A stretch of 64,000 bases of DNA, taken from positions 744,001-808,000 of the forward strand of contig NZ_RPFW01000003.1 of the NCBI RefSeq assembly GCF_007827045.1, given 5' to 3'. Position 1 is the stretch's first letter, and the number at the start of each line of letters is the position of its first letter. The position numbers and the translations under genes were made by a program. Of this stretch, positions 1 to 64,000 are shown piece by piece. The notes under the pieces are model-generated. The model worked only from the letters and a program-made list of their open reading frames with translations. It searched no databases and was not told where the DNA came from. The stretch comes from Trebonia kvetii. GTDB lineage: Bacteria; Actinomycetota; Actinomycetes; Streptosporangiales; Streptosporangiaceae.

Positions 1-683
1 CGGGACGCGCCCTCGACGAGGGCGATCATCCGGTCGATGAACGTCTCGCCGGGCTTCGACGTGATGCGGACGACGATCCGGTCCGAAAGCACCTTGGTGC
101 CGCCGGTCACCGCGGACCGGTCGCCGCCGGACTCGCGGATGACGGGGGCGGATTCGCCGGTGATCGCCGACTCGTCCACCGACGCGACGCCCTCGACGAC
201 GTCTCCGTCACCGGGGATGATCTGCCCGGCTTCGACCACCACGTGATCGCCGAGGGCCAGCGCGGTGCCCGGTACCTCCTCGACGCTGATGGATGTCGCG
301 CCCGGCTTCCAGTTGACAAGCCGCCGCGCCACGGTTTCCTGCTTGGTGCGTCGCAGCGTGGCCGCCTGCGCCTTGCCCCGGCCCTCGGCTACCGCCTCGG
401 CGAGGTTGGCGAAGACGACGGTCAGCCAGAGCCACACTGCGATCGTCCAGGCGAACGCGGTTTCCGTGCTGATCGCTGAGTAAGTGCTCAGCGCCGCGCC
501 GACCTCGACCACGAACATGACCGGGTTCTTTACCTGGACCCGCGGGTCCAGCTTGGCGAGCGCGGAAGGCAGCGACTTCCACAGCATCTTCGGGTCGAGC
601 AGGCCGCCGCCGATCCGGCGCGGCTCTGCGGGCTCCGGTCGGCCCGCCGACGGACGCGGCTGGGTTGGGGTTGTGGTTGCCAT
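1..683 (-). CDS. kdpB: Potassium-transporting ATPase KdpB, N-terminal part (cut by window edge)
   Basis: Catalytic P-type ATPase subunit of the high-affinity Kdp K+ pump in the membrane. About 227 N-terminal residues are visible. After a Pro-rich cytosolic start come hydrophobic helices around residues 55-95 and the actuator domain with the TGES dephosphorylation loop (seen as SAITGESAPV). The phosphorylated Asp lies beyond the window. The ATG at 683 shares one base with the kdpA stop (TAATG), so the two are translationally coupled in kdpFABC order. The early helices and the TGES context make the family secure; the missing C-terminus cannot be judged. Confidence 0.95.
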   Translation of the reverse strand, partial: MATTTPTQPRPSAGRPEPAEPRRIGGGLLDPKMLWKSLPSALAKLDPRVQVKNPVMFVVEVGAALSTYSAISTETAFAWTIAVWLWLTVVFANLAEAVAEGRGKAQAATLRRTKQETVARRLVNWKPGATSISVEEVPGTALALGDHVVVEAGQIIPGDGDVVEGVASVDESAITGESAPVIRESGGDRSAVTGGTKVLSDRIVVRITSKPGETFIDRMIALVEGAS

Positions 684-2344
684 TAGTGCAGTCCTTCAGC
701 GAACGGGCCAAGCGCGAGCGCCGGGAAGTAAGTCAGGCCAACGATGATGAGGATGACGCCGATGAGCATGCCGACGAAGAGCGGCTTGTGCGTTGGCATG
801 GTGCCGACGCTCTCCGGTACGGTCTGCTGTCTCGCCAGTGACCCGGCCAGGCCCAGGGCGAATATCATCGGCGCGAACCGCGCGACCAGCATGACGATCC
901 CGCCCACGGTGTTGTACCAGGTCGTGTTGGTCGTCAGGCCGGCGAAGGCGGAGCCGTTGTTATTGGCCATCGAGGTGAACGCGTACACGATCTCGGTCAG
1001 GCCGTGTGCGCCCGGGTTGAGTATCGACGCGCGCGGCGTCTTGAGCCCGAGCGAGAGGCCTGCGGCTATCAGCACGCAGGCCGGCGTGGTGAGAATGTAC
1101 AGCGCCGCGTACTTCATCTCGGCCGGGCGGATCTTCTTGCCGAGGTACTCGGGGGTGCGGCCGACCATCAGCCCGCCGAGGAACACCGTCACCACGGCGA
1201 GGACCAGGATGCCGTACAGGCCGGCGCCGACGCCGCCGGGCACGACCTCGCCCATCATCATGTTGAACAGTGCGATGCCGCCGCCGAACGGCGTGAACGA
1301 GTCGTGGAACGAGTTCACCGCCCCGGTGGACGTCACGGTCGTGGAAGCGGCGAACAGCGACGATCCTGGTATGCCGAACGCGACGTTCTTGCCTTCCATC
1401 GCGGCGCCCGCCGCCTGGGCGGCGATGCCGGAGTGCTGGTTCTCGAAGAAGCTGAGAAGCGACGCCGATGCCAGCCAGAGAATCGCCATCACCGAGACGA
1501 TCGCGTAACCCTGGCGGTTCTGCCCAACCAGCTTGCCGAATGTGCGCGCCAGCGAGAACGGGATCACCAGGAGCAGGAAGATCTCGAACCAGTTGGTGAA
1601 CGGGTTCGGGTTCTCGAACGGGTGCGCCGAGTTGGCGTTGAAGAAACCGCCGCCGTTGTTACCCAGCTCCTTGATGACCTCCTGCGAGCCCACCGGGCCG
1701 CCGACCATGTTCTGCGAGCCGCCGAGCACCGTGGAGATCGTGTGCGTCGCGGTGAAGTTGTCCACCACGCCGCTCGCGATCAGGATGATCCCGCCGATGA
1801 CCGACAACGGCAGCAGCACCCGGATGGTGATCCGCGTCATGTCGACCCAGAAGTTGCCGAGCCGGTCGGTGCGCGACCGCGTGAACCCGCGGACCAGCGC
1901 GATCGCGACCGCGATGCCGACCGCAGCGGACATGAAGTTCTGCACGGTGAGGCCGGACATCTGGGTCAGGTAACCCATCGTCGTCTCGCCGGAGTAGTTC
2001 TGCCAGTTGGTGTTGGTCGTGAACGACGCCGCGGTGTTGAAGGCCAAGGCCGGCGGCACGGCGGACTGCCCGTTGGCCAGGAACAGGTGCTCCTGGATCC
2101 GCTCGAGCAGGTAGACGGCGAGCACGGAGATGGCGGAGAACGCGAGCATGGACCGCAGGTAGACGGCCCACCGCTGATCCGCTTTGGAGTCGACGCCTAT
2201 CGCCCGGTAGACGACGCGCTCGACGCGCCAGTCTTTCTCTGACGTGACGACGCGAGCGATGTAGTCGCCGAGCGGCTTGTAGCAGGCCGCGAGCGCGGCC
2301 ACGAGCAGGGCGGCTTGCAGGAAGCCGGCCAGTGAGCCACTCAC
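683..2344 (-). CDS. kdpA: Potassium-transporting ATPase KdpA
   Basis: K+-selective channel-like subunit of the KdpFABC pump. The 553-residue product matches the usual KdpA length (about 550-560), with roughly ten hydrophobic segments. Family motifs include the filter-type stretch TNTNWQNYSGE near residue 110 and GNNGGGFFNANSAHPFENP near residue 228. The GTG start at 2344 overlaps the kdpF stop (TAGTG) and the 3' end overlaps kdpB by one base. The genes therefore form one tightly coupled minus-strand operon. No kdpC or kdpDE is in the window; they would lie beyond base 1. Confidence 0.97.
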   Translation of the reverse strand: MSGSLAGFLQAALLVAALAACYKPLGDYIARVVTSEKDWRVERVVYRAIGVDSKADQRWAVYLRSMLAFSAISVLAVYLLERIQEHLFLANGQSAVPPALAFNTAASFTTNTNWQNYSGETTMGYLTQMSGLTVQNFMSAAVGIAVAIALVRGFTRSRTDRLGNFWVDMTRITIRVLLPLSVIGGIILIASGVVDNFTATHTISTVLGGSQNMVGGPVGSQEVIKELGNNGGGFFNANSAHPFENPNPFTNWFEIFLLLVIPFSLARTFGKLVGQNRQGYAIVSVMAILWLASASLLSFFENQHSGIAAQAAGAAMEGKNVAFGIPGSSLFAASTTVTSTGAVNSFHDSFTPFGGGIALFNMMMGEVVPGGVGAGLYGILVLAVVTVFLGGLMVGRTPEYLGKKIRPAEMKYAALYILTTPACVLIAAGLSLGLKTPRASILNPGAHGLTEIVYAFTSMANNNGSAFAGLTTNTTWYNTVGGIVMLVARFAPMIFALGLAGSLARQQTVPESVGTMPTHKPLFVGMLIGVILIIVGLTYFPALALGPFAEGLH

Positions 2345-2433
2345 TAGAACCTCTCCGGGTTGATCAAGGCCACCACCAGGTAGATGGTGAGCAGGACTCC
2401 GACGATCAGGCCGAGCCAGTTGTCAGCGCTCAA
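2344..2433 (-). CDS. kdpF: KdpF small membrane subunit
   Basis: A 29-residue single-helix peptide that stabilises the Kdp complex. Translation from TTG at 2433 gives an Asn-Trp N-terminus (SADNWLGLIVGV), one transmembrane helix, and the typical KdpF ending NPERF. The stop overlaps the kdpA GTG. An AGGGAG Shine-Dalgarno lies 8 nt upstream of this TTG; another in-frame TTG nine bases further up sits too close to that site. Length and C-terminal motif match KdpF of other actinobacteria. Automated callers often miss it because of the TTG start and size. Confidence 0.85.
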   Translation of the reverse strand: MSADNWLGLIVGVLLTIYLVVALINPERF

Positions 2434-2512
2434 AGTGCTCAACTCCCTTAACGAGGAGCACGAGCAGCGCGAAGATGACGATCGTCAGTCCGATGTAGAG
2501 CAGGTCATTCAT
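2423..2512 (-). CDS. Small membrane ORF upstream of kdpF (29 aa)
   Basis: ATG at 2512, preceded by AGGAGT six bases upstream, opens a 29-codon frame ending in TGA at 2423. The product begins MNDLLYIGLTIVIF, has one hydrophobic helix (about residues 4-21) and ends in a charged tail, VKGVEHFER. It overlaps kdpF by 11 bases, which suggests coupled translation as the first gene of the kdp operon. I do not know a named function. It could be an additional Kdp accessory peptide or a leader ORF controlling kdpF. Good ribosome site and operon overlap support translation; homology is not established here. Confidence 0.6.
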   Translation of the reverse strand: MNDLLYIGLTIVIFALLVLLVKGVEHFER

Positions 2513-2565
2513 CGCCACTCCTAGGCGGGTTATTTCGTGAACGACCCAATCAAAGCGCTGGTCAG

Positions 2566-2580
2566 CGGCATAAATTGCCG
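2566..2580. promoter_or_regulatory. Short inverted repeat in kdp upstream region
   Basis: CGGCA-TAAAT-TGCCG, an AT-centred dyad about 55 bases upstream of the first kdp ORF. It is the only obvious symmetrical, AT-rich site between the stress-protein terminator and the kdp start, so it is a candidate operator or part of the kdp promoter. Inference only. Confidence 0.3.
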
Positions 2581-2631
2581 TCCTCACGGGTCCCATGCGG
2601 GTCGGCGGGGGTTCCTAACAGACCTCATGCA

Positions 2632-2671
2632 GAAGCCCGGCGGGCCCCGTCTTGCGGGCCCGCCGGGCTTC
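2632..2671 (-). terminator. Strong hairpin terminator after the universal stress gene
   Basis: Perfect 16-bp inverted repeat (arms 2632-2647 and 2656-2671) with an 8-nt loop, starting 19 bases past the stop of the minus-strand stress gene. No long U-tract follows, which is common in high-GC actinobacteria. It separates that gene from kdp. Confidence 0.8.
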
Positions 2672-2689
2672 GTGCGTGACGTCGCGCCG

Positions 2690-3232
2690 TTAGTCGCTAA
2701 GCATTTGCGGGACTGCCACGTCGGGCACCGGCACGCGCCGGCTGCGCAGCGGCCACGACAGCAGGCCGTGCCGCATTTCGTGCATCAGTGCCGACGGCGG
2801 CACCGCGAGCACCGGGCAGCCGGCGTGCGCGAGGCTGTACCTGCCGACCGAGCGGCGCAGTGCGCGGCTCAGCGGAGACCGTCGTCCGGTGCCGATTACG
2901 AGCAGGTCCCCTGGCTGGTCGGCGACGTCGACAAGGACAGGCCCGGTGTCGCCGCGCTCCACCCGCAGCTTGATGTCGATGTCGTCGGGAATGCCGCCGA
3001 GACCCTCGTCAAAGGCCGCCATCAGCCGGCCAAGGGCGGCGTCTCGCCAGACCTTGCGCAACTGGCCGGCCGGATGGGCGCGTTCGGCGGCATCACCGCC
3101 CGGCGGGACCCAGGCGATGACCGCCTCGAGCGGCACGTGCCGCTCCCGTGCCTCCGCTGCCGCCCTGCGCAGCGCCTGCAGGCTGCCAAGCGAGCCGTGA
3201 ACTCCGACGACGATCCTGCGCACCGCTACCAC
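2690..3232 (-). CDS. Universal stress protein (UspA family)
   Basis: Cytosolic Usp-fold protein, 180 residues, somewhat longer than a single Usp domain because of a roughly 30-residue C-terminal tail. The N-terminal strand IVVGVHGSLGSL carries the nucleotide-binding start. The ATP-loop region appears as VIGTGRRSPLSRALRRSVG followed by a CPVLAVP end strand, a slightly divergent version of G-x2-G-x9-G-S/T. GTG at 3232 has AAGGAG eight bases upstream. It stands alone on the minus strand upstream of kdp and ends in a strong hairpin. A stress or energy-status role is inferred from the family. Confidence 0.9.
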   Translation of the reverse strand: MVAVRRIVVGVHGSLGSLQALRRAAAEARERHVPLEAVIAWVPPGGDAAERAHPAGQLRKVWRDAALGRLMAAFDEGLGGIPDDIDIKLRVERGDTGPVLVDVADQPGDLLVIGTGRRSPLSRALRRSVGRYSLAHAGCPVLAVPPSALMHEMRHGLLSWPLRSRRVPVPDVAVPQMLSD

Positions 3233-3297
3233 GATGCATCTCCTTCTGACTGCGAATGATGACTGACTGTCATTTCATAGAACCGCGTCAGGTGCCT

Positions 3298-3353
3298 GAT
3301 GCCTCCCATCCTTGCGGAACCCTAATGAGGCATCACCAAGAGTTACGGTGATG
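3298..3353. promoter_or_regulatory. Two mutually exclusive hairpins in the 3233-3535 gap
   Basis: The 300-base gap holds no convincing gene. GATGCCTC (3298-3305) can pair with GAGGCATC (3327-3334), and CATCACC (3331-3337) can pair with GGTGATG (3347-3353). The two pairings share bases 3331-3334, so only one can form at a time, as in attenuators. It lies between the stress gene start and the 3' end of the propeller gene. Function unknown. Confidence 0.3.
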
Positions 3354-3535
3354 TTTCTGAAGGGTCACCGTTCGTGGTGGAAGTCAAGAGCGGCAGCACT
3401 TCGAACGGGTGCGTGTTCCACCCTCCCTGGCAGTGTCGTCCTCCTGGCGGACAAGCGTGCGGGCGGTCTGCGCGCTGGCCAGCCCATCGCTCGCTCCTCG
3501 GGTATGCGGTGGCTTACCCGGCAGCGACTCGCCGG

Positions 3536-4942
3536 CTACGCGCCACTAATGGCCGTGACCCCCGTCAGCGTGCTGACGTAGGCGCGCGAGCCGCTCAGCG
3601 ACAGCGACGAGAAGTGCGGCAGGCCCTGCACGATCGGGATCTGCTGCACGACCGCGCCGGTGGCCGGGTCGAGCTCGTACAGGGTCCCGCCGGTTGCCGT
3701 GTTGTGGGTGACCCAGACCACGCCGCCGCCGATGACGGGCGAGCCGTTGCTGGCCGCGGGCCCGTGCCAGAGCACCGTCATCGTCTTGGCCGCCGCGTTG
3801 ACCTTGACGGCGGCGATGCCGCCGTTGACACACGGCTCGTAAGCGACGGAACCGCTCACCGCCGCCCCGCCGCGGACCTTGCCCGTGCAGATGAGGGCCT
3901 GCTGGGCCAGCTGGCCGCCGATGCCGCCGAGGTGCGTCGTGTTCAGCAGGTAGCCGGTCGCGCGCTTGCCCACGATGAACGTGACGCCGCCGGGCATCAG
4001 CACGGGCTGGGTGGAGCCGAGCTCGAGGTCGGTCGTGTTGTCCGCCCGCCAGATGGCCGGCGCGAAGTAGCCGACGCGCTTCAGGGCCGGGGTGAGCTCG
4101 GTCACCGAGTCGCTGCCGTCATAGTGGGCGGAAGCCGTTTCCGCCGCGCCGTTGCCGACGCCGATCCACAGGTTCCCGCCCGGCCCGGCGACCGGCCCGG
4201 CGGTCGCCCAGATGGCGCCTCCCCTGGCCGTCGGCGTGGTCCACCGGACGAGCGGCCCGTTCCCGGTCAGCGGCGCGCCGACGACCGAGCCCTGGTAGGG
4301 CCCGGCGTCGCCGGCCAGCCCGCCGAACGAGGCGTAGACCCGCCCCTTCCAGATGGCGAGCGCGGGGCGCTGCTGGTTGTAGGCGGGCTGGTTGGACTTG
4401 GTCGGTGCGTCCAGGTACCGGTGCAGCTTCACCTTGCCAGTGGCCGCGGAAACCGCGACGAGCATGTGGTGGTAGCCGGTGATCTCGGCCACCGCGTAGA
4501 CCAGCCCGTTGCTCTCGTCGTAGGCGGGCGTCCCGGTGATGCCGAGCGGGAAGATGTCGCCGAGTCCGTGCAGCTTCGACTGCGGTACGGGCGTGCCGAC
4601 ATGCGTGCGCCAGATCACCTTGCCGGTCGCGGCGCTGATCGCGTAGATGCTGTCGTCTTCCGTCGCGGCGATCACCTCGCCGCCGACCACCAGCGGCTGG
4701 CCGTAGACGGCGCCGTCGAGGTGCGCGGTCCACGCGGTGCCGAGGGGGCCAGCGGGCGCGAGTCCTGGCGCGACGCCGGTGCGCGACACGTTCTGGTTGT
4801 ACATCGGCCAGTCGGCGGCGTGCGACGTCGTACTGGCGGGTGCGCTGCCTGACGCGCTCGATGACGCGGTGGCCGCCGTGATGCCGGCCCCGGTGCACGC
4901 CGCGGCGATGCACGCTGCCGCTGCTAGTACGACTCCGCGCAC
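3536..4942 (-). CDS. Exported PQQ-like beta-propeller protein
   Basis: A 468-residue secreted or lipid-anchored protein. A hydrophobic signal segment with Cys residues at about 11 and 16 is followed by a Ser/Ala/Thr linker. The rest forms repeated blades with the PQQ-enzyme-like pattern Y-x-I-x-A-x-G-x-W (for example IYAISAATGKVIWRT and LYELDPATGAVV). The catalytic residues of quinoprotein dehydrogenases are not evident, so a binding or scaffold role is more likely than a dehydrogenase. GTG at 4942 has GAGGGAG upstream. Divergent from the SGNH hydrolase gene 109 bases away. Substrate unknown. Confidence 0.8.
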   Translation of the reverse strand: MRGVVLAAAACIAAACTGAGITAATASSSASGSAPASTTSHAADWPMYNQNVSRTGVAPGLAPAGPLGTAWTAHLDGAVYGQPLVVGGEVIAATEDDSIYAISAATGKVIWRTHVGTPVPQSKLHGLGDIFPLGITGTPAYDESNGLVYAVAEITGYHHMLVAVSAATGKVKLHRYLDAPTKSNQPAYNQQRPALAIWKGRVYASFGGLAGDAGPYQGSVVGAPLTGNGPLVRWTTPTARGGAIWATAGPVAGPGGNLWIGVGNGAAETASAHYDGSDSVTELTPALKRVGYFAPAIWRADNTTDLELGSTQPVLMPGGVTFIVGKRATGYLLNTTHLGGIGGQLAQQALICTGKVRGGAAVSGSVAYEPCVNGGIAAVKVNAAAKTMTVLWHGPAASNGSPVIGGGVVWVTHNTATGGTLYELDPATGAVVQQIPIVQGLPHFSSLSLSGSRAYVSTLTGVTAISGA

Positions 4943-5051
4943 GATCAGTCTCCCTCGCTGTGACGTGCCGCGTGCGGTACTGCCGACCCCTGTCCCGGCA
5001 CCTCCCTGGGGTCACAGTACGCCAGGTCACCCCTGGCATGATGGATGGTCT

Positions 5052-5939
5052 ATGGACGACAAGCTACTTTTCGGACTTGCCGTAGAGCCGTCCTTCGTCG
5101 CGCTCGGCGACAGCTTCACCGAGGGGCTGAACGACACTGAGGGGCTCGAAGGCACTGGGCCAGGCGGCGTTTTCCGCGGCTGGGCGGACCGGCTGGCAGG
5201 CCTGCTCGCCGCCGAGTACTCCGGGATCCGCTACGCGAACCTGGCCGTCCGCGGCAAGCTGCTGCGGCAGATCGTGGCCGACCAGGTGCCGGTGGCGGCT
5301 GAGATGGCGCCGGGCCTGGTGTCGATCGCCGGGGGCGGCAACGACCTGCTGCGTCCGGGAGCCGACCCGGACGTGCTCGCCGAGCTGTTCGACGCCGCCG
5401 TCGCACGGCTGCGCGCCTCGGGTTCTCAGGTGCTGATGTTCACCGGCTTCGACCCGGTCTCCGTCCCGGTGCTCAGGCTGCTGCGCGGCAAGATCAGCAC
5501 CTTCAACATGCACCTGCGCGGCATCGCCGACGAGCATGACTGCTACCTGGTCGACCTGTGGTCGATGCGGTTCCTGCGGTCGGCGGGTGCGTGGTCGTCC
5601 GACCGGCTGCACCTGACCGCGCAGTCGCATCAGCGGGTGGCGCTGCGGGCGTGCGAAGTGCTCGGCGTTCCGGTCAGCGCCGACTGGCGGGCGCCGCTCG
5701 CGGTGGACGAGGCGGCGGCGGCGCCAGCCAACGCGGGGCCCGCCACCGTGCTGCCCGGCACCGCGTCCGCGGCGGTGGCCAGGGCCGCCTGGCTCGCCGC
5801 GCGCCGCGCGGACGCGCGCTGGGCCAGGGAATACCTGGCGCCCTGGGTCAGCCGCCGATTGCACGGCACGTCCTCGGGCGACGGCGTGACCGCCAAGCGC
5901 CCGTTCCTCGAGCCGGTCCCGCCGCCTAGCGCCCTGTAG
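5052..5939 (+). CDS. SGNH/GDSL-family hydrolase (esterase/lipase-like)
   Basis: A 295-residue SGNH hydrolase. Block I appears as ALGDSFTEG (nucleophile Ser, about residue 21), block III as GGGNDLL, and block V as SSDRLHLTAQSHQRV with the catalytic Asp and His. There is no signal peptide, so it is probably cytosolic; family members deacylate esters or sugar acetates. ATG at 5052 was chosen because the family fold begins about 14 residues later; upstream in-frame sequence is unlike protein. Its 3' end overlaps the convergent membrane gene by 14 bases. Confidence 0.88.
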   Translation: MDDKLLFGLAVEPSFVALGDSFTEGLNDTEGLEGTGPGGVFRGWADRLAGLLAAEYSGIRYANLAVRGKLLRQIVADQVPVAAEMAPGLVSIAGGGNDLLRPGADPDVLAELFDAAVARLRASGSQVLMFTGFDPVSVPVLRLLRGKISTFNMHLRGIADEHDCYLVDLWSMRFLRSAGAWSSDRLHLTAQSHQRVALRACEVLGVPVSADWRAPLAVDEAAAAPANAGPATVLPGTASAAVARAAWLAARRADARWAREYLAPWVSRRLHGTSSGDGVTAKRPFLEPVPPPSAL

Positions 5940-7197
5940 GGCCGGTCGCGACCTCGGCAGGCGTCAGCAGCGTGACCGGCTTCCCGATCCGGATCGGATA
6001 GGACACGGCAAGCTGCACGACCAGGCCGGCCACGATCGGCACCCACCAGATCCACACCGCGTGCGATGGCCCCTGGGCGGCGGCGGTGAGGCCGCCCGCT
6101 ATCAGGCCGGAGGCGAAGAGGCGCGGCCAGCCGAGCGTCGCCGCGGGTATCAGCGCGACCGCCATCGGCGGCCACGGGTAGTACGAGACCATCACCGGCT
6201 CGAAGAACGACCGCAGCGCCAGCGTGAGCGCGGCCCACCAGAGCACCTCGGCGAGCAGCGGCACCGTCCAGGCAGTACCAGTCCCGGCTGGGCCGTCGCC
6301 CGGCATCCTCGCCTGCCAGGCGCGGCGCACCGCGAGCGCGCACAGGCAGGCGAGCACGATCGTGGCCAGCCGGAACGGCCCGGCCGCGACGTTGTGATTG
6401 CTCATCGCAGGCGCCAGCGAAGTCCAGGCCGTCGGATGGTTGATGACTGGCGAGTCGGGCTGGCTGGTCACCGAGAGGTAGGTGTCGTGCCAGTTGGCCA
6501 GCGCCGTCGCGCCGAGCAGCACCGCCGAGGGCAGCGCGCCGCGGACCAGGAACGGCACCATCCGCCGCCACGGCAGGACCGCGAGCATCACCGGCACGGC
6601 GAGCAGCACCAGGGGCTGCACGCAGACCGCCGTGCCGGTCAGCCAGCCGGCCAGCGCCAGCCGCCCGTTGCTCTGCGCGAGGATCGCGTAAAGCAGCAGG
6701 CCGACGGCGACCGCGTCCTCCGGATGCCCCCAGCGGGCGGAGACCGACCAGAGGATGCTCGCGCTGGCGAGCGCGAGCAGGCCGCGCTTCCAGAAGGTCA
6801 CGCCGAGCCGCTCGGCGAGCGCGTCGGCGGCGAACAGCGTGACGCAGCACAAGGCGATCTGGTACGGGCCGGCCACCAGCCACACCGCGGGGTGCAGGTT
6901 ATGCGCGCCGGGGATGGCAAGGGACAGGCCGAGCGCCGAGATCAGCGCCGCGCAGGGCACCAGGATCACCGCCGCGCCCGGCAGCGAGATCAGGCCGGTC
7001 GGCGGCGCGTACAGGCCGCCGATGTTCCCGTGCGCGAGCCGGGTGGTCGCGATCAGCGTCCCCCACAGGTCGTAGGGGAGCGCCCACTCCTTTTTGCCGA
7101 GCTGGGTCGGGCCCAGGGTGGTGCTGTACATTCCCACCACGATCAGCCCGATGGACCCCACCAACGGGAACATCCGTCGTCTTACTCGATCCCGCAT
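5926..7197 (-). CDS. Polytopic membrane protein (GT-C/DUF2029-like)
   Basis: A 423-residue integral membrane protein with about ten hydrophobic helices. The first cytosolic stretch MRDRVRRRM is positively charged and precedes TM1. Extracytoplasmic motifs such as KKEWALPYDLWG and RWGHPEDAVAVG resemble polyprenyl-linked sugar transferases of the GT-C/GT87 type, where acidic and aromatic residues follow TM1. No signature is strong enough to name a substrate. ATG at 7197 is preceded by a weak GGTAGGCGG; longer upstream reading is Arg/His-rich and unlikely. Stands alone, convergent with the SGNH gene. Confidence 0.65.
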   Translation of the reverse strand: MRDRVRRRMFPLVGSIGLIVVGMYSTTLGPTQLGKKEWALPYDLWGTLIATTRLAHGNIGGLYAPPTGLISLPGAAVILVPCAALISALGLSLAIPGAHNLHPAVWLVAGPYQIALCCVTLFAADALAERLGVTFWKRGLLALASASILWSVSARWGHPEDAVAVGLLLYAILAQSNGRLALAGWLTGTAVCVQPLVLLAVPVMLAVLPWRRMVPFLVRGALPSAVLLGATALANWHDTYLSVTSQPDSPVINHPTAWTSLAPAMSNHNVAAGPFRLATIVLACLCALAVRRAWQARMPGDGPAGTGTAWTVPLLAEVLWWAALTLALRSFFEPVMVSYYPWPPMAVALIPAATLGWPRLFASGLIAGGLTAAAQGPSHAVWIWWVPIVAGLVVQLAVSYPIRIGKPVTLLTPAEVATGPTGR

Positions 7198-7329
7198 ACC
7201 GCCTACCGGCCCCACTCCTGCTTGCCCGCCGTGCCTGCGGCAGCTGTTTGCCGCGCGTCGTCGTCCCGGCTCGTGCCGTGCCCCGTGAACGCGTGTAAGT
7301 TTATGGGCGTCAGCCGGGGCGGTCATCCG

Positions 7330-7465
7330 CCTGCAGGGTGACGGCACGCCAGATAGCGAAGCCGGTGACGCCTCGTAGCCGAGGCCATTCCGGCGCTGTC
7401 CCGCAACTGTAAGGATCCCGCCCCCGCGAGATCTAAGCCAGGTCGACTACGGCGCGCCAGACGAT
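7330..7465 (+). ncRNA. Cobalamin (B12) riboswitch aptamer
   Basis: Upstream of a B12-type ABC importer. The conserved stretch GCTGTCCCGCAACTGTAA (7394-7411) and the B12 box AAGCCAGGTCGACTACGG (about 7435-7452) are characteristic of adenosylcobalamin riboswitches, with the GAAGCCGGTGA element before them. Binding of cobalamin is expected to reduce expression of the importer. The bounds are approximate. The expression platform is the separate hairpin over the ribosome site at 7539-7563. Confidence 0.92.
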
Positions 7466-7538
7466 ATCGGCCCTCGTGGGAAGGGTGATCCGTCACGGCC
7501 GCCGCGGCGTCAAGCTCGTGGCGCCCCAGCGGTCTCGC

Positions 7539-7563
7539 CTTCCTTCCCCTCTTCGGGAGGAAG
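7539..7563 (+). promoter_or_regulatory. Hairpin sequestering the importer ribosome site
   Basis: The pyrimidine arm CTTCCTTCCC pairs, with one bulged base, with GGGAGGAAG (7555-7563), which is the Shine-Dalgarno of the gene starting at 7574. This fits a translational off-state for the B12 riboswitch immediately upstream. Confidence 0.65.
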
Positions 7564-7573
7564 TAGCTCACTT

Positions 7574-8596
7574 ATGAAAACCCCCCTTCGGCTGGCGGCC
7601 GTGCTCGGCACCGCCGCCGCCTGCACCGCCGCCCTTGCGGGCTGTTCATCATCCTCGAGTACGACATCCGCGGCGGGCGCGAGCACGTCGTCGGCGTCGG
7701 CATCCGCGTCGGTGTCCGCGTCCGGGTCGGGGAGCGCGAGCGCGCCCGCGTCCCCGGCGGAGAGCTTCCCCGTCACCGTTACCGCCGCCAACGGGCAGGT
7801 CACCATCCCGGCCCAGCCCGCCAGGATCGTGTCACTCGACCCGACTGGCACCGAGGACCTGTACGCGGTCGGCGCGGGCAAGCAGGTCGTCGCCGTCGAC
7901 CAGTACTCCGACTTCCCGGCAGGCGCGCCTAAGACCAGCCTGTCCGGCCTGACACCGAACATCGAGGCGATCGCCAAGTACAACCCGTCACTCGTCGTCG
8001 CCTCGCAGGACTCGGGCGGCCTGGTCGCCGGGCTGAAGAAGCTCGGCATCCCGGTGCTGATCGAGCCGGCCGCCGCGACCCTCAACGCCGCCTACGCGCA
8101 GATCGAGCAGATCGGCCAGGCGACGGGGCACGGCGCGACGGCCGCGAGCGTGGTCGCGGGCATGCGGCAGCAGATCGCCGCCCAGGTCCTGAAGGCAGGC
8201 TCGGGCCACAAGGACCTGACCTACTACTGGGAGCTGAGCGCGAACCCGTTCTACTCGGCCGCCTCGAGCACGTTCATCGGCGAGATTGTGGGCCTGTTCG
8301 GACTCAAGAACGTCGCGGACAAGGCGAGCAAGCCCGCGGACGGCGGCTATCCGCAGCTGTCGCAGGAGTACATCGTCACCGCCAAGCCGGAGATCATCTT
8401 CCTGGCCGACAACCAGGCGGCGGACGGCGGGCAGAGCCCGTCAGTCGTCGCCAAGCGTCCCGGCTGGTCCGGCATCCCCGCGGTCAAGGACAACGAGGTC
8501 ATCGGGCTCAACGATGACGTGGCCTCCCGTTGGGGGCCGCGCCTGCCGCTGCTCGTCGGGGAGATCGCCCAGGCGGTCGAGTCGGCGTCGAAGTGA
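7574..8596 (+). CDS. btuF: Cobalamin ABC transporter substrate-binding lipoprotein (BtuF-like)
   Basis: A 340-residue class III (TroA/BtuF-fold) binding lipoprotein. The signal peptide ends in the lipobox LAGC (Cys about 23), followed by a long Ser/Ala/Thr linker. The core begins with a VTIPAQPARIVSLDPTGTED-type strand, typical of siderophore/B12 binding proteins. The sequence alone cannot separate cobalamin from iron-chelate binding; the B12 riboswitch upstream decides for cobalamin. ATG at 7574 is ten bases after AGGAAG. First gene of a btuF-btuC-btuD operon. Confidence 0.88.
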   Translation: MKTPLRLAAVLGTAAACTAALAGCSSSSSTTSAAGASTSSASASASVSASGSGSASAPASPAESFPVTVTAANGQVTIPAQPARIVSLDPTGTEDLYAVGAGKQVVAVDQYSDFPAGAPKTSLSGLTPNIEAIAKYNPSLVVASQDSGGLVAGLKKLGIPVLIEPAAATLNAAYAQIEQIGQATGHGATAASVVAGMRQQIAAQVLKAGSGHKDLTYYWELSANPFYSAASSTFIGEIVGLFGLKNVADKASKPADGGYPQLSQEYIVTAKPEIIFLADNQAADGGQSPSVVAKRPGWSGIPAVKDNEVIGLNDDVASRWGPRLPLLVGEIAQAVESASK

Positions 8597-8621
8597 CGAT
8601 CCCGGTGCACGGGACAGTGGC

Positions 8622-9653
8622 GTGAGAAAGTTCACAGCGCTCGGCGCCGCGGCGGCCATCCTGGTCGCCGCGGCGCTGGTCGCCGCCTTCGTCGGCGCGG
8701 CGGACCTGAACCCGCTCGACACCGCCGCCGCGCTGCTCGACAGGGCGCTGCCCTTCCTGCACCTGCACACCGGGCTGTCGCCGCTTGACCGGGCGGTGCT
8801 GTTCCAGATCCGGCTGCCGCGGGTGGTGCTCGGCGCGCTCGTCGGCGGCGTGCTCGCCCTGGCCGGCGCCGGCTACCAGGGCGTGTTCCGCAATCCGCTT
8901 GTCGACTCCGGCACGCTCGGCGCGTCGGCGGGCGCGGGCCTCGGCGCCACCCTGGCGATCGTCTACCTGGGCGGCGCCGGCCCGCAGGCCGTCCCAGTCG
9001 CCGCGTTCGCCGGCTCGCTGACCGGGGTCGCGGTCGCCTATCTCACCGGCACGGCCGCCGGCAGGCACACGGTGCTCGGCGGCGGCGTGGCCACGCTGCT
9101 GCTCGCGGGCATCGCCGTGGGCAGCTTCCTCACCGCGGTGCAGACGTTCCTGCTGCAGCGTTCCGCGTCCGACATCCAGGCGGTGTACAGCTGGCTGCTC
9201 GGCTCGCTGTCGGCGGCGTCCTGGCAGCAGGTGACGACGATCCTGCCGTACGCGGCGGTCAGCTCGGCCGTCATCCTGCTGCACGGCAGGCACCTTGACG
9301 TTCTGTCCGTCGGCGACGAGGAGGCGCGGACGCTCGGCCTGCGGCCGGGCATGGTGCGGCTCATCGTCGTCGCCGCGAGCGCGCTCGCGGCGGCGAGCGC
9401 GGTCGCGGTGAGCGGCCTGATCGGCTTCGTCGGCATCATCATCCCGCACGTCGCCAGGCGGCTGGCGGGCCCCTCCTACACCAGCGTGCTGCCGCTGTCC
9501 CTGCTGACCGGCGCGGCCTTCCTCGTCCTCGCCGACACCCTCGCCCGCACCGTGCTGTCCCCGGCGGAACTGCCGATCGGCGTGGTCACCGCCCTGGTCG
9601 GCGCGCCCGCGTTCGTCTGGGTGCTGCGCGGCACGAGCAACGTGAGCACCTGA
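8622..9653 (+). CDS. btuC: Cobalamin ABC transporter permease (BtuC/FecCD family)
   Basis: A 343-residue FecCD-family permease with about ten hydrophobic helices. Family landmarks: RLPRVVLGALVGGVLALAG after TM1, QGVFRNPLVDSGTLGASAGA, and the C-terminal GLIGFVGIIIPHVARRLAG, which couples to the ATPase. GTG at 8622 opens MRKFTALGAAAAIL; longer in-frame sequence runs into the btuF 3' end. It lies 25 bases after btuF and overlaps btuD by one base (TGATG). Confidence 0.92.
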   Translation: MRKFTALGAAAAILVAAALVAAFVGAADLNPLDTAAALLDRALPFLHLHTGLSPLDRAVLFQIRLPRVVLGALVGGVLALAGAGYQGVFRNPLVDSGTLGASAGAGLGATLAIVYLGGAGPQAVPVAAFAGSLTGVAVAYLTGTAAGRHTVLGGGVATLLLAGIAVGSFLTAVQTFLLQRSASDIQAVYSWLLGSLSAASWQQVTTILPYAAVSSAVILLHGRHLDVLSVGDEEARTLGLRPGMVRLIVVAASALAAASAVAVSGLIGFVGIIIPHVARRLAGPSYTSVLPLSLLTGAAFLVLADTLARTVLSPAELPIGVVTALVGAPAFVWVLRGTSNVST

Positions 9654-10492
9654 TGGCCGCGCTGCCGGTCACCGACGTCCGCGTCGCTGACGTCTCGGTG
9701 ATCCTGGACCGTGCCCCGGTGCTCGACGCGGTGAGCTGCGCCGTGTCCGGCGGCGGCTGGCTCGCGCTCATCGGGCCGAACGGCGCGGGCAAGACCACGC
9801 TGATCCGCGCCATGGCCGGTCTCGTCCCGTACGCGGGGACGGTCACGGTCGGCGCCGCCGAGGCCCGCGCCATGCGGCCGCGGGAGCGGGCCAGGCTGCT
9901 CGCCTACGTGCCGCAGGAGCCGGTGCTGCCGCCCGACCTCAGCGTCGAGCAGTACGTCCTGCTCGGGCGCACGCCGCACCTCGGCTATCTTGCCGTTCCC
10001 GGCGGGCACGACAGGCGCCGCGCGCATGCCGCCATGGAACGCGTCGACGTGGCCAGGTTCGCGGCGCGCAGGCTGGCCCGGCTGTCCGGCGGTGAGCGGC
10101 AGCGGGTGGTCATCGCCCGCGCCCTGGCAGCCGACCCGCGGGTGCTGCTGCTCGACGAGCCGACCTCGATGCTTGACGTCGGCCACGAGCAGCAGGTGCT
10201 CGAACTTGTCGACGGGCTGCGCAGGGAGGCAGGCCTCACCGTGGTGTCCACGCTGCACGACCTCACCGTGGCCGGCCAGTACGCGGACCAGCTCGTCCTG
10301 CTCGACGGCGGCCGGGTGGTGGCATCTGGCAGCCCGGCGGCGGTGCTGACCGAGGCGCTGATCGAGTCCGTTTACTCGGCGCGGGTGCGCGTCATGCCCG
10401 GCGACGACGGCCACCCGGTCGTCGCGCCGGTCCGCCATCCGGGCGGCCCAGCGGGCGCTCCCCCAGCCGCCGCGGCGGACCTGCCGGGCTGA
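9653..10492 (+). CDS. btuD: Cobalamin ABC transporter ATPase (BtuD-like)
   Basis: A 279-residue ABC ATPase that powers the BtuCF complex. Walker A GPNGAGKTT (residues 41-49), Q-loop VPQEPVL, signature LSGGERQRV (about 146), Walker B VLLLDEPTS (about 166) and the switch His in STLHDL are all present. It shares the A of the btuC stop. Members are close to FecE/HemV; the B12 assignment rests on the riboswitch-led operon. A short Pro/Ala-rich tail follows residue 260. Confidence 0.93.
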   Translation: MAALPVTDVRVADVSVILDRAPVLDAVSCAVSGGGWLALIGPNGAGKTTLIRAMAGLVPYAGTVTVGAAEARAMRPRERARLLAYVPQEPVLPPDLSVEQYVLLGRTPHLGYLAVPGGHDRRRAHAAMERVDVARFAARRLARLSGGERQRVVIARALAADPRVLLLDEPTSMLDVGHEQQVLELVDGLRREAGLTVVSTLHDLTVAGQYADQLVLLDGGRVVASGSPAAVLTEALIESVYSARVRVMPGDDGHPVVAPVRHPGGPAGAPPAAAADLPG

Positions 10493-10523
10493 GTCGCGGC
10501 GGAGCAGCCGCGATACTTACTAG

Positions 10524-12029
10524 ATGACAGCGGGGGCGCTCGGGCTCGACCTGCTGGCCGGGGCCGTCACCGTGCTGGTGGCCATCGTGGCAACCCGGCT
10601 GGCGCACGGTGTCGGCCTGCCCGCGCTGCTCGTCTTCCTCGGCCTCGGCCTGCTGCTCGGCGACAGCGGCATCGGCATCAGGTTCAGCGACGCGGAGACC
10701 GCGGAGACTCTCGGCCTCGCCGCGCTGGTGCTGATCCTCGCGGAAGGCGGGCTCACCACCAACTGGGAGCATGCCCGCAAGGCCCTGCCCGCGGCGATCA
10801 CGCTGGCCACCGCCGGGGTGGTGATCACCATCGCCGTGGTCGCCTGCTGCACGCACTGGCTGCTCGGCATGGCCTGGCGGGACGCGCTGCTGCTCGGCGC
10901 GGTCCTCGCGCCGACCGACGCGGCCGCGGTCTTCTCCGTGCTGCGCAGGCTGCCGCTGCCCCCGCTGCTCGAGGGCATCCTTGAGGGCGAGTCGGGACTC
11001 AACGATCCGCCGTCGGTGCTGGCCGTTACCCTGCTCAGCACGCACGCGGCGCACGGCCCGGCGCCGCTCGGCGTGGCGGGCGAGATCGTCTGGCAGCTCG
11101 TCGGCGGGCTGATCATCGGCGTCGCGGTCGGCCTGCTCGGCATGCTGTTCCTGCGGAAGGTGGCGCTGCCCGCCTCCGGGCTGTACCCGGTGGCGGTGCT
11201 TGCCCTGGTGGTGGCCGGCTATGGCGCCGCCGACCTGGCCAGGGCGAGCGGCTTCCTCGCCGTCTACTCCGCCGCCGTGGTGCTCGGGAACGCGCGGCTG
11301 CCGCACGGCCCGGCGGTCAGGGGCTTCGCCGAGGGAGTCGGCTGGCTGGCGCAGATCGGCCTATTCGTCATGCTCGGCCTGCTCGCCTCGCCCGCCAGGC
11401 TCCCCGCGCAGATCCTGCCCGCCCTCGCCGCCGGCCTGATCCTGGTCCTGCTCGCCCGCCCGCTCGCGGTGCTCGCCGTCCTGCTGCCGTTCCGGCGGCC
11501 GCCTGCCCTGCTAACAGTGCGGCAGCAGGCCTTCCTGTCCTGGGCGGGGCTGCGCGGCGCGGTACCCATCGTGCTCGCCACCATTCCAGCGAGCGCCGGA
11601 GTGCCCGGCGCCACCAGGCTCTTCGACCAGGTCTTCGTCATCGTCGGCGCGTTTACCCTGCTTCAGGGCCCGACCCTGCCCTGGGTGGCGAAGCGGCTGT
11701 CGGTGACCGCCGAGGCCGAGCCGCTCGAGGTGATCGTGGACGCGGCGCCGCTCGACGAGATCCGCGCCGACCTGCTGCAGGCCCGGGTGCCCGAGGGCTC
11801 GAAGCTGCAGGGAGTGGAGATCTTCGAGCTGCGGCTGCCGCCGCAGGCGAGCATCGCGCTGATCGTCAGGGACGGGCAGAGCCTGGTGCCGGGGCCGGAC
11901 ACGGTGCTGCGCATCGGCGACCGGATGCTCATCGTCGTCCCCGAGGCCGCCCGCGCGCAGACCGAGCGCCGCCTGCGCGCGGTCAGCCGGGCGGGCAAGC
12001 TGGCCCGCTGGCTCGGCGAGCACGGCTGA
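10524..12029 (+). CDS. Cation/proton antiporter, CPA1 NhaP2/CvrA-like with RCK-C domain
   Basis: A 501-residue monovalent cation:proton antiporter. The first 390 residues hold about twelve hydrophobic helices with the CPA1 motif APTDAAAVFSVL and ESGLNDPPSVLAV, containing the ion-binding Asp. Residues about 405-480 form a TrkA-C/RCK-C regulatory domain (GVEIFELRLPPQASIALI, RIGDRMLIVVP), as in K+/H+ antiporters. Probably exports K+ or Na+. ATG at 10524 follows btuD by 31 bases; no strong ribosome site is visible, so it may depend on upstream translation or its own promoter. Confidence 0.88.
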   Translation: MTAGALGLDLLAGAVTVLVAIVATRLAHGVGLPALLVFLGLGLLLGDSGIGIRFSDAETAETLGLAALVLILAEGGLTTNWEHARKALPAAITLATAGVVITIAVVACCTHWLLGMAWRDALLLGAVLAPTDAAAVFSVLRRLPLPPLLEGILEGESGLNDPPSVLAVTLLSTHAAHGPAPLGVAGEIVWQLVGGLIIGVAVGLLGMLFLRKVALPASGLYPVAVLALVVAGYGAADLARASGFLAVYSAAVVLGNARLPHGPAVRGFAEGVGWLAQIGLFVMLGLLASPARLPAQILPALAAGLILVLLARPLAVLAVLLPFRRPPALLTVRQQAFLSWAGLRGAVPIVLATIPASAGVPGATRLFDQVFVIVGAFTLLQGPTLPWVAKRLSVTAEAEPLEVIVDAAPLDEIRADLLQARVPEGSKLQGVEIFELRLPPQASIALIVRDGQSLVPGPDTVLRIGDRMLIVVPEAARAQTERRLRAVSRAGKLARWLGEHG

Positions 12030-12069
12030 CATTCCTGAATCGAGCACGGCCGGCATTCCCGGATATGGA

Positions 12070-12107
12070 TGTACCGTTGGGCCGGCTCCGGCCGGCCAAA
12101 CGGTACA
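12070..12107. terminator. Bidirectional hairpin between convergent genes
   Basis: 17-bp stem with a single mismatch (arms 12070-12086 and 12091-12107), tetraloop TCCG, between the antiporter gene and the convergent PPOX gene. Confidence 0.75.
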
Positions 12108-12138
12108 TGCATGGCGGCACGCGGCCAGAGGCCCGGTC

Positions 12139-12531
12139 CTAGCCCCAGGTGATGACCCTGGCCGGCTTGATCGTCACGACAACCCGCGACTCGCCGGGCT
12201 GGTCCCGCTCGCGCAGGTCAGCGCCGCCGTACTTGGCGCCGAGCTTGTCCGCGAACTCATAATCGGGGTCAGGGGTGATCTCGGCGTCGCCGCGCAGCTC
12301 GATGTACTTGTACGGCGGGTCGCCCAGGATGATCAGGCTGCACTTCGGGTTGGCCAGCAGGTTCTTCACCTTTTGCCGGGTTGTGTTGAGCGAGATCTTC
12401 ACGGTGTCACCGTCGGCGAGGAACCAGGTGCCGGACAGCTGCGGCCGGCCGCTCGCCCCGATGGTGCCGAGCACCGCGACCTGCGCGTCGAGCAGGTCGC
12501 GGTGCGAATCAGGAATCTCAGGAGTGGTCAT
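12139..12531 (-). CDS. PPOX-class F420-dependent enzyme
   Basis: A 130-residue split-barrel protein of the pyridoxamine-phosphate-oxidase-like family. Features: IGASGRPQLSGTWFLADGD and the KVKNLLANPKCSLIILG strand pair, followed by YIELRGDAEITPD, typical of Rv1155-like F420 enzymes. A small cytosolic oxidoreductase; natural substrate unknown. ATG at 12531 was chosen because the longer Arg-rich N-terminus is not family-like; a GGAGG lies about 15 bases upstream, somewhat far. It starts 46 bases after the stop of the MFS gene on the same strand. Confidence 0.85.
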   Translation of the reverse strand: MTTPEIPDSHRDLLDAQVAVLGTIGASGRPQLSGTWFLADGDTVKISLNTTRQKVKNLLANPKCSLIILGDPPYKYIELRGDAEITPDPDYEFADKLGAKYGGADLRERDQPGESRVVVTIKPARVITWG

Positions 12532-12576
12532 GCCACGAACTGTAGTCCTCCGGATACGTGTGCCCATTGTGGCGGC

Positions 12577-14154
12577 TCACAGATCGGCGGCATTCCGAAC
12601 GGGTGCCGCCGACACCGGCACCGCACCGTCTTCTGTCTCCGTCGGCAGGCCGGAGTCCGCCGCGGCAGCGGGACGCCGCCGGGCGATCGCGATCGACGCG
12701 ACCGAGCCGGCCGCCGACAGTGCCACGGCGCCGAGCATGGCGGGCCGGTAGCCGGCGGTGAACGAGGCGGCGGAGCCGAGGTGCCCGTGCGCGGCGAAGA
12801 TCGCGCTCGCCAGCGCGATGCCGAACGCGCCGCCGAACCGCTGCATGGTGTTGCTCACCCCGGAGGCCCGTCCGACGTCACCCGGCGCCACCGCGCCGAG
12901 CGCGGCGGTGGGCACGGTCGGTATCGCCATCGAGATCCCCACGCCGGCGATCACGAACGGCAGCACGTACCGCCCGTAGCCTGCCGGGCCTGCGGTGGCG
13001 AGCGCGGCGACCCAGGCGAGCCCGCCGGCCTGCAGGGCCAGCCCGGTGACGAGTAGCGGCCTAGTGCCGATCCGGTCGGCGAGCGCGCCGGCCAGCGGCG
13101 CGACGAGCATCGGGGTCGCGGTCCACGGCAGCAGCCGCAGCCCGGCGCCGAGCGGCGAGTAGCCGAGGCCGAGCTGGAAGTACTGCGCGGTGAGGAAGGC
13201 GGCCGCCATGATCGCGCCGAACGACATGAACGCCGCGATGCTCGCCGCCGTGAACGTGCGGCTGCTGAAGAGCCGCAGCGGCAGCATCGGCGCGTCCGTC
13301 CGCCGTTCCCAGGCGACAAAGCCGGCGAGTACGGCGAGCCCGCCGAGCAGGCCGGACAGGGCGAGCCCGTCACCCCACCCGGACTCGCCGACCCGGACCA
13401 GGCCCCACGCGAGCAGCGCCGCGCCGGCCATGGCGAGCACCGCACCGGGCAGGTCGAGCGGTGCGGGTGTGCCCCCATGAGACCCGGCTGTGCCCGCGGG
13501 AGCCCCGGCCGCGCCCGCCGGAGCCCCGGCCGCGCCCGTCGCCCGGGCGGGCCGCCCGGCCGGCAGGAACAGCAGCGACCCGGCCACGGCGAGAACCCCG
13601 ATCGGCACGTTGATCCAGAAGATCCAGTGCCAGTCGAGCCCCTGAGTGACCGCGCCGCCGACCAGCGGCCCGCCGGCCACGGCGAGACCGCTGATCCCGC
13701 CGAAGATCCCGACCGCGGCGCCGCGCCGCTCCGCGGGGAAGACCGAGGCGAGGATCGTCAGCGCGAGCGGCGTGACCGCCGCGGAGCCGAGTCCCTGCAC
13801 CGCGCGGGCGGCGATCAGCAGCCCCGAGTTTGGCGCCACCGCGCACGCCGCGGAGGCGAGCGTGAACAGCGCGAGCCCCGCGACGTAGACCCGGCGCCTG
13901 CCGAGCCGTTCGCCGAGCGCCGCGGCGGTGATGATGCCCGCCGCGAAGGTGAGCGCGTACGCGTTGACGGCCCACTCGAGCGTGCCGATCGAGCCGCCGA
14001 CGCTGTGGTGGATCGCGGGCAGCGCCGTCACCACGACGAGCGCGTCGAGTGACACCATGAAGAACGAGACCGCGGTCAGCGCGAGCACAAGCCCTGGCGA
14101 CACCGCCCGGGCAGGCGCCGCCGCGGCCTCCTGTCCCTTCGACCTGACGTACAC
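12577..14154 (-). CDS. MFS multidrug exporter (DHA2/EmrB-QacA type, 14 TM)
   Basis: A 525-residue drug:H+ antiporter. Motif A-like GERLGRRRVYVAG, the motif SLDALVVVTALPAI in TM1, and motif C region GISGLAVAGGPLVGG are seen. Fourteen hydrophobic segments are predicted, with a Gly/Ala/Pro-rich loop repeating GAPAGAAGAPAGTAG near residue 215. GTG at 14154 has GGAGG five bases upstream, but this lies inside a 15-bp hairpin. Exported compound unknown; no regulator gene is adjacent. Confidence 0.92.
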   Translation of the reverse strand: MYVRSKGQEAAAAPARAVSPGLVLALTAVSFFMVSLDALVVVTALPAIHHSVGGSIGTLEWAVNAYALTFAAGIITAAALGERLGRRRVYVAGLALFTLASAACAVAPNSGLLIAARAVQGLGSAAVTPLALTILASVFPAERRGAAVGIFGGISGLAVAGGPLVGGAVTQGLDWHWIFWINVPIGVLAVAGSLLFLPAGRPARATGAAGAPAGAAGAPAGTAGSHGGTPAPLDLPGAVLAMAGAALLAWGLVRVGESGWGDGLALSGLLGGLAVLAGFVAWERRTDAPMLPLRLFSSRTFTAASIAAFMSFGAIMAAAFLTAQYFQLGLGYSPLGAGLRLLPWTATPMLVAPLAGALADRIGTRPLLVTGLALQAGGLAWVAALATAGPAGYGRYVLPFVIAGVGISMAIPTVPTAALGAVAPGDVGRASGVSNTMQRFGGAFGIALASAIFAAHGHLGSAASFTAGYRPAMLGAVALSAAGSVASIAIARRRPAAAADSGLPTETEDGAVPVSAAPVRNAADL

Positions 14155-14158
14155 GAAA

Positions 14159-14198
14159 GCCTCCAGCGCCCGGTCAGCGGTCTCCGGGCGCTGGAGGC
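14159..14198 (-). promoter_or_regulatory. 15-bp perfect hairpin covering the MFS ribosome site
   Basis: Arms 14159-14173 and 14184-14198 pair without mismatch around a 10-nt loop. On the minus strand the 3' arm contains GGAGG, the ribosome site of the exporter starting at 14154. The hairpin also lies 68 bases past the lysin gene stop, so it may be that gene's terminator and, for any read-through RNA, a translational lock on the exporter. Confidence 0.65.
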
Positions 14199-14265
14199 CT
14201 GCGAACTGAACCGGCTCACCTCACCTACGGGGGCGAGCCCGCGTTCTCGACAGCGCGCGAAAAAT

Positions 14266-15168
14266 TTACGTAATCGGCTCGGACCAGCTCGCCTGCCACG
14301 TCTTCGTGCCGACGAGCCCGTCTACCGACAGGCCCTTCTCCTGCTGGAACTGGCAGCAGACCGAGTGCGACTGGTTGCCGAAGTCGCCGTCGATGGTGAT
14401 GGCCCAGCCCCGCATCGCCATCTGCTGCTGCCAGGTCCTGACGTGGTCCGAGTCTGGCGGGCCGTAGTGGCCGGAGTGACAGTGCGGGTTGGACGAGGGC
14501 ATGCCGAGGTAGTCGGTGGCGGGGTAGGGGAAGGGGGGCGCCGTGGGCGGGGGCGTCGGCTTGACCGGGGCGCCGGAATCGGAGAAGCCGTACATGTTCT
14601 CCAGGTCCCGCTGGCTCATCCCGTCGGCCGCGTTCATGTCGCAGGTGCCGAAAGGCGCGCAGGAGCCTTTGTCGGTGTACTGGTGGGCGTACTTGCCCGG
14701 GTAGCCAGGATTGGACCCGTAGGCGGCGATGACAAGCCGGATGCCGTTGGGCTTGGTTGGCCACAGATTGTCCAAGTCGGAGGTGTTGCCGTAACCCACT
14801 ACCCGCTTGGCGTCGCCCAGCCACGAGGCGAGCTCGTTGTACTGGGCGTTGATGGCCGCGCTCTGGTTGCCGCTGACCTGGCCGCCCGCGTTCTCCACGT
14901 CGATCATGGCCACCATGCGCGAGTCGGGTTTGCCGACCTGAGCCATGAGGATCTTCGCGCCGTCGATTCCGGGCCGGTAGAAGTAGTAGACCATGTAGCC
15001 CCACAGCTTCCCGCTGGCCAGGCGGGACTTGCACCACGACAGGTTGCCCTGGATCTTGCCGTCGATGTGATTGCCGTCGTTGGAGCGGATGCAGAGAAAG
15101 CCGTAGGGATAAGTGTCGTTGACGGGTACCTGCCACTCCGAGATGTCGGCCCACTGGGTGTCGGTCAT
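14266..15168 (-). CDS. GH25-like lysin with C-terminal peptidoglycan-binding domain
   Basis: A 300-residue peptidoglycan hydrolase. The N-terminal region has a GH25/lysozyme-like fold (ADISEWQVPVND, then VAMIDVENAGG with the D-x-E acid pair near residue 95, and VIAAYGSNPG). After a Pro/Thr linker (about residue 205), residues 230-298 resemble a PG_binding_1 domain (WQQQMAMRGWAITIDGDFG, KGLSVDGLVGTKTW). There is no signal peptide, which is phage-endolysin-like. ATG at 15168 has GAAGGG upstream. No other phage gene is nearby. Likely a domesticated endolysin or a released autolysin. Confidence 0.75.
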   Translation of the reverse strand: MTDTQWADISEWQVPVNDTYPYGFLCIRSNDGNHIDGKIQGNLSWCKSRLASGKLWGYMVYYFYRPGIDGAKILMAQVGKPDSRMVAMIDVENAGGQVSGNQSAAINAQYNELASWLGDAKRVVGYGNTSDLDNLWPTKPNGIRLVIAAYGSNPGYPGKYAHQYTDKGSCAPFGTCDMNAADGMSQRDLENMYGFSDSGAPVKPTPPPTAPPFPYPATDYLGMPSSNPHCHSGHYGPPDSDHVRTWQQQMAMRGWAITIDGDFGNQSHSVCCQFQQEKGLSVDGLVGTKTWQASWSEPIT

Positions 15169-15320
15169 CTGAGGCCCTTCCTCTGGACGTCCCGGCCCTG
15201 CCGGATGGTTGCGAAATATGCCAGGTATTTCTGCTCCCGTGAAATCGTCCCCCCAGGTCAAACGGTACGCGTCGGGGATTGACGGCGCTCGATATTTCAA
15301 GGAAAAGAATCCAGTGATAA

Positions 15321-15351
15321 TTCGGTTAAAGGCGATCCTTAAGTAACCGAA
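15321..15351 (-). terminator. Hairpin after the ECF42 sigma gene
   Basis: TTCGGTTA (15321-15328) pairs with TAACCGAA (15344-15351), extended by AAGG/CCTT inside, with a 3-nt bulge. It lies just past the sigma factor stop in an unusually AT-rich patch. Confidence 0.6.
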
Positions 15352-15366
15352 TGACTGCTAAAGCTG

Positions 15367-16644
15367 CTAAAGAGGATCTGTGTGGCGACGCAGCAGCTCG
15401 TCCCTGACCGCCGAATTCCCGGCAGTCTCGGCGGCGCGGGCCCAGGCACCACGCGCCCGTTCCGGATGATCCGCCTTGTCCAGCAGGAAGCCGTGCGCGG
15501 CGTGCAGCGGTGCGTACTGCTCAAGCGCGCCGGATGCCAGCACCGGCCGGAGCACGGCAAGGCCGGCCAGGCCCCCGTCGGCCATGCCGACCGCGACCGC
15601 GCGGTTGACCTCCACGACCGGCGACGGCTCGAGCCGCGCGAGCGCTCCGTAGAGCAGCGCGATCTGCGCCCAATCCGTCGACTCGAACGAGGCGGCGGTG
15701 CCGTGCAGGGCCGCGATCGCCGCCTGCAGCTGGTACGGCCCTGGTGAGTGCCGCAGCAGCGCCTCGTCGAGCACCTCGACGCCCTCGGCGGCAAGCGCGG
15801 CGTCCCACAGCGCGCGGTCCTGCTCGGCGAGCGGCACCGGCCGCCCGTCGGCGGACACCCGGGCGGCGGCGCGGGACTGGTGCAGCAACATCAGCGCGAG
15901 CAGCCCTGCTGTCTCACCGTCCTCAGGGAACAGCCGGTGCAGCAGCCGTCCCAGCCAGATCGCCTCGTCGCACAGGTCAAGCCTGATCAACTCGTCGCCG
16001 CCCGAGGCGAAACCCTCGTTGAACACCAGGTACACGACGGCGCGGACCGACCGCAGCCGTTCCGCGAGCCGCTCCTGCGACGGCACGGTGAATCTGATAC
16101 CGGACTCGCGGATCTTCCGCTTGGCCCGGACCAGCCGCTGCGCGAGCGTCGCCTCCGGCACCACGAACGCCGCGGCGATCTCCCGGGTGGTCAGCCCGGC
16201 GACGAACCGCAGGGTGAGCGCGACGCGGACCTCTTCCGCGAGCGCCGGATGGCAGCAGGCGAAGATCAGCCCGAGCCGGTCATCGCCCAGTGTCTCGGTC
16301 ATTGCTGGCTCCATGAGTCCGGCCGCGGGGTCGGCGGCCGGCCCGGCGGCGGTGACCTCACCGAGCAGCTGCGGGTCGACGCTGGCCGTCCGCGCGCCGC
16401 CAGCCCGGTAGGCGTCCACCGCCTTGCGCCAGGCGGTCACCGTCAGCCAGCCGCCGGGGTTGGGCGGCACGCCGCCCCGTGCCCAGGCGACGGACGCGGC
16501 GGCGAACGCCTCCGCCGCCGCGTCCTCCGCCGCCTGCAGGTCACCGAGCCGCCGGGCGAGCGTGGCGACGACCTCGCCCCACTCTTCCCTGAAGGCCCGT
16601 TCCAGCCGGGTGGCCCCGGCTACTCCGTCAGGACCCGCTGCCAC
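15367..16644 (-). CDS. ECF42-type RNA polymerase sigma factor with C-terminal extension
   Basis: A 425-residue SigJ/ECF42-like factor. Sigma region 2 lies near residues 15-80 (QAAEDAAAEAFAAAS, GGWLTVTAWRKAVD). Region 4 lies near 130-180 (LTLRFVAGLTTREIAAAF). A long helical, TPR-like extension follows to the end, as in the ECF42 group. It overlaps the upstream DGPF gene by 25 bases. This pairing of ECF42 with a DGPF (YCII-like) protein is a conserved feature of the group, and the extension is thought to replace an anti-sigma factor. Likely a stress or secondary-metabolism regulator. Confidence 0.93.
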   Translation of the reverse strand: MAAGPDGVAGATRLERAFREEWGEVVATLARRLGDLQAAEDAAAEAFAAASVAWARGGVPPNPGGWLTVTAWRKAVDAYRAGGARTASVDPQLLGEVTAAGPAADPAAGLMEPAMTETLGDDRLGLIFACCHPALAEEVRVALTLRFVAGLTTREIAAAFVVPEATLAQRLVRAKRKIRESGIRFTVPSQERLAERLRSVRAVVYLVFNEGFASGGDELIRLDLCDEAIWLGRLLHRLFPEDGETAGLLALMLLHQSRAAARVSADGRPVPLAEQDRALWDAALAAEGVEVLDEALLRHSPGPYQLQAAIAALHGTAASFESTDWAQIALLYGALARLEPSPVVEVNRAVAVGMADGGLAGLAVLRPVLASGALEQYAPLHAAHGFLLDKADHPERARGAWARAAETAGNSAVRDELLRRHTDPL

Positions 16645-17018
16645 GGCAGCCCAGATAGCGCGGCGCGCACCTCGATCGTCTGCCCGGGGTTCATCGGCAT
16701 CCGCCTGGCCCAGTCGAGCGCCGCGTCCAGGTCATCGACGTCGACCAGGTAGAACCCGAGCAGGTGCTCCTTGGTCTCCATGAACGGGCCGTCGGTGATC
16801 ACCCGGTCCCCGTTCTGCACCCGGAAGCTGGTGGCCGTCTCGTCATGCGTGAGCTGCTCCGCCCCGGCGAACACGCCGGCGTCGCGCAATGCCCTGGTGT
16901 AGTCCACCCACGGCCCGGTCGCGGTGGTGCTGGCCGCGGCGGCCTGCCGCATCGCGGCGACAGTGTCGGCGTACTCCTCCGGCGTGGTCTGCGAGTAGAT
17001 CAGCAGTGCGTACTTCAT
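16620..17018 (-). CDS. DGPF/YCII-domain protein, partner of ECF42
   Basis: A 132-residue protein beginning MKYALLIYSQ and carrying the diagnostic DGPF motif (VITDGPFMETKEHLLGFYLV, about residue 65-84). The YCII-like fold is a small alpha/beta dimer. ATG at 17018 has GGGAGG nine bases upstream. The 3' end overlaps the sigma factor start. Conserved neighbourhood with ECF42 suggests a shared signalling role; biochemical function unknown. Confidence 0.93.
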   Translation of the reverse strand: MKYALLIYSQTTPEEYADTVAAMRQAAAASTTATGPWVDYTRALRDAGVFAGAEQLTHDETATSFRVQNGDRVITDGPFMETKEHLLGFYLVDVDDLDAALDWARRMPMNPGQTIEVRAALSGLPWQRVLTE

Positions 17019-17157
17019 GGTTCGCTGCCTCCCGTGGTCATGGTTCCCCATAACCACGGCGCGAACGGACGAATATCGACAGGCGGCGGGTCTATTTTTG
17101 GAAGTGCGGGTAAATGTGAGCTTCCCGTTTCCGACGGCTCAACGTTGAGAGGCCGCG

Positions 17158-17658
17158 ATGTACCAGCGATTCCCGGGCGATGCCGCCCCGCCCCAAGAGC
17201 CAGCTTCGCCGGCGACCGTCCCGCAGTCCGTCCTGCGGGCCGTTCAGGTCATGTACGTCGGCCTGGCGGCGAGCCTGCTCGGCATCATCATCGACTTGAC
17301 CACGCTCTCCTCGACGCGCAGCGAGATACTCAAGCGCAACCCGAGCTTTACGACGGCGCAGGTCAACACGGCCGAGCACGTGGAAGTCGGGTTTCTCGTC
17401 GTCGGCGGCCTGATCGGCGCCGCGCTGTGGCTCTGGATGGCGCAGAGCTGCAAGGCGGGCAAGGGCTGGGCGCGAGTGGTCTCCACCGTGTTCTTCGCCA
17501 TCGACACGGTCAGCGTGCTCGTCGGCGCCACCGGGGTGCAGGGCGGCGGCCTTGCCCGCTTCTACGGGTTTGTCGTCTGGGTGATCGGGCTGGTGGCGAT
17601 CATCCTGCTGTGGCAGCGCTCGTCGTCGGACTACTTCCGCAGCCCACCGCGCTACTAG
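17158..17658 (+). CDS. Four-helix membrane protein of unknown function
   Basis: A 166-residue integral membrane protein. A Pro-rich cytosolic N-terminus is followed by about four hydrophobic helices near residues 27-50, 72-92, 102-122 and 128-148, with a polar loop STRSEILKRNPSFTTAQVN between the first two. It resembles small DUF-type actinobacterial membrane proteins, but I do not recognise a named family. ATG at 17158 has GAGAGG upstream. It is divergent from the DGPF/ECF42 pair across 139 bases, so shared regulation is possible. Confidence 0.7.
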   Translation: MYQRFPGDAAPPQEPASPATVPQSVLRAVQVMYVGLAASLLGIIIDLTTLSSTRSEILKRNPSFTTAQVNTAEHVEVGFLVVGGLIGAALWLWMAQSCKAGKGWARVVSTVFFAIDTVSVLVGATGVQGGGLARFYGFVVWVIGLVAIILLWQRSSSDYFRSPPRY

Positions 17659-17667
17659 CGGCTTTAC

Positions 17668-18249
17668 CTACTGGACCGCGGCGGCCGGGTCGACCTTGGC
17701 GAAGCCGCGCACGTCGGGGAACGGCTCAGGGTCGCCCGGCTTCAGGTTCACCTGGAACGTGTTGAGCAGCATCGCCAGCATGGAGAAGTTGCCGAGGCAG
17801 CCGATGATGTCGACAAGGCCCGCCTCGTCCCACTCGGCAAGTGCGGCGTCGAACGTTGCCTGGTCGACGAAGTGGTCGCGCAGGATCTGCGTGGCGAGCG
17901 TGTAGAGCAGCTGCTCGTCGGCGTGCGCGAAGCGCGGCACCTCGTTGTTCGCGAGCTCCTTGATGGACTCGGCGGACACGCCGGCCTCGATCGCCTTCTT
18001 GTGGTGCGCGTTCCACGAGTACTGCGCGTCGAAGTGCCTGGCCGCGATCAGCAGCGACAGCTCACGCAGCCGCTCGTTGATGTGCGAGTCGAACCGGCAG
18101 TACGCGCCGAGCGCGTCGACCTTTTCCGCGAGCTCGGGCGAGCGCAGCCAGATGAGGAAGGGCCCGCGGGTCGCGCCGCGCTTGGCGGCGATGGCGTCGC
18201 TGATCTCCTGCTGGCGCGGGGTGAGCTCGGTAAGGGCGGGCAGGCGCAT
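17668..18249 (-). CDS. Carboxymuconolactone decarboxylase (AhpD-like) family protein
   Basis: A 193-residue protein of the CMD/AhpD fold. The core helix bundle shows [20 protein letters not shown] followed by [13 protein letters not shown], where CMD proteins carry E-x(n)-C/W-x2-H elements; the redox Cys pair of AhpD is absent. It may act as a small-molecule decarboxylase or hydrolase. ATG at 18249 has GAGGA eight bases upstream. Convergent with the membrane protein gene (10-base gap) and divergent from the cupin gene. Confidence 0.82.
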
Positions 18250-18382
18250 GGATGGGTTCCTCATCGTCGGATCGTCGCTTTATTCACGATCATTGTGGCC
18301 GGTGCGGTGTGGCCTGCGCGGAACGCTAAGTATGCACGCCAGGCCGGCCGGCCCGGCCGTCTGCCGCTATAGCCTCACGCCC

Positions 18383-18796
18383 ATGACGGTCATCAAAGTT
18401 GAGAACGTGGAGCGGCTTGGCCGTGGCGGCGGCGTGGTCACCATCCCGCTGATCACCAAGCAGTCCGCCGCGGAAGAGAACCTGATCACCACCGGCATCA
18501 GCACCTACCCGGTGGGCACCGGCGCGCCGTACCACTCGCACAACTGCGACGAGCACGTGACGCTGCTCGAGGGCGACGCCGAGGTGGAGATCGAGGGCGC
18601 CGGCACGGTCACGCTGGTGCCGAACGACACGACGTACGTGAAGGCGGGCATCTTCCACAAGTTCACCAACGTCAGCGACACCGTGCCGATGAAGATCCTG
18701 TGGGTCTACAGCTCCGCCTATGTCACCCGGACCTTCTACGACACCGGCGAGACCGTCGAGCACCTGTCGCCGGCCGACGCCATGGTCAAGGACTAG
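18383..18796 (+). CDS. Cupin-domain protein
   Basis: A 137-residue single-domain cupin. Motif 1 appears as [21 protein letters not shown] with metal-binding His residues and a Glu/Gly turn; motif 2 as [11 protein letters not shown]. This is a typical small metal-binding beta barrel, either an enzyme such as an isomerase or dioxygenase, or a ligand-binding protein. ATG at 18383 lies 134 bases from the divergent CMD gene. No further evidence on substrate. Confidence 0.85.
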
Positions 18797-18929
18797 GCGG
18801 CGACCCGTCGCTCCATCTCGTCTCCACAGCTCCTGCACTCGGGCCCCACCCGCCTCTGCGAGGGTGAATGTCCTGGCCGGCGCCGATGCCGGCCGGCGAC
18901 AGGATCGACGAACCCCCCGAGGAGGAAGG

Positions 18930-19640
18930 ATGACTGCCAAGTCACCGACCATCAGCCCGAGCCCCCAAACGACCGCAAGCGGCGCGCTTCCCGTCGCAGT
19001 CTCGGTCCTCGCCGTGACGGCCCGACCCGGCCAGGAGTCGGCCGACCTCGGTGGCATCCTCCAGGTGTTCCGCGGCAGCGGCGCGCGCCTGAGCCTGCTC
19101 TGCATGACCCGCGGGGAGGCAACCCCGGTCGGGCTTGGCGCCGCGCGGGCCGAGGCGGTGCGGCCCTGGGAGGTCCAGATGGCGGCCTCGATCCTCGGCG
19201 TCCACGAGGTCACTGTCGCGAATTACCGTGACGGCGCCCTGCACCAGCACCGCCCCGCCGAACTGGCGGAACGGATCGGCCGCGCGGTCCGCCGGCACGC
19301 ACCGGACATGGTGCTCGTCGTCGCACCCGAGGCGGGTGACGTCGGCGACCTCGCCGTCGCCCAGGCCGCATCGGTCGTCGCGGCCCAGGCAGGAGTGCCT
19401 CTCGTGGCCCGCACCAGGCACGACGCACCATGCTCGTGGACGGTCCCGCTCGGCGAGAGCGCGGAGATCATCAGGGCGATCCAGCACTCCGCCGTCGCGG
19501 CGCACGCCAGCCAGCCGGAGCTGCTCAGGGCGGTGATCGGGCGGCTCGACCTGCTCGAGGACACCGAGCCGCTGCGCTGGCTGCGGTTCCCGCGGCGAAC
19601 CCCGGCGCAGCGCAGCCCGGGCTACATCACCGCCGGCTAG
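18930..19640 (+). CDS. Degenerate PIG-L/LmbE-fold protein
   Basis: A 236-residue protein with the LmbE/PIG-L deacetylase fold: an N-terminal strand VSVLAVTARPGQESADLGG in the place of the AHPDDE motif, LSLLCMTRGEATPVGL after it, and the R-x2-E region ARAEAVRPWEVQMAASILGV. The metal ligands His and the two Asp of AHPDDE are replaced (ARPGQE), so zinc deacetylase activity is unlikely. ATG at 18930 has GGAGGAAGG directly upstream. It follows the cupin gene by 133 bases. Could be a binding or regulatory derivative of the MshB-type enzymes. Confidence 0.75.
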   Translation: MTAKSPTISPSPQTTASGALPVAVSVLAVTARPGQESADLGGILQVFRGSGARLSLLCMTRGEATPVGLGAARAEAVRPWEVQMAASILGVHEVTVANYRDGALHQHRPAELAERIGRAVRRHAPDMVLVVAPEAGDVGDLAVAQAASVVAAQAGVPLVARTRHDAPCSWTVPLGESAEIIRAIQHSAVAAHASQPELLRAVIGRLDLLEDTEPLRWLRFPRRTPAQRSPGYITAG

Positions 19641-19690
19641 CGCTGTGCGCATCGGCACCGCCGCAACCACAGGCATGCGATCCCCGAGTA

Positions 19691-19719
19691 TTGACAGTTT
19701 TTTTACGCTTTAGTTCAAC
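19691..19719 (+). promoter_or_regulatory. Possible sigma-70-type promoter for the beta-helix gene
   Basis: A consensus -35 TTGACA at 19691 is followed by an AT-rich spacer and a weak -10 (TTCAAC at 19714 with 17-bp spacing), about 80 bases before the start at 19795. The -35 is clear, the -10 is not. Confidence 0.35.
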
Positions 19720-19794
19720 TCCTAGTCTTCACTTGCGCACGCTGTGCGTCATAGATTCCCCCTGGTGGGAACTCCCAGCACAGCGAGGTGCCTT

Positions 19795-21636
19795 ATGCAT
19801 AGAATCGCTCGTCTTGTGGTCAGCGCGGCGCTGTTGGGCGCCGCCGGGCTGACCGCGACAGCCATGGGGGCGGAGCACGCAAGCGCGGACCCGTCACCGG
19901 CAAGTCTCTGCCCGGACGCCGTCACTGCGACGTTCGGCCCGAATGTCTGTGTCTTCACGCCGTCCATGCCGCAGGCCGCCATCCAGGCGGACGCCGACGC
20001 CATCTACGCCCAGCAGACCGACAACGAGATGGGCACCGCGCGTTACGCGCTGCTCTTCGAGCCGGGTACCTACGGATCCGCGACCAGCCCGCTGGACATC
20101 CGGGTCGGCTATTACACCGAGGTCGACGGCCTAGGCCAGGACCCGTCGGGCGTCCTCATCAACGGTGGCGTGACCGCCATCGGCAAGAACGGCAGCGGAG
20201 CGCTAGACACCTTCTGGCGTTCGGTTTCCAACTTGACCATCCATGTCGTCCCCACCGCGGACGCCTGCCACACCGGCAACGAGATGTGGGCGGTCTCGCA
20301 GGCGGCCCCGATGCGCCGGGTCGATGTCAAGGACTTCACCACCTTCATGCCGTACTGCGAGAACCCGAACTACGCCAGCGGCGGCTTCGTGGCCGATTCG
20401 AAGCTGGAGGGCGGCGCGCTCAACGGGTCGCAGCAGCAGTTCTACGTCCGCAACACTGACCTGGGCACCGGCGGCTGGTCCAACTACGTGTGGAACCAGG
20501 TCTTCTCCGGCGACATCAACGCGCCCGCGCAGGACTTCGGCGCTGGCGCTGCCTACACCACGCTCGCGCAGACGCCGGTGAGCAGGGAGAAGCCCTACCT
20601 GTACATCGACGGCTCGGGCGCCTGGAACGTCTTCGTGCCGTCACCCCAAACCAACTCGGCGGGCCCCACGTGGGCCAGCGGGCACACGCCAGGCACCTCG
20701 ATCCCACTGTCGAAGTTCTTCGTCGCCTCGCCGTCCGACTCGGTCAGCAAGATCAACAACGCGCTGTCCCGCGGCCTCAACCTGCTGCTCACACCCGGCG
20801 TCTACAACGTTGACTCGCAGATCAAGGTCAAGCGGGCTGACACGGTGGTCCAGGGCCTGGGCTTCGCCACTCTGACAGCGGGCAACGGCAACTCGGTCCT
20901 CACCACCGCCGACGTGCCCGGCATCGACATCTCTGGCCTCCTTGTCGATGCCGGACCGGTCAACTCGCCGGTGCTCGTGCAGATCGGCACGCTGAACGGC
21001 AACAACGGCCAGCCGCACAACCGGCCGGACGACCCGACGGCACTGCAGGACGTGTTCTTCCGCGTCGGCGGACCGCACGTCGGCAAGGCGACCGTCTCCC
21101 TCTTGGTCAACACCGACAACACCATCCTCGATGACCTGTGGATCTGGCGTGCCGACCACGGCGTGGCCGGCTCGGTCGGCTGGACCGTCAACACGGCCGA
21201 CACCGGCCTGGTGGTGACCGGCGACCACGTCACCGCGACAGGACTGTTCGTCGAGCACTTCCAGAAGTACAACGTCATCTGGGCCGGCGAGCACGGCGAA
21301 GTCATCTTCTTCCAGAACGAGCTGCCCTACGACCCGCCGACCCAGGCCGACTACGAGCACAACGGCGTGCTCGGCTGGGCGGCCTTCAAGGTGGCCGACT
21401 GGGTGCGATCGTTCCAGGGTTACGGCATGGGCAGCTACATCTTCACCAACGTGAACCCGGACATCCACGTCTCGCACTCCTTCGAGGTGCCGGTCACGCC
21501 GGGCGTCCAGATGAACGACCTGCTCACGATCAACCTCAGCGGTCCCGGCACCATCGACCACGTCATCAACGACACCGGCGGTCCGGTGAGCTCCGCCAAC
21601 AAGGACGTGGCCAGCCAGGTCGTCAGCTACCCGTGA
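19795..21636 (+). CDS. Secreted right-handed beta-helix protein
   Basis: A 613-residue exported protein. The signal peptide MHRIARLVVSAALLG ends after ASA near residue 32. The mature part has repeating short strands with Asn/Asp turns typical of a parallel beta-helix (VVQGLGFATLTAGNGNSVL, GIDISGLLVDAG, GVAGSVGWTVNTADTGLVV), as in pectate-lyase-like proteins. Catalytic residues cannot be assigned. Homologous secreted actinobacterial proteins carry inconsistent names. ATG at 19795 has GAGGTG upstream; a longer frame from 19744 would spoil the signal peptide. A strong terminator follows. Confidence 0.8.
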   Translation: MHRIARLVVSAALLGAAGLTATAMGAEHASADPSPASLCPDAVTATFGPNVCVFTPSMPQAAIQADADAIYAQQTDNEMGTARYALLFEPGTYGSATSPLDIRVGYYTEVDGLGQDPSGVLINGGVTAIGKNGSGALDTFWRSVSNLTIHVVPTADACHTGNEMWAVSQAAPMRRVDVKDFTTFMPYCENPNYASGGFVADSKLEGGALNGSQQQFYVRNTDLGTGGWSNYVWNQVFSGDINAPAQDFGAGAAYTTLAQTPVSREKPYLYIDGSGAWNVFVPSPQTNSAGPTWASGHTPGTSIPLSKFFVASPSDSVSKINNALSRGLNLLLTPGVYNVDSQIKVKRADTVVQGLGFATLTAGNGNSVLTTADVPGIDISGLLVDAGPVNSPVLVQIGTLNGNNGQPHNRPDDPTALQDVFFRVGGPHVGKATVSLLVNTDNTILDDLWIWRADHGVAGSVGWTVNTADTGLVVTGDHVTATGLFVEHFQKYNVIWAGEHGEVIFFQNELPYDPPTQADYEHNGVLGWAAFKVADWVRSFQGYGMGSYIFTNVNPDIHVSHSFEVPVTPGVQMNDLLTINLSGPGTIDHVINDTGGPVSSANKDVASQVVSYP

Positions 21637-21668
21637 TCTAGCGGTTCGGTTACTGACGCGTTAACGAA

Positions 21669-21715
21669 AGATGCCTTCGGTGCCGCCGACGCGGCACCGA
21701 AGGCATCTTCGTTTT
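21669..21715 (+). terminator. Rho-independent terminator after the beta-helix gene
   Basis: Perfect 18-bp stem (arms 21669-21686 and 21691-21708), loop CGAC, followed by TCGTTTT. It also lies 14 bases past the stop of the convergent alpha/beta hydrolase gene, so it probably works in both directions. Confidence 0.9.
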
Positions 21716-21728
21716 CTCGAGCTCCGGT

Positions 21729-22511
21729 TCAGCCGGCCGCGACGTCCTTCAGGAAGCTCGCGACCGCGTCGTTGAACAGCTGCGGCGTCTCCCAGTACAT
21801 CGAGTGCGGCGCACCCGTCACAACCTCGACGCGCGCAGACGGCAGCAGCTCGCCCGCGCGCCGCACCGTGGCAGGCGACAGCACCGCATCCTTCTCGCCG
21901 GCGAGCAGCATGATCGGGAACGGCGCGACGGAAAGCTCCTCAACCGAGGGCCCGTCGGTATTCAGGTTCCGCAGGTCCTGCATCTTGGCCGTGTTCAACG
22001 TGCCCATCTGCCGGAACAGGAACGCCAGGTCGGGCCGCTGCGCCCGGAATTCGGGGGTGAGCAGCCGGTCGAGCACGGGAAGCCGCTCGGCGCGCGCCCG
22101 GTCCGCCTTGACCAGCGCGGTGAGCTCCTCGTTCTGCAGCCCGCCAAGCGAGTGCGCCAGGATGACGCCCGAAGCACGGTCCGGCCGGTCAAGCGCGGCG
22201 CGCAGCGCGGCCGCCGCGCCGATCGACTGGCCGACGAGGACCGCGCGCTGCGGGCCGCCGTCGTTCGCGACCGCGTCGAGCACCGCGACGATGTCGCCGG
22301 GGAAGTTCCGCGCGTCGTGGTCCGACTCCCAGCGGGAGTTGCCGAAGCCCCGCAGGTCCACGGTGATGACGCAGTACGCCGGCGACAGCGCCGCCACCTG
22401 CTGCCACCAGGCGGCATGGTGCCCGCCCGACCCGTGCACGAATAGCACGGCGGGACCCGACCCGTGGACCTCGTAGTAGATCCGCGCGTCGCCGGAAAGA
22501 GCGATGGCCAT
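21729..22511 (-). CDS. Alpha/beta hydrolase (meta-cleavage-product hydrolase-like)
   Basis: A 260-residue alpha/beta hydrolase. Oxyanion region VLFVHGSGGHHAAWWQQV, nucleophile elbow VLVGQSIGAAAAL (Ser about residue 93), acid LLAGEKDAVLSP and His in GAPHSMYWETP are all in place. As last gene of an operon with two VOC proteins, an FAH hydrolase and an aldehyde dehydrogenase, it probably cleaves the ring-fission product (C-C hydrolase) or an enol-lactone. ATG at 22511 has AAGGA upstream and lies five bases after the VOC stop; the longer Arg/Pro-rich reading is rejected. Confidence 0.87.
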   Translation of the reverse strand: MAIALSGDARIYYEVHGSGPAVLFVHGSGGHHAAWWQQVAALSPAYCVITVDLRGFGNSRWESDHDARNFPGDIVAVLDAVANDGGPQRAVLVGQSIGAAAALRAALDRPDRASGVILAHSLGGLQNEELTALVKADRARAERLPVLDRLLTPEFRAQRPDLAFLFRQMGTLNTAKMQDLRNLNTDGPSVEELSVAPFPIMLLAGEKDAVLSPATVRRAGELLPSARVEVVTGAPHSMYWETPQLFNDAVASFLKDVAAG

Positions 22512-22515
22512 GCGA

Positions 22516-23004
22516 CTACCGTCCTTCGGCGGGGGCCAGTTCGGCGCGCGCCTGCTCGGCGGACTCGGCACTGCCGGGAAGGCCGCTGTCAGCTGAAGCA
22601 GGCGCGGACGCGGCCTCCTTCTTGGGCACCGGCGGGTACGGCCGCCGCTCATGGAAGACCAGCTCGATCATCGTGTGGTCCGGGTCGTGGATGTAGCAGA
22701 ACTGCGAGTTGTTCTCCGGCCTGGTGATCACCCGGGTGTGCCGGATGCCCACCTTGTCCAGGTGCTCGAGAAAGCCGTCCCAGTCCTCCACCTCGACGGC
22801 GAAGTGGTACGGCGCCATCCGGTCCATCTCTTCCACCGGGGTGAAGTGCAGGTCGAAGTTTCCCCTGGTCATCAGCACGACCTTGGTGTTCGACTTCGGC
22901 TTGATGTACTTCATGCCGAACACCTTCGAGTACCACTCAATGGTCCGCTCGGGGTTCGTGGTCGGGAAATTCACATGATGGATGAATGCTGGTTTGTCGC
23001 TCAT
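22516..23004 (-). CDS. VOC-family (glyoxalase/extradiol dioxygenase-like) protein
   Basis: A 162-residue vicinal-oxygen-chelate protein. A full metal triad is visible: His in IHHVNFPTTNPERTIEWY, His in PYHFAVEVEDWDG, Glu in HTMIELVFHE. Residues after about 128 form an Ala/Glu/Pro-rich tail with no fold. It probably acts as a small dioxygenase or isomerase in the aromatic pathway. The ATG overlaps the FAH gene stop (ATGA, 23001-23004). Confidence 0.88.
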   Translation of the reverse strand: MSDKPAFIHHVNFPTTNPERTIEWYSKVFGMKYIKPKSNTKVVLMTRGNFDLHFTPVEEMDRMAPYHFAVEVEDWDGFLEHLDKVGIRHTRVITRPENNSQFCYIHDPDHTMIELVFHERRPYPPVPKKEAASAPASADSGLPGSAESAEQARAELAPAEGR

Positions 23005-23777
23005 GGCAGTTTCTCCTCGGTCACCGGGTTCGTCAGCGTTCCGATTCCGTCAATCGTGATCTCGACAACCTGGCCCGGTACCACGGTCGCCGTCTCCTCG
23101 GTTCCCAGCCACAGCACGTCTCCCGGGGAGAGCGTGATGTACCGGGAAATAGCGGATATGTACTCATAAGGCCCGAACAGCATGTCCCCTGTCGGGAACG
23201 ATGCCTTTACCTCGCCGTCCACCCGCACCGTGGTCGTCGCCGCCAGCGGATCGGCGTCCGTGACGATGTACGGCCCCATCGGCTTGAACGTGTCGCTGTT
23301 CTTGCACCGCCAGAACGTCCGGTCGGACCGCTGCCAGCCGCGCGCGCTCACGTCGTTCCCGATCGTCCAGCCGAAGATCCCGTCCCGCGCCTGATCGGGC
23401 GTCACGTGCCGCAGCGTCCGCCCGATGACGGCCACCAGCTCGCCCTCTGCCACCAGCGGCTCGTCGCAGTCAGCCGGCCGCACGATCGGCGACCGGTGCC
23501 CGGTCAGCGCGCTGTTCGCCCGGTACCCGACCTCCGGCCTGTCCGGCACGGTGTGCCCGCCGTAAGCCGCCCGCTCCGCGTGCGCCCGGTAGTTCAGCCC
23601 CGCGCAGAAGAACGTGCCAGGGACTACCGGTGGCAGGAGTCGCAGCTCGCCGACGCGTATCCGCCGCCCGCTCTTCTCCCAGCCCCCGAACGGGTTCCCG
23701 GCAACCGCCGTCGCCATCCCGTCTTCCACCAGCCCGTAAACCGGGCCGTCGGCATCCTCGAACCGGCACCAGATCAT
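23001..23777 (-). CDS. Fumarylacetoacetate hydrolase (FAH) family protein
   Basis: A 258-residue FAH-fold enzyme, the class that includes 2-hydroxyhepta-2,4-diene-1,7-dioate isomerase and acylpyruvate hydrolases. Landmarks are FFCAGLNYRAHAERA, the metal-binding EGELVAVIGR, GWTIGNDVSARGWQ and the C-terminal GDVLWLGTEETATVVPGQVV. It likely hydrates, isomerises or cleaves the ring-opened dienoate. Both ends overlap neighbours by four bases (ATGA), showing tight coupling with the aldehyde dehydrogenase and the VOC gene. Confidence 0.92.
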   Translation of the reverse strand: MIWCRFEDADGPVYGLVEDGMATAVAGNPFGGWEKSGRRIRVGELRLLPPVVPGTFFCAGLNYRAHAERAAYGGHTVPDRPEVGYRANSALTGHRSPIVRPADCDEPLVAEGELVAVIGRTLRHVTPDQARDGIFGWTIGNDVSARGWQRSDRTFWRCKNSDTFKPMGPYIVTDADPLAATTTVRVDGEVKASFPTGDMLFGPYEYISAISRYITLSPGDVLWLGTEETATVVPGQVVEITIDGIGTLTNPVTEEKLP

Positions 23778-25216
23778 GGCTGCAGCCTGTGCGATACGCG
23801 CTTGGTAACCAGGTACCCCTCAAGCCCCTCCGGGCCGCCCTCCCGGCCGTACCCGCTCTCCTTGAACCCTCCCGACGGCGCCTGCGGCACCGACCCGCCG
23901 CAGTGGTTGATCGACAGGATGCCCGCCTCATAGCCCGCGATCAGCTTCTCCGCCGTGGCCGCCGAATCCGTGTACGCGTAGGCGGCGAGCCCGAACGGCA
24001 GCGAGTTCGCCACCTCGAGCGCCTCGTCCAGGTCGTCGAACGCCGCCACCGGCGCGACAGGACCGAAGGGCTCCTCACTCAGCAGCGCCGCATTCGCCGG
24101 CACGTCGGTCAGCACCGTCGGCTGGTAGAAGAACCCTGTGCCGTCGACCGCCTTGCCGCCGGTGGCGACCTTCGCGCCCAGGCTGACCGCGTCCTCGACC
24201 AGCTTGCTCACCGCCGCCAGCCGCCGGTGGCTGACCATCGGCCCCATCTGCACGCCCGGCTCGAGCCCGTTGCCGACCTTGATCGCGGCCATCGCCTCGG
24301 TGAACGCGGCCGTGAAGTCGTCGTAGATCCGCCGGTCCACCAGGAACCGGCTCGGCGACGTGCACACCTGCCCGGCGTTCACGATCTTCGCCCGAACCGC
24401 CGTCTTCGCCGCCTTGACCGGGTCGGTGTCCGCGCAGACGATCACCGGCGCGTGCCCGCCAAGCTCCATGTGCGCCGGCTTCATGGCGCTCGCGGCCAGC
24501 CCGGCCAGGTGCTTGCCGACGGGGATCGACCCGGTGAACGCGATGAACCTGATCGCCGGGTCGGGGATCACCCGCCGGGAGATCTCGTCCGGCACGCCGA
24601 ACAGCAGGTTGAGCACCCCGGCCGGCAGCCCCGCGTCCGCGAAGGCCTTAACGAGCAGCGAGACCGTGCCCGGCACCTCCTCCGACGGCTTGATCACGAT
24701 CGAGCAGCCCGCCGCGAGCGCCGCCGAGATCTTCCGCATCGGCCCGCCCGCCGGGAAGTTCCACGGCACGAACGCGCCCACCGGACCCACCGGGGTCACC
24801 CGCACCGACAGGATCTCGTCGGGACCCGACGGGATGATCCGCCCATACGCCCGGCGGCCCTCCTCCGCGTTCCACTGCAGCCCGGTCGCCGCCCGGTGCA
24901 CCTCGCCGGCCGCCTCGGCCAGCGGCTTGCCCTCCTCGAGGGTCATCACCCGGCCGATCTCATCCGCCCGCTGGTGCAGCAGCGCCGCCGCCTTCAGCAG
25001 GATGCCGGACCGGAAGTCGGGCCCCGCGTCACGCCATTTCGGGAACGCCGCCTTGGCCGCCGCGATCGCCGCGTCCACCTGGTCCCCCTCGGCGAAGGGC
25101 ACCCGGCCGAGCACCTCTTCGGTCGCCGGGTTGACGATGTCGTCGCCCCGCCCGCCGGAACCGTCCGTCCACTGGCCGTCGATGTAGAGCCTGATCTCGG
25201 GGTACTCATCGCTCAT
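23774..25216 (-). CDS. Aldehyde dehydrogenase, NAD(P)+-dependent
   Basis: A 480-residue ALDH. Cofactor-binding PWNFPAGGPMRK, general base Glu in HMELGGHAPV (about residue 250), nucleophile Cys in NAGQVCTSPSR (about 284) and the C-terminal GGFKESGYGREGG are intact. In this operon it probably oxidises a ring-fission semialdehyde, comparable to 2-hydroxymuconate or 5-carboxymethyl-2-hydroxymuconate semialdehyde dehydrogenase. ATG at 25216 has AGGAAGG about nine bases upstream. Between it and the VOC gene lies copy 1 of the structured repeat. Confidence 0.93.
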   Translation of the reverse strand: MSDEYPEIRLYIDGQWTDGSGGRGDDIVNPATEEVLGRVPFAEGDQVDAAIAAAKAAFPKWRDAGPDFRSGILLKAAALLHQRADEIGRVMTLEEGKPLAEAAGEVHRAATGLQWNAEEGRRAYGRIIPSGPDEILSVRVTPVGPVGAFVPWNFPAGGPMRKISAALAAGCSIVIKPSEEVPGTVSLLVKAFADAGLPAGVLNLLFGVPDEISRRVIPDPAIRFIAFTGSIPVGKHLAGLAASAMKPAHMELGGHAPVIVCADTDPVKAAKTAVRAKIVNAGQVCTSPSRFLVDRRIYDDFTAAFTEAMAAIKVGNGLEPGVQMGPMVSHRRLAAVSKLVEDAVSLGAKVATGGKAVDGTGFFYQPTVLTDVPANAALLSEEPFGPVAPVAAFDDLDEALEVANSLPFGLAAYAYTDSAATAEKLIAGYEAGILSINHCGGSVPQAPSGGFKESGYGREGGPEGLEGYLVTKRVSHRLQP

Positions 25217-25235
25217 CAGTTTTCACCTTCCTTTC

Positions 25236-25365
25236 GCGGGCCCGATGGCGGTTTTTGCCGTCGGGCGCGCATCGGGGGGTACGGGGGGTCGTCCCCCCGG
25301 GAGATGCAGTCCTGATGCAGGTCCGATACGATGGCGGTTTTTGCCATCGGACCTGCATCAGGACT
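25236..25365 (-). repeat. Structured intra-operon repeat, copy 1
   Basis: Read on the operon (minus) strand. A 17-bp stem (arms 25349-25365 and 25308-25324) starts inside the VOC stop codon. It is topped by the invariant 6-bp tip GATGGC/GCCATC (25343-25348 and 25330-25335), with an A-rich 7-nt loop and the 5-nt bulge GTATC. An invariant G6-ACGA-C6 hairpin follows (25293-25298 and 25283-25288), then a second C6 tract. This copy has an extra imperfect 14-bp hairpin with the same loop (25236-25270). The related copies are at 52592-52682 and 55330-55419. Its stem sequence differs from theirs, but pairing is kept. Confidence 0.8.
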
Positions 25366-26251
25366 ACCGCAGCGTCCAGATGGTGTGCGGGGGAGTCTCC
25401 TCGTAGTCGTTCGGCCCGTAGCTGTCGTCCACCCGGTCCATGTCCGCCGCGAACTCCATCCGGCCGCCGCACGGTGCGTGGATGAACCGGAAGATGTTCG
25501 AACCGACCGTGTGCCTGCCGAGCCGCCGCGCCTCGTGCCAGCCCTTGTCGATCATGTCGTTGGCGCCGACGATCACCTCGTCGATCCGCGCCACCTCGAA
25601 GGCGCAGTGGTTGATCTGGTTCCGGTCGGGCCGGTGGCAGAGCAGCAGGGTGTGATGGTCGGTGTCACCAGGGGCCCGCATGAACACGCCGACCTTCGCG
25701 GGCCGGTCGGTGGGCACGAAGCCGAGCCGTTCCGTGTAGAACGCGACCGCCTCCTCCTTGCCCTCCTTCTTGATGTCGAGCGCCACGTGGCACAGCCGCA
25801 GCGGCTTGACCCTGCCGGGGTGCGCCAGCGGGTCGTTCCACCGGTTCACGTTGCCCGAGCGGTTGCTGCCGGGGAAGTTCGTCCGCCCCGTCACCGGCTG
25901 GCTCACCGCGAGCCCGACGCCGAACCCGGTCTCGTCGGTCGTGTGCGCCACCCCGTCCGCGTCGGTGTAGATCGACCGGTCGGACAGCAGGTTGGTCGCC
26001 AGCTTGTCCAGCGACTCCTGGCTGTCTCCTCCCCAGACGATCTCCCGCAGCGTCGGCCCGGACTGCACGGGCGGCGGCAGGCTCGGGTCATCGACGTCCC
26101 GCAGCTCGAGCACCTGGCCCGTCTGCGTCGCGAACCGCGCGCCATTCTCCCCGCCGTCCACCGGGTCAAGCCCGAAGTCGGTGAAGAAGCGAACGCACTC
26201 CTCGAGGTTCGGGACGCCGTAAACGACCCGTTCCACGCGCATGACCGTCAT
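25364..26251 (-). CDS. Two-domain VOC extradiol ring-cleavage dioxygenase
   Basis: A 295-residue type I extradiol dioxygenase of catechol/2,3-dihydroxybiphenyl 1,2-dioxygenase type. The N-terminal VOC module (about residues 1-110) is degenerate. The C-terminal module carries the Fe(II) ligands: His in RLCHVALDI, His in QINHCAFEV, Glu in GGRMEFAAD. It should open a catecholic ring as the entry step of this operon. ATG at 26251 has GGAG upstream. The stop codon is the start of the repeat's stem. The 110 bases before it (to the LysR gene) should hold the operon promoter; CTGCTAAGCAG at 26308-26318 is a dyad there. Confidence 0.88.
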   Translation of the reverse strand: MTVMRVERVVYGVPNLEECVRFFTDFGLDPVDGGENGARFATQTGQVLELRDVDDPSLPPPVQSGPTLREIVWGGDSQESLDKLATNLLSDRSIYTDADGVAHTTDETGFGVGLAVSQPVTGRTNFPGSNRSGNVNRWNDPLAHPGRVKPLRLCHVALDIKKEGKEEAVAFYTERLGFVPTDRPAKVGVFMRAPGDTDHHTLLLCHRPDRNQINHCAFEVARIDEVIVGANDMIDKGWHEARRLGRHTVGSNIFRFIHAPCGGRMEFAADMDRVDDSYGPNDYEETPPHTIWTLR

Positions 26252-26361
26252 TGCCTACGGCTCCTCAACTGCTATGAAAGGCTTGCTCGCTGGAAGCATA
26301 GATGCGCCTGCTAAGCAGCAACTGAAGCCTTTACTTGCAGGATCGGGACCCCTGCGCGGCC

Positions 26362-27306
26362 TCAGGCCGACTTGACCGCGGCGAGCTTGGCCTGCGGGGC
26401 CGCGGTGGCCTGAGGTGCCTGCTTGCGGAACCACTCGGACACGAAGTCGAGGAACAGCCGGACCCGCGCCGTGGTCTGGGTGCCGGGGGAGTGCAGCGCG
26501 TAAAGCGGCCGGTCAGGCACGTCGACGTCGGGAATGACGTTCACCAGCGTGCCGTCCGCGATCTCGTCGCTGACCAGCCGCATCGGCAGCAGCGCCACGC
26601 CGCGCCCGGCGATCGCCGCCTTGCGCAGCGTCAGGTAGCTATTGGACGAGTACACCGGCTCGCTGACCTTCAGGTGCACGTCGTGGCCGCCCTGGCTCAG
26701 GTGCCAGATCGGGTCGTTGGTGTTGGCCAGGCAGTCATGCTCGGACAGGTCGGTGATCTGCAGCGGCTGCCCCGCCCGGTGCAGGTAGGCGGGCGCGGCG
26801 CACAGCGCGAACTTCAGGTCCGCGATCTTCCGCAGCATCAGGTTGCAGTCGCGCACGTGCCTGGTGTGGAACGCCACGTCGAAGCCCTGGTCGAGGAACT
26901 CATACGAGCGCTCGGACATGCCGCCGACCTCGAACCTGATGTGGATCTTCGGGTACTTCACGGAGAACGCGACGATGGCGTCGCCCACGTCGTTGCTGCC
27001 GATCCACTTCGGGCTGATGATCGCCAGCTGCCCCTCGGCCTTGTCCCGCAGGCCGCGCAGCTGCGCCTCTTCCCTGTCGATCTCGTCGATGATCCGGGAG
27101 GCGAACTCGGCGTACCTGGAGCCGGCCTCGGTGAGGCTGATGGTCCGCGCGGTTCTGTTGACGAGGTGCACCCCGAGTGCCCGCTCGAGCTCGGCGACGT
27201 GCCTGGACACCAGGGACCCGGAGATGCCGAGCTGCCGCGCGGCCTGACTGAAGCTGCGGGACTTCGTCACGCCGACGAAGCTGCGCATGATCGTTAGCTG
27301 GTCCAT
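26362..27306 (-). CDS. LysR-family transcriptional regulator
   Basis: A 314-residue LTTR. The winged helix spans residues 1-60 (SFSQAARQLGISGSLVSRHV, TISLTEAGSRYAEFA), and the rest is the effector-binding domain (GQLAIISPKWIGS onward). It lies immediately upstream of, and in the same direction as, the meta-cleavage operon, whose regulator it probably is; an aromatic intermediate would be the coinducer. ATG at 27306 was chosen over a longer reading from 27459 because the HTH normally begins within ten residues of the start. Confidence 0.92.
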   Translation of the reverse strand: MDQLTIMRSFVGVTKSRSFSQAARQLGISGSLVSRHVAELERALGVHLVNRTARTISLTEAGSRYAEFASRIIDEIDREEAQLRGLRDKAEGQLAIISPKWIGSNDVGDAIVAFSVKYPKIHIRFEVGGMSERSYEFLDQGFDVAFHTRHVRDCNLMLRKIADLKFALCAAPAYLHRAGQPLQITDLSEHDCLANTNDPIWHLSQGGHDVHLKVSEPVYSSNSYLTLRKAAIAGRGVALLPMRLVSDEIADGTLVNVIPDVDVPDRPLYALHSPGTQTTARVRLFLDFVSEWFRKQAPQATAAPQAKLAAVKSA

Positions 27307-27602
27307 CTCACCGTCCCCTGTGGGGTGTCGTCGTCGTTGGGCAGGCCACAGGTATCGTCCCGATTCTGTCGGTCGCGTCAGGCTATCGGGAGCCCCTGGC
27401 GCGCAACCTAATGATTCACACAGTCCGTAAAGCTTCCGGCAAACCCGGCCAGAACTCACTTTACACGCCGTAACGTTCCACGTCGCGGCTGCTCAGCGGC
27501 GTGATCCGGGGCCCACGGGAGCCAGCGATCGATCCGGATGGCATGATGTGGCGCTGATACGGCGCCAGTAAGGCACGCGGGAAATAGACGAGGTGCGACC
27601 CG

Positions 27603-27734
27603 ATGGCCGGCTTGTCAGATGACGTTCCGCCAGTGGCCTCAGCCGGCGAAGTGCGACGGCGCAAGTGGCCGCTCGCCGCGCTCCTTGCCTCTCATCGCGC
27701 GGGAGCCGCGCCGTCCGCCCCGGTGAACTGCTAG
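27603..27734 (+). pseudogene. Possible remnant of an MFS transporter N-terminus
   Basis: The 27307-28038 gap (about 730 bases) has no intact gene. A 43-codon frame from ATG 27603 (GAGGTG upstream) reads MAGLSDDVPPVASAGEV and then RRRKWPLAALLA, which resembles the cytosolic start and first helix of MFS exporters, before hitting a stop. Nothing downstream continues the family convincingly in any frame. Low confidence. Confidence 0.3.
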
Positions 27735-27978
27735 ACATCACCGTCCACGCGATGGACACGACGACTGCCCGCTTCTATTCGGTGGCCGTGATCAGCCTGA
27801 GTCTGAACCGCCATGGACTGCGCTGCCCGATGCTTGGCCAGTCGTGGTTTGACAGCATTCCGGCGTGCTGACGCGCGGACGGCAGTGAGGCCGCTCCACC
27901 CATTGTCCTGGCCATGTCCACCCTTGTTCCGTCGGCCCTTGACGCTGGCTCGGCCGCGGGAATAACCTCTGCACGAGT

Positions 27979-28006
27979 AATCAATAGGAAAGTTTCTTAT
28001 TTGATT
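27979..28006. promoter_or_regulatory. AT-rich dyad upstream of the chitinase gene
   Basis: Imperfect 28-bp inverted repeat with AATCAA/TTGATT outer arms and GAAAGTTTC at its centre, 33 bases before the chitinase start. The core GAAA-S-TTTC resembles LacI-family operators reported in front of actinobacterial polysaccharidase genes. Candidate operator or promoter; not proven. Confidence 0.45.
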
Positions 28007-28038
28007 GCTCTCCGCGCCTAGCCGAAGGGATCCGCACG

Positions 28039-29091
28039 TTGAGACGACCCCTCTCCGTTTGCCTCGCTTCACTGACCGCCGCTGCCGCCGTGGCAGGCGT
28101 GGCGGCCACCGCGCCCGCCCGCGCGGATGTCCGCTCCGCCCTTCCCCCGCATGTGTACGCGCCTTACTTCGAGTCCTGGGACAGCGCCGACGGCAGTCTT
28201 GCCCAGCTGTCCGCCGCCTCCGGCGCTAAGTACTTGTCCCTGGCCTTCCTGCAGACCGACCAGCCCGGTTCGTGCAATGCCTACTGGAACGGGAGCGCCG
28301 CCACGCCGATCTCCGCCACCGCGGCGGGGAGTTTCGGCGCCGATATCGCGGCCGTGCAGGCGGCGGGCGGCAACGTGATCCCGTCCTTCGGCGGGTACAC
28401 CGCCGACACCACCGGCACCGAGCTCGCCGACAGCTGCACCAGCGTCGACGCGATCGCTAAGGTGTACGAGTCCCTCATCACCACCTACCACGTGCCGCGC
28501 ATCGACCTGGACATCGAGCAGAACTCGCTGTCCGACACGGCAGCTATCCAGCGCCGCAACCAGGCCATCGCGGAAACCGAGGCCTGGGCCGCGCAGCACG
28601 GCAAGCACATCCAGTTCTCCTACACGCTGCCGACGTTCGCCACTGGCCTGCCGTCGGCCGAGCTCGGCGTGCTGCAGGACGCAGTAGCGGAGGGCGCGAA
28701 GATCTCCACGGTCAACATCATGACCTTCGACTACTTGTACGGCACGCAGCAGAACATGCTGACCGACGCCGAGAGCGCCGCCACCGCGCTGCACGGCCAG
28801 CTGGCCAGCCTGTATCCCGGCCTGTCGTCGCGCGCGCTGTGGCGGATGATCGGCGTCACCCAGATGCAGGGCATCGACGACTTCGGCACCGAGGAGACCT
28901 TCACCACCGCGCAGGCGCCGGCGTTCGCGATCTGGGCCGCGATCCACGGCCTCGGCGAGATCTCGGTGTGGGCGCTGCAGCGCGACAACGGCAACTGCCC
29001 CGGCACGAAGGGCGCGGGCAGCTGCTCCGGCGTCGCCCAGCCCGACTGGTTCTACAGCCACGTGTTCGAGCCGTTCAGCTATCTTCCCTAG
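28039..29091 (+). CDS. Secreted GH18 chitinase
   Basis: A 350-residue secreted glycoside hydrolase family 18 enzyme without a carbohydrate-binding module. Signal peptide to about ARA (residue 29), then a TIM barrel opening HVYAPYFESWD. The catalytic D-x-D-x-E motif is seen as RIDLDIEQ (about residue 155). Later strands QFSYTLPTFATGL, STVNIMTFDYLYG and ISVWALQRDNG (the barrel-end Trp) match single-domain chitinases of actinomycetes. TTG at 28039 has GAAGGG nine bases upstream. A long hairpin terminates it. Confidence 0.9.
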   Translation: MRRPLSVCLASLTAAAAVAGVAATAPARADVRSALPPHVYAPYFESWDSADGSLAQLSAASGAKYLSLAFLQTDQPGSCNAYWNGSAATPISATAAGSFGADIAAVQAAGGNVIPSFGGYTADTTGTELADSCTSVDAIAKVYESLITTYHVPRIDLDIEQNSLSDTAAIQRRNQAIAETEAWAAQHGKHIQFSYTLPTFATGLPSAELGVLQDAVAEGAKISTVNIMTFDYLYGTQQNMLTDAESAATALHGQLASLYPGLSSRALWRMIGVTQMQGIDDFGTEETFTTAQAPAFAIWAAIHGLGEISVWALQRDNGNCPGTKGAGSCSGVAQPDWFYSHVFEPFSYLP

Positions 29092-29124
29092 GCTCCGCCG
29101 GCGACGACGCACGCTAGCGGAAAA

Positions 29125-29176
29125 GAAGAGCAGCCCCTGGCCGGTACGTCCCACCCCCGGCCAGGGGCAGCTCTTC
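29125..29176 (+). terminator. Terminator after the chitinase gene
   Basis: 20-bp stem with one mismatch (arms 29125-29144 and 29157-29176), 12-nt loop, followed by GCCTTTAAT. It insulates the chitinase gene from the exporter operon. Confidence 0.85.
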
Positions 29177-29183
29177 GCCTTTA

Positions 29184-29215
29184 ATGTTAGCTGCTAACAT
29201 GTTAGCGACTAACAT
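29184..29215. promoter_or_regulatory. Double palindromic operator of the MFS/TetR pair
   Basis: Two overlapping 17-bp palindromes, ATGTTAGC-T-GCTAACAT (29184-29200) and ATGTTAG-CGA-CTAACAT (29199-29215), directly before AGGAGG and the exporter ATG at 29228. The tandem arrangement fits two regulator dimers on adjacent faces of DNA, as in QacR- or TetR-type sites. The TetR gene downstream is the obvious ligand. Confidence 0.8.
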
Positions 29216-29227
29216 TAGGAGGCTGGC

Positions 29228-30790
29228 ATGCGGGCGAGACGATGGTGGATGCTGGGTGTCACGTGCCTTTCCGTGATCGTCGTGAACCTGGACCTGACGA
29301 TCTTGAACATCGCGCTGCCGGCTATCTCGGCGGCGCTGCACGCGGGCACCGCGGACCTGCAATGGCTGGTGGACGCCTACTCGCTCGTCTTCGCCTGCGT
29401 CATGGTGCCCGCCGGGATCGCCGGTGACCGGCTCGGCCGCAAGCGGCTGCTGCTTGCCGGTCTCGTGGTGTTCCTCGCGGCGTCGCTGTGCTGCGCGCTG
29501 TCGATGTCCGCGGGCGAGCTCATCGCCGCGCGGGCGCTGATGGGGCTGGGCGCGGGGATCGTGTTCCCGCTGTCGCTCGCGGTCGTCTCCGCCGCGTTCG
29601 GTGATGACGACCGTCCCGCGGCCATCGGCATCCTCACCGCGGCGATCGCGCTCGCCCTGCCGCTCGGGCCGGTGCTCGGCGGGCTGCTGCTGCGGCACTT
29701 CTCGTGGCACGCGGTCTTCTGGATCAACGTGCCCGCCGTCTGCGTGACCCTGGCGGCCGGCGCGGTCCTGATGCCCGAGTCACGCAACCCGGCCGCGGCG
29801 CCGCTCGACGTCGTCGGCGCGCTGCTGGCCCCGGCCGCGGTCACCTGCCTGGTCTGGGGCTTCATCAACGGCCCGGAGCACGGCTGGACGGCGGCGTCCA
29901 CCTGGCTGCTGCTCGCCGGTTCCGCGGTGCTGCTCGCCGCCTTCCTGGCCCGTGAGCGCCGCGCCGCGCATCCGGTCATCGACCCGGCGATGTTCGCCGA
30001 CAGGCGGTTCACCTGGGGCACGGTCGCCACCGTCGCCGTGTCGGTGGCCCTGTACGGGATCCTGTTCACCGCGCCCCAGTACCTGCAGAGCGTGCTCGGC
30101 GAGGACCCGGTCGGCGCGGCGCTGCGGCTGCTGCCGTTGATGGGCGGCCTGCTCGCCGGGGGCGGCGCGGCCAGCCCGGTCGCGCGGGCATGGGGTACCA
30201 GGCTGACCGTCGCCGCCGGGCTGACGGTGCTGGCGGCCGGGCTTGCCGTGCTCAGCCAGGTCGGCCTGGGTACTGGCTACGGCACCGTGGCGGCCGGGCT
30301 GGCCCTGTGCGGGCTCGGCACCGGCGCGTCCATCGGTGCCGCGATGAACACGGTCATGGCCGCGGCCGGGGGCGACGAGGCGGGCATCGGCGCCTCGGTG
30401 AACAGCGCGCTGCGCAACGCCGGCGGGGCGGTCACGGTCGCGGTGCTCGGCAGCGTGCTGTCCGCGGCCTACGCCCGCGACCTGGGGCCCGCCCTCGCCG
30501 CGCTGCCCGCGGCGGATGCCGCCGCCGCGCGGGCCTCCGTCACCCAGGCGGTGCAGGTGGCCGGCCGCCTGCCAGCCAGCGGCTCCGCCCTGCGGGCCGC
30601 CGCGGGAACGGCGTTCCTGCACGGCATGAGCATCGTCATGCTGATCTGCGCGGCGGTTGCGGCCGCCGCCGTCCTTACCAGCCTGCGCTACCTCCCCGGC
30701 CGCACGGCCCCGGGGAGCACGGCCCCTGGCGCCACGGCCACCGCACAGGGCCCCGCCGGCGCGGCGCCGGGCACCGGTGCGCGACGATAA
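29228..30790 (+). CDS. MFS multidrug exporter (DHA2 family, 14 TM)
   Basis: A 520-residue EmrB/QacA-type drug:H+ antiporter with about fourteen helices. TM1 carries NLDLTILNIALPAI, motif A appears as AGDRLGRKRLLLAG, and motif C as ALPLGPVLGG. ATG at 29228 sits seven bases after AGGAGG, which abuts the double operator. The TetR gene follows after five bases, forming a regulator-exporter operon. Substrate unknown; inducers are probably cationic or aromatic compounds. Confidence 0.93.
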   Translation: MRARRWWMLGVTCLSVIVVNLDLTILNIALPAISAALHAGTADLQWLVDAYSLVFACVMVPAGIAGDRLGRKRLLLAGLVVFLAASLCCALSMSAGELIAARALMGLGAGIVFPLSLAVVSAAFGDDDRPAAIGILTAAIALALPLGPVLGGLLLRHFSWHAVFWINVPAVCVTLAAGAVLMPESRNPAAAPLDVVGALLAPAAVTCLVWGFINGPEHGWTAASTWLLLAGSAVLLAAFLARERRAAHPVIDPAMFADRRFTWGTVATVAVSVALYGILFTAPQYLQSVLGEDPVGAALRLLPLMGGLLAGGGAASPVARAWGTRLTVAAGLTVLAAGLAVLSQVGLGTGYGTVAAGLALCGLGTGASIGAAMNTVMAAAGGDEAGIGASVNSALRNAGGAVTVAVLGSVLSAAYARDLGPALAALPAADAAAARASVTQAVQVAGRLPASGSALRAAAGTAFLHGMSIVMLICAAVAAAAVLTSLRYLPGRTAPGSTAPGATATAQGPAGAAPGTGARR

Positions 30791-30795
30791 CCCGT

Positions 30796-31383
30796 GTGAC
30801 AGAACCAGGGCCGGACTGGCGGCAGCGCAAGAAGACCGCCACCCGCGGCCGTATCCGCGCCAGCGCGCTGCGGCTGTTCCGCGAGCAGGGGTACGACGCC
30901 ACCACCGTCGAACAGATCGCCGCCGCGGCAGGGGTGTCGCACATGACGTTCTTCCGGTACTTCCCCGCCAAGGAGGACGTGGCCCTGTCCGACGATTACG
31001 ACCCCCTGATCGCCAGCGCTATCGGCCAGACCCCGGACACCTGGCCAGTCATCCGCCGGATCCGCACGGTACTGGTTGAGGGGCTCAGGCTGATCCACGA
31101 CACCGACCGCGACACCCTGTTCGACCAGATCAAGCTCATCGTCGCCACCCCCGCGCTCCGCGACCGCCTGTGGGCGGACCAGATCGCCACGCAGCGGCTC
31201 ATCCTGCAGGCTCTCGGGGCAGGCGAGGACGACCCGCGCCGTGGCTTCGAGACCCGGGTCACGGTGGCGGCCTGCCTGGCCGCGGCGACCACCGCCATCC
31301 TCGTGTGGGTCGAAACCGGCGGAACCGCGGAGCTGCCGGACCTGGTCGAGCAGGCCTTCGACACCCTCGCCCGCGCGCGATAG
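30796..31383 (+). CDS. TetR-family transcriptional repressor
   Basis: A 195-residue TetR/AcrR regulator. The N-terminal HTH lies at about residues 12-60 (RIRASALRLFREQGYDATTV, AAGVSHMTFFRYFPAKED). The C-terminal helical domain is ligand-binding and unassigned. GTG at 30796 lies five bases past the exporter stop, so the two are co-transcribed. It probably represses its own operon through the palindromes at 29184-29215. Confidence 0.92.
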   Translation: MTEPGPDWRQRKKTATRGRIRASALRLFREQGYDATTVEQIAAAAGVSHMTFFRYFPAKEDVALSDDYDPLIASAIGQTPDTWPVIRRIRTVLVEGLRLIHDTDRDTLFDQIKLIVATPALRDRLWADQIATQRLILQALGAGEDDPRRGFETRVTVAACLAAATTAILVWVETGGTAELPDLVEQAFDTLARAR

Positions 31384-31505
31384 CCCGTCACGTGCTCATC
31401 GTGTGACCCCAACGCAGGTGATGGGGGCATCTAGGGCTCGTCGGCTCATCTCCTCAGCTGGCGAGGTTTCCGGAGGCGGGCGATGGCCGGCAGGCATGCG
31501 TGATG

Positions 31506-31685
31506 TCATTGCAGGAGTTGGTTGATGTGGAAGCTGCTGTTGAGGAAGCCGAATTGCCGCATGACGTCGGCGACTCGCTGCAGGCGGACCGGGGCGACGC
31601 CGAGCGGGTAGTTGCAGAGTGACATGATGGCGGCGGTGCGGCGTTCGACGTGTCCCTGGCCTTTGGGAAGTGTCACGTAGGCGGT
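31506..31685 (-). pseudogene. C-terminal remnant of an NMT1/SsuA-type binding protein (copy A)
   Basis: About 60 codons align with the end of the intact binding protein encoded at 49499-50593. The matching parts are NYPLGVAPVRLQRVADVMRQF here against VYPLGVDAVRLQRVADVMQQF there; LPKGQGHVERRTAAIM and the closing LLQ/LLG also agree. The N-terminal five-sixths is missing: upstream on this strand comes only a terminator hairpin. The 31384-31787 gap otherwise holds nothing recognisable. Confidence 0.8.
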
Positions 31686-31727
31686 CCTTGGTGACCCCGC
31701 GTGAGTTCTCAGGAATGAAGCTGAAAT

Positions 31728-31771
31728 GCAGACTGCCATCCGGTCGTTTCTGTTTCCGGATGGCAGTCTGC
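31728..31771 (-). terminator. Terminator of the Ldh/ThDP-enzyme operon
   Basis: Perfect 16-bp stem (arms 31728-31743 and 31756-31771) with a 12-nt loop, 17 bases past the stop of the Ldh-family gene. Confidence 0.85.
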
Positions 31772-31787
31772 GGTGGCTCGAACCCTG

Positions 31788-32870
31788 CTACCCGCCGAAC
31801 GGCGCGGGAACGGGGACGTCGAGGCCGGTGGCGATCTCGGTCAGCTCGCGCCAGACCTTGGGGCCGAGGGGGATGCCGGCGGCGGCGCGCTCGGCGTGGC
31901 TGCGCCTGCCGCGCTCGCCGGGTACGAGGATCTCGGCGGTGCCGTCGGCGGCGGGCAGCGACTTGATGGCGTCGACCGTGTCGTCGATGGTGGCGGTGAA
32001 CTCATCGAGCGGGAGGAACGCGGCGATGTCGACAGCGAGCAGGAACGCGTTCTGCCGGTGCCGCCTGCCTTCCTTGCTGCCCGAGTGGTAGGCGGGGATG
32101 ATCGGGTTGGCGGCGAGGCCGCTTGCCAGCATCTCGAACACTAGTGACATGCCGGCGCCCTTGGCGCCGCCGACCGGGGTGGGCACCTTGGCGAGTGCCG
32201 GGTCGGTGGTGGGCTCGCCGTCGGCGGTGAGGGCGACGCCGGGCGGCAGTTCCTTGCCAGCCGCCTTGAGCTGCGCGATCCGGCCGAGTGCCATGACGGC
32301 GGTGGCCATGTCGAGCAGCACGAGTTCGTGCTTGCCGGCCGGCACGGCGACCGAGAGGGGACTGGTCGCGACGGCGGCGCCCTTGGCGCCGGCGTAGGCC
32401 ATGTTCGGCACGCCTGCCACGACGCCGATCGCGGCGTACCCGGCCTGGGCGATCTTGCTCGTGTAGTAGCCGATGGCGCCGGTGTGCACGGTGCCGCGGA
32501 CCGAGGCCCAGCCGATGCCCGCCTCGCGGGCGCAGGCGATTGCCTCGTCGGCGGCGCGGGTGAGCGCGACCGGGCCGGGCGCGGCGTGCGCGTCGACGAT
32601 GGCGATCGCGGAGCGGGGCCGCTCGACGGTGACGGCGGCGTCGGCGACCGACTCGCCCTTGTCGAACAGTTCGGTGTACCGAGGGACGCGGGACACGCCG
32701 TGTGAGTCGATGCCGCGCAGGTTGGCCCACACCAGCGCGTCCGCGACGGTGGCGGCGTCGGCGTCGCTCGCGCCGCGCGCGGTGAAGATCCCGGCGACGA
32801 GCGCCTTCAGGTCGCCGGCGGCGACGAGTACCTTGGCGGGCTTGGCGGGTGCCTGGGTTTCACTGGACAT
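31788..32870 (-). CDS. Malate/L-lactate dehydrogenase-family (Ldh_2) oxidoreductase
   Basis: A 360-residue NAD(P)-dependent 2-hydroxyacid (or imine) oxidoreductase of the Ldh_2 family, which includes malate, ureidoglycolate and sulfolactate dehydrogenases. Landmarks: LRGIDSHGVSRVPRYTE with the catalytic His near residue 57, VRGTVHTGAIGYYTSKIAQ, and GGAKGAGMSLVFEMLASGL. Next to a ThDP-dependent decarboxylase it plausibly makes the 2-oxoacid that enzyme uses. ATG at 32870 has AGGAGCG upstream; the spacing to the ThDP gene is 12 bases. Confidence 0.9.
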   Translation of the reverse strand: MSSETQAPAKPAKVLVAAGDLKALVAGIFTARGASDADAATVADALVWANLRGIDSHGVSRVPRYTELFDKGESVADAAVTVERPRSAIAIVDAHAAPGPVALTRAADEAIACAREAGIGWASVRGTVHTGAIGYYTSKIAQAGYAAIGVVAGVPNMAYAGAKGAAVATSPLSVAVPAGKHELVLLDMATAVMALGRIAQLKAAGKELPPGVALTADGEPTTDPALAKVPTPVGGAKGAGMSLVFEMLASGLAANPIIPAYHSGSKEGRRHRQNAFLLAVDIAAFLPLDEFTATIDDTVDAIKSLPAADGTAEILVPGERGRRSHAERAAAGIPLGPKVWRELTEIATGLDVPVPAPFGG

Positions 32871-32882
32871 GGGTGTTCGCTC

Positions 32883-34646
32883 CTAGCGGGACAGGTGGAC
32901 GTTGACGACGGCGGTCTGGCCGGCCCGGACGCAGGCGATGGCCTTCTCGAGCGTCGGTGCCAGTTCCGGGGTTGTCGTCACGGTGAAGCCGGCCGCGCCT
33001 GCGGCCGCGGCGACGGCTGCCGCGTCCGGTTGGGCGGACAGGTCGACGCCGTAGCCGCTCTTGGTGGTGACGTAGGTCCCCTCGGGGTAGGCCCGGGTCA
33101 GGTTGAACCGCATGGACAGGTACTTGTGGTTGTTGAAGACCACGACGAGCAGCGGCAGGCCGTACTGGGCGGATGCCATGATGCCCTGCGGGACCGGGTT
33201 ATAGAGCCAGGTGCCGTCGCCGACGGTCTGGACGACGAGCCGGTCTCCTGCTGCGAGCTTGGCGCCGAGCGCGACGCCGAGGCCCTGGCCCAGCCCGCCC
33301 TGCACGTAGCTGTAGCGGCCGGGGGTGGCGGCCATCAGGTGCCTGGTGATTACCCGACTGTGGGTAATGGTCTCGTCGATGACCAGCGCGTCGTCGCCGG
33401 CCAGCGCGCGCAGCGTGGCCGCGACGGCCACCGGGTCGATCGGCCCCTCGGCGGAGCCGAGCGCCCTGTGTTCGGCGGCGACCCGGGCAGCCTCGCTCTC
33501 GGCGAAGGCGGCCGCGCGCTCGGCGCGCCGGCCCTCGATCGCCGCTGCGTCGATCGACCTCGCGTCGAGTTCGGCGCTCAGCCCCGCGGTGATAGCGCGC
33601 AGCGTCGGCGCCGCCGCCCCGCCCACGTAGTGGTCGGCGGTGAGCACCTGGTAGGCCATGTGCGGCCGGTGCGCCACCTCGTCGATGACCAGCACGGTAG
33701 CGTTGCCCGGCTTATTGCTAGGCGGGTACCACGGCGACCGGCAGCCCACGAGGACCACCAGATCAGCGTCCCTTGCCAGCGGCGCGAGTTCGCCCCCGGC
33801 ATGCAGCGGATTGTCCCGCGGGAAGCTAGAGCTGACCGCCGACTGCGGCTCCACCACCGGAATGGCAAGCAGTTCGGCGAGCTCGACAAGTGCCGCGAAC
33901 GTCTCCGGATCGCGCCCGGCAGTCTCCACCGCCAGTACCGGCCGCCGCGCCGAGGCAAGCAGTCGCACCGCGAGCGCCACATCCTCGGCCACCGCCACGG
34001 TCGCGTTGGCCCGCGCCGCAGGCGCCGGGCTAACCGCGGCCGGCTTCCAGGGCGCAAGCAGCACCTCAGCCGGCGTGTTCACGTACACAGGCCCGGCCGG
34101 CGCCTGCGCCGCCAGTTCGCCGGCCCGCTTAAGCATCCCGTAAAGCACAGAAACGTCAGCAGCCGCGTTCGCCCACTTGGTAAACGGCGCCGCCACCGCC
34201 TGCGGGCCGCCGACCACCGACAGATTCCGGTACCACTGCGACCCGGGATCCGCCCCCGCCGCATCCCCGTACCCCGTCGACTCCCCAGAGCACACCACCA
34301 TAGGCGCACCGGAAAGCAGCGCACCGTGAATAGCATTAGCCCCCTGCAACAACCCGGCAGCAGCGTGCAGCAGCACCAGCTGTCCCCGCCCGGTCACCCC
34401 CGCATACCCAGTAGCCATGGCCACCGCGAGCATCTCATGAGCCAGATCCAGATATCGCGGCCCCGCAACAGCCGACCCGTCTCCCCCGGCCGAGCCCGAG
34501 GCGGCAGCCGCGCCAGCCGCGTCCCGCCGAGCCAGCGCTTCCCACACCGGAGCCCACTCCGACCCCGCCGAAGAGAAGATGTAATCCGCCCCCAAATCGC
34601 GAGCAGCCTGAAGGACCGCATCCCCGCCGTCCAGTTGTTCAGCCAT
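32883..34646 (-). CDS. Thiamine-diphosphate-dependent enzyme (benzoylformate decarboxylase/acetolactate synthase-like)
   Basis: A 587-residue three-domain ThDP enzyme: PYR domain at the N-terminus (ADYIFSSAGSEWAPVWEAL with the activating Glu), central domain about 215-340, and PP domain with the ThDP motif VGDGTWLYNPVPQG to FNNHKY (about residues 475-505). It most resembles 2-oxoacid decarboxylases and carboligases of the IlvB superfamily. With an Ldh-type enzyme and ALDHs in the same run it probably decarboxylates a 2-oxoacid to an aldehyde. ATG at 34646 has GGAG about nine bases upstream; the longer reading to 34748 is Pro-rich and rejected. Confidence 0.88.
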   Translation of the reverse strand: MAEQLDGGDAVLQAARDLGADYIFSSAGSEWAPVWEALARRDAAGAAAASGSAGGDGSAVAGPRYLDLAHEMLAVAMATGYAGVTGRGQLVLLHAAAGLLQGANAIHGALLSGAPMVVCSGESTGYGDAAGADPGSQWYRNLSVVGGPQAVAAPFTKWANAAADVSVLYGMLKRAGELAAQAPAGPVYVNTPAEVLLAPWKPAAVSPAPAARANATVAVAEDVALAVRLLASARRPVLAVETAGRDPETFAALVELAELLAIPVVEPQSAVSSSFPRDNPLHAGGELAPLARDADLVVLVGCRSPWYPPSNKPGNATVLVIDEVAHRPHMAYQVLTADHYVGGAAAPTLRAITAGLSAELDARSIDAAAIEGRRAERAAAFAESEAARVAAEHRALGSAEGPIDPVAVAATLRALAGDDALVIDETITHSRVITRHLMAATPGRYSYVQGGLGQGLGVALGAKLAAGDRLVVQTVGDGTWLYNPVPQGIMASAQYGLPLLVVVFNNHKYLSMRFNLTRAYPEGTYVTTKSGYGVDLSAQPDAAAVAAAAGAAGFTVTTTPELAPTLEKAIACVRAGQTAVVNVHLSR

Positions 34647-34704
34647 CGCGTGATTGCTCCAATCTCTTGTCGCCCCGTCCGCAGGGGGAGGAAGTGGGGG
34701 TGAC

Positions 34705-34780
34705 GGGGTATCTAAGCGCGCCTTCTGACCGTCCCAATCGGTTTTCATTGGGCCGGTCAGACGAGCGCGCGTGATACCCC
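34705..34780 (-). repeat. Long nested intra-operon hairpin
   Basis: Four nested arms pair across one loop: GGGGTATC/GATACCCC (34705-34712 and 34773-34780), GCGCGC/GCGCGC (34716-34721 and 34765-34770), CTGACC/GGTCAG (34725-34730 and 34755-34760) and CCCAAT/ATTGGG (34733-34738 and 34747-34752). It lies in the 208-base gap between the amidohydrolase and ThDP genes. On the operon strand the loop is A-rich (GAAAACCG), recalling the tip loop of the repeat elements at 25.3, 52.6 and 55.3 kb, but the flanking sequence is different. Confidence 0.6.
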
Positions 34781-34854
34781 TCGCCCCTCGCGACCGTCAC
34801 CAGCACGCCAGCCTTAGCCACAGCAGACCTTGGTTTGACTTGGAACGGTCGTCC

Positions 34855-35721
34855 CTAGGCCTCAACCGGAATGGCCCAGCCAAGGCATGAAGAGATCCCG
34901 CGACCCATGATCCACGACAGCTCCTCCTCCGAGAACGGGAAGTGCTTCGTGAACTGCTCGACCGCGTCCGTGTAGGTGATCCCGTGCTCAAGAAGCCGGG
35001 TCAGGTCGGTGCCCCAGAAGCAGCGCTCCGGCCCCATCTTGTCCACCATCTCGCGGACGTACCTGGCGATGTTCAGGTTCGGGAACGGCTGCGTGGAGTA
35101 GCCGGGGATCGCCGACACCTTCACGTAGATGTTGGGGTGCGTGTACAGGTCGGCGGTCTCCGACACCCAGTAGCCGATCGCGTCGTCGACGCAGCGGGCC
35201 ATGATGCCCATGTGGTCGATGATGATCTTCAGGCCGGGGTGCCTGTCGGCGATCTGGCCGAGCTCGGCCTTCCAGATCGGCGCGTGCACCATGGTGACCA
35301 GGCCGAGTTCCTCGGCAAGCGGCCAGTACCAGTCGTTGGTGCCGTCGATCATCCAGTTGCGGTCCTGCGGCCGGTGGAACGTCAGCCGGGTGCCCTTGAC
35401 GTGCGGGTTCTGCGCGAACTCGCGCATCAGCGCCTCGCCCTCGACCGGCTTGTTCTGCGGGACGCGCGCCATGATGCCGAACCGGCCCGGGTGTGCCTCG
35501 CAGGCCTCGAGGGCGTAGTCGATGCGGTCGCCCTCCCAGGACGGCGGGACGATGAGCACCCGGTCCACGCCGGCCTCGTCCATCAGGTCGATGCACTCCT
35601 GGTAGGTGAAGGCCGCCTCGCGGTGCCCGTTGAGCCGCATGCGCTCGCGAGCGCCGGGGATCCAGGGGCGGTCCTGGGTCTCTTCTTTCCAGATGTGGAC
35701 CTGGGTGTCGACTATGAACAC
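34855..35721 (-). CDS. Amidohydrolase-2 family metal-dependent hydrolase/decarboxylase
   Basis: A 288-residue TIM-barrel amidohydrolase (ACMSD/gamma-resorcylate decarboxylase-like or lactonase). It opens FIVDTQVHIWK with a modified HxH metal site (Q-x-H here), has MVHAPIWKAELGQIADRHPG, the strand IIIDHMGI with a conserved His, and CFWGTDLTRLLE with the metal Asp. Possible activities are lactone hydrolysis or aromatic-acid decarboxylation. GTG at 35721 was chosen because it begins the first barrel strand. The LhgO reading frame runs over most of this gene in another frame. Confidence 0.85.
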   Translation of the reverse strand: MFIVDTQVHIWKEETQDRPWIPGARERMRLNGHREAAFTYQECIDLMDEAGVDRVLIVPPSWEGDRIDYALEACEAHPGRFGIMARVPQNKPVEGEALMREFAQNPHVKGTRLTFHRPQDRNWMIDGTNDWYWPLAEELGLVTMVHAPIWKAELGQIADRHPGLKIIIDHMGIMARCVDDAIGYWVSETADLYTHPNIYVKVSAIPGYSTQPFPNLNIARYVREMVDKMGPERCFWGTDLTRLLEHGITYTDAVEQFTKHFPFSEEELSWIMGRGISSCLGWAIPVEA

Positions 35722-36982
35722 GGAGGGGTAACCTTTCTTCGTTGCTGAGCGGGAGCTTGAGTTCCTCGATGATGTGCTCGGCAATCGCCATCGAGGCCGT
35801 CGCCGCCGGCGACGGCGCGTTGCGGATCGAGGTGACCGGGCCGGTCTGGCTGATCCGGAAGTCGTCGACAAGCCCGCCGGCGGAGTCGACGGCCTGGGCG
35901 CGCACCCCAGCGGGGGCGCTCGTCACGTCGGCGAGGGTGATCCAGGGCAGGTACGTCCTGGCCTCGGCGAGGTACGCGCGCCTGATGAACGACCCGCGGT
36001 ACTCGCGTACGCCGGTCATCCAGTGCTTAAGTGCCAGCCGCCAGAACGCGGCAGACCTGCCGAGCCTGGCGAGGTCGGCCAGGCTGATGTCGGTGCGCCG
36101 GTAGCCCTCGCGGGCCATGGCGAGCACCGCGTTGGGCCCGAGGTCGGCGGTGCCGTCGACGCGTGGCGTCAGGTGGACGCCGAGGAAGGGATACCTGGGG
36201 TCGGGCACCGGGTAGATCATCCGCTTGACCCGGGTGGCCGCCCCCGGTGTCAGCCGCAGGTACTCGCCGCGGAACGGGACGATCTCCGGCGACCGGGTGT
36301 CCCCGATGCTCGCGGCGAGCAGGTCGGCCTGCAGGCCGGCGCAGATGATCAGCCTGGCGAAGGTGAAGGAACGGCCGGGGGTCTCCACCTCGACCGTACG
36401 GTCTTCCCTTCCCCGCCCGATCCCGCCCGCGACCCGCAGCCACGTCACCGGGGTGCCGAGCAGGACCCGGCCGCCGGCCGCGGTCACATCGGCGGCGAAC
36501 GACCGCGCGATCGCCGGGTAGTCGACGATGGCCGTCGTGGGGGAGAGCAGGGCGGCGACGCCGGCCACGTCGGGCTCGAACTCGCGAAGTTCCGCGGTGT
36601 CGAGCCAGCGCAGGCCGGGCACCTGGTTGATCTGGGAGCGGCGCTCCAGCTCGCGGAGCTTGACCGTCTCGCCCTCGTCGCGTGCGACGACGAGCTTGCC
36701 GAGCTCGGAGTAGACCAGGCCCTTGTCCGCGCAGTAGGCCTTGAGGAGGCCCACGCCGCGGCGGGTCATCCGCGCCTTGGCTGAGCCTGGCGCGTAGTAG
36801 ATGCCTGCGTGCACGACGCCGGAGTTGTGGCCGGTCTGGTGCTGCGCGACGGCGGTCTCCTTCTCGAGCACCGTGACCGCCACTCCGGAGGCCGCGAGCT
36901 GGCGCGCGACCGCGAGGCCGACGATGCCGGCCCCCACGATCCCGACCGGACCGCCCGCTCCGTCGGCACTGCCAGCTACCAC
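34988..36982 (-). CDS. lhgO: L-2-hydroxyglutarate oxidase-like FAD protein (LhgO) with lost stop
   Basis: GTG at 36982 opens an FAD-dependent oxidoreductase of the LhgO/DAO family. It has the dinucleotide fold VGIVGAGIVGLAVARQL, HQTGHNSGVVHAGIYY near residue 48, and a C-terminal TSIRNAPSPAATASMAIAEH. Homology ends near 35740 (about 415 residues, the family's length), but no stop occurs in frame until 34988. The last 240 residues are an Arg/His/Pro-rich read-through of the amidohydrolase gene. A frameshift or lost stop is likely. The enzyme would oxidise a 2-hydroxyacid. GAGG lies six bases upstream; it overlaps the ALDH stop by seven bases. Confidence 0.75.
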   Translation of the reverse strand: MVAGSADGAGGPVGIVGAGIVGLAVARQLAASGVAVTVLEKETAVAQHQTGHNSGVVHAGIYYAPGSAKARMTRRGVGLLKAYCADKGLVYSELGKLVVARDEGETVKLRELERRSQINQVPGLRWLDTAELREFEPDVAGVAALLSPTTAIVDYPAIARSFAADVTAAGGRVLLGTPVTWLRVAGGIGRGREDRTVEVETPGRSFTFARLIICAGLQADLLAASIGDTRSPEIVPFRGEYLRLTPGAATRVKRMIYPVPDPRYPFLGVHLTPRVDGTADLGPNAVLAMAREGYRRTDISLADLARLGRSAAFWRLALKHWMTGVREYRGSFIRRAYLAEARTYLPWITLADVTSAPAGVRAQAVDSAGGLVDDFRISQTGPVTSIRNAPSPAATASMAIAEHIIEELKLPLSNEERLPLRVHSRHPGPHLERRDPGPPLDPRRSRAHAAQRAPRGGLHLPGVHRPDGRGRRGPGAHRPAVLGGRPHRLRPRGLRGTPGPVRHHGARPAEQAGRGRGADARVRAEPARQGHPADVPPAAGPQLDDRRHQRLVLAACRGTRPGHHGARADLEGRARPDRRQAPRPEDHHRPHGHHGPLRRRRDRLLGVGDRRPVHAPQHLREGVGDPRLLHAAVPEPEHRQVRPRDGGQDGAGALLLGHRPDPAS

Positions 36983-38364
36983 GCGAACCTCACGGCGGCG
37001 GTCTTGATCCTGGTGTAGAAGCGAATGCCGGGCGCGCCCTGCTCCTTGAACGCGGAGCCGGAGTCGCGGAAGCCGCCAAACGGGTGGTGCACGTCCCAGC
37101 CGGCGGTCGGCAGGTTCACCGAGACCTGCCCGGTCTCCGACAGTTCGATGAACCGGTTGGCGGCGGTGAGGCTGGTCGTGAACACGGCGGCGGACAGGCC
37201 GTAGTCGGTGTCGTTGGCGAGGCGCACCGCGTCGTCGAATCCGGTGGCCGTGGTGATGGCGAGTACCGGGCCGAAGACCTCCTCCCGCCACAGTGACTGT
37301 TCGGTCGTCACGTTGATCAGGGTGGGCTCCACGTAGCAGCCGTGGGCGAGTGCGTCGCCACCGGGGCGGCCGCCGCCGGCGATGACCTCGGCGCCTTCCT
37401 TTCTTGCCCCGTCGATGTGCTCGAGCACGCCGTCGCGATGCGCGGCGTAGCTGAGCGGGCCCATGGTGGTGCCGGCGTCGAGGCCGGGTCCGACCACGAT
37501 CGAGGCGACCTGGTCACGCAGCCGCGCGGTCAATTCCGCGGCGACGGAGGCCCCCACGATGAGCCGGCTGGTGGCGGTGCAGCGCTGGCCCGCCTGGGCG
37601 AACGCGGCACTGGCGACGGTGGCCGCGGCAAGGTCGAGGTCGGCGTCGGCGAGGACCACGGACACGTTCTTCCCGCCGAGTTCGGCCTGCAGCCGCACGT
37701 TCCTGTCCGCCAGCACCCGGCGCAGGTGGGCGCCGACCTCGTTGGACCCGGTGAACGTCACGGCGTCGGGCGAGGCGAGCAGCGCGGCGGAGATCTCGCT
37801 GTTGCGGCCGGTGATGACCTGGACCACGCCGTCGGGCAGTCCGGCCTCGCCGAGCTGCCTGGCCGCCCAGATCGCGATGCCCGGGGTCTGCGAGGCGGCC
37901 TTGAGCACCACCGCGTTGCCCGCGATGAGCGCGGGTCCGAGCTTGCGGGCTGGGGTGATCAGCGGGTCGTTCCACGGGCAGATGGCGAGCACCACGCCGA
38001 CCGGCTCCACCCGCACGTGGGTGGAGGTGCCAGGGCGGGCGTCGGCGAGCAGTTCACCCCAGGGCTGGCGGGCGAAGGAGGCGTAGTAGTCGAGGAAGTC
38101 GGCGGTCTTGGTGACCTCGACCCGCGCCTCGGCGAGGGTCTTGCCGTTCTCCCGCACCACGATGACGGCGCCCTCGTCGGTCCGCTCCCTGATCAGGGCG
38201 GCCGCGCGGGACAGCAACGCCGCCCGGTCGAGCGGGTTGACCCGCCGCCATGTCTCGAACGCGGCCCGGGCGCTTGTGTAGGCCGCGGCCACCTCGGTGG
38301 CGGTCATCGCAGGCACTTCCGCGACAACGGATCGCACGTCGGCCGGGTCCCTAACTTCCAGCAT
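36976..38364 (-). CDS. Aldehyde dehydrogenase (NAD(P)+)
   Basis: A 462-residue ALDH. Cofactor site ICPWNDPLITPARK, base Glu in QAELGGKNVSVV (about residue 230), nucleophile Cys in QAGQRCTATSRLIVG (about 264), and EVFGPVLAI near residue 370. It is the first gene of the minus-strand run ALDH-lhgO-amidohydrolase-ThDP enzyme-Ldh. It could oxidise the aldehyde released by the ThDP enzyme, or a semialdehyde such as 2-oxoglutarate semialdehyde. Start at 38364, with the alternatives a few codons in. Its 247-base upstream region to the ABM gene should carry the promoters of both divergent units. Confidence 0.92.
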   Translation of the reverse strand: MLEVRDPADVRSVVAEVPAMTATEVAAAYTSARAAFETWRRVNPLDRAALLSRAAALIRERTDEGAVIVVRENGKTLAEARVEVTKTADFLDYYASFARQPWGELLADARPGTSTHVRVEPVGVVLAICPWNDPLITPARKLGPALIAGNAVVLKAASQTPGIAIWAARQLGEAGLPDGVVQVITGRNSEISAALLASPDAVTFTGSNEVGAHLRRVLADRNVRLQAELGGKNVSVVLADADLDLAAATVASAAFAQAGQRCTATSRLIVGASVAAELTARLRDQVASIVVGPGLDAGTTMGPLSYAAHRDGVLEHIDGARKEGAEVIAGGGRPGGDALAHGCYVEPTLINVTTEQSLWREEVFGPVLAITTATGFDDAVRLANDTDYGLSAAVFTTSLTAANRFIELSETGQVSVNLPTAGWDVHHPFGGFRDSGSAFKEQGAPGIRFYTRIKTAAVRFAW

Positions 38365-38611
38365 CGAGCCTCAACTTCCCCATCAGCCCCATCGAATACA
38401 TATCCTCATGAAACGCCCCGCCGGTGGCGACGGTAAGGCTGCCGTCTCCGCACAGCGGAGCACCCGTCGCACTGAGGCGGCGCTGGTCATCCTAGGAAGT
38501 GCTGCGGGTCAGGTCAGCAGCCTGCGGCGCAACCTTAGATGTACGCCGTGCTCATTCCGCCCGTCCGCAGGAAGTCGGCAGAATTCCGGGCAGTCTGCAC
38601 GAGAGGTTGAG

Positions 38612-38914
38612 ATGGAATTCGTGGTCATCGCCCAGTACCGGGCGCGCGAGGGCGAAGCGGAGCGCGTCGCCGAGGCACTGGCGGAGATGGTGGCGCCCAC
38701 CAGGGCGGAGCAGGGAAACCTGGACTACCAGGTCTTCCGCGACCCCAAGGACCCGTCGCTGTTCGTGCTCTTCGAGCGTTACGCCGACGCGGACGCGTTC
38801 GACGCGCACCGCGCGACGCCGCATTTCGGCGCCTGGCTCGCCGGAGTGGTGCTGCCGGCGCTCGATGACCGGATCCGGCTCGACCTGGTCCCGCTGGGTG
38901 CCTATCAGCCCTGA
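38612..38914 (+). CDS. Antibiotic-biosynthesis-monooxygenase (ABM) domain protein
   Basis: A 100-residue ferredoxin-like ABM protein beginning MEFVVIAQYRAREGEAERV, with EQGNLDYQVFRDPKDPSLFV and the FERYADADAFDAHRATPHF segment. Such proteins are cofactor-free quinol monooxygenases or small-molecule isomerases working with aromatic pathways. ATG at 38612 has GAGAGG upstream. First plus-strand gene before the sugar-type ABC importer, 127 bases away, probably in the same regulon as the divergent catabolic run. Confidence 0.88.
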   Translation: MEFVVIAQYRAREGEAERVAEALAEMVAPTRAEQGNLDYQVFRDPKDPSLFVLFERYADADAFDAHRATPHFGAWLAGVVLPALDDRIRLDLVPLGAYQP

Positions 38915-39041
38915 CCGCGTCGCGCAGGACCTCAGGTCGCGGATGGCGAAGCCTTAGCGTTCGTCCCGCGACGTGAGTAACGGAGTAGAAAACAAACGTT
39001 CACGCACCTGACGTGATCGGTGGGATGGAGGACCAATAGCA

Positions 39042-40253
39042 ATGACGCATAACTGGAAGCGCTGGCTTGCGCCGGGCGCGGCGATCACCGCTGCGGCCGT
39101 GCTGGCTGCCTGCAGCTCGAGCAGCACTAGCTCAAGCTCGAGCGCCCCGGCCACGAGCAGCTCCCCCGCTGCCAGCACCTCGGCGTCGGCGTCGGCGTCG
39201 GGGGCGGCGTCGAGCACGACCGACGCCGGGCTGGCGAAGGCGCAGCAGATGGTCAGCCAGCTCGAGTCGACCACGAGCAGCTACCCCGTTCCGACGGCGA
39301 GCATCTCCGGCGTGTCTGGCCTCAAGGGCAAGACCGTCTACTACATCCCTCTCGTCCAGTTCATCCCCGGCTTCGTGGTCACCGCGGCCACCATGAAGGT
39401 CGCGCTCGCCAAGGTGGGCCTGAACCTGCAGGTCTGCAACGGCCAGGGCCAGCCGAGCGCGATCGCGTCCTGCGTGCAGCAGGCCACGGGCGCGGGCGCC
39501 GCCGGGATCATCACCGACGCGATCCCCTACGGCATGGCCCAGAACGCGCTCGACGCGGCCAAGGCCAAGGGCATTCCGATCATCATCACCGACCAGTACC
39601 CGCCGGCTGGCAACAAGAACACCGATGCGGTGACCTACGTGCCCGGCGTCGTCGACCAGCCAAGCCAGATCGCCTGGTGGATGATCGCCAACTCGCAGGG
39701 CAAGGCCAACGCGATCCTCGCCCAGGAGTCCGACTCGCCCTCGTCGATCGCGTACGTGCAGAACTCGCTGTCGATCTACAAGGACAACTGCCCGGGCTGC
39801 ACGGTCACGGTGAAGAGCATCACCGCCACGACCAACTCGCAGCTCGCCTCGGACACCAGCGCCAACCTGCTGTCCAACCCGAACGCGACGTACTACTACA
39901 CCGAGTTCGAGGACAGCCTCGACCCGACGGTCCAGGGCCTCCAGCAGTCGAACAAGACCGACATCGCGCTGTCGGTCGCCGGCGGCTCGGTCGACGGCCT
40001 CGGCCGGCTGAAGAGCGGCGCCGTGGTCAAGGCCGTGGTGGCCGTCGACCAGGCGTACGCCGGGTGGGCGCTCACCGACGAGATCCTGCGGATGGCGACC
40101 AAGGCCGCGCCGGTGGCCGAGCCGTTCCCGTCGCGCCTGTTCACCGCGCAGAACATCGGCAGCATCAAGGTCACCACCGCGGCTCAGGCCTCCGGTGAGT
40201 GGTTCGGCGACAGCTCCTACCAGACCGACTTCGCGAAGCTCTGGGGAGTCTGA
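39042..40253 (+). CDS. CUT2-type ABC transporter substrate-binding lipoprotein
   Basis: A 403-residue periplasmic-binding-protein-1-fold lipoprotein. The lipobox is VLAAC (Cys about 24), then a long Ser/Ala linker. The core (ISGVSGLKGKTVYYIPLVQ, AAGIITDAIPYGMAQNALDA, KGIPIIITDQ) matches ribose-type binding proteins. Two Cys pairs (VCNGQ/SCVQQ and NCPGC) may form disulfides. First gene of an SBP-ATPase-permease set. The ligand is not deducible; the genes around suggest an aromatic or hydroxyacid-type compound instead of a sugar. Confidence 0.9.
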   Translation: MTHNWKRWLAPGAAITAAAVLAACSSSSTSSSSSAPATSSSPAASTSASASASGAASSTTDAGLAKAQQMVSQLESTTSSYPVPTASISGVSGLKGKTVYYIPLVQFIPGFVVTAATMKVALAKVGLNLQVCNGQGQPSAIASCVQQATGAGAAGIITDAIPYGMAQNALDAAKAKGIPIIITDQYPPAGNKNTDAVTYVPGVVDQPSQIAWWMIANSQGKANAILAQESDSPSSIAYVQNSLSIYKDNCPGCTVTVKSITATTNSQLASDTSANLLSNPNATYYYTEFEDSLDPTVQGLQQSNKTDIALSVAGGSVDGLGRLKSGAVVKAVVAVDQAYAGWALTDEILRMATKAAPVAEPFPSRLFTAQNIGSIKVTTAAQASGEWFGDSSYQTDFAKLWGV

Positions 40254-40336
40254 TTTATCCTGTGCGCCCGGTGGCGATTTCCCGCCACCGCGCGCACAGC
40301 CTTAGCAGGAACCGCCGAACCAGGAAGGGATACCTC

Positions 40337-41905
40337 GTGAGCGTCTCGCACGCCGAAGCGGCGCCGACCGGGCGCCGCCTTGAGGTGGCTCACGTGTCGA
40401 AGACCTTCGGGCCGGCACGGGTCCTCCGCGACATCGTGCTGCACATCGAGCCCGGCGAACTGCACGGACTCGTCGGTCAGAACGGCTGCGGCAAATCGAC
40501 CCTGGTCAAGATCCTGACCGGGATCTACACCCCTGACCCGGGCGGTGCCATCACGGTGGACGGCAGGCCTCTCGCGCTACCCGTCAAGCCGCTCGACGCC
40601 CGCGCCGCCGGGCTGTCCGTGGTGCACCAGAACCTCGGACTCGTCGACGACAGGACGGTCTGGGAGAACGTGCGGCTCGGCCGGTTCCGCGCCGCCGGCC
40701 GGTTCTCCCGCCGGATCGACGGCCGGGCGGAACGCGAGGCAGTCGAGGCGGTGTTCGACAGGCTCGGCGCGCGGGTCGACGTGAACGAGCGGGTGGGCGA
40801 GCTGTCCGCGGAGGACCGAGCGGCGGTCGCGATCGCCCGCGCGATGCAGGACTATCAGCCAGGCGGCGGGCTGATCATCTTCGATGAGTCAACCAAGGCG
40901 ATGGGCAAGGCCGCCCGCGGCCGGTTCTTCGGCCTCGTCCGCTCGGTGATCGACGGCGGCGCCTCGGTGCTGATGATCTCGCATCAGCTCGAGGAGGTCG
41001 TCGAGGTGACCGACCGGGTCACCGTGCTGCGCGACGGCCAGGTGGTGGAGACCGGCATCCCCACCAAGGACATCGACGAGGCCGGGCTCACCCGGCTTAT
41101 GCTCGGGCGGCATCTGGTCACCCACCACCGAGTCGACAGCCACGCGACGGATGAGGCGGCAGCCCAGGTTCGCAACCTGGTGGTCCGCTCCGTCAAGGGC
41201 CTCGACATCGACCTGAAGAAGGGCGAGATCGTCGGGTTGACCGGGCTTGTCGGCTCGGGCGCGGTCGCGGCCGCGGAGGCGATCGGCGGCGCCCGCCAGG
41301 CGCGGGCGGGCGAGCTGACCGTCAATGGCAGGAAGCTCAGTCTGAAGCCGAGGCGGGACTCGACGCAGGAGTTCATCGCCGCGGGCGTCGCGTTCGTCGC
41401 CGAGCGCCGCCTCGAGCAGGGGCTGGCCGCCGAGCTGTCGGTGACGCAGAACCTGACCCTGCCGCGGGTGCGTGCCAGGGGCAGCCGGACGCGGATCGGC
41501 GGCAGCTGGCAGGCCGAGGAGACGGCGGCCATGATCAAGAAGCTGGACATCAAGCCACCAGACCCGCACAAGTCGGTGGGCACCCTGTCCGGCGGCAACC
41601 AGCAGAAGGTGCTGCTCGGCAAGTGGCTCGCGGGCAAGCCCGAGCTACTCGTGCTGCACGAGCCCACCCAGGCGGTGGACGTCGGCGCCAGGCACGACAT
41701 CATCGAGGCGATCCGGGAGGCCGCGCGGGACGGCTGCGGCGTGCTCATCTCGTCGGTCGACGCGGCTGACCTCGCCGTCCTCTGCGACCGGGTGCTCGTC
41801 TTCCGTGACGGCGCGGTCGTCGCGGAACTGGCCGGCGAGCTGAACCAGGACGACATCATTCACGCGACCTTCGCATCACCAGACTCGAAAGGGGTGGCCC
41901 GCTGA
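40337..41905 (+). CDS. CUT2-type (RbsA-like) tandem ABC ATPase
   Basis: A 522-residue protein with two nucleotide-binding domains. Domain 1: Walker A GQNGCGKST (about residue 49), a divergent signature LSAEDRAAVAIARA, Walker B GLIIFDEST. Domain 2: degenerate Walker A GLVGSGAVAAAEA, good signature LSGGNQQKVLLG, Walker B with His for Asp (LLVLHEPTQ). One hydrolytically competent site is therefore expected, as is common in this family. GTG at 40337 has AGGAAGGG upstream. The TGATG junction with the permease couples their translation. Confidence 0.92.
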   Translation: MSVSHAEAAPTGRRLEVAHVSKTFGPARVLRDIVLHIEPGELHGLVGQNGCGKSTLVKILTGIYTPDPGGAITVDGRPLALPVKPLDARAAGLSVVHQNLGLVDDRTVWENVRLGRFRAAGRFSRRIDGRAEREAVEAVFDRLGARVDVNERVGELSAEDRAAVAIARAMQDYQPGGGLIIFDESTKAMGKAARGRFFGLVRSVIDGGASVLMISHQLEEVVEVTDRVTVLRDGQVVETGIPTKDIDEAGLTRLMLGRHLVTHHRVDSHATDEAAAQVRNLVVRSVKGLDIDLKKGEIVGLTGLVGSGAVAAAEAIGGARQARAGELTVNGRKLSLKPRRDSTQEFIAAGVAFVAERRLEQGLAAELSVTQNLTLPRVRARGSRTRIGGSWQAEETAAMIKKLDIKPPDPHKSVGTLSGGNQQKVLLGKWLAGKPELLVLHEPTQAVDVGARHDIIEAIREAARDGCGVLISSVDAADLAVLCDRVLVFRDGAVVAELAGELNQDDIIHATFASPDSKGVAR

Positions 41906-42924
41906 TGGACACCGTCCCGCGCGATGCGCATGACGTGGCGGTGGCCACTCCCGGCGGTAAGAACGGCCGCCGCCGCCCGGCACCGCTGACCCAGATACCG
42001 TCGCGCTACGCGATCCTCGTTGTCTGGGCGGCGATGACGGCGGTCTACCTTGCCACCGAGTCGCAGTACTTCACGCACGTCGGCACCTTCCAGACGATCT
42101 TCGGCTCGCAGCAGCCGCTTGTCTTCATGACGATGGCGCTGATGTGCACGATTGTGGTCGGCGAGTTCGTCGACCTGTCGGTCCCCGCGGTGTTCGGCTT
42201 CGGCGCGACGATCCTGCCGGTGCTCGTGGTCAACCACGGCTGGGGTGTGTGGCCCGCGGCGATCGTGGGGGTGATCGGCTGCGTGCTCGTCGGCGCGCTC
42301 AACGGATTCCTCGTGGTGAAGATGGGAGTCAACACCATCGTGGTGACGCTTGGCATGTCCACGCTGATCGAGGGCGTCTCGCTGTGGATGTCCAACTTGA
42401 ACACGATCAGCGGCCTGCCTGCCGGGTTCCAGAAGATCGCCCTGTTCGACATCGGCGGCCTGCCGGTCTCCTTCTACTACGGCGTGATCCTGGTACTCGG
42501 CTTCGGCTACCTGCTCGCCTTCACCCCGCTCGGCAGGCACATGCGGTTCGTCGGTGCGAGCCGCGAGGTCAGCAGGCTGTCCGGCGTCCGGGTCGACCGG
42601 ATCAGGTTCGGCTCGTTCGTCTTCGCCGGGCTGCTCTCCGGCGTCGGCGCGGTCATCGCTGTGGCTACCATCGGCGGCTACAACGCGACAACCTCCGACA
42701 GCTACCTGCTGCCGGTCTTCGCCGCGGTCTTCCTGAGCACAGCGATCTTCGAACCGGGCCGGTTCAACCCGCTCGGCACGCTCGTCGGCATCTACTTCCT
42801 CGAGACGGGCATCCTCGGCCTTCAGTTGCTCGGCCTGCAGAGCTGGGTCTCCCAGGTCTTCTACGGCGGCATCCTGGTGATCGCGGTGACGATCTCCACC
42901 CTGCTGCACCGGCGGACCAGCTAG
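41905..42924 (+). CDS. CUT2-type (RbsC-like) ABC permease
   Basis: A 339-residue inner-membrane permease with about ten helices. It shows GEFVDLSVPAVFGFGATILP, LNGFLVVKMGVNTIVVTLGM and the EAA-like cytosolic loop GRHMRFVGASREVSRLSGVR, all typical of the ribose/xylose permease family. Its ATG shares a base with the ATPase stop. Last gene of the importer. Then comes a 510-base stretch holding a pseudogene and a repeat operator. Confidence 0.92.
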   Translation: MDTVPRDAHDVAVATPGGKNGRRRPAPLTQIPSRYAILVVWAAMTAVYLATESQYFTHVGTFQTIFGSQQPLVFMTMALMCTIVVGEFVDLSVPAVFGFGATILPVLVVNHGWGVWPAAIVGVIGCVLVGALNGFLVVKMGVNTIVVTLGMSTLIEGVSLWMSNLNTISGLPAGFQKIALFDIGGLPVSFYYGVILVLGFGYLLAFTPLGRHMRFVGASREVSRLSGVRVDRIRFGSFVFAGLLSGVGAVIAVATIGGYNATTSDSYLLPVFAAVFLSTAIFEPGRFNPLGTLVGIYFLETGILGLQLLGLQSWVSQVFYGGILVIAVTISTLLHRRTS

Positions 42925-42959
42925 GCAGGAAACCGCAGCGGTCGGTCTCCCGGTCGGCC

Positions 42960-43164
42960 GCCGACACCGACCGCGGGGCGGTGGAGAAGGCGACGGAGAA
43001 GTTCCTCAATGTGAGCCCGCTCACAGCGGCGGTGACGGCACTGACCCAGTTCCCGCTCAGCGTTGACCCCGCTGCCCGGCCAGCGTGTACTCAGCACGAT
43101 GATCCAGGTTCACTTCCGGTCGGCCAAGGACGCGGGCTTCGACCTCAGCGCGATGACCGGCTGA
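42960..43164 (+). pseudogene. C-terminal, frameshifted remnant of an NMT1/SsuA-type binding protein (copy B)
   Basis: Frame 1 reads ADTDRGAVEKATEKFLNVSP and TAAVTALTQFPLSVDP, matching ADTDRQAVES and TAAVMALNVYPLGVD of the intact binding protein at 49499-50593. Then the frame changes: the continuation QRVLSTMIQ to DAGFDLSAMTG ends at TGA 43162-43164 in another frame. So the gene is both 5'-truncated and frameshifted. It lies just past the CUT2 permease gene. Confidence 0.8.
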
Positions 43165-43219
43165 GGCGGAAGAACGCGGAAAGCCCGCTCCGGTCTGGCC
43201 TCACGTATATGCCGGACCC

Positions 43220-43277
43220 TTTGTCAACAATCCGCGGTGACTTTTGTCAACAATCTGCGGCTCGCTTTGTCAACAAT
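43220..43277. promoter_or_regulatory. Three TTTGTCAACAAT direct repeats at exact 23-bp spacing
   Basis: Identical 12-mers start at 43220, 43243 and 43266. Each is a near-dyad with TTGT/ACAA half-sites, as in FadR-type GntR operators, and on the minus strand each contains TTGACA. They lie 160-220 bases before the branched-chain-type ABC operon. Short dyads (AGTTC/GAACT at 43295-43308, GAACTT/AAGTTC at 43304-43324) follow. Candidate cooperative operator for the operon starting at 43438. Confidence 0.6.
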
Positions 43278-43437
43278 TCCGGCGCCGTGCATTCAGTTCT
43301 TCTGAACTTTCTCTGAAGAAGTTCGTCAATGCGTGGAGACGCGAACGCTTAGGCTTCCGCCTGTGTCTTTCGCCGGGACGTATAAATCTGGCATTCGCGA
43401 TATTCGCGCGGACATCAGTCGATGGAGGCCTGTAGCG

Positions 43438-44775
43438 ATGAAGCTGGTAAACCACCGATGGCTGGCGGTCTGTACGATCGCCACCACCGCCTCAATAGCG
43501 GTCGCAGGATGCAGTTCTGGAAGTTCCGGCAGCGCCACTCAATCCGGCGGGCCGACCGCCACGTCAAGCGCCAGTGTGTCGGGCAGCGCGAATGCGGGCG
43601 GATCGTTTGGCCTGACCGTGGGCGTGCTGCACGCGTTCACCGGACAGAACGCGTTCTTCGGCCTGAACGCGCAGAACTCCTGCAAGGCGGCGGCGCTCAA
43701 TATCGACGCGGCAGGCGGCATCCTGGGCCACTCGCTGACCTGCAGCAACTTCGACACCAAGGGCGACCCGGCGGACGCGGTGCCGGTGACCAACCGCATG
43801 CTGGTCTCCGCCTCCCACCTGGTCATGGTGCTCGGCCCGGACGGCGGCGACATCCCCTCCGTCCTCCCCGTGCTTGAGCAGGCCAAGGTGCCTGAGATGA
43901 ACACCGTCGGCGACCCCCGTTACGACACCCAGACGTCGCAGGACTTCTGGCGGCTGACGCCGAGTGACTCCACGCAGGCGCCCGCACTCGCCTACTACAC
44001 GCACCAGCGCGGCTTCACCAAGATCGCCGAGGTGTTCACTAGCGACCTTTCCGCGTCCACCACCACCACACCGTTCCAGGTCAGCTACACGAAGCTGGGC
44101 GGCACGATCGTCAAGGCCGTGACCATTACCCCTGACGCCTCCTCGTACCAGACCGAGGTAGCCTCCGTGCTCGCCGCGCACCCGCAGGCGATCGTGGGCG
44201 AGATGGACTCGCAGACCGCCGCCACGTTCCTATCCGAGATGCGGCAGCAGAACGGCTCGATGCTCCCGGTCATCATGACCCAGCGTGCCATCCAGGGCGA
44301 CTGGGAGCCCTCGGTCGGCCCGGCCATCGGACTGGCGAGCATGGGCAAGTACGTGACCGCGATCGCGCCCGCGCTGCAGTCGTCCGGGGCCGCGTTCACG
44401 GCCTTCACCAGCGCGCTGACCGCGATCAAGGCTAACCCGTTCCAGGCGAAGAACCCGTTCGTGGCCGCCAGCTATGACGGTGTCACCGCCTTCGCCCTGG
44501 CCATGGAGGCGGCCAAGTCGGTCGACCCGAACGTCTTCACCGCCTACATCCCGAAGGTCACCACGCCGGGCAGCGGCGCCGTCGTGGTCTCCACCTACGC
44601 CCAGGGCGTCGCGGCGCTCAAGGCCGGCAAGACCATCGACTACGTCGGCGCCGCCGGCGCCATGGTCTTCAACCAGAACAACACGGCCAACCGGCCGTAC
44701 GCCGCGTGGGCCTACAACGCCGACAAGCACAACTGGATCATGGGCGCGAACCTTCCGGCGAATGCGGGCATGTAG
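43438..44775 (+). CDS. Branched-chain-amino-acid-type ABC substrate-binding lipoprotein (LivK-like)
   Basis: A 445-residue type I periplasmic binding protein. The lipobox is VAGC (Cys about 22). The core shows LTVGVLHAFTGQNAFFG, the AAALNIDAAGGILGHSLTC strand-helix, and LVMVLGPDGGDIPSVLPVLE, typical of LivJ/K-type receptors, many of which bind aromatic acids or amides in actinobacteria. ATG at 43438 has GGAGG nine bases upstream. First gene of SBP-permease-(permease/ATPase fusion)-ATPase-MDR reductase. Confidence 0.9.
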   Translation: MKLVNHRWLAVCTIATTASIAVAGCSSGSSGSATQSGGPTATSSASVSGSANAGGSFGLTVGVLHAFTGQNAFFGLNAQNSCKAAALNIDAAGGILGHSLTCSNFDTKGDPADAVPVTNRMLVSASHLVMVLGPDGGDIPSVLPVLEQAKVPEMNTVGDPRYDTQTSQDFWRLTPSDSTQAPALAYYTHQRGFTKIAEVFTSDLSASTTTTPFQVSYTKLGGTIVKAVTITPDASSYQTEVASVLAAHPQAIVGEMDSQTAATFLSEMRQQNGSMLPVIMTQRAIQGDWEPSVGPAIGLASMGKYVTAIAPALQSSGAAFTAFTSALTAIKANPFQAKNPFVAASYDGVTAFALAMEAAKSVDPNVFTAYIPKVTTPGSGAVVVSTYAQGVAALKAGKTIDYVGAAGAMVFNQNNTANRPYAAWAYNADKHNWIMGANLPANAGM

Positions 44776-45665
44776 TGAGCCAAATCGTCCTCAGCCTCGG
44801 CTTCGGACTGGTGACCGCGTCCATCCTTGCGTTGGGCGCGGTCGGTTTCACCCTCCAGTTCGGCGTCACCAACCTCTTCAACCTGGCGTTCGGCGAGAAC
44901 ATGACGGTCGCCATGTTCGTCGCCTACCTAGCCATGGTCAGCCTGCACTGGAACATGTGGTGGGCGATGCTGGCAGGCGGCGTCGCGGGCTCGGTGCTGT
45001 CGCTGGCCCTCAGCCGCCTCATCTACCTGCCGTTCCTGCGCCGCGGCACCTCCCAGTTCGCGATGGTGATGGTGACCGTGGCGGTCTCGTTCATCATCAA
45101 GAACGTGCTGCAGATGTTCAGCAACGGCACCTACTACAGCTACCAGCTGCCCCCCGAGCCGTCGATCCGCTTCCTCGGCATGGTCTTCGACCAGCGTCAG
45201 CTGATCATCATCGGGCTCGCCGTCGTCGCCCTGCTCGGCCTGCACCTGATGTTCAAGTACACCCGGCTCGGCAAGGCGATGCGGGCCACCTCGGACAACG
45301 GGCCGCTCGCCCGCTCGGTCGGGATCCCCACCGAGCGGATCATCGCCGCCGTGTGGCTGATCTCCGGCCTGCTCGCCGGGCTGGCCGGCGTGGCGCTCGC
45401 GATCGACCTCGGCTCCTTCCAGTCGACCACAGGCGGCAGCTACCTGATGCTGATCGTCGCCGCGGCGGTGTTCGGCAGCGTCGGGGAACCGTACGGCGCG
45501 ATGGCCGGTGCGCTGGTCATCGGCATCATCAGCGAGGTGGCGGCCAACTACAACCCGCAGCTGAAGGACGTGGTCGCGTTCGCGATCCTGGTCCTGGTGC
45601 TGCTGCTGCGGCCCAATGGCCTGCGCGGCGGCCGGGTCCTGATGCGAGCGGAGGTCGCCGTATGA
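44775..45665 (+). CDS. LivH-type ABC permease
   Basis: A 296-residue permease with about eight to nine helices. It contains GFTLQFGVTNLFNLAFGENM (the nearly universal LivH motif region), the cytosolic coupling loop LGKAMRATSDNGPLARSVGI, and AAVFGSVGEPYGAMAGALVIG. GTG at 44775 shares a base with the SBP stop codon. Coupled by four-base overlap to the next gene. Subunit of a HAAT-family importer. Confidence 0.92.
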   Translation: MSQIVLSLGFGLVTASILALGAVGFTLQFGVTNLFNLAFGENMTVAMFVAYLAMVSLHWNMWWAMLAGGVAGSVLSLALSRLIYLPFLRRGTSQFAMVMVTVAVSFIIKNVLQMFSNGTYYSYQLPPEPSIRFLGMVFDQRQLIIIGLAVVALLGLHLMFKYTRLGKAMRATSDNGPLARSVGIPTERIIAAVWLISGLLAGLAGVALAIDLGSFQSTTGGSYLMLIVAAAVFGSVGEPYGAMAGALVIGIISEVAANYNPQLKDVVAFAILVLVLLLRPNGLRGGRVLMRAEVAV

Positions 45666-47500
45666 GCTCGGCGGTAAGCAGCTACATCGCCACCCTGCTG
45701 ATCTACCTCGGCGTCAACGGCATCGCCTGCTGGGCGCTGAACCTGCAATTCGGTGTCGGCGGCGTGATGAACTTCGCGTTCATCATCTACCAGGCGATCG
45801 GTGCGTACATCACCGCGGTGCTTACCCTCCCGTCGGACAAGGTCCTGGCGGACGAGAACTACATCCTGGGCTGGCACCTGCCCTGGCCGCTGCCGCTCGT
45901 CGGCGCGGCCGTCGCGGGCGCGCTGCTTGCGCTGGCGGTTGGCTCGTTCTCGCTGCGGCCACGGCGCCGGGACTTCCAGGCGACGGTGATGCTCGTCGTA
46001 TCGATCATCACCGCCACCCTGGTCTCCACCGAGCAGGGCTGGTTCAACGGGAACCAGGGGCTGTTCGGCATCCCCCAGCCGTTCGCCGCATCGCTCGGCC
46101 TCAGCATCACCGGCTACGACTGGTTCTTCGTCGGCCTCACCGCGGTGTTCGCGGCAGTAGCCTGGTTTTTCATCGCGCGGCTGGCTGGCTCACCGTGGGG
46201 CAGGCGGCTGCGGGCCATGCGGGAGAACGCCGAGGCGATCGAGTCCCTCGGCACCAATACCCGCAAGGAGTCGCTGAAGGTCTACGTCATCGGCGGGGCG
46301 CTCGGGGCGGTGAGCGGCGGCCTGCTCGTGGAGTTCATCGCCGCCTGGTCGCCGGCCGCGTGGGGGACAGGCGAGACGTTCATCTATTTCGTCGCGATCA
46401 TCGTCGGCGGCCTCGGGAACAGCTTTGGTTCCCTGTTCGGCGCATTCCTCGTCCTCGGGGTGTTCCTTGAGCTGCCGACCTTCCTGCCGCAGATGTCCAA
46501 CGCCAATATCGAGGAATCGCTGCAGTCCGCGTTCATCGGAGTGCTGATCCTTGTCTTCCTCTGGTGGCGGCCGCAGGGCATCTTCCCCGAGCGCAGGCGC
46601 AAGCTCTCCGGGCTGCTTTCCGCGGCCGACCGGGAGGCGGCGGTGGTCTCCGCGGTCGCCGAGGTCAGGGACAGGGCAGTGGAGAAGGGCGTGGCGGCGG
46701 TGCTCGCCGGGGAGCGGGCGCCCGCACCCAGCGCGGAACGGGCTCCTGCCGCGCTGTCGGTGCGGGATCTGCGGGTCGGCTTCGGCGGCGTGCGGGCGGT
46801 CGACGGGCTCTCATTCGACCTGGCTCCCGGCCTGGCCACCGGCTTGATCGGGCCCAACGGAGCGGGCAAGTCCACCGCGCTCAAGCTCATCGCCGGCGCG
46901 ATCAGGCCGCAGGGCGGACAGGTCCTTGTGGACGGTGCGGACGTGGCGGGCTGGCCCGCGCACCGGGTGGCACGGCTCGGCCTGATCCGGACCTTCCAGC
47001 ACACCAGCGAGTTCGGCAAGCTGACCGTGCTTGAGAACCTGCTCACCGCCGCGCCGCGGCAGCCTGGCGACTCCGCGGCGGGGGCGCTCCTCGGGCCGCG
47101 CCACGCGCGGCGGCGGCAGCAGGAACTGCTCGCGCAGGCCTGGGCGCTGCTCGTCGACTTCGGGCTCACCGCCCACGCCGACAGCTACGCAGGGCAGCTC
47201 TCCGGCGGTCAGCGCAGGCTGGTGGAGATCATGCGGTCGCTGATGGCGCAGCCGCGGATCCTGCTGCTCGACGAGCCGATGGCGGGCGTCAACCCGACGC
47301 TGCGGCTCACCATCGAGGAGCACCTCAAGCGGCTGCGGGACGGCGGCCTCACCATGCTGATGATCGAGCACGAGCTCGGCTCGGTCGAGCGAGTCTGCGA
47401 CTCGGTGATCGTGATGGCGCAGGGCAAGCTGCTCGCCACCGGCACGATGGCCGAGCTGCGTGCGAACCAGGAGGTAGTCAGTGCGTATCTCGCTGGGTAA
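45662..47500 (+). CDS. LivM permease fused to LivG ATPase
   Basis: A 612-residue fusion. Residues about 1-310 are a LivM-type permease (LNLQFGVGGVMNFAFIIYQA, GRRLRAMRENAEAIESLGTN, GGLGNSFGSLFGAFLVLGV). After a linker of about 60 residues, a LivG-type ATPase follows from about residue 360: Walker A GPNGAGKST, signature LSGGQRRLV, Walker B ILLLDEPMAG and the switch in MLMIEHELG. Fusion of these two subunits, usually separate genes, is known in some actinobacteria. ATG at 45662 overlaps livH by four bases; its 3' end overlaps livF by 20. Confidence 0.92.
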   Translation: MSSAVSSYIATLLIYLGVNGIACWALNLQFGVGGVMNFAFIIYQAIGAYITAVLTLPSDKVLADENYILGWHLPWPLPLVGAAVAGALLALAVGSFSLRPRRRDFQATVMLVVSIITATLVSTEQGWFNGNQGLFGIPQPFAASLGLSITGYDWFFVGLTAVFAAVAWFFIARLAGSPWGRRLRAMRENAEAIESLGTNTRKESLKVYVIGGALGAVSGGLLVEFIAAWSPAAWGTGETFIYFVAIIVGGLGNSFGSLFGAFLVLGVFLELPTFLPQMSNANIEESLQSAFIGVLILVFLWWRPQGIFPERRRKLSGLLSAADREAAVVSAVAEVRDRAVEKGVAAVLAGERAPAPSAERAPAALSVRDLRVGFGGVRAVDGLSFDLAPGLATGLIGPNGAGKSTALKLIAGAIRPQGGQVLVDGADVAGWPAHRVARLGLIRTFQHTSEFGKLTVLENLLTAAPRQPGDSAAGALLGPRHARRRQQELLAQAWALLVDFGLTAHADSYAGQLSGGQRRLVEIMRSLMAQPRILLLDEPMAGVNPTLRLTIEEHLKRLRDGGLTMLMIEHELGSVERVCDSVIVMAQGKLLATGTMAELRANQEVVSAYLAG

Positions 47501-48290
47501 CGGCAGCCGGCGCCGGCCCGACGGCAGCGGCGCCGCCCGGCCGGCCGGCGGCGGCGGGCGGGCGGCCGCGCTCACGGTGACCGGCCTCTCCGCAGGCTAC
47601 AACGACACCCCGACGATCATCGACGTCGACCTGCACGTCGGTGTCGGGGAGATTGTCACCGTGCTCGGCCCGAACGGCGCGGGCAAGTCCACACTGCTCA
47701 AGGCGGTTCTCGGGCACCTGCGCCCGATGTCAGGAACGGTGCGCCTCGGCGACAGGGAGCTTGGCGGCCTGCGCAGCGACCAGGTCTGCCGGCTCTCTGT
47801 CGGGTACGTGCCCCAGGTGAATGACACGTTCCCGCGCCTCACCGTCCTCGAGAACATCGAGATGGGCGGCTACACACTGCCCAGGTCGAAGGTCAAGGCG
47901 CGGATGGCCGAGGTGATGGACCTGTACCCGCAGCTCGGCAAGCTGGCCGCACGGCAGGGCGGTCACCTGTCCGGGGGCGAGCGGAAGATGGTGGCCATCG
48001 CCAGGGCGCTAATGATCAACCCGACGCTGCTCGTGCTCGACGAGCCAACGGCGGGGCTCGCGCCCAAGCCGGCTGACGAGCTGCTCAGCAAGCACATCGC
48101 GGCGCTGACCACCACCGGGGTGTCGCTGCTCATGGTGGAGCAGCGAGCCCGCGAGGCGATGTCGATCTCGCACCGGGCCTACGTCATGGCGGCCGGGCGA
48201 GTCGTCCTTACCGGCCAGGCGTCGGACCTGCTCGAACGCCCCGACCTCGGGGACGTGTTCCTTGGCAGGACCGAAGGGGAGAACAAGTGA
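47481..48290 (+). CDS. LivF-type ABC ATPase
   Basis: A 269-residue second ATPase of the importer. After an Arg/Gly-rich start, Walker A GPNGAGKST (about residue 63), Q-loop VPQVNDTFP, signature LSGGERKMVAIARAL and Walker B LLVLDEPTAG are present. The GTG start lies inside the end of the LivM-LivG gene. It overlaps the MDR gene by four bases. With the fused LivG it makes the ATPase heterodimer. Confidence 0.92.
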   Translation: MRISLGNGSRRRPDGSGAARPAGGGGRAAALTVTGLSAGYNDTPTIIDVDLHVGVGEIVTVLGPNGAGKSTLLKAVLGHLRPMSGTVRLGDRELGGLRSDQVCRLSVGYVPQVNDTFPRLTVLENIEMGGYTLPRSKVKARMAEVMDLYPQLGKLAARQGGHLSGGERKMVAIARALMINPTLLVLDEPTAGLAPKPADELLSKHIAALTTTGVSLLMVEQRAREAMSISHRAYVMAAGRVVLTGQASDLLERPDLGDVFLGRTEGENK

Positions 48291-49243
48291 CCGACGTTCG
48301 CGCGGTAGTTATCGACGGCTTTGCCGATGCACCGCACCTGGCGACGTTCCCGCTCCCCGAGCTCGCGCCCGGCCAGGTGCTGATCGAGGTCCAGGCCGCG
48401 TCGGTCAATGCCTTCGACTGGAAGGCGGCCGAGGGCCGGTTCAAGGAGTCGTTCGACTACCAGTTCCCGGTGACCATCGGCCGAGACTACGCGGGCGTGG
48501 TCAGCGCGGTGGGCGCCGCGGTGCGCCGGGTGGCGCCGGGCGACGAGGTGTTCGGCTACTTCACGGGGCAGGTGCTGCACCGCGGCGCGTTCGCCACGCA
48601 CGTCTGGGCGGACGAGGACGAGTGCTTCGTGCGACGGCCGGCTGGGCTCGACGCGGCGACAGCCGCCTGCCTCCCCCTGGCGGGCGTGGTGGCTCTCCGC
48701 TGTGTGGAAGCCGTCAAGCCCGCCGCCGGGGACCGGCTGCTGATCCTCGGTGCTCCCGGCGGTGTCGGCAGCCTCGCGGTTCAGCTGGCGGCGGCGGCTG
48801 GCGCCCACGTCATCGCGTCCGGGCTGACCGAGGACGAAGCGTACCTGCGCGAACTTGGCGCGGCGGACGTGGTCGAGCCGGGTGGCGGCCTCATCGACGA
48901 GGTCCGCGCGCGCTATACCGACGGCATCGACGGCCTGATCGACCTGGTCGACTACCGGCCGGCCTTCCTCGCGCACGCGGAGCTGCTAGTTCACGGCGGA
49001 CGGGCCGCATCCGTGCACCGGGCGGTGGACGAGGCGCTGTTCGTCGGCCGCGGCCTGCACGGCAGCAACGTGACGAGCATGCCCGACCGGGCGCTTCTCG
49101 AGCAGCTCGCCGAGCTCGCCGCCGACGGCCGCCTGCGGACGGTCATCACCGGCAGGTACCCGCTTGACCGGGCGCCGGACGCCCTAGCGGCAGCGAGGGA
49201 CGGGCACACCAGAGGCAAGTTCGTCATCGAGGTGGCGAGCTAA
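48287..49243 (+). CDS. MDR-family NADPH:quinone/zinc-less alcohol dehydrogenase-like reductase
   Basis: A 318-residue medium-chain reductase. GroES-like part: VQAASVNAFDWKAAEGR and FPVTIGRDYAGVVSAVG. Rossmann part: LLILGAPGGVGSLAVQLAAA, a nucleotide-binding variant of AxxGGVG. Structural or catalytic zinc Cys residues are lacking, so it is a quinone-oxidoreductase-like enzyme. Its GTG overlaps the livF stop by four bases, hence co-transcribed with the importer and probably acting on the imported compound. Confidence 0.88.
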   Translation: MTDVRAVVIDGFADAPHLATFPLPELAPGQVLIEVQAASVNAFDWKAAEGRFKESFDYQFPVTIGRDYAGVVSAVGAAVRRVAPGDEVFGYFTGQVLHRGAFATHVWADEDECFVRRPAGLDAATAACLPLAGVVALRCVEAVKPAAGDRLLILGAPGGVGSLAVQLAAAAGAHVIASGLTEDEAYLRELGAADVVEPGGGLIDEVRARYTDGIDGLIDLVDYRPAFLAHAELLVHGGRAASVHRAVDEALFVGRGLHGSNVTSMPDRALLEQLAELAADGRLRTVITGRYPLDRAPDALAAARDGHTRGKFVIEVAS

Positions 49244-49311
49244 CCGGGGACCGCCAGCCCGCGGCGCATGGACGGACGCGAAATGTCCTGCGGCCGTGAA
49301 GAATTAATTGA

Positions 49312-49380
49312 GAGGTGGTTCTTATCCACCTCAGAATCCCGCGCCGAACTCCGTGATAATCGCGGCGTCCGGCGCGGGAT
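49312..49380 (+). terminator. Hairpins ending the liv-type operon
   Basis: Two hairpins lie in the AT-richer 255-base gap after the MDR gene: GAGGTGG/CCACCTC (49312-49318 and 49326-49332) and an 11-bp stem ATCCCGCGCCG (49336-49346 with 49370-49380) around a 23-nt loop. Likely terminators, although an attenuator for the next gene is possible. Confidence 0.55.
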
Positions 49381-49498
49381 CCGCATTTCATAACCCGTTA
49401 TTTAGGCCGGCTTCTATGTACCCTACTTGAATTCTAAGAATTCGTCGCAGTTCGCTTGAAACCGGCTAAACAACAGGAAACGAAATCGAAGGGCCTGG

Positions 49499-50593
49499 GT
49501 GATCTCAATGATGAGCATCGAACCGCGGCTAAAGCGGTTCACTTCAAATGTCTCGCCGGCCCGGAAGGCCGGCGGCAGCGCGATGCCAGGACGGAAGGGG
49601 CTCATTCTCGCCGCCGTCCTCGCATCAACAGGATTCCTCGGCACTGGATGCGCAAGCAGCACCACGGGCGGCCTTGCGGTCCTGCCACGGGTGAGCGGCC
49701 TGGAGAAGACGACGATCACCGCCGCGATCTCGCCGGTGCTCGACTCCGCGGGATTCTTCGTCGCCATGCGGGAAGGGCTGTTCGCGCAGGAAGGCCTCAC
49801 CGTCAATTACACGCCGGCCCATGGCGACACGGTCATCTCCGGCGCCGTCAAGGGGCAGTACGACGTCATCGCCACCAACTACGTCTCCTATATCCAGGCG
49901 CAGGTCACCCGGGCGGCGAACCTGCGGGTCATCGCGGAGGCGTCGCTGCTGCAGCCGGGCGGCCGGGTGATCATGACGATGCCCGGATCGAAGGTCAGGA
50001 CACTCAAGGAACTCACCGGGCACGTGCTCGGGGTCAACGCGGACGCCAACGTCGGCTTCCTGCTCGCCGCGTCGGTGCTCACCGAGAACGGGATCAAGCT
50101 GAGCGTGGCCGGCCGGAAGAACGCGGTCGGCTTCCCCAGCTTCTCCATGCCCTACCCGGATGCCGCGCCCGCCCTCGTGTCGGGCAAGGTCGCCGCCGCG
50201 GTCGTGTCCGAGCCGTTCGTGACGCAAGCCGAGGAGAGCTACGGCGCGGTACCGCTCGCCGACCTGGACTCCGGGGCGACCGAGCAGTTTCCCATGGAGG
50301 GTTACGCCACGACTGCGTCCTGGGCACGGGCGAACCCGCGCACGATGAGGGCGTTCCTCATCGCGCTGGAGGCCGGCCAGCAGATCGCCGACACCGACAG
50401 GCAGGCCGTCGAATCTGCCTTCGTCGGCCTGCCGCAGGGGGCCGGTCACATCGACCGGGTCACCGCGGCGGTGATGGCGCTGAACGTTTACCCGCTCGGC
50501 GTCGACGCGGTCCGGTTGCAGCGGGTCGCCGACGTCATGCAGCAGTTCGGCTTCCTCAAGAAGCGCTTCGACATCAGCGGGCTGCTCGGCTGA
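49499..50593 (+). CDS. NMT1/SsuA-type ABC substrate-binding lipoprotein
   Basis: A 364-residue class II binding protein of the nitrate/sulfonate/thiamine-precursor type. The lipobox is LGTGC (Cys about 51 from this start). The core reads AAISPVLDSAGFFVAMREGL, QYDVIATNYVSY, ELTGHVLGVNADANVGFLL. GTG at 49499 has GAAGGG upstream; ATG at 49583 would give a more compact signal peptide and is an alternative. No cognate permease or ATPase lies next to it. Its C-terminus is the intact version of the two remnants at 31.5 and 43.0 kb. Confidence 0.85.
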   Translation: MISMMSIEPRLKRFTSNVSPARKAGGSAMPGRKGLILAAVLASTGFLGTGCASSTTGGLAVLPRVSGLEKTTITAAISPVLDSAGFFVAMREGLFAQEGLTVNYTPAHGDTVISGAVKGQYDVIATNYVSYIQAQVTRAANLRVIAEASLLQPGGRVIMTMPGSKVRTLKELTGHVLGVNADANVGFLLAASVLTENGIKLSVAGRKNAVGFPSFSMPYPDAAPALVSGKVAAAVVSEPFVTQAEESYGAVPLADLDSGATEQFPMEGYATTASWARANPRTMRAFLIALEAGQQIADTDRQAVESAFVGLPQGAGHIDRVTAAVMALNVYPLGVDAVRLQRVADVMQQFGFLKKRFDISGLLG

Positions 50594-50657
50594 GCTCCGT
50601 CCGGGGCACGGCAAGAGAGCAGGGCAAAGACTGCGGCGAAAGACCGTGACAAGAGGA

Positions 50658-50695
50658 ACCGGTGGGGAGGCCGCCCGAATAGCCTCCCCACCGGT
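50658..50695. terminator. Bidirectional terminator between binding-protein and aldolase genes
   Basis: Perfect 14-bp stem (arms 50658-50671 and 50682-50695), 10-nt loop, between two convergent genes. Confidence 0.85.
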
Positions 50696-50728
50696 GTCCG
50701 TCTGGCCGCCGCGGCGGCCGCCCTTCGG

Positions 50729-51442
50729 CTAGGAACGGCCGCGCGCGCCCGGCTCGACCTCGACGAAGGTCTTGGCGTAGCCGAAATGCATGTCGTGCGT
50801 GCGGGCCGAGAGCACCTTTGCGTACAGGTCCCCGCGATCCACGCTGCGTGGCACCGGCGCGAGCGACCGCCCGTGCGACAGCGCGGTGACGAGCTGCTGC
50901 GCGTGCTCCTCGGCGAGGATCGCCCGCATCAGCGCCTCCTGGAGGGTCCGGCCGACGATGACCGCGCCGTGCCAGCGCAGCAGCGCGATCGCCTCGTCGC
51001 CGAGCAGGCCGATCAGCCGCTGCGCGTCGGCGCGGGACCGCACCAGGTCCGGCTCCTCCCACACGGGCACCGCCTCCGGCCAGAAGCTCGCGTGCATCAT
51101 CAGCAGCTCCGACGGCACCTCGGCCATCGCGGCGAGCGCCACAAGGCCCGGGGAGTGCACGTGGATCAGCGACTTGATCTCCGGCTTGAGCCGGTGCACC
51201 TCGGAGTGCATGTAGAGCTCAAGCGGCAGCCCCGGCTCGAACTCGTGGTCCAGGTCGAGCTCGATCACGTCAGACGGGCGGCACCGGTCCTTGCGCGCGC
51301 CGGCGCCCGGGCAGACGAGGTACGTCGACGGGTCGTCGGTGAGCACGCTGACGTGGCCGAACATTCCGACAAGCTTGTGGTCGGCAAGAATCCGCGTCGT
51401 CGCGGCCAGTTCGCCGCGCAGGGCAAGGTAGTCGTCGAGCAT
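50729..51442 (-). CDS. Class II aldolase/adducin-family protein
   Basis: A 237-residue zinc-dependent aldolase-fold protein (FucA/AraD type). N-terminal LADHKLVGMFGHVSVL matches the family's GNxS substrate loop in position, with GHVS here. Zinc ligands appear in SLIHVHSPG (HxH) and RWHGAVIVG. Related enzymes in aromatic clusters include hydroxyacid aldolases and decarboxylases. It could cleave the last pathway intermediate to a keto acid plus aldehyde. It starts five bases after the stop of the HbpS/MetE-like gene and is co-transcribed with it. Confidence 0.88.
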   Translation of the reverse strand: MLDDYLALRGELAATTRILADHKLVGMFGHVSVLTDDPSTYLVCPGAGARKDRCRPSDVIELDLDHEFEPGLPLELYMHSEVHRLKPEIKSLIHVHSPGLVALAAMAEVPSELLMMHASFWPEAVPVWEEPDLVRSRADAQRLIGLLGDEAIALLRWHGAVIVGRTLQEALMRAILAEEHAQQLVTALSHGRSLAPVPRSVDRGDLYAKVLSARTHDMHFGYAKTFVEVEPGARGRS

Positions 51443-51447
51443 GGCAG

Positions 51448-53118
51448 TCAGATCTCGTTTCCCCAGTAGTAGCGTGCCGCCATCTCGATGAGCTGCAGCT
51501 TGACGTGCTGCTCGGTAGCGGTCATCAGCGGCTGGTCCGCAACCTGCGCGAACCCGCCGTTGGTGGCGACCGCCACGTCGGCGTCGCCGCGCTCGTCCAG
51601 GATGGGGTCGAGGCGGTCAAGCAGGTCATCCACGACTTCCGCCGCGGGACTTGCGACGTCGATCACGCCGAGGCTGACCACGATGCCCGGCTTGACAAGC
51701 GAGACAGGGAAGCGCGCCGCGGGGTCGGCCGGGTAATCGATGCTGAGCCGCGGGAACGGCGTCTCATCGAGCAGCGCGGCCACCGCCGTCGCGTCGTATC
51801 CCGAGCCGGTAAACGGCAGTGGCCCGGCGTCGGTCAGATCGAGCCCGACCCGGAACTCGGCGTGCGTCTCGAGGCCGTCGAACACGGCGCGGTCGGCCTC
51901 GATGAGCGCCGCGAGTGCCGCGGGCACGTCGATGCCCGCGGCCGCCGCGGCAGCCCTGCCCTCGACGGTCAGCAGCGGCACGTACAGCGGGTTCTCCAGC
52001 GGCACGAACAGCACGCCGTCCGCGGCGAGCGCCGCGATCTCCGCGCGCAGGATGGCCGCGAGCGCGTGACCCGCCGCCCGCACCGCGTCGATGTCCGCCG
52101 CCGACGCGAGCGCGGACCCGGCCGCGGCCAGGTAGCCGGGCGACGGCAGCGTGACGAACACGTTGCGGTCCACCGTGGCGAGCACCGGGACCGCCTCGGC
52201 CTTGGCAAGCCGCCCGGAGGCGGCGAGCAGGGCGGCGTCGGGCACCGCGCGAACCCGTTCGGCGGAAATGCCGGCGAGTTCCGTGAGCGGCGCGGACGCC
52301 GCAAGCGGCGCGAACCCGGCCACCTGGTCGTGCACCACGGACTCGAAATAGCTCCGCCGGTACTGCCCGTCGCTGCAGGCGGACAGCGTCAGCCGGCGCA
52401 GCGCGTGCGCCAGCGTGACCACGGCCTCGTCCCGCGCCGTCTCAAGCGCCGCGCCCGTCAGCGACGACGACGCGGCAAGCAGCGACGCCGGCCTGACCAG
52501 GGACCCGTGGTGGTCGATGTGATATCCGAAGTCGTCAGCCATCAAAGCCTCCGTCATGTTCGCAGCTTTGGTCCGCGCTGGCGCGGACAGCGGGGGGTAC
52601 GGGGGGTCGTCCCCCCGGGAGATAGAGCCGGTTAGTGCGCCCGATACGATGGCGCCTTTTGCCATCGGGCGCACTAACCGGCGGGCGCCGGCCCATTCGG
52701 GGAAGTCGAGGTCGAAGCCGGCCGCCCGCAGCACGTCCTCGCAGATCTTCTGGTCCTCGTCGGGGCTGCCGCCGGACACGCCGAGGCCGCCCACGATGAC
52801 ACCGTCCCGCTTGAGCGTGAAGCCGCCCTTGGTGGCGACGATCGGGTGCTGGCCCATCCGGCCGACCTGGGTGAAGAACACCGGGTCGGAGTTGCGCCAG
52901 CCCTCGAGCATGTAGGTGGGCCGCTGCATGACGGCGGCCGAGTAGGCCTTGGAGATCGCGATCGACGGTGTCATCGGCCGGGCGCCCTCCATCCGCTCGA
53001 CGAGCACGATGAAGCCGCCGTAGTCGACCGCCGCGATAGACAGCGCCTTGCCGAGTTCCTGCCCGCGGGCCCGCGCGTCGTCGACCAGCCTCCTGGCTTC
53101 CGCATACGGCAGTGTCAT
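51448..53118 (-). CDS. HbpS/GlcG-like domain read in frame into a MetE-like domain
   Basis: One open frame of 556 codons with two unrelated parts. Residues 1-145 are a HbpS/GlcG (DUF336) domain: GKALSIAAVDYGGFIVLVER and GGFTLKRDGVIVGGLGVSGG. Residues about 146-190 are translated from repeat copy 2 and look like no protein. From Met 193 onward comes a MetE/UROD-barrel domain (YHIDHHGSLVRPASLLA onward, 364 residues). It ends TNGGFAQVA, lacking the zinc Cys seen in cobalamin-independent methyltransferases. An internal ATG at 52542 has its own ribosome site, so two separate proteins are more likely than a functional fusion. ATG at 53118 has GGGAG upstream. Confidence 0.7.
   Translation of the reverse strand: MTLPYAEARRLVDDARARGQELGKALSIAAVDYGGFIVLVERMEGARPMTPSIAISKAYSAAVMQRPTYMLEGWRNSDPVFFTQVGRMGQHPIVATKGGFTLKRDGVIVGGLGVSGGSPDEDQKICEDVLRAAGFDLDFPEWAGARRLVRPMAKGAIVSGALTGSISRGDDPPYPPLSAPARTKAANMTEALMADDFGYHIDHHGSLVRPASLLAASSSLTGAALETARDEAVVTLAHALRRLTLSACSDGQYRRSYFESVVHDQVAGFAPLAASAPLTELAGISAERVRAVPDAALLAASGRLAKAEAVPVLATVDRNVFVTLPSPGYLAAAGSALASAADIDAVRAAGHALAAILRAEIAALAADGVLFVPLENPLYVPLLTVEGRAAAAAAGIDVPAALAALIEADRAVFDGLETHAEFRVGLDLTDAGPLPFTGSGYDATAVAALLDETPFPRLSIDYPADPAARFPVSLVKPGIVVSLGVIDVASPAAEVVDDLLDRLDPILDERGDADVAVATNGGFAQVADQPLMTATEQHVKLQLIEMAARYYWGNEI
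52540..52552 (-). promoter_or_regulatory. Internal ribosome site and start of the MetE-like gene
   Basis: On the minus strand, GGAGG (52548-52552), a five-base spacer and ATG (52540-52542) open a 364-residue MetE-like product beginning MADDFGYHIDHHGSL. The next in-frame ATG upstream (52557) has no ribosome site. This supports independent translation of the second domain of the 51448-53118 frame. Confidence 0.65.
52592..52682 (-). repeat. Structured intra-operon repeat, copy 2
   Basis: A 16-bp variable stem (arms 52667-52682 and 52627-52642), with the invariant tip GATGGC/GCCATC (52661-52666 and 52648-52653), bulge GTATC and 7-nt A-rich loop on the minus strand. It is followed by the invariant G6-ACGA-C6 hairpin (52611-52616 and 52601-52606) and a second C6 tract (52592-52597). 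It lies between the HbpS-like and MetE-like parts and is translated in frame. An extra 8-bp hairpin (GTCCGCGC/GCGCGGAC, 52571-52588) follows. Confidence 0.8.
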
Positions 53119-53157
53119 CGGGTTCTCCCAGAGAAATAGGTCTGCGACAGTTGAAAA

Positions 53158-53404
53158 CTACTCACCCCACACCGCCCGCGCGACGTCCGCCACCAGCGCG
53201 AGCTTCGCGTACTGCTCGTCCTCGGTGAGCAGGTCGCCGCCCGCGGCGATGGAAGCGAAGCCGCACTGCGGCGACCGGCTCGTAGTCGCCCTCGCGCAGG
53301 TCCGCGTCGCTCACCTCGCCCGCGTCGTGCCCGCGCCGCGCGGCGAGCAGGGTCTCGGGCCGCAGCAGGCTCCCGATGTGGTCGCCGCGGCACTTCTCTG
53401 TCAT
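53158..53404 (-). pseudogene. Internally deleted MetE/UROD-like methyltransferase
   Basis: ATG at 53404 starts GDHIGSLLRPETLLAARRG, the N-terminus of MetE/epoxyalkane-CoM-transferase-like proteins. About 40 codons in, the sequence jumps into another frame that encodes the family's C-terminus: SPQCGFASIAAGGD, then LTEDEQYAKLALVADVARAV, ending at TAG 53158-53160. Some 290 middle residues are gone. The zinc Cys of SPQCGF is retained here but absent in the intact neighbour. Confidence 0.8.
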
Positions 53405-53610
53405 CGTCGGCTTTCCTCCTTGCGCCCCACGCTAGCGACGCTCACCAGGGGCAGCCCACCCCGCGCGGGTAAAGGTAAGAGTTCACGACCAGTCCATCCC
53501 GAACGGGTTCGGCTTACACCCGCTCCCCCCGCCGTGACCTAGCCTGCCTGTGACGATGACTGGCGATGCGGTGCCCGGGCGGTAACGGCGGCAGCGCATA
53601 GGGTTGACGC

Positions 53611-54489
53611 ATGAAACTAGGTCTGCACATCTCGGACTTCACTTGGGACGGCGGCGCGCCCGATCTCCGGTTCAAGCTCGGCGAGATCGCCAAGCGCGCC
53701 GAGGACGGCGGCGTCGACCGGATCAGCGTCATGGACCACGTCTGGCAGATCGGGCCGATCGGGCCGCCCGAGCACGAGATGCTCGAGGCGTACACGGCGC
53801 TCGGCTGGCTTGCGGCCAAGACCGAGCGCGTCAAGCTGCTCACCATGGTGACCGCCGTGGTCTACCGCGAGCCTGGCCTGCTCGCCAAGGCGGTGACCAC
53901 GCTCGACGTGCTGTCCGGCGGCCGGGCTATCCTCGGCATCGGCGCGGCGTGGAACGCCGAAGAGTCGGCTGGCCTCGGCCTGCTGTTCCCGCCGGTGTCC
54001 GAACGGTTCGAGCGGCTTGAGGAGGCGATCCTCATCTGCAAGCAGATGTGGAGCGGCGACGAGGGCGCGTTCCACGGACAGCACTACCAGCTCGCGCGGA
54101 CGCTCAACTCGCCGCAGGTGCTGTCGCGGCCGCACCCGCCGATCCTGATCGGCGGCGCGGGCGAGAAGAAGACCTTGCGGCTCGTCGCCAAGTACGCCGA
54201 CGCCTGCAACATCGCGGCGTACAACCTCGATGAGACCGCGCACAAGCTCGACGTGCTGCGCCAGCACTGCGCCAACGAGGGCCGCGACTACGACGAGATA
54301 GAGAAGACCGCGCAGACCCGCTACGACCTGGGCGAGAACGGCGAGAACACCGGCCAGGTGATCGAGAACCTGCACCGGATTGCCGAGCTCGGCTTCAGCC
54401 AGGTGCACGGTTCGCTGAAGCGGGTCAGCGAGCCGGGACAGCTCGACCTGCTCGCCGAGCGGGTCATCCCGGCGGTCGAGAAGTTCTAG
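53611..54489 (+). CDS. LLM-class F420-dependent oxidoreductase
   Basis: A 292-residue luciferase-like barrel of the F420-dependent subfamily: GLHISDFTWDGGAPDLRFKL, DHVWQIGPIGPPEHEMLEAY, TTLDVLSGGRAILGIGAAWN, and PHPPILIGGAGEKKTLRLVA, which binds the F420 phosphate tail. Cytosolic hydride-transfer enzyme; substrate unknown, likely an intermediate of the surrounding aromatic pathway. ATG at 53611 has only a weak AGGG upstream. First plus-strand gene of the O-demethylation block, divergent from the MetE-like remnant. Confidence 0.92.
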   Translation: MKLGLHISDFTWDGGAPDLRFKLGEIAKRAEDGGVDRISVMDHVWQIGPIGPPEHEMLEAYTALGWLAAKTERVKLLTMVTAVVYREPGLLAKAVTTLDVLSGGRAILGIGAAWNAEESAGLGLLFPPVSERFERLEEAILICKQMWSGDEGAFHGQHYQLARTLNSPQVLSRPHPPILIGGAGEKKTLRLVAKYADACNIAAYNLDETAHKLDVLRQHCANEGRDYDEIEKTAQTRYDLGENGENTGQVIENLHRIAELGFSQVHGSLKRVSEPGQLDLLAERVIPAVEKF

Positions 54490-54506
54490 CACGAGAAGAG
54501 GAATTA

Positions 54507-55325
54507 GTGACCACACCAGCACCGGCAGCCCCTGGCGGACCGCGGCGCCGCAAGCCGCCGAAGCCCGTCGAGGTCGTGTCCGTCGACTACATCTCACCGC
54601 GGATGGTCTCCGTGCTCGTCACCGGCGACAACCTGGACGCGTACGGCGAGGCCGCGCCGACCTCGCACCTGAAGGTGTTCCTGCCGGCCGAGGGCCAGGA
54701 CGAACCGCTGCTGCCGCAGCAGACGCCGGACGGTCCCGTCTACCCCGACGGCCCGCCGCCGGTTGTCCGCACCTACACGCCGCGCCGCTACGACCCGCAG
54801 ACCAGGATCCTGGAGATCCAGTTCCTGCTGCATGGGACCGGCCCGGCATCCGAGTGGGCGCAGCGCGCCAAGCCGGGCGACAAGCTCGCCGTGGGCGGCC
54901 CCGGCGGGAGGTTCTCGCTTGAGCCCGTCGCGGACCACTGGTGGCTCGCCGCCGACGAGTCCGCGATCCCCGCGGTCGGCACGCTGCTCGACGTCCTGCC
55001 GGAGACCGCGACGGTCGAGGTGCACATCGAGGTCGAGGGTCCTGACGACGAGATCGGCTTCGAGAGCCAGGCGAAGACCAGCATCACCTGGCACCACAGG
55101 AGCGGCGGCGGGGCGTTCGGCGCGGAGCTGGCGCGGGCCGCGCGCGAGGCGAGCATCCCGGACGGCGCGCGGGTCTGGGTGGCCTGCGAGGCGGCCGCGA
55201 TGCGCGACATCCGGCGGTACTTCCTCGTCGGCCGTAAGGTGCCGCGCGATGCGCTCGTCACCCGCGGCTACTGGCGCACCGGCGAGCAGAACCACCCCGA
55301 CCACGACTACGGCGAGGACGAATAG
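54507..55325 (+). CDS. Siderophore-interacting-type FAD reductase (SIP)
   Basis: A 272-residue FAD-binding oxidoreductase. The FAD motif VRTYTPRRYDPQTRILEIQF lies near residue 87, the GPGGRF nucleotide turn near 133, and the SIP C-terminal domain (WLAADESAIPAVGTLLDVLP, WVACEAAAMRDIRRYFL) follows. The family reduces ferric siderophores or other electron acceptors with NAD(P)H. Here, between an LLM enzyme and a LigM-like demethylase, it may supply electrons. GTG at 54507 lies 17 bases past the LLM stop. Repeat copy 3 begins five bases after its stop. Confidence 0.88.
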   Translation: MTTPAPAAPGGPRRRKPPKPVEVVSVDYISPRMVSVLVTGDNLDAYGEAAPTSHLKVFLPAEGQDEPLLPQQTPDGPVYPDGPPPVVRTYTPRRYDPQTRILEIQFLLHGTGPASEWAQRAKPGDKLAVGGPGGRFSLEPVADHWWLAADESAIPAVGTLLDVLPETATVEVHIEVEGPDDEIGFESQAKTSITWHHRSGGGAFGAELARAAREASIPDGARVWVACEAAAMRDIRRYFLVGRKVPRDALVTRGYWRTGEQNHPDHDYGEDE

Positions 55326-55329
55326 CCGA

Positions 55330-55419
55330 CGCGTGCTGAGCGCCCGATGGCAAAGGGCGCCATCTTATCGGGCGCTCAGCACGCGGTTATCTTCCGGGGG
55401 GACGACCCCCCGTACCCCC
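55330..55419 (+). repeat. Structured intra-operon repeat, copy 3
   Basis: Plus-strand orientation, matching transcription. A 16-bp variable stem (55330-55345 and 55370-55385) carries the invariant tip GATGGC/GCCATC (55346-55351 and 55359-55364), loop AAAGGGC and bulge TTATC. The invariant G6-ACGA-C6 hairpin (55396-55401 and 55406-55411) follows, then GTA and a C5 tract to 55419. It begins five bases past the SIP stop. Confidence 0.8.
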
Positions 55420-55482
55420 GGGACAAGTGCCAACCCCCATGTTGCCTTCAAGGCATCCGGCCGGTTAAAGTCCGTGCTTATT

Positions 55483-55502
55483 CGATCTAGTAGATCGATC
55501 TA
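55483..55502. promoter_or_regulatory. Overlapping palindromes before the O-demethylase gene
   Basis: CGATCTA-G-TAGATCG (55483-55497) and TAGATCGATCTA (55491-55502) overlap in an AT-rich patch 25 bases upstream of the O-demethylase start. Typical of an operator for a dimeric regulator; no regulator gene is adjacent. Confidence 0.6.
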
Positions 55503-55526
55503 TTAATTTCGCGGAGGAGACGGTCC

Positions 55527-56876
55527 ATGGGCGCACCGAGCCTGCAAGACGGCATCGACAAGGCAGGTTCCCCGATCAGGCTGCTGTGGCGGCAGAACCC
55601 CGAGCCGTGGAACCCGGAGAACATCGAGCCCGAGTACGCGGGCTGGCGCGCCGAGCAGGCCGCCTGGCACACCGGCGTCTCGCTGTCCGACCTGTCGCAC
55701 CACATGTTCGACACGTTCATCGAGGGCCCCGACGCCACCCGGCTGCTCAGCGAGGTCTCCGCGAACAACTACGAGAAGTTCGCGATCGGCCAGGCCAAGC
55801 AGTTCATCCCGGTGACCGCCAGGGGCAACATCGTCACCGACGGCATACTCGAGCGCACCGGCGAGCAGGCCTACACGCTCAGCGGCATCCCCGCCGCGCA
55901 GAACTGGGTCAAGTACCACGGCGAGACGGGCGGCTATGACGTCGCCTTCGTCACCGACCCGTCAAGCGCGTTCCGCGGCGGCGCGAACCCGGCGCTGTTC
56001 CGCTACCAGGTACAGGGCCCGCACGCCAAGGAGCTTGCCGAGACCGTCTTCGGCGGGCCGCTGCCGCCGTCGAAGTTCTTCCACTCGGTCCCCGTGGAGC
56101 TGAACGGCACGCGGTTCCGCGCGCTGCGGCACAACATGGCAGGCCAGGACGGCTACGAGTTCATCGGCCCCTGGGAGCACGCCGCCGCCGTTAAGGAGAC
56201 GCTGCTCGGCGCGGGCGAGGCGTTCGGCATCGTGCACGTCGGCGCGCTCGCCTACGCGAGCGCGTCGGTGGAGAGCGGCTGGATCCCGTCGCCGGTGCCC
56301 GGCATCTACACCGACCCCGAGCTGGCCGGCTACCGCGCCTGGCTGCCGCTGTTCGGCATCGAAGGGCAGCGGCCGCTGAACGGCAGCTTCTTCTCCGCGG
56401 ACATCGAGGACTACTACCTGTCGCCCTACGAGCTCGACTACGGCCGGTCGATCTCCTTCAACCACGACTTCATCGGCAGGGACGCGCTGCAGGCGGCCAA
56501 AGACACGGTCACGCGCACCAAGGTCACCGTCGTGCTCGACCCGGCCGACGTCGCCGCGGTGCTCGGCCCCGATCAATCCGGTACTGATCTCGGCTACTAC
56601 CTCACCTACGCCAGGCACCGAATCGAGACGGGCGACGGCACGCTGGCCGGCGTCACGTACCAGACGGCCACCATCGACACCACCGGCACGATCCTTTCCC
56701 TGTCGATCGTGGACAAGGCGCACGCCGCACCGGGCACCGCGGTGACGGTCGTGTGGGGCGAGCACCCCGGGTCAGGCACCGCTCCCGATGCCGACCTCGG
56801 CTTCCCGCGCATCCGCGCGACGGTCGCTCCCGCGCCCTATGACGCGTACGCAGCCACGCAATACCGGCGCCACTAA
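55527..56876 (+). CDS. Folate-dependent aromatic O-demethylase (LigM/DesA-like, GcvT fold)
   Basis: A 449-residue aminomethyltransferase-fold protein. The N-terminal part, with WHTGVSLSDLSHHMFDTFIE, YEKFAIGQAKQFIPVTARGN and VTDGILER, and the later FRALRHNMAGQDGYEFIGP and FIGRDALQAA, match tetrahydrofolate-dependent vanillate/syringate demethylases. It transfers the methoxy methyl group to THF. MetF follows directly, which is the usual partner for recycling methyl-THF. ATG at 55527 has GGAGGA upstream. Methoxylated lignin monomers are plausible substrates. Confidence 0.88.
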   Translation: MGAPSLQDGIDKAGSPIRLLWRQNPEPWNPENIEPEYAGWRAEQAAWHTGVSLSDLSHHMFDTFIEGPDATRLLSEVSANNYEKFAIGQAKQFIPVTARGNIVTDGILERTGEQAYTLSGIPAAQNWVKYHGETGGYDVAFVTDPSSAFRGGANPALFRYQVQGPHAKELAETVFGGPLPPSKFFHSVPVELNGTRFRALRHNMAGQDGYEFIGPWEHAAAVKETLLGAGEAFGIVHVGALAYASASVESGWIPSPVPGIYTDPELAGYRAWLPLFGIEGQRPLNGSFFSADIEDYYLSPYELDYGRSISFNHDFIGRDALQAAKDTVTRTKVTVVLDPADVAAVLGPDQSGTDLGYYLTYARHRIETGDGTLAGVTYQTATIDTTGTILSLSIVDKAHAAPGTAVTVVWGEHPGSGTAPDADLGFPRIRATVAPAPYDAYAATQYRRH

Positions 56877-56994
56877 ACGGCATCTCATCGTTTGTTGTGT
56901 GGCCCAATGAATGGCCGGCGGGATTAAGTTTTCCCACGTGAAGCCATACCATGAAGTCACAAGGACAGTTTCAGATTGCGGGAATGGGCATCAC

Positions 56995-57822
56995 GTGAGC
57001 ACTGTGCTAAACGATTTCTCCATGGAGATGACCGGCAAGGACGTCGAGAAGGTGGAGAACGCCGCGGGCGTGATCCCGCGGGGCACAAGGATCAACGTCA
57101 CCTTCCTGGAAAACGAGGACCTGACCATGCGGGTGAACGCCGCGGCGGCGGTCAAGCGCCTCGGCTTCACCCCGGTCCCGCACATCTCCGCCCGGCGGCT
57201 GAAGTCGCAGGAGATGCTCGAGGAGTTCCTCACCGCGCTGCGCGCCATCGACGCCACGGAGAGCGTGTTCAGCGTCGGCGGCGACCCGGCCGTCCCCATG
57301 GGCCCGTACGAGGACTCCCTCGCGGTGATCGAGTCGGGCGTGCTGCAGCAGTACGGCGTCACGGACATCTCGGTCGGCGGCTACCCGGACGGGCACCCGG
57401 ACATCGCCTCCGAGGTGCTCTGGTCGGCGCTGGAGAAGAAGTCGGCCGCGCTGTCCCGGCTGCAGATTCCCGGCACCGTGATCACCCAGGTCGACTTCGA
57501 CGTGGACCGGGTGCTTTCCTGGGTCGCCGAGGTCAGGGAGCACGGCGTCGAAATGCCGATCCGCGTCGGCGTGCCAGGCCCGGCCAGCGTCAAGCTGCTG
57601 CTCGGCTTCGCCTCACGGCTCGGCATCTCCACGTCCGCGACGATCGCCAAGAAGTACGGCCTGTCCGTCACCAACCTGCTCGGCAAGGCCGGCCCTGACC
57701 GGTTCATCCGCGACCTGGCGGCCGGCCTTGACCCGGGCAAGCACGGCACGGTCAAGCTGCACTTCTACACGTTCGGCGGCTTCAAGACGACCGCGGAATG
57801 GATCTCGAACTTCAGCCTCTGA
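56995..57822 (+). CDS. metF: Methylenetetrahydrofolate reductase (MetF-like)
   Basis: A 275-residue TIM barrel of the MTHFR family: FSMEMTGKDVEKV at the N-terminus, INVTFLENEDLTMRVNAAAA, FTPVPHISARR, SVFSVGGDPAVPMGPY, and VITQVDFDVDRVLSWVAEVR (FAD/folate site). In O-demethylation clusters it oxidises methyl-THF to methylene-THF. GTG at 56995 is preferred because family members begin close to the F-S-x-E-M motif; an upstream ATG at 56911 would add 28 unlikely residues. It lies 118 bases past the demethylase gene. Confidence 0.88.
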   Translation: MSTVLNDFSMEMTGKDVEKVENAAGVIPRGTRINVTFLENEDLTMRVNAAAAVKRLGFTPVPHISARRLKSQEMLEEFLTALRAIDATESVFSVGGDPAVPMGPYEDSLAVIESGVLQQYGVTDISVGGYPDGHPDIASEVLWSALEKKSAALSRLQIPGTVITQVDFDVDRVLSWVAEVREHGVEMPIRVGVPGPASVKLLLGFASRLGISTSATIAKKYGLSVTNLLGKAGPDRFIRDLAAGLDPGKHGTVKLHFYTFGGFKTTAEWISNFSL

Positions 57823-57910
57823 ACCCATCTCCATCACCCCGACGGATACGGCTGACTCGGGTCACCCCACCCGGCCCGTCCAGCCTGGCCGTCGCCCGTC
57901 CGTGGCTGAC

Positions 57911-57925
57911 GGGACCTACGGCTCC
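57911..57925. promoter_or_regulatory. DosR/DevR-like half-matched box before a stress gene
   Basis: GGGACCTACGGCTCC resembles the actinobacterial DosR box (GGGACTTNNGNCCCT), with three mismatches, 125 bases before the stress gene at 58051. Universal stress genes are typical DosR targets. Suggestive only. Confidence 0.35.
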
Positions 57926-58050
57926 GCGAGGCCTGTCCTTCGTCCCTGGAGACGGCGCGCTGCCCGGACGACGATAGGCGCCAGGGAGCCGAGAGGCCGG
58001 CGGTCAGGAAATCCGCACCGCCGGGGCGGCGCGGCACGCGGAGGAAAGCA

Positions 58051-58494
58051 ATGGAGACGCAGCTGGCTCGGGGCGGACGGATTGTGGTGGGAGTCGACCG
58101 GTCGGACTCGGCCAAGGCCGCACTGGCCTGGGCGGTGCGTCAGGCCGGGCTGACCGGGGCCGAGGTCGACGCGGTGGCGGCCTGGCTGCCGCTGGTGCAG
58201 TTCGGCTGGGCGCCGCCGTACGACGGACCCGGCCCCAGGGAGGCCGCCGAGGCCGCGCTCGATGAGGCCATCGACGACGTGCGCCTCGAGGCGCTCGGCG
58301 TGGTGATCCGCCCGGTTGTCGTCAGGGAGAACGCGGCGCGCGCCCTCCTTGACGCGGCTAAGGACGCGGACCTGCTGGTGGTCGGCAGCAGGGGGCACAG
58401 CGGATTCACCGAGGCGCTGCTCGGCTCGGTCGGCCAGCACTGCGTGCACCACGCCCGCTGCCCCGTCGTGGTGGTGCGCACCCCGCACGACTGA
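58051..58494 (+). CDS. Universal stress protein (UspA family)
   Basis: A 147-residue single Usp domain. IVVGVDRSDSAKAALAWAV opens it and the ATP-binding loop VVGSRGHSGFTEALLGSVG is complete (G-x2-G-x9-G-S). It ends CPVVVVRTP. It is closely similar to the product of 62637-63083, sharing RQA-LTGAEVDAV and GSVGQHC, so the two are probable paralogues. ATG at 58051 has GAGGAAAG upstream. A possible DosR-like box lies in front. Convergent with the thaumatin-like gene. Confidence 0.93.
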   Translation: METQLARGGRIVVGVDRSDSAKAALAWAVRQAGLTGAEVDAVAAWLPLVQFGWAPPYDGPGPREAAEAALDEAIDDVRLEALGVVIRPVVVRENAARALLDAAKDADLLVVGSRGHSGFTEALLGSVGQHCVHHARCPVVVVRTPHD

Positions 58495-58500
58495 CGCGGC

Positions 58501-59616
58501 TCAGGACGTGAGGCCGAATGTGATCCGGTAGTCGCACACTCCCGAGCAGGTGAACACGCTCGTCGCGTCGTCGTCCACGTAGGAGTAGGCGTACGGCTCG
58601 GCCTTCTTGAACACGGCGGCATAGTCGACCGGCCACTTCGCCGGGTCGCAGGCGGCGCGCGATGACCACTGGCCGCGGCAGCAGTACTGGTCGCCGCCCA
58701 GCCTGGCGCACGCGGAGATGCAGGCGACCACCTTGCCGTCCGCCTTCACGTCGAGCACGCTCGGGCAGTCGACGGGCATGGTGCAGCCTGCGGCCACGCA
58801 CCCGTTCTGGCTGATCTTGTCGACGGTCCCCTTGGATGACTTGGTGATGTTGATGTACATCGGCAGGTTGCTGCCGTCGACCATCGACACGTCGTAGAAG
58901 TCCATGCCCTGCCAGGCGTCGAAGTTGACCTCGGCGAGCGTCGCGGGGATCGTGCCCAAGCCCTTGCACTGGAACAGGCCGCCGCAGTCGCCGGTCTGGC
59001 AGTGCCCGGTGCCCGCGCTGCTGAACACGCAGCCGGTGCGGCCCCAGAACCGGGTGTTCAGGTTGTTCGGCGCGGTGATGGTGACGCTCTGGCCGGCGGG
59101 GAGCACCCAGCCGGTGGCGGACAGCGGCGAGGTCGCGCTCGGCGCCGCCGCGACCCAGATGGTCTGCGCCATGTGGTTGACGAACGTCACCAGGCGCTGG
59201 CCGGCGGCCCCCGAAGGGGGTGGCGCGGAGGCCGCCGGGTCTGTGGGGGAGGGCGCGGCCGAGGACGGCGCGGCTGTCGGCGTGCTGGCCGGCGCCGGCG
59301 AGTGCGTACCGCCGTGCTTCGCCGCGGAACCGCTCGCCGTGGCCTTGCCTTTCGCCGAGCTTTTCGCTGCCTTGCCCGCCTTGGCTGCGGCCGTCCGCGA
59401 CGCGCCCGGCTGGGCGCCCATGGTGGCGGTCGCGGCACTCGCGGCGGTTCGCGGCGCGGCCAGGGTCGCCGCCGCACCGCCGCCGTTCCCCGAGCCAAGT
59501 GCCGCACAGCCCGCCGTAAGCACGAGCACGGCGAGCACCGCCCCCGCCCGCGCCGTGGCGGCGAGCGTGCCGCGCCGCCGTTCTCCGCACCCGCGTCCGC
59601 GATTCGCGCCGAACAT
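58501..59616 (-). CDS. Thaumatin-like lipoprotein
   Basis: A 371-residue exported protein. The signal segment ends in a lipobox-like LTAGC (Cys about 37), then a 100-residue Ala/Ser/Thr/Pro/Lys linker. From about residue 145 there is a thaumatin-like (PR-5) domain: VTFVNHMAQTIWVAAAPS, GRTGC, GDCGGLFQCKG, TLAEVNFDAW, FYDVSMVDGSNLPMYI, CPSVL, YCCRG, and the C-terminal VFTCSGVCDYRITF. About fourteen Cys residues are placed as in plant PR-5 proteins, some of which bind or hydrolyse beta-1,3-glucans. ATG at 59616 has GGGAGG nine bases upstream. Divergent from the sigma/GH128 fusion. Confidence 0.88.
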   Translation of the reverse strand: MFGANRGRGCGERRRGTLAATARAGAVLAVLVLTAGCAALGSGNGGGAAATLAAPRTAASAATATMGAQPGASRTAAAKAGKAAKSSAKGKATASGSAAKHGGTHSPAPASTPTAAPSSAAPSPTDPAASAPPPSGAAGQRLVTFVNHMAQTIWVAAAPSATSPLSATGWVLPAGQSVTITAPNNLNTRFWGRTGCVFSSAGTGHCQTGDCGGLFQCKGLGTIPATLAEVNFDAWQGMDFYDVSMVDGSNLPMYINITKSSKGTVDKISQNGCVAAGCTMPVDCPSVLDVKADGKVVACISACARLGGDQYCCRGQWSSRAACDPAKWPVDYAAVFKKAEPYAYSYVDDDATSVFTCSGVCDYRITFGLTS

Positions 59617-59676
59617 CGTCCGCATCCTCCCTGACTGTGCTCACTCTCGTACCGGAGACGGCGGCAGCATCGGCGG

Positions 59677-59728
59677 ATAACGGAAATCACCGGCGAACGT
59701 AAGAATTAGCCCCGGGATTTTCCGTTAT
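59677..59728. promoter_or_regulatory. Inverted repeat in the thaumatin/sigma-fusion divergent region
   Basis: ATAACGGAAA (59677-59686) and TTTCCGTTAT (59719-59728) form a perfect 10-bp inverted repeat 32 bases apart, between the two divergent genes. On the minus strand CGGAAAA followed after about 18 bases by CGTT resembles an ECF-type promoter for the thaumatin-like gene. It may be two divergent copies of one recognition site. Confidence 0.5.
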
Positions 59729-59759
59729 GCGCGGGGTGGCGTGGTGTCTCCTAGGTGTG

Positions 59760-61814
59760 ATGCGAACTCCACCGGCTGACGGCCCTGACCTCGCGACAGT
59801 CACCGCGGCACGCGACGGCCACCCGCGTGCGCTCGCCGCGCTCGCCGCCGCCTCGCTGCCGCTCGTATACAACATCGTCGGCCGGGCGATGAACGGCCAT
59901 TCCGACACAGACGACGTGGTGCAGGAGACGATGCTGCGCGCGGTCCGCGGCGTCGGCGAGCTGCGCGACCCGGCGGCGTTCAGGTCCTGGCTGGTGGCGA
60001 TCGCGATCCGGCAGGTACGCGACTCCTACCGGGACCGGCTGGCCCGGCCGCCTGCGGTGGAGTCCGACGTGCCGGTCCCCGACTTCACCGACCAGACCGT
60101 CGAGCGGCTTGGCCTGTCCGGCCAGCGCCTGGAGACCGCGGAGGCAACCCGCTGGCTCGACGATGAGGACCGGCCGGTGCTCGCCCTGTGGTGGCAGGAG
60201 GCGGCGGGGCAGCTGGCCCGCGCGGAGCTGGCCGCCGGGCTCGGCATCTCGCCCGCGCACGCCGCGGTCCGGGTGGCGCGGATGAAGGAGCGACTGCTCA
60301 CCTCCCGCATGGTGGTGCATGCGCTGCGCCGGGTACCGCAGTGCGCCGCCGTCGCGGTGATCGTCGCGGGCTGGGACGGCGAGCCGAGCCCGCTCTGGCG
60401 CAAGCGGCTGGCCAGGCATGTCAGGGACTGCGCGTGGTGCCTGGCGGGCACCGCCGACATGATCCCCGCCGAGCGACTGCTCGGCGGCCTCCCGCTGCTC
60501 GCGGTCCCCGCGGGCCTCGCCGGGCGCGTCCTCGCGACGTCCGGCGGCCCCTGGACGCCCGGCCACCCGGCCCAGCCGGGCTATCCGGGGCACGCCGGCT
60601 ACTCCGGCCAGCCTGGCCACGCTGGCGGACCCGGCTACCCGACGCCCGGCCAGCCGGCGTACGGGGTTTCGGCGCCGGGCACCGGTCAGGGCACACCAGG
60701 TCAGGGCGCGGCCGGACACGTGACCGGCGGCATCCGCGCGGCCAGGCACGCGCGGCATGTCAGGATGCTCTCCAAGGGCGCCCTGTCGGTGCAGCCGAAG
60801 CTGGTTGCGGTGTCCCTCGCGGTGGTGACCTGCGCGGCGGGCGGTACCTACGCCGTCGCCAAGACACACCACACGGCAGCACCCGCCGCGATGGCCACCG
60901 TCGCCGCATCGCCGCACGTGCTGCGCCCGGTGCCGCTCGTCACCCATTCCGCGCGCGTCATACCGTCGGCGACGCACTCGTCCAAGCCGCCGGCCCCGTC
61001 GAAGACCGCATCGCCGTCGCCTGCGCACTCGAAGACGTCACCGCCCGCGAGCACGCCGCCCGCGGTGACCCTGACCAGCCAGCGCAAAGGCGTAAGCACC
61101 TGGAACTTCACCGGGGCACAGCAAGCACTCGCCGAGTCCGGCGCCTCCTGGTACTACAACTGGGGCTCGGCGCCGAACGGCATCACCGCCCCATCCGGCG
61201 TGAGCTACGTGCCGATGATCTGGGGCGCCGCCAGCGTCACCGACGCCACCATGGCCCAGGTGCGCGACGAGGGGAAGATACTGCTCGGCTTCAACGAGCC
61301 GGACATGGCAGGCCAGGCCAACATGACGCCGGCCCAGGCACTGGCCCTGTGGCCCAAGCTGCAGGCGACGGGCATGACGCTCGGCAGCCCCGCGGTGGCG
61401 ACCGGCGCCGCCACGGCTGGCGGCTGGCTCGACCAGTTCATGACCGGCGCGAAGCAGGACGGCTACCGGGTCGACTTCATCGCCGTGCACTGGTACGGCG
61501 GCGATTTCCGCACCGGCCCAGCGGTCCAGGAGCTGCAGAGCTACCTGCAGGCGATCTACGACCGCTACCACCTGCCGATCTGGCTCACCGAGTTCGCCCT
61601 GACCAGCTACAGCGGCGGTACCGCCAGCTTCCCCACCGAGGCACAACAGGCCGCCTTCCTCACCGCGGCGACCACCATGCTCGACGGCCTGCCCTACGTG
61701 CAGCGTTACGCCTGGTTCGCCCTGCCCACCTCATCCGGCAGCGGTACCACCGGCCTCTTCGACCCCGGCCCGTCCGCCACCCAGGTAGGCCGCGCCTTCG
61801 AATCCGCCCGCTAA
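59760..61814 (+). CDS. ECF sigma factor fused to membrane helix and GH128-type glucanase domain
   Basis: A 684-residue multi-domain protein. Residues 25-100 are sigma region 2 (HSDTDDVVQETMLRAVRG) and about 130-190 region 4 (RAELAAGLGISPAHAAVRVA). Then comes H-x3-C-x2-C (His220, Cys224, Cys227), as in zinc-binding anti-sigma domains. A Gly/Pro-rich linker (265-320) leads to one helix (about 347-367) and a Ser/Thr/Pro stalk (370-440). A GH128-like glycoside hydrolase barrel (440-684) has candidate acid Glu513 in GFNEPDM and nucleophile Glu611 in WLTEFAL. The sigma part would be cytosolic and the glucanase extracellular. Actinobacterial ECF groups with such C-terminal extensions are known. ATG at 59760 has AGGTG upstream. 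Confidence 0.88.
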   Translation: MRTPPADGPDLATVTAARDGHPRALAALAAASLPLVYNIVGRAMNGHSDTDDVVQETMLRAVRGVGELRDPAAFRSWLVAIAIRQVRDSYRDRLARPPAVESDVPVPDFTDQTVERLGLSGQRLETAEATRWLDDEDRPVLALWWQEAAGQLARAELAAGLGISPAHAAVRVARMKERLLTSRMVVHALRRVPQCAAVAVIVAGWDGEPSPLWRKRLARHVRDCAWCLAGTADMIPAERLLGGLPLLAVPAGLAGRVLATSGGPWTPGHPAQPGYPGHAGYSGQPGHAGGPGYPTPGQPAYGVSAPGTGQGTPGQGAAGHVTGGIRAARHARHVRMLSKGALSVQPKLVAVSLAVVTCAAGGTYAVAKTHHTAAPAAMATVAASPHVLRPVPLVTHSARVIPSATHSSKPPAPSKTASPSPAHSKTSPPASTPPAVTLTSQRKGVSTWNFTGAQQALAESGASWYYNWGSAPNGITAPSGVSYVPMIWGAASVTDATMAQVRDEGKILLGFNEPDMAGQANMTPAQALALWPKLQATGMTLGSPAVATGAATAGGWLDQFMTGAKQDGYRVDFIAVHWYGGDFRTGPAVQELQSYLQAIYDRYHLPIWLTEFALTSYSGGTASFPTEAQQAAFLTAATTMLDGLPYVQRYAWFALPTSSGSGTTGLFDPGPSATQVGRAFESAR

Positions 61815-61907
61815 CCTCCCCGCAGCCACTTCGCCTGGCAGGATCCACGCGAGCCCCGCCGATCCTGCCACCCGAGGTTCGCGACCGGCCCGGGGAGCCG
61901 CGTCCGC

Positions 61908-62393
61908 TTACGCTGCGGCTCGGGATTCCGCGTAGGCCTTCAGCGCGGCCATGGTCCGCACGTTCTCCTTGTCGAAGCCCGCGGTGATCAGCGGCCGCAG
62001 CGGGCGGAACACGGCCGGCATCGCGACGTCGAGCACCAGCCACCTGGTCACGGTCGTGGCCCCGTCGGCCGCCTCGAGTGAGTAGTGGATGTGCACGTCA
62101 ACGGTCGCCATCAACTGAGCGACGCGGATGGTGTGCTGGAAGTCCACCGACCCGGGCGGCTGGAATCCGGTGACCGTGCCCCACCAGTCCTTGCCGGGCT
62201 CGCCGGGCTTCCCGTCGTGGTAGCGGGTGCCCTGTTGCACCGGATACGGCTCGACGTCGGTCGTGTGCCCGTACGCGGCCGACCCTGGCAGCCAGTCAGC
62301 GTAGTTGGGCAGGTCGGAGAGCAGCCGGAAGAGCACGTCGGGCGGCGCCTCGACGGAGGTCGCGTAGAACCTGTGCCATTGAGACCGGGCCAT
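61908..62393 (-). CDS. SRPBCC (polyketide cyclase/START-like) family protein
   Basis: A 161-residue helix-grip protein. The N-terminal strand and helix WHRFYATSVEAPPDVLFRLL with DLPNYADWLPGS, the strand VDFQHTIRVAQLMATVDVHI, and the C-terminal helix KENVRTMAALKAYAES are typical of START/Coq10-like lipid-binding domains. Ligand unknown. ATG at 62393 begins the fold; no clear ribosome site is seen. An alternative ATG at 62429 (MAAGRCDG) would add 12 residues. Upstream come five tandem 10-bp repeats and a DosR-like box shared with the divergent stress gene. Confidence 0.82.
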   Translation of the reverse strand: MARSQWHRFYATSVEAPPDVLFRLLSDLPNYADWLPGSAAYGHTTDVEPYPVQQGTRYHDGKPGEPGKDWWGTVTGFQPPGSVDFQHTIRVAQLMATVDVHIHYSLEAADGATTVTRWLVLDVAMPAVFRPLRPLITAGFDKENVRTMAALKAYAESRAAA

Positions 62394-62430
62394 GAGCAAA
62401 ACGTAGCCGTCGCACCGCCCGGCGGCCATC

Positions 62431-62480
62431 TCCGTAAGTCTTCGTAAGTCCCCGCAAGTCACGGTAAGTCCCCGTAAATC
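62431..62480. repeat. Five tandem 10-bp repeats (NNCGTAAGTC)
   Basis: TCCGTAAGTC, TTCGTAAGTC, CCCGCAAGTC, ACGGTAAGTC, CCCGTAAATC follow each other with exact 10-bp period, one DNA turn. On the minus strand several read GGGGACTTAC, like the half-site of DosR boxes. They lie between the divergent SRPBCC and stress genes, next to a full DosR-like palindrome. Confidence 0.7.
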
Positions 62481-62486
62481 GCGATA

Positions 62487-62498
62487 GGACCAAAGTCC
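62487..62498. promoter_or_regulatory. DosR/DevR-type box
   Basis: GGACCAAAGTCC matches the core of the DosR/DevR palindrome (GGGACTWWAGTCCC type). It lies 139 bases before the universal stress gene at 62637 and 94 bases before the SRPBCC start. Suggests hypoxia- or redox-dependent expression of one or both. Confidence 0.6.
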
Positions 62499-62636
62499 GG
62501 GCCATCGGGCCAATCGGCTCTATTGAGGTGATCGTGGCCGGCGCGAGGATGGGAAGGACAGCAGGTGAGGGAGTTACTGGTGAGGCGGTTGAGCGCCCGG
62601 GTCCGGTAACCCAAGGACGTGATGCGGAGGACGAAG

Positions 62637-63083
62637 ATGGCCGAAGTGCAGGGCGGGCGGATCGTGGTTGGCGTTGACGGTTCGGCCTCGTCGAAGGCGG
62701 CGCTCGCCTGGGCAGTCAGGCAGGCGGCGCTGACCGGCGCCGAGGTCGACGCGGTGTGCGCCTGGCAGATTCCCGCGGCCTACGGCTACGGGTATGCGAT
62801 GACGCTCGCCATACCGGACTTGGAGAAGGCCGCGGCGAGCGAGCTCAGCCAGGCGATCGCCGCAGTTGCTGACGAGGTGCCAGACATCGAGATCCGGCCG
62901 CTCGTGGTGCAAGACAATCCGGCGCAGGCGCTGCTCGACTGCGCGAAGGGCGCGGGCCTGCTGGTGGTGGGCAACCGCGGCCATGGCGGGTTCACCGGGG
63001 CGCTGCTCGGCTCGGTCGGCCAGCACTGCGCGCAGCACGCGGAATGCCCGGTGGTGATCATCCGCGGCCCCAAGCCCGAATAA
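62637..63083 (+). CDS. Universal stress protein (UspA family)
   Basis: A 148-residue single Usp domain. IVVGVDGSASSKAALAWAV and a complete ATP loop VVGNRGHGGFTGALLGSVG are present; it ends CPVVIIRGP. It is a paralogue of the 58051-58494 product. ATG at 62637 has GGAGG eight bases upstream; the longer reading from 62619 is not needed. A DosR-type box and the 10-bp repeats in front suggest hypoxic induction, as for mycobacterial Usp genes. Confidence 0.93.
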   Translation: MAEVQGGRIVVGVDGSASSKAALAWAVRQAALTGAEVDAVCAWQIPAAYGYGYAMTLAIPDLEKAAASELSQAIAAVADEVPDIEIRPLVVQDNPAQALLDCAKGAGLLVVGNRGHGGFTGALLGSVGQHCAQHAECPVVIIRGPKPE

Positions 63084-63123
63084 AGCGCGGCCTCAATCCC
63101 AGATTAAGCACGGCAGGGCGAGA

Positions 63124-64000
63124 CTACCTGGCTATCGCGGCGTAGGCGGCGGACCAGAAGTCCCTGGCGACGGGGGGAGGCTCGGGCGACGTCATCATCC
63201 GCTGGGTGAGCAGGATGCCGGTGAGCCCGGTCGCGGGGTCGTTGCGCCACGCGGTGCCGCTGCCGCCCTCCCAGCCGTAGCCGCGCGGCATCCCGTCCGC
63301 TGCCGCGTCGGGCGCGACGCCGTCGGCGGGCACGGACATGGCTAGTCCCCAGCCGAGGTGCTCGCCGAAGAACCACGGCTGTTCCGCCCGGTCCCGCGCG
63401 GTCGCCCGGTCCCTGAGCATCAGCGCGACCGACGACGGTGACAGCAGCCCGCCGCCGTCCGCGGCCAGCATGGCTGCGAACGCCCCGATGTCGTCGATCG
63501 TGGAGACGAGGCCCGCGGCGCCGTCAGGCAGCGACGGCGGCACGGCGTACCAGCCGTCGGGACGGTCGATCAGCGTGAGCTCCGCCCCGTCCGCACCGCT
63601 GCCGCCGAAGTGCCTGGCGGCCTGGGACGGTGCGTACATGGTGGTGAACCGGCCCATCTTGCCCGAGGGCACCCAGAACGCCGTGTCCGTCATGCCGAGC
63701 GGCTCGAAGACGCGCTTGCTCAGCACCTCGGCGAACGGGGCCCCTGCAACCCGCTCGATGAGGATGCCGGTCAGGGTCGCGCCCGTGTTGTACCTGAAGC
63801 GCTCGCCCGGCTGGTCAAGCAGCGGCAGCGATCCGAACGCCGCGATCCACTGGTCGGGCGTGTGCCTGGTCGGCGGCCACGGCGGGCCGAGCGTCTTGAG
63901 CTCGAGCGCCTGCTCCGCCTCGAGGATGGGCAGCGGCTTCGGCGTGAAGATGCTGCCGAACCCGAGCCGGAACGAGAGCAGGTCCTCGACCGTGATCGCC
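63124..64000 (-). CDS. Serine hydrolase, beta-lactamase class C/esterase family (N-terminus beyond window)
   Basis: About 292 C-terminal residues of a penicillin-binding-protein-like serine hydrolase. The frame stays open to base 64000. Visible: ITVEDLLSFRLGFG, FRYNTGATLTGILIERVAG (the Y-x-N-like second motif as YNTG), FEPLGMTDTAFWVPSG, and the C-terminal GYGWEGGSGTAWRNDPATG, equivalent to the third (HxG/KTG) motif region. The nucleophile S-x-x-K motif must lie beyond the window. Likely an esterase or carboxypeptidase. It is convergent with the stress gene, 40 bases apart. Confidence 0.88.
   Translation of the reverse strand, partial: AITVEDLLSFRLGFGSIFTPKPLPILEAEQALELKTLGPPWPPTRHTPDQWIAAFGSLPLLDQPGERFRYNTGATLTGILIERVAGAPFAEVLSKRVFEPLGMTDTAFWVPSGKMGRFTTMYAPSQAARHFGGSGADGAELTLIDRPDGWYAVPPSLPDGAAGLVSTIDDIGAFAAMLAADGGGLLSPSSVALMLRDRATARDRAEQPWFFGEHLGWGLAMSVPADGVAPDAAADGMPRGYGWEGGSGTAWRNDPATGLTGILLTQRMMTSPEPPPVARDFWSAAYAAIAR

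Follow-up and report, generated by a model that had tools for sequence, protein, structure and literature searches.

A putatively mobile 3′-end repeat of Trebonia kvetii with covarying stems that are probably completed from host DNA

The window analyzed here, a 64,000-nucleotide stretch of the Trebonia kvetii genome (contig NZ_RPFW01000003.1, positions 744,001 to 808,000), contains three copies of a hairpin repeat with an invariant inner part and an outer stem that differs between copies yet is paired in each, and the question it raises is how stems of different sequence come to pair so well. The copies lie where a reading of the window from its letters alone had placed them and have the features given there, namely the tip GATGGC/GCCATC, a 7-nt loop, a 5-nt bulge and a G6-ACGA-C6 / GTA / C5-6 block. 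We designate the bulged hairpin A, the G6-ACGA-C6 hairpin B and a further palindrome C. Assignments rest on the sequence together with the fold for hairpin A of copy 1, on the sequence for its second A-type hairpin, and on the sequence with a match to the B pattern for each hairpin B.

25364-26251, minus strand: VOC/glyoxalase gene (Glyoxalase PF00903), host of copy 1
25308..25365, minus strand: copy 1 hairpin A, perfect 17-bp outer stem, tip GATGGC/GCCATC, loop AAAAACC, bulge GTATC
25274..25301, minus strand: copy 1 hairpin B (CCGGGGGGACGACCCCCCGTACCCCCC)
25236..25271, minus strand: copy 1 second A-type hairpin, without a bulge (GCGCCCGACGGC-AAAAACC-GCCATCGGGCCCGC)
52627..52682, minus strand: copy 2 hairpin A, 16-bp outer stem, just after or in frame with an HbpS-like gene
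52592..52619, minus strand: copy 2 hairpin B
52571..52590, minus strand: copy 2 hairpin C (GTCCGCG-ccag-CGCGGAC)
55330..55385, plus strand: copy 3 hairpin A, 16-bp outer stem, bulge TTATC
55393..55420, plus strand: copy 3 hairpin B

The stop codon of the VOC/glyoxalase gene (25364-25366) is overlapped by the outermost stem bases of hairpin A of copy 1, in agreement with the sequence-only reading. The extra hairpin described for this copy is present, with the loop AAAAACC, but is better regarded as a bulge-less second A that follows B, an arrangement common to many copies (also L026, L040, L041, L046 and L070). Copy 3 starts 4 nt past the TAG stop (55323-55325) of a siderophore-interacting gene. 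The predicted RNA folds of copies 1, 2 and 3 have z values of -6.8, -7.1 and -9.7 relative to shuffled sequences; for hairpin B there are two competing folds, and in the predicted minimum the G6 is paired with the second C-run. The frame of the HbpS-like gene (51448-53118, minus strand) has no stop before copy 2 and is open through the whole element and beyond, and copy 2 may lengthen the HbpS-like protein by readable codons. The frames of some other genes also run through the element (L012 and L015).

The host genome (G000) is a 9.25-Mb draft of 93 contigs with an estimated contamination of 8.2%. It was searched for a hairpin A core defined as GATGGC-N7-GCCATC-NTATC with a variable outer stem of ~16 bp, and for hairpin B as the 20-base pattern G6-ACGA-C6-GTAC. 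The A core is present in 56 copies at ≤1 mismatch and in ~65 if the tip variant GATCGC/GCGATC is included (about 60 in what follows), and B has 42 exact matches. The reversed patterns of both gave 0 matches in this genome, which excludes chance as the source of the copies and confirms a structured repeat with further copies outside the window. From 5′ to 3′ the unit comprises hairpin A, a short ATCTCCC-like linker, hairpin B (G6-ACGA-C6-GTAC-C5-6) and, often, hairpin C or a second A; the sequence of C is variable (GTCCGC..GCGGAC, GTGCGGCGC..GCGCCGCAC, GCCGAGCCG..CGGCTCGGC). Tandem arrays with a spacing of ~75–95 bp occur at L009, L030, L060, L068 and L079. The array at L009 (G000:C11:424538-424707), within a predicted gene, has three 75-bp units that contain B and lack A. 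Because the ATC of the tip recurs in the bulge, the GAT of the tip can pair with either ATC, and in G007 (L319 and L334) a G-to-A change in this GAT is accompanied by ATT at both the tip and the bulge places. Of the eight genomes available for the genus, four contain module A, as do a few MAG contigs; most matches to a 17-base pattern in a wider set of genome contigs are due to chance, the true ones being in MAGs of the same genus and in one MAG labelled Frankia alni (L176).

The pairing of the outer stems was quantified over 72 distinct copies of A. Paired cells amount to 91.9%, as compared with 69.9% (s.d. 0.8) when the arms are shuffled, and cells changed on both sides number 330 as compared with 106; such two-sided changes are present at all 16 of the 16 outer pairs. 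The covariation score of 0.496 falls to 0.110 on shuffling and to 0.05–0.10 when the partner is slid by 1–3 columns, so that the proposal of a covarying structured repeat is well supported. The stems had also been described as unrelated in sequence. Unique stems do exist, but others fall into families with shared arms (CGCTTGCTGAGCGCCC, GGGTTGCGCGCCC and GGCTAGCGCGC).

The further claim that this covariation means that an RNA fold is maintained is not supported. Isolated mismatches in otherwise paired stems comprise 6 G-U, 19 A-C and 17 others, cells that are correlated rather than independent and that include three A-C cases (L014, L055 and L060) in which the A comes from a stop codon within the left arm. 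This is the opposite of tolerance for wobble pairs, and, as described below, the orthologous sites in relatives are empty. Because G-U is not the favored intermediate, there is no need to invoke selection on the stem of a sense RNA, although by itself the excess of A-C over G-U is only suggestive.

Sites carrying A were compared with the sister genomes of the genus, in which the flanking genes are 70–92% identical; the assemblies are drafts, and several genomes of the set are probably MAGs. At 13 of 13 sites there are orthologues without A, and only L021 is also occupied elsewhere (in G005). Further sites taken from G005–G007 follow the same pattern, with two more that are occupied in both G005 and G007. 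Both flanks were aligned at five sites, and ~80–150 bp are missing from most of the empty orthologues. The insertions measure 120 bp at L045, ~85 bp at L055, 79 bp at L077 and ~150 bp, equivalent to two units, at L060, and the fifth alignment, at L056, is less clean than these four. In none of the five, the flanks of which are strongly diverged, is there a clear target-site duplication. Clean insertion with presence or absence at orthologous sites is the behavior of short non-autonomous mobile repeats of the MITE, REP or MIRU kind. Because the orthologous sites are empty, the element appears to be a mobile, non-autonomous repeat and not a conserved regulatory RNA, in accord with one of the options first considered, a mobile palindromic element. 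Mobility is judged here from presence and absence; no donor event was identified, nor was a dedicated transposase found in the drafts of the host genome and seven sister genomes. At the G006 orthologue of the L056 site (L118), which lacks A, a different GC-rich hairpin sequence directly follows the stop codon, which suggests that other repeat families use similar sites.

The origin of the stem arms can be traced at several of these loci. At L084 in G005, the left arm (TGCGACTAGC) consists of the last codons of the host gene (Q-G-C-D-stop), a gene end that is also conserved in four orthologues lacking the element. Reverse-complementing the right arm (GCGCTAGTCGC) gives GCGACTAGCGC, precisely what the empty orthologue in the genome that contains the window reads; since then, one base of the left arm has changed. 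At L245 and its occupied orthologue L334, conserved W-R codons form part of one arm and their complement is in the other. Host-derived left arms are also present at L014 (L-A-stop), L056 (A-G-stop) and L021 (R-stop), the overlaps being short at several sites and some only 3–6 nt. No inverted copy of the gene end and no palindrome is present at any of the empty orthologous sites examined. A different relationship is seen at L037 and L060, where the gene is of unchanged length but now ends in the sequence of the commonest arm family in place of its own last codons, as though the right arm of the element had been copied onto the host. In the array at L079, the repeated 92-bp unit contains a right arm but no left one, and outside the core the arms of the middle copy do not pair; this array may represent a fresh state of the element. 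L005 and L047 are also poorly paired. At a site shared by two species (L248 and L319), several bases differ in both arms, and the stem is largely paired in L248 and fully paired in L319. Host-derived arms are not universal: families of identical arms recur at unrelated loci, which shows that an arm also moves together with the element or is imposed at the new location.

We consider it probable that the element is a mobile, non-autonomous 3′-end repeat and that template switching completes its stem with host DNA. The mobile unit, ~80–120 bp in length, would consist of the A core, the right arm, B and often C or a second A, and would insert at gene 3′ ends, mostly in sense orientation. An outer left arm would not be needed in the mobile unit, which would arrive without it and use the host DNA to its left, often the last codons and the stop. 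Fold-back template switching during DNA replication would then copy one arm onto the other in either of two directions. (i) Copying of host onto element would make the right arm the reverse complement of the gene end. (ii) Copying of element onto host would overwrite the last codons with the length of the gene kept. Long, nearly perfect and copy-specific stems would be the outcome; the frequent use of a host gene's last codons as one side of the hairpin would explain both the sequence differences between stems and their almost perfect pairing. A putative mobilizing enzyme is likely to recognize the element by its invariant tip and bulge. B and C, a stable pair of GC hairpins, would be the older part and would probably act as a terminator or 3′-end structure, so that insertions at gene ends do little harm. 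Template switching is known to create and maintain perfect hairpins (PMC8794818) and to homogenize the arms of inverted repeats (PMC8604942), and this one process would account for the host-derived arms, the overwritten gene ends, the unpaired copies and the matched differences alike. Against it, template switching has left the invariant 5-nt bulge in place, which requires separate selection, and the excess of A-C over G-U is not predicted by a symmetrical DNA process either.

The position of the copies relative to genes, for which approximate gene calls were made with a home-made caller based on codon usage, bears on the main competing explanation. The left arm has its outer end ≤12 nt from a sense stop in 19 of 38 cases, as compared with 8.4 expected from placement at any position and in either orientation within the same gaps (P about 1e-5), and the tie to gene 3′ ends in sense orientation noted in the window is therefore strong. 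It is not absolute, as had been supposed from the three window copies: 29 of the 42 primary (first-in-array) copies follow a sense gene and 13 follow an antisense gene. Nor are catabolic operons special, as also suggested, since the upstream genes include the HbpS-like and siderophore-interacting genes and many of other functions; with host genes of so many kinds, the tie is to gene ends.

Within the family, module B is far more widespread than A: it occurs in 112 of the 299 genomes and in 33 of the 68 genera. Outside the family it is rare. In other genera, B and a C-like hairpin lie directly 3′ of tRNA or tmRNA genes, U-tailed terminators or stop codons, and wherever an RNA gene lies just upstream, B is on the same strand. 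B and C thus appear to be an old 3′-end module, probably terminator-like, of which A would be the younger partner. The loci 3′ of tRNA or tmRNA genes are L261-L266, L269-L271, L274, L275, L277, L286, L289, L292, L295 and L299, and at some of them there is no other terminator between the RNA gene and B. The 5.4-Mb draft genome G204 has 86 copies of B at ≤1 mismatch, including tandem arrays of ~39-bp units (L276, L285, L294 and L297), some of them inside predicted reading frames.

The sense orientation at gene ends, the very stable folds, the very strong covariation and the same-strand location of B and C right behind RNA genes, terminators and stop codons are the features expected if A and B together formed a functional RNA, a 3′-end terminator or mRNA stabilizer spread by duplication, with pairing kept by selection on the RNA stem. 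We regard this as unlikely, because G-U mismatches are fewer than A-C, the sites are not conserved between sister species, a stem of 16–22 bp exceeds what a terminator needs, and the 13 primary copies noted above lack a preceding sense gene. Neither A nor B is followed by a U-run, so that they differ from intrinsic terminators with a GC hairpin and a U-run but may be of a U-less type. A terminator reading may hold for B and C at RNA genes without accounting for the stems of A.

Two other explanations make the host-matching arm part of the insertion itself. It is quite unlikely that the host flank is copied in inverted form into the element by the insertion reaction itself, or that this reaction employs the arm as a re-writable guide. 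If it did, each copy would fold with its own host gene through a hairpin-completing or self-retargeting mode of transposition undescribed before. We consider it slightly less likely again that the internal right arm acts as a guide that picks its target by pairing with the host strand, pairing thus preceding insertion. The match of this arm to flanking host sequence at several sites and the precise placement at stop codons are what such a guide would give, but there are unpaired copies, including the fresh-looking tandem array L079, for every match of 9–11 nt to a conserved gene end a fitting donor would be required, and no associated enzyme was found.

Very unlikely is a REP/BIME-type element moved by a Y1 tyrosine transposase (RAYT) that recognizes its hairpins. 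Short bulged palindromes, dimers, tandem arrays and an extragenic location at gene ends are the general form of REPs, but the one full Y1 transposase found in the host genome is the TnpA of an IS605-type element, beside TnpB (L082:4462-6096, on G000:C51), with no copy of the repeat, and none is present in the drafts of seven sister genomes, three of which carry A. There is also no GTAG tag, and GTAC adjoins B in reverse orientation only. A composite transposon was rejected: a 1-kb inverted pair (C11:133424/134509) encloses a short-chain dehydrogenase gene and a pair on C61 a transporter gene and others, and from these contents neither is an autonomous copy. Insertion into the hairpin loop of a pre-existing terminator was rejected on account of the empty orthologous sites, which have no palindrome. 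The A–B pattern had no match in viral contigs, and blastn gave no match in plasmids.

A number of known systems resemble the repeat in part. In integron attC sites, short motifs that do not vary and extrahelical bases accompany a stem of variable sequence whose folding is essential. The present element shares these features, but here the variable part is the outer stem and not the inner, and no cassette genes were seen. Guanidine-II riboswitches (mini-ykkC, RF01068) consist of a pair of ACGR-loop hairpins that precede the regulated gene. Hairpin B, a GC stem with an ACGA loop, is like one half of this aptamer, and arrays of B reach the gathering score of RF01068, with A–B copies of the host genome below it and no Rfam family at gathering score in the window. 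Membership was rejected, since there is one such hairpin per unit, with a loop that is often GCGA, C has other loops, and the location is at 3′ ends and after tRNA genes. B hairpins, accompanied only by C or arranged in arrays, score at or near the RF01068 cut-off at L294:1499-1554, L300:1460-1515, L271:1499-1547 and G000:C32:700243-700293; these are likely look-alikes and could give false RF01068 annotations in actinobacteria.

The nearest kinds are REPs and MIRUs, which are short mobile palindromes at gene boundaries. Like REP/BIME sequences, the repeat forms lineage-specific families of short extragenic palindromes with a stem irregularity, in many copies that are often clustered as dimers or arrays, and CGTC REPs likewise have no dedicated transposase (PMC3733652, a paper that does not mention Actinobacteria). 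It differs in its long copy-specific stems, host-derived arm and three-hairpin modular layout; no RAYT gene flanked by repeats was seen in the draft genomes, and, over the 72 A copies and the B copies, the foot of the hairpin has no GTAG/CGTC tag, A being preceded by the variable arm and B by GTAC in reverse orientation. MIRUs are also actinobacterial short mobile repeats at gene boundaries that do little damage, but they insert at start codons (PMC12548453), whereas the present repeat is found at stop codons and gene 3′ ends, requires no coupled ORF and is built of hairpins. No description of it was found in the open-access literature, and it is apparently an undescribed actinobacterial family of 3′-end repeats. 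In the mutation of quasipalindromes by template switching, the arms of an inverted repeat are likewise made identical by fold-back copying (PMC8794818, PMC8604942), but there the palindrome is native, whereas here a mobile element would give one arm and a host gene end the other. With its dated insertions and orthologous pairs, the element is a natural test case of whether template switching can make and maintain hairpins. Covariation is usually regarded as the strongest evidence for a functional RNA; here, at about 60 covarying loci, the comparative evidence points to a process at the level of DNA, a warning for RNA discovery that relies on covariation.
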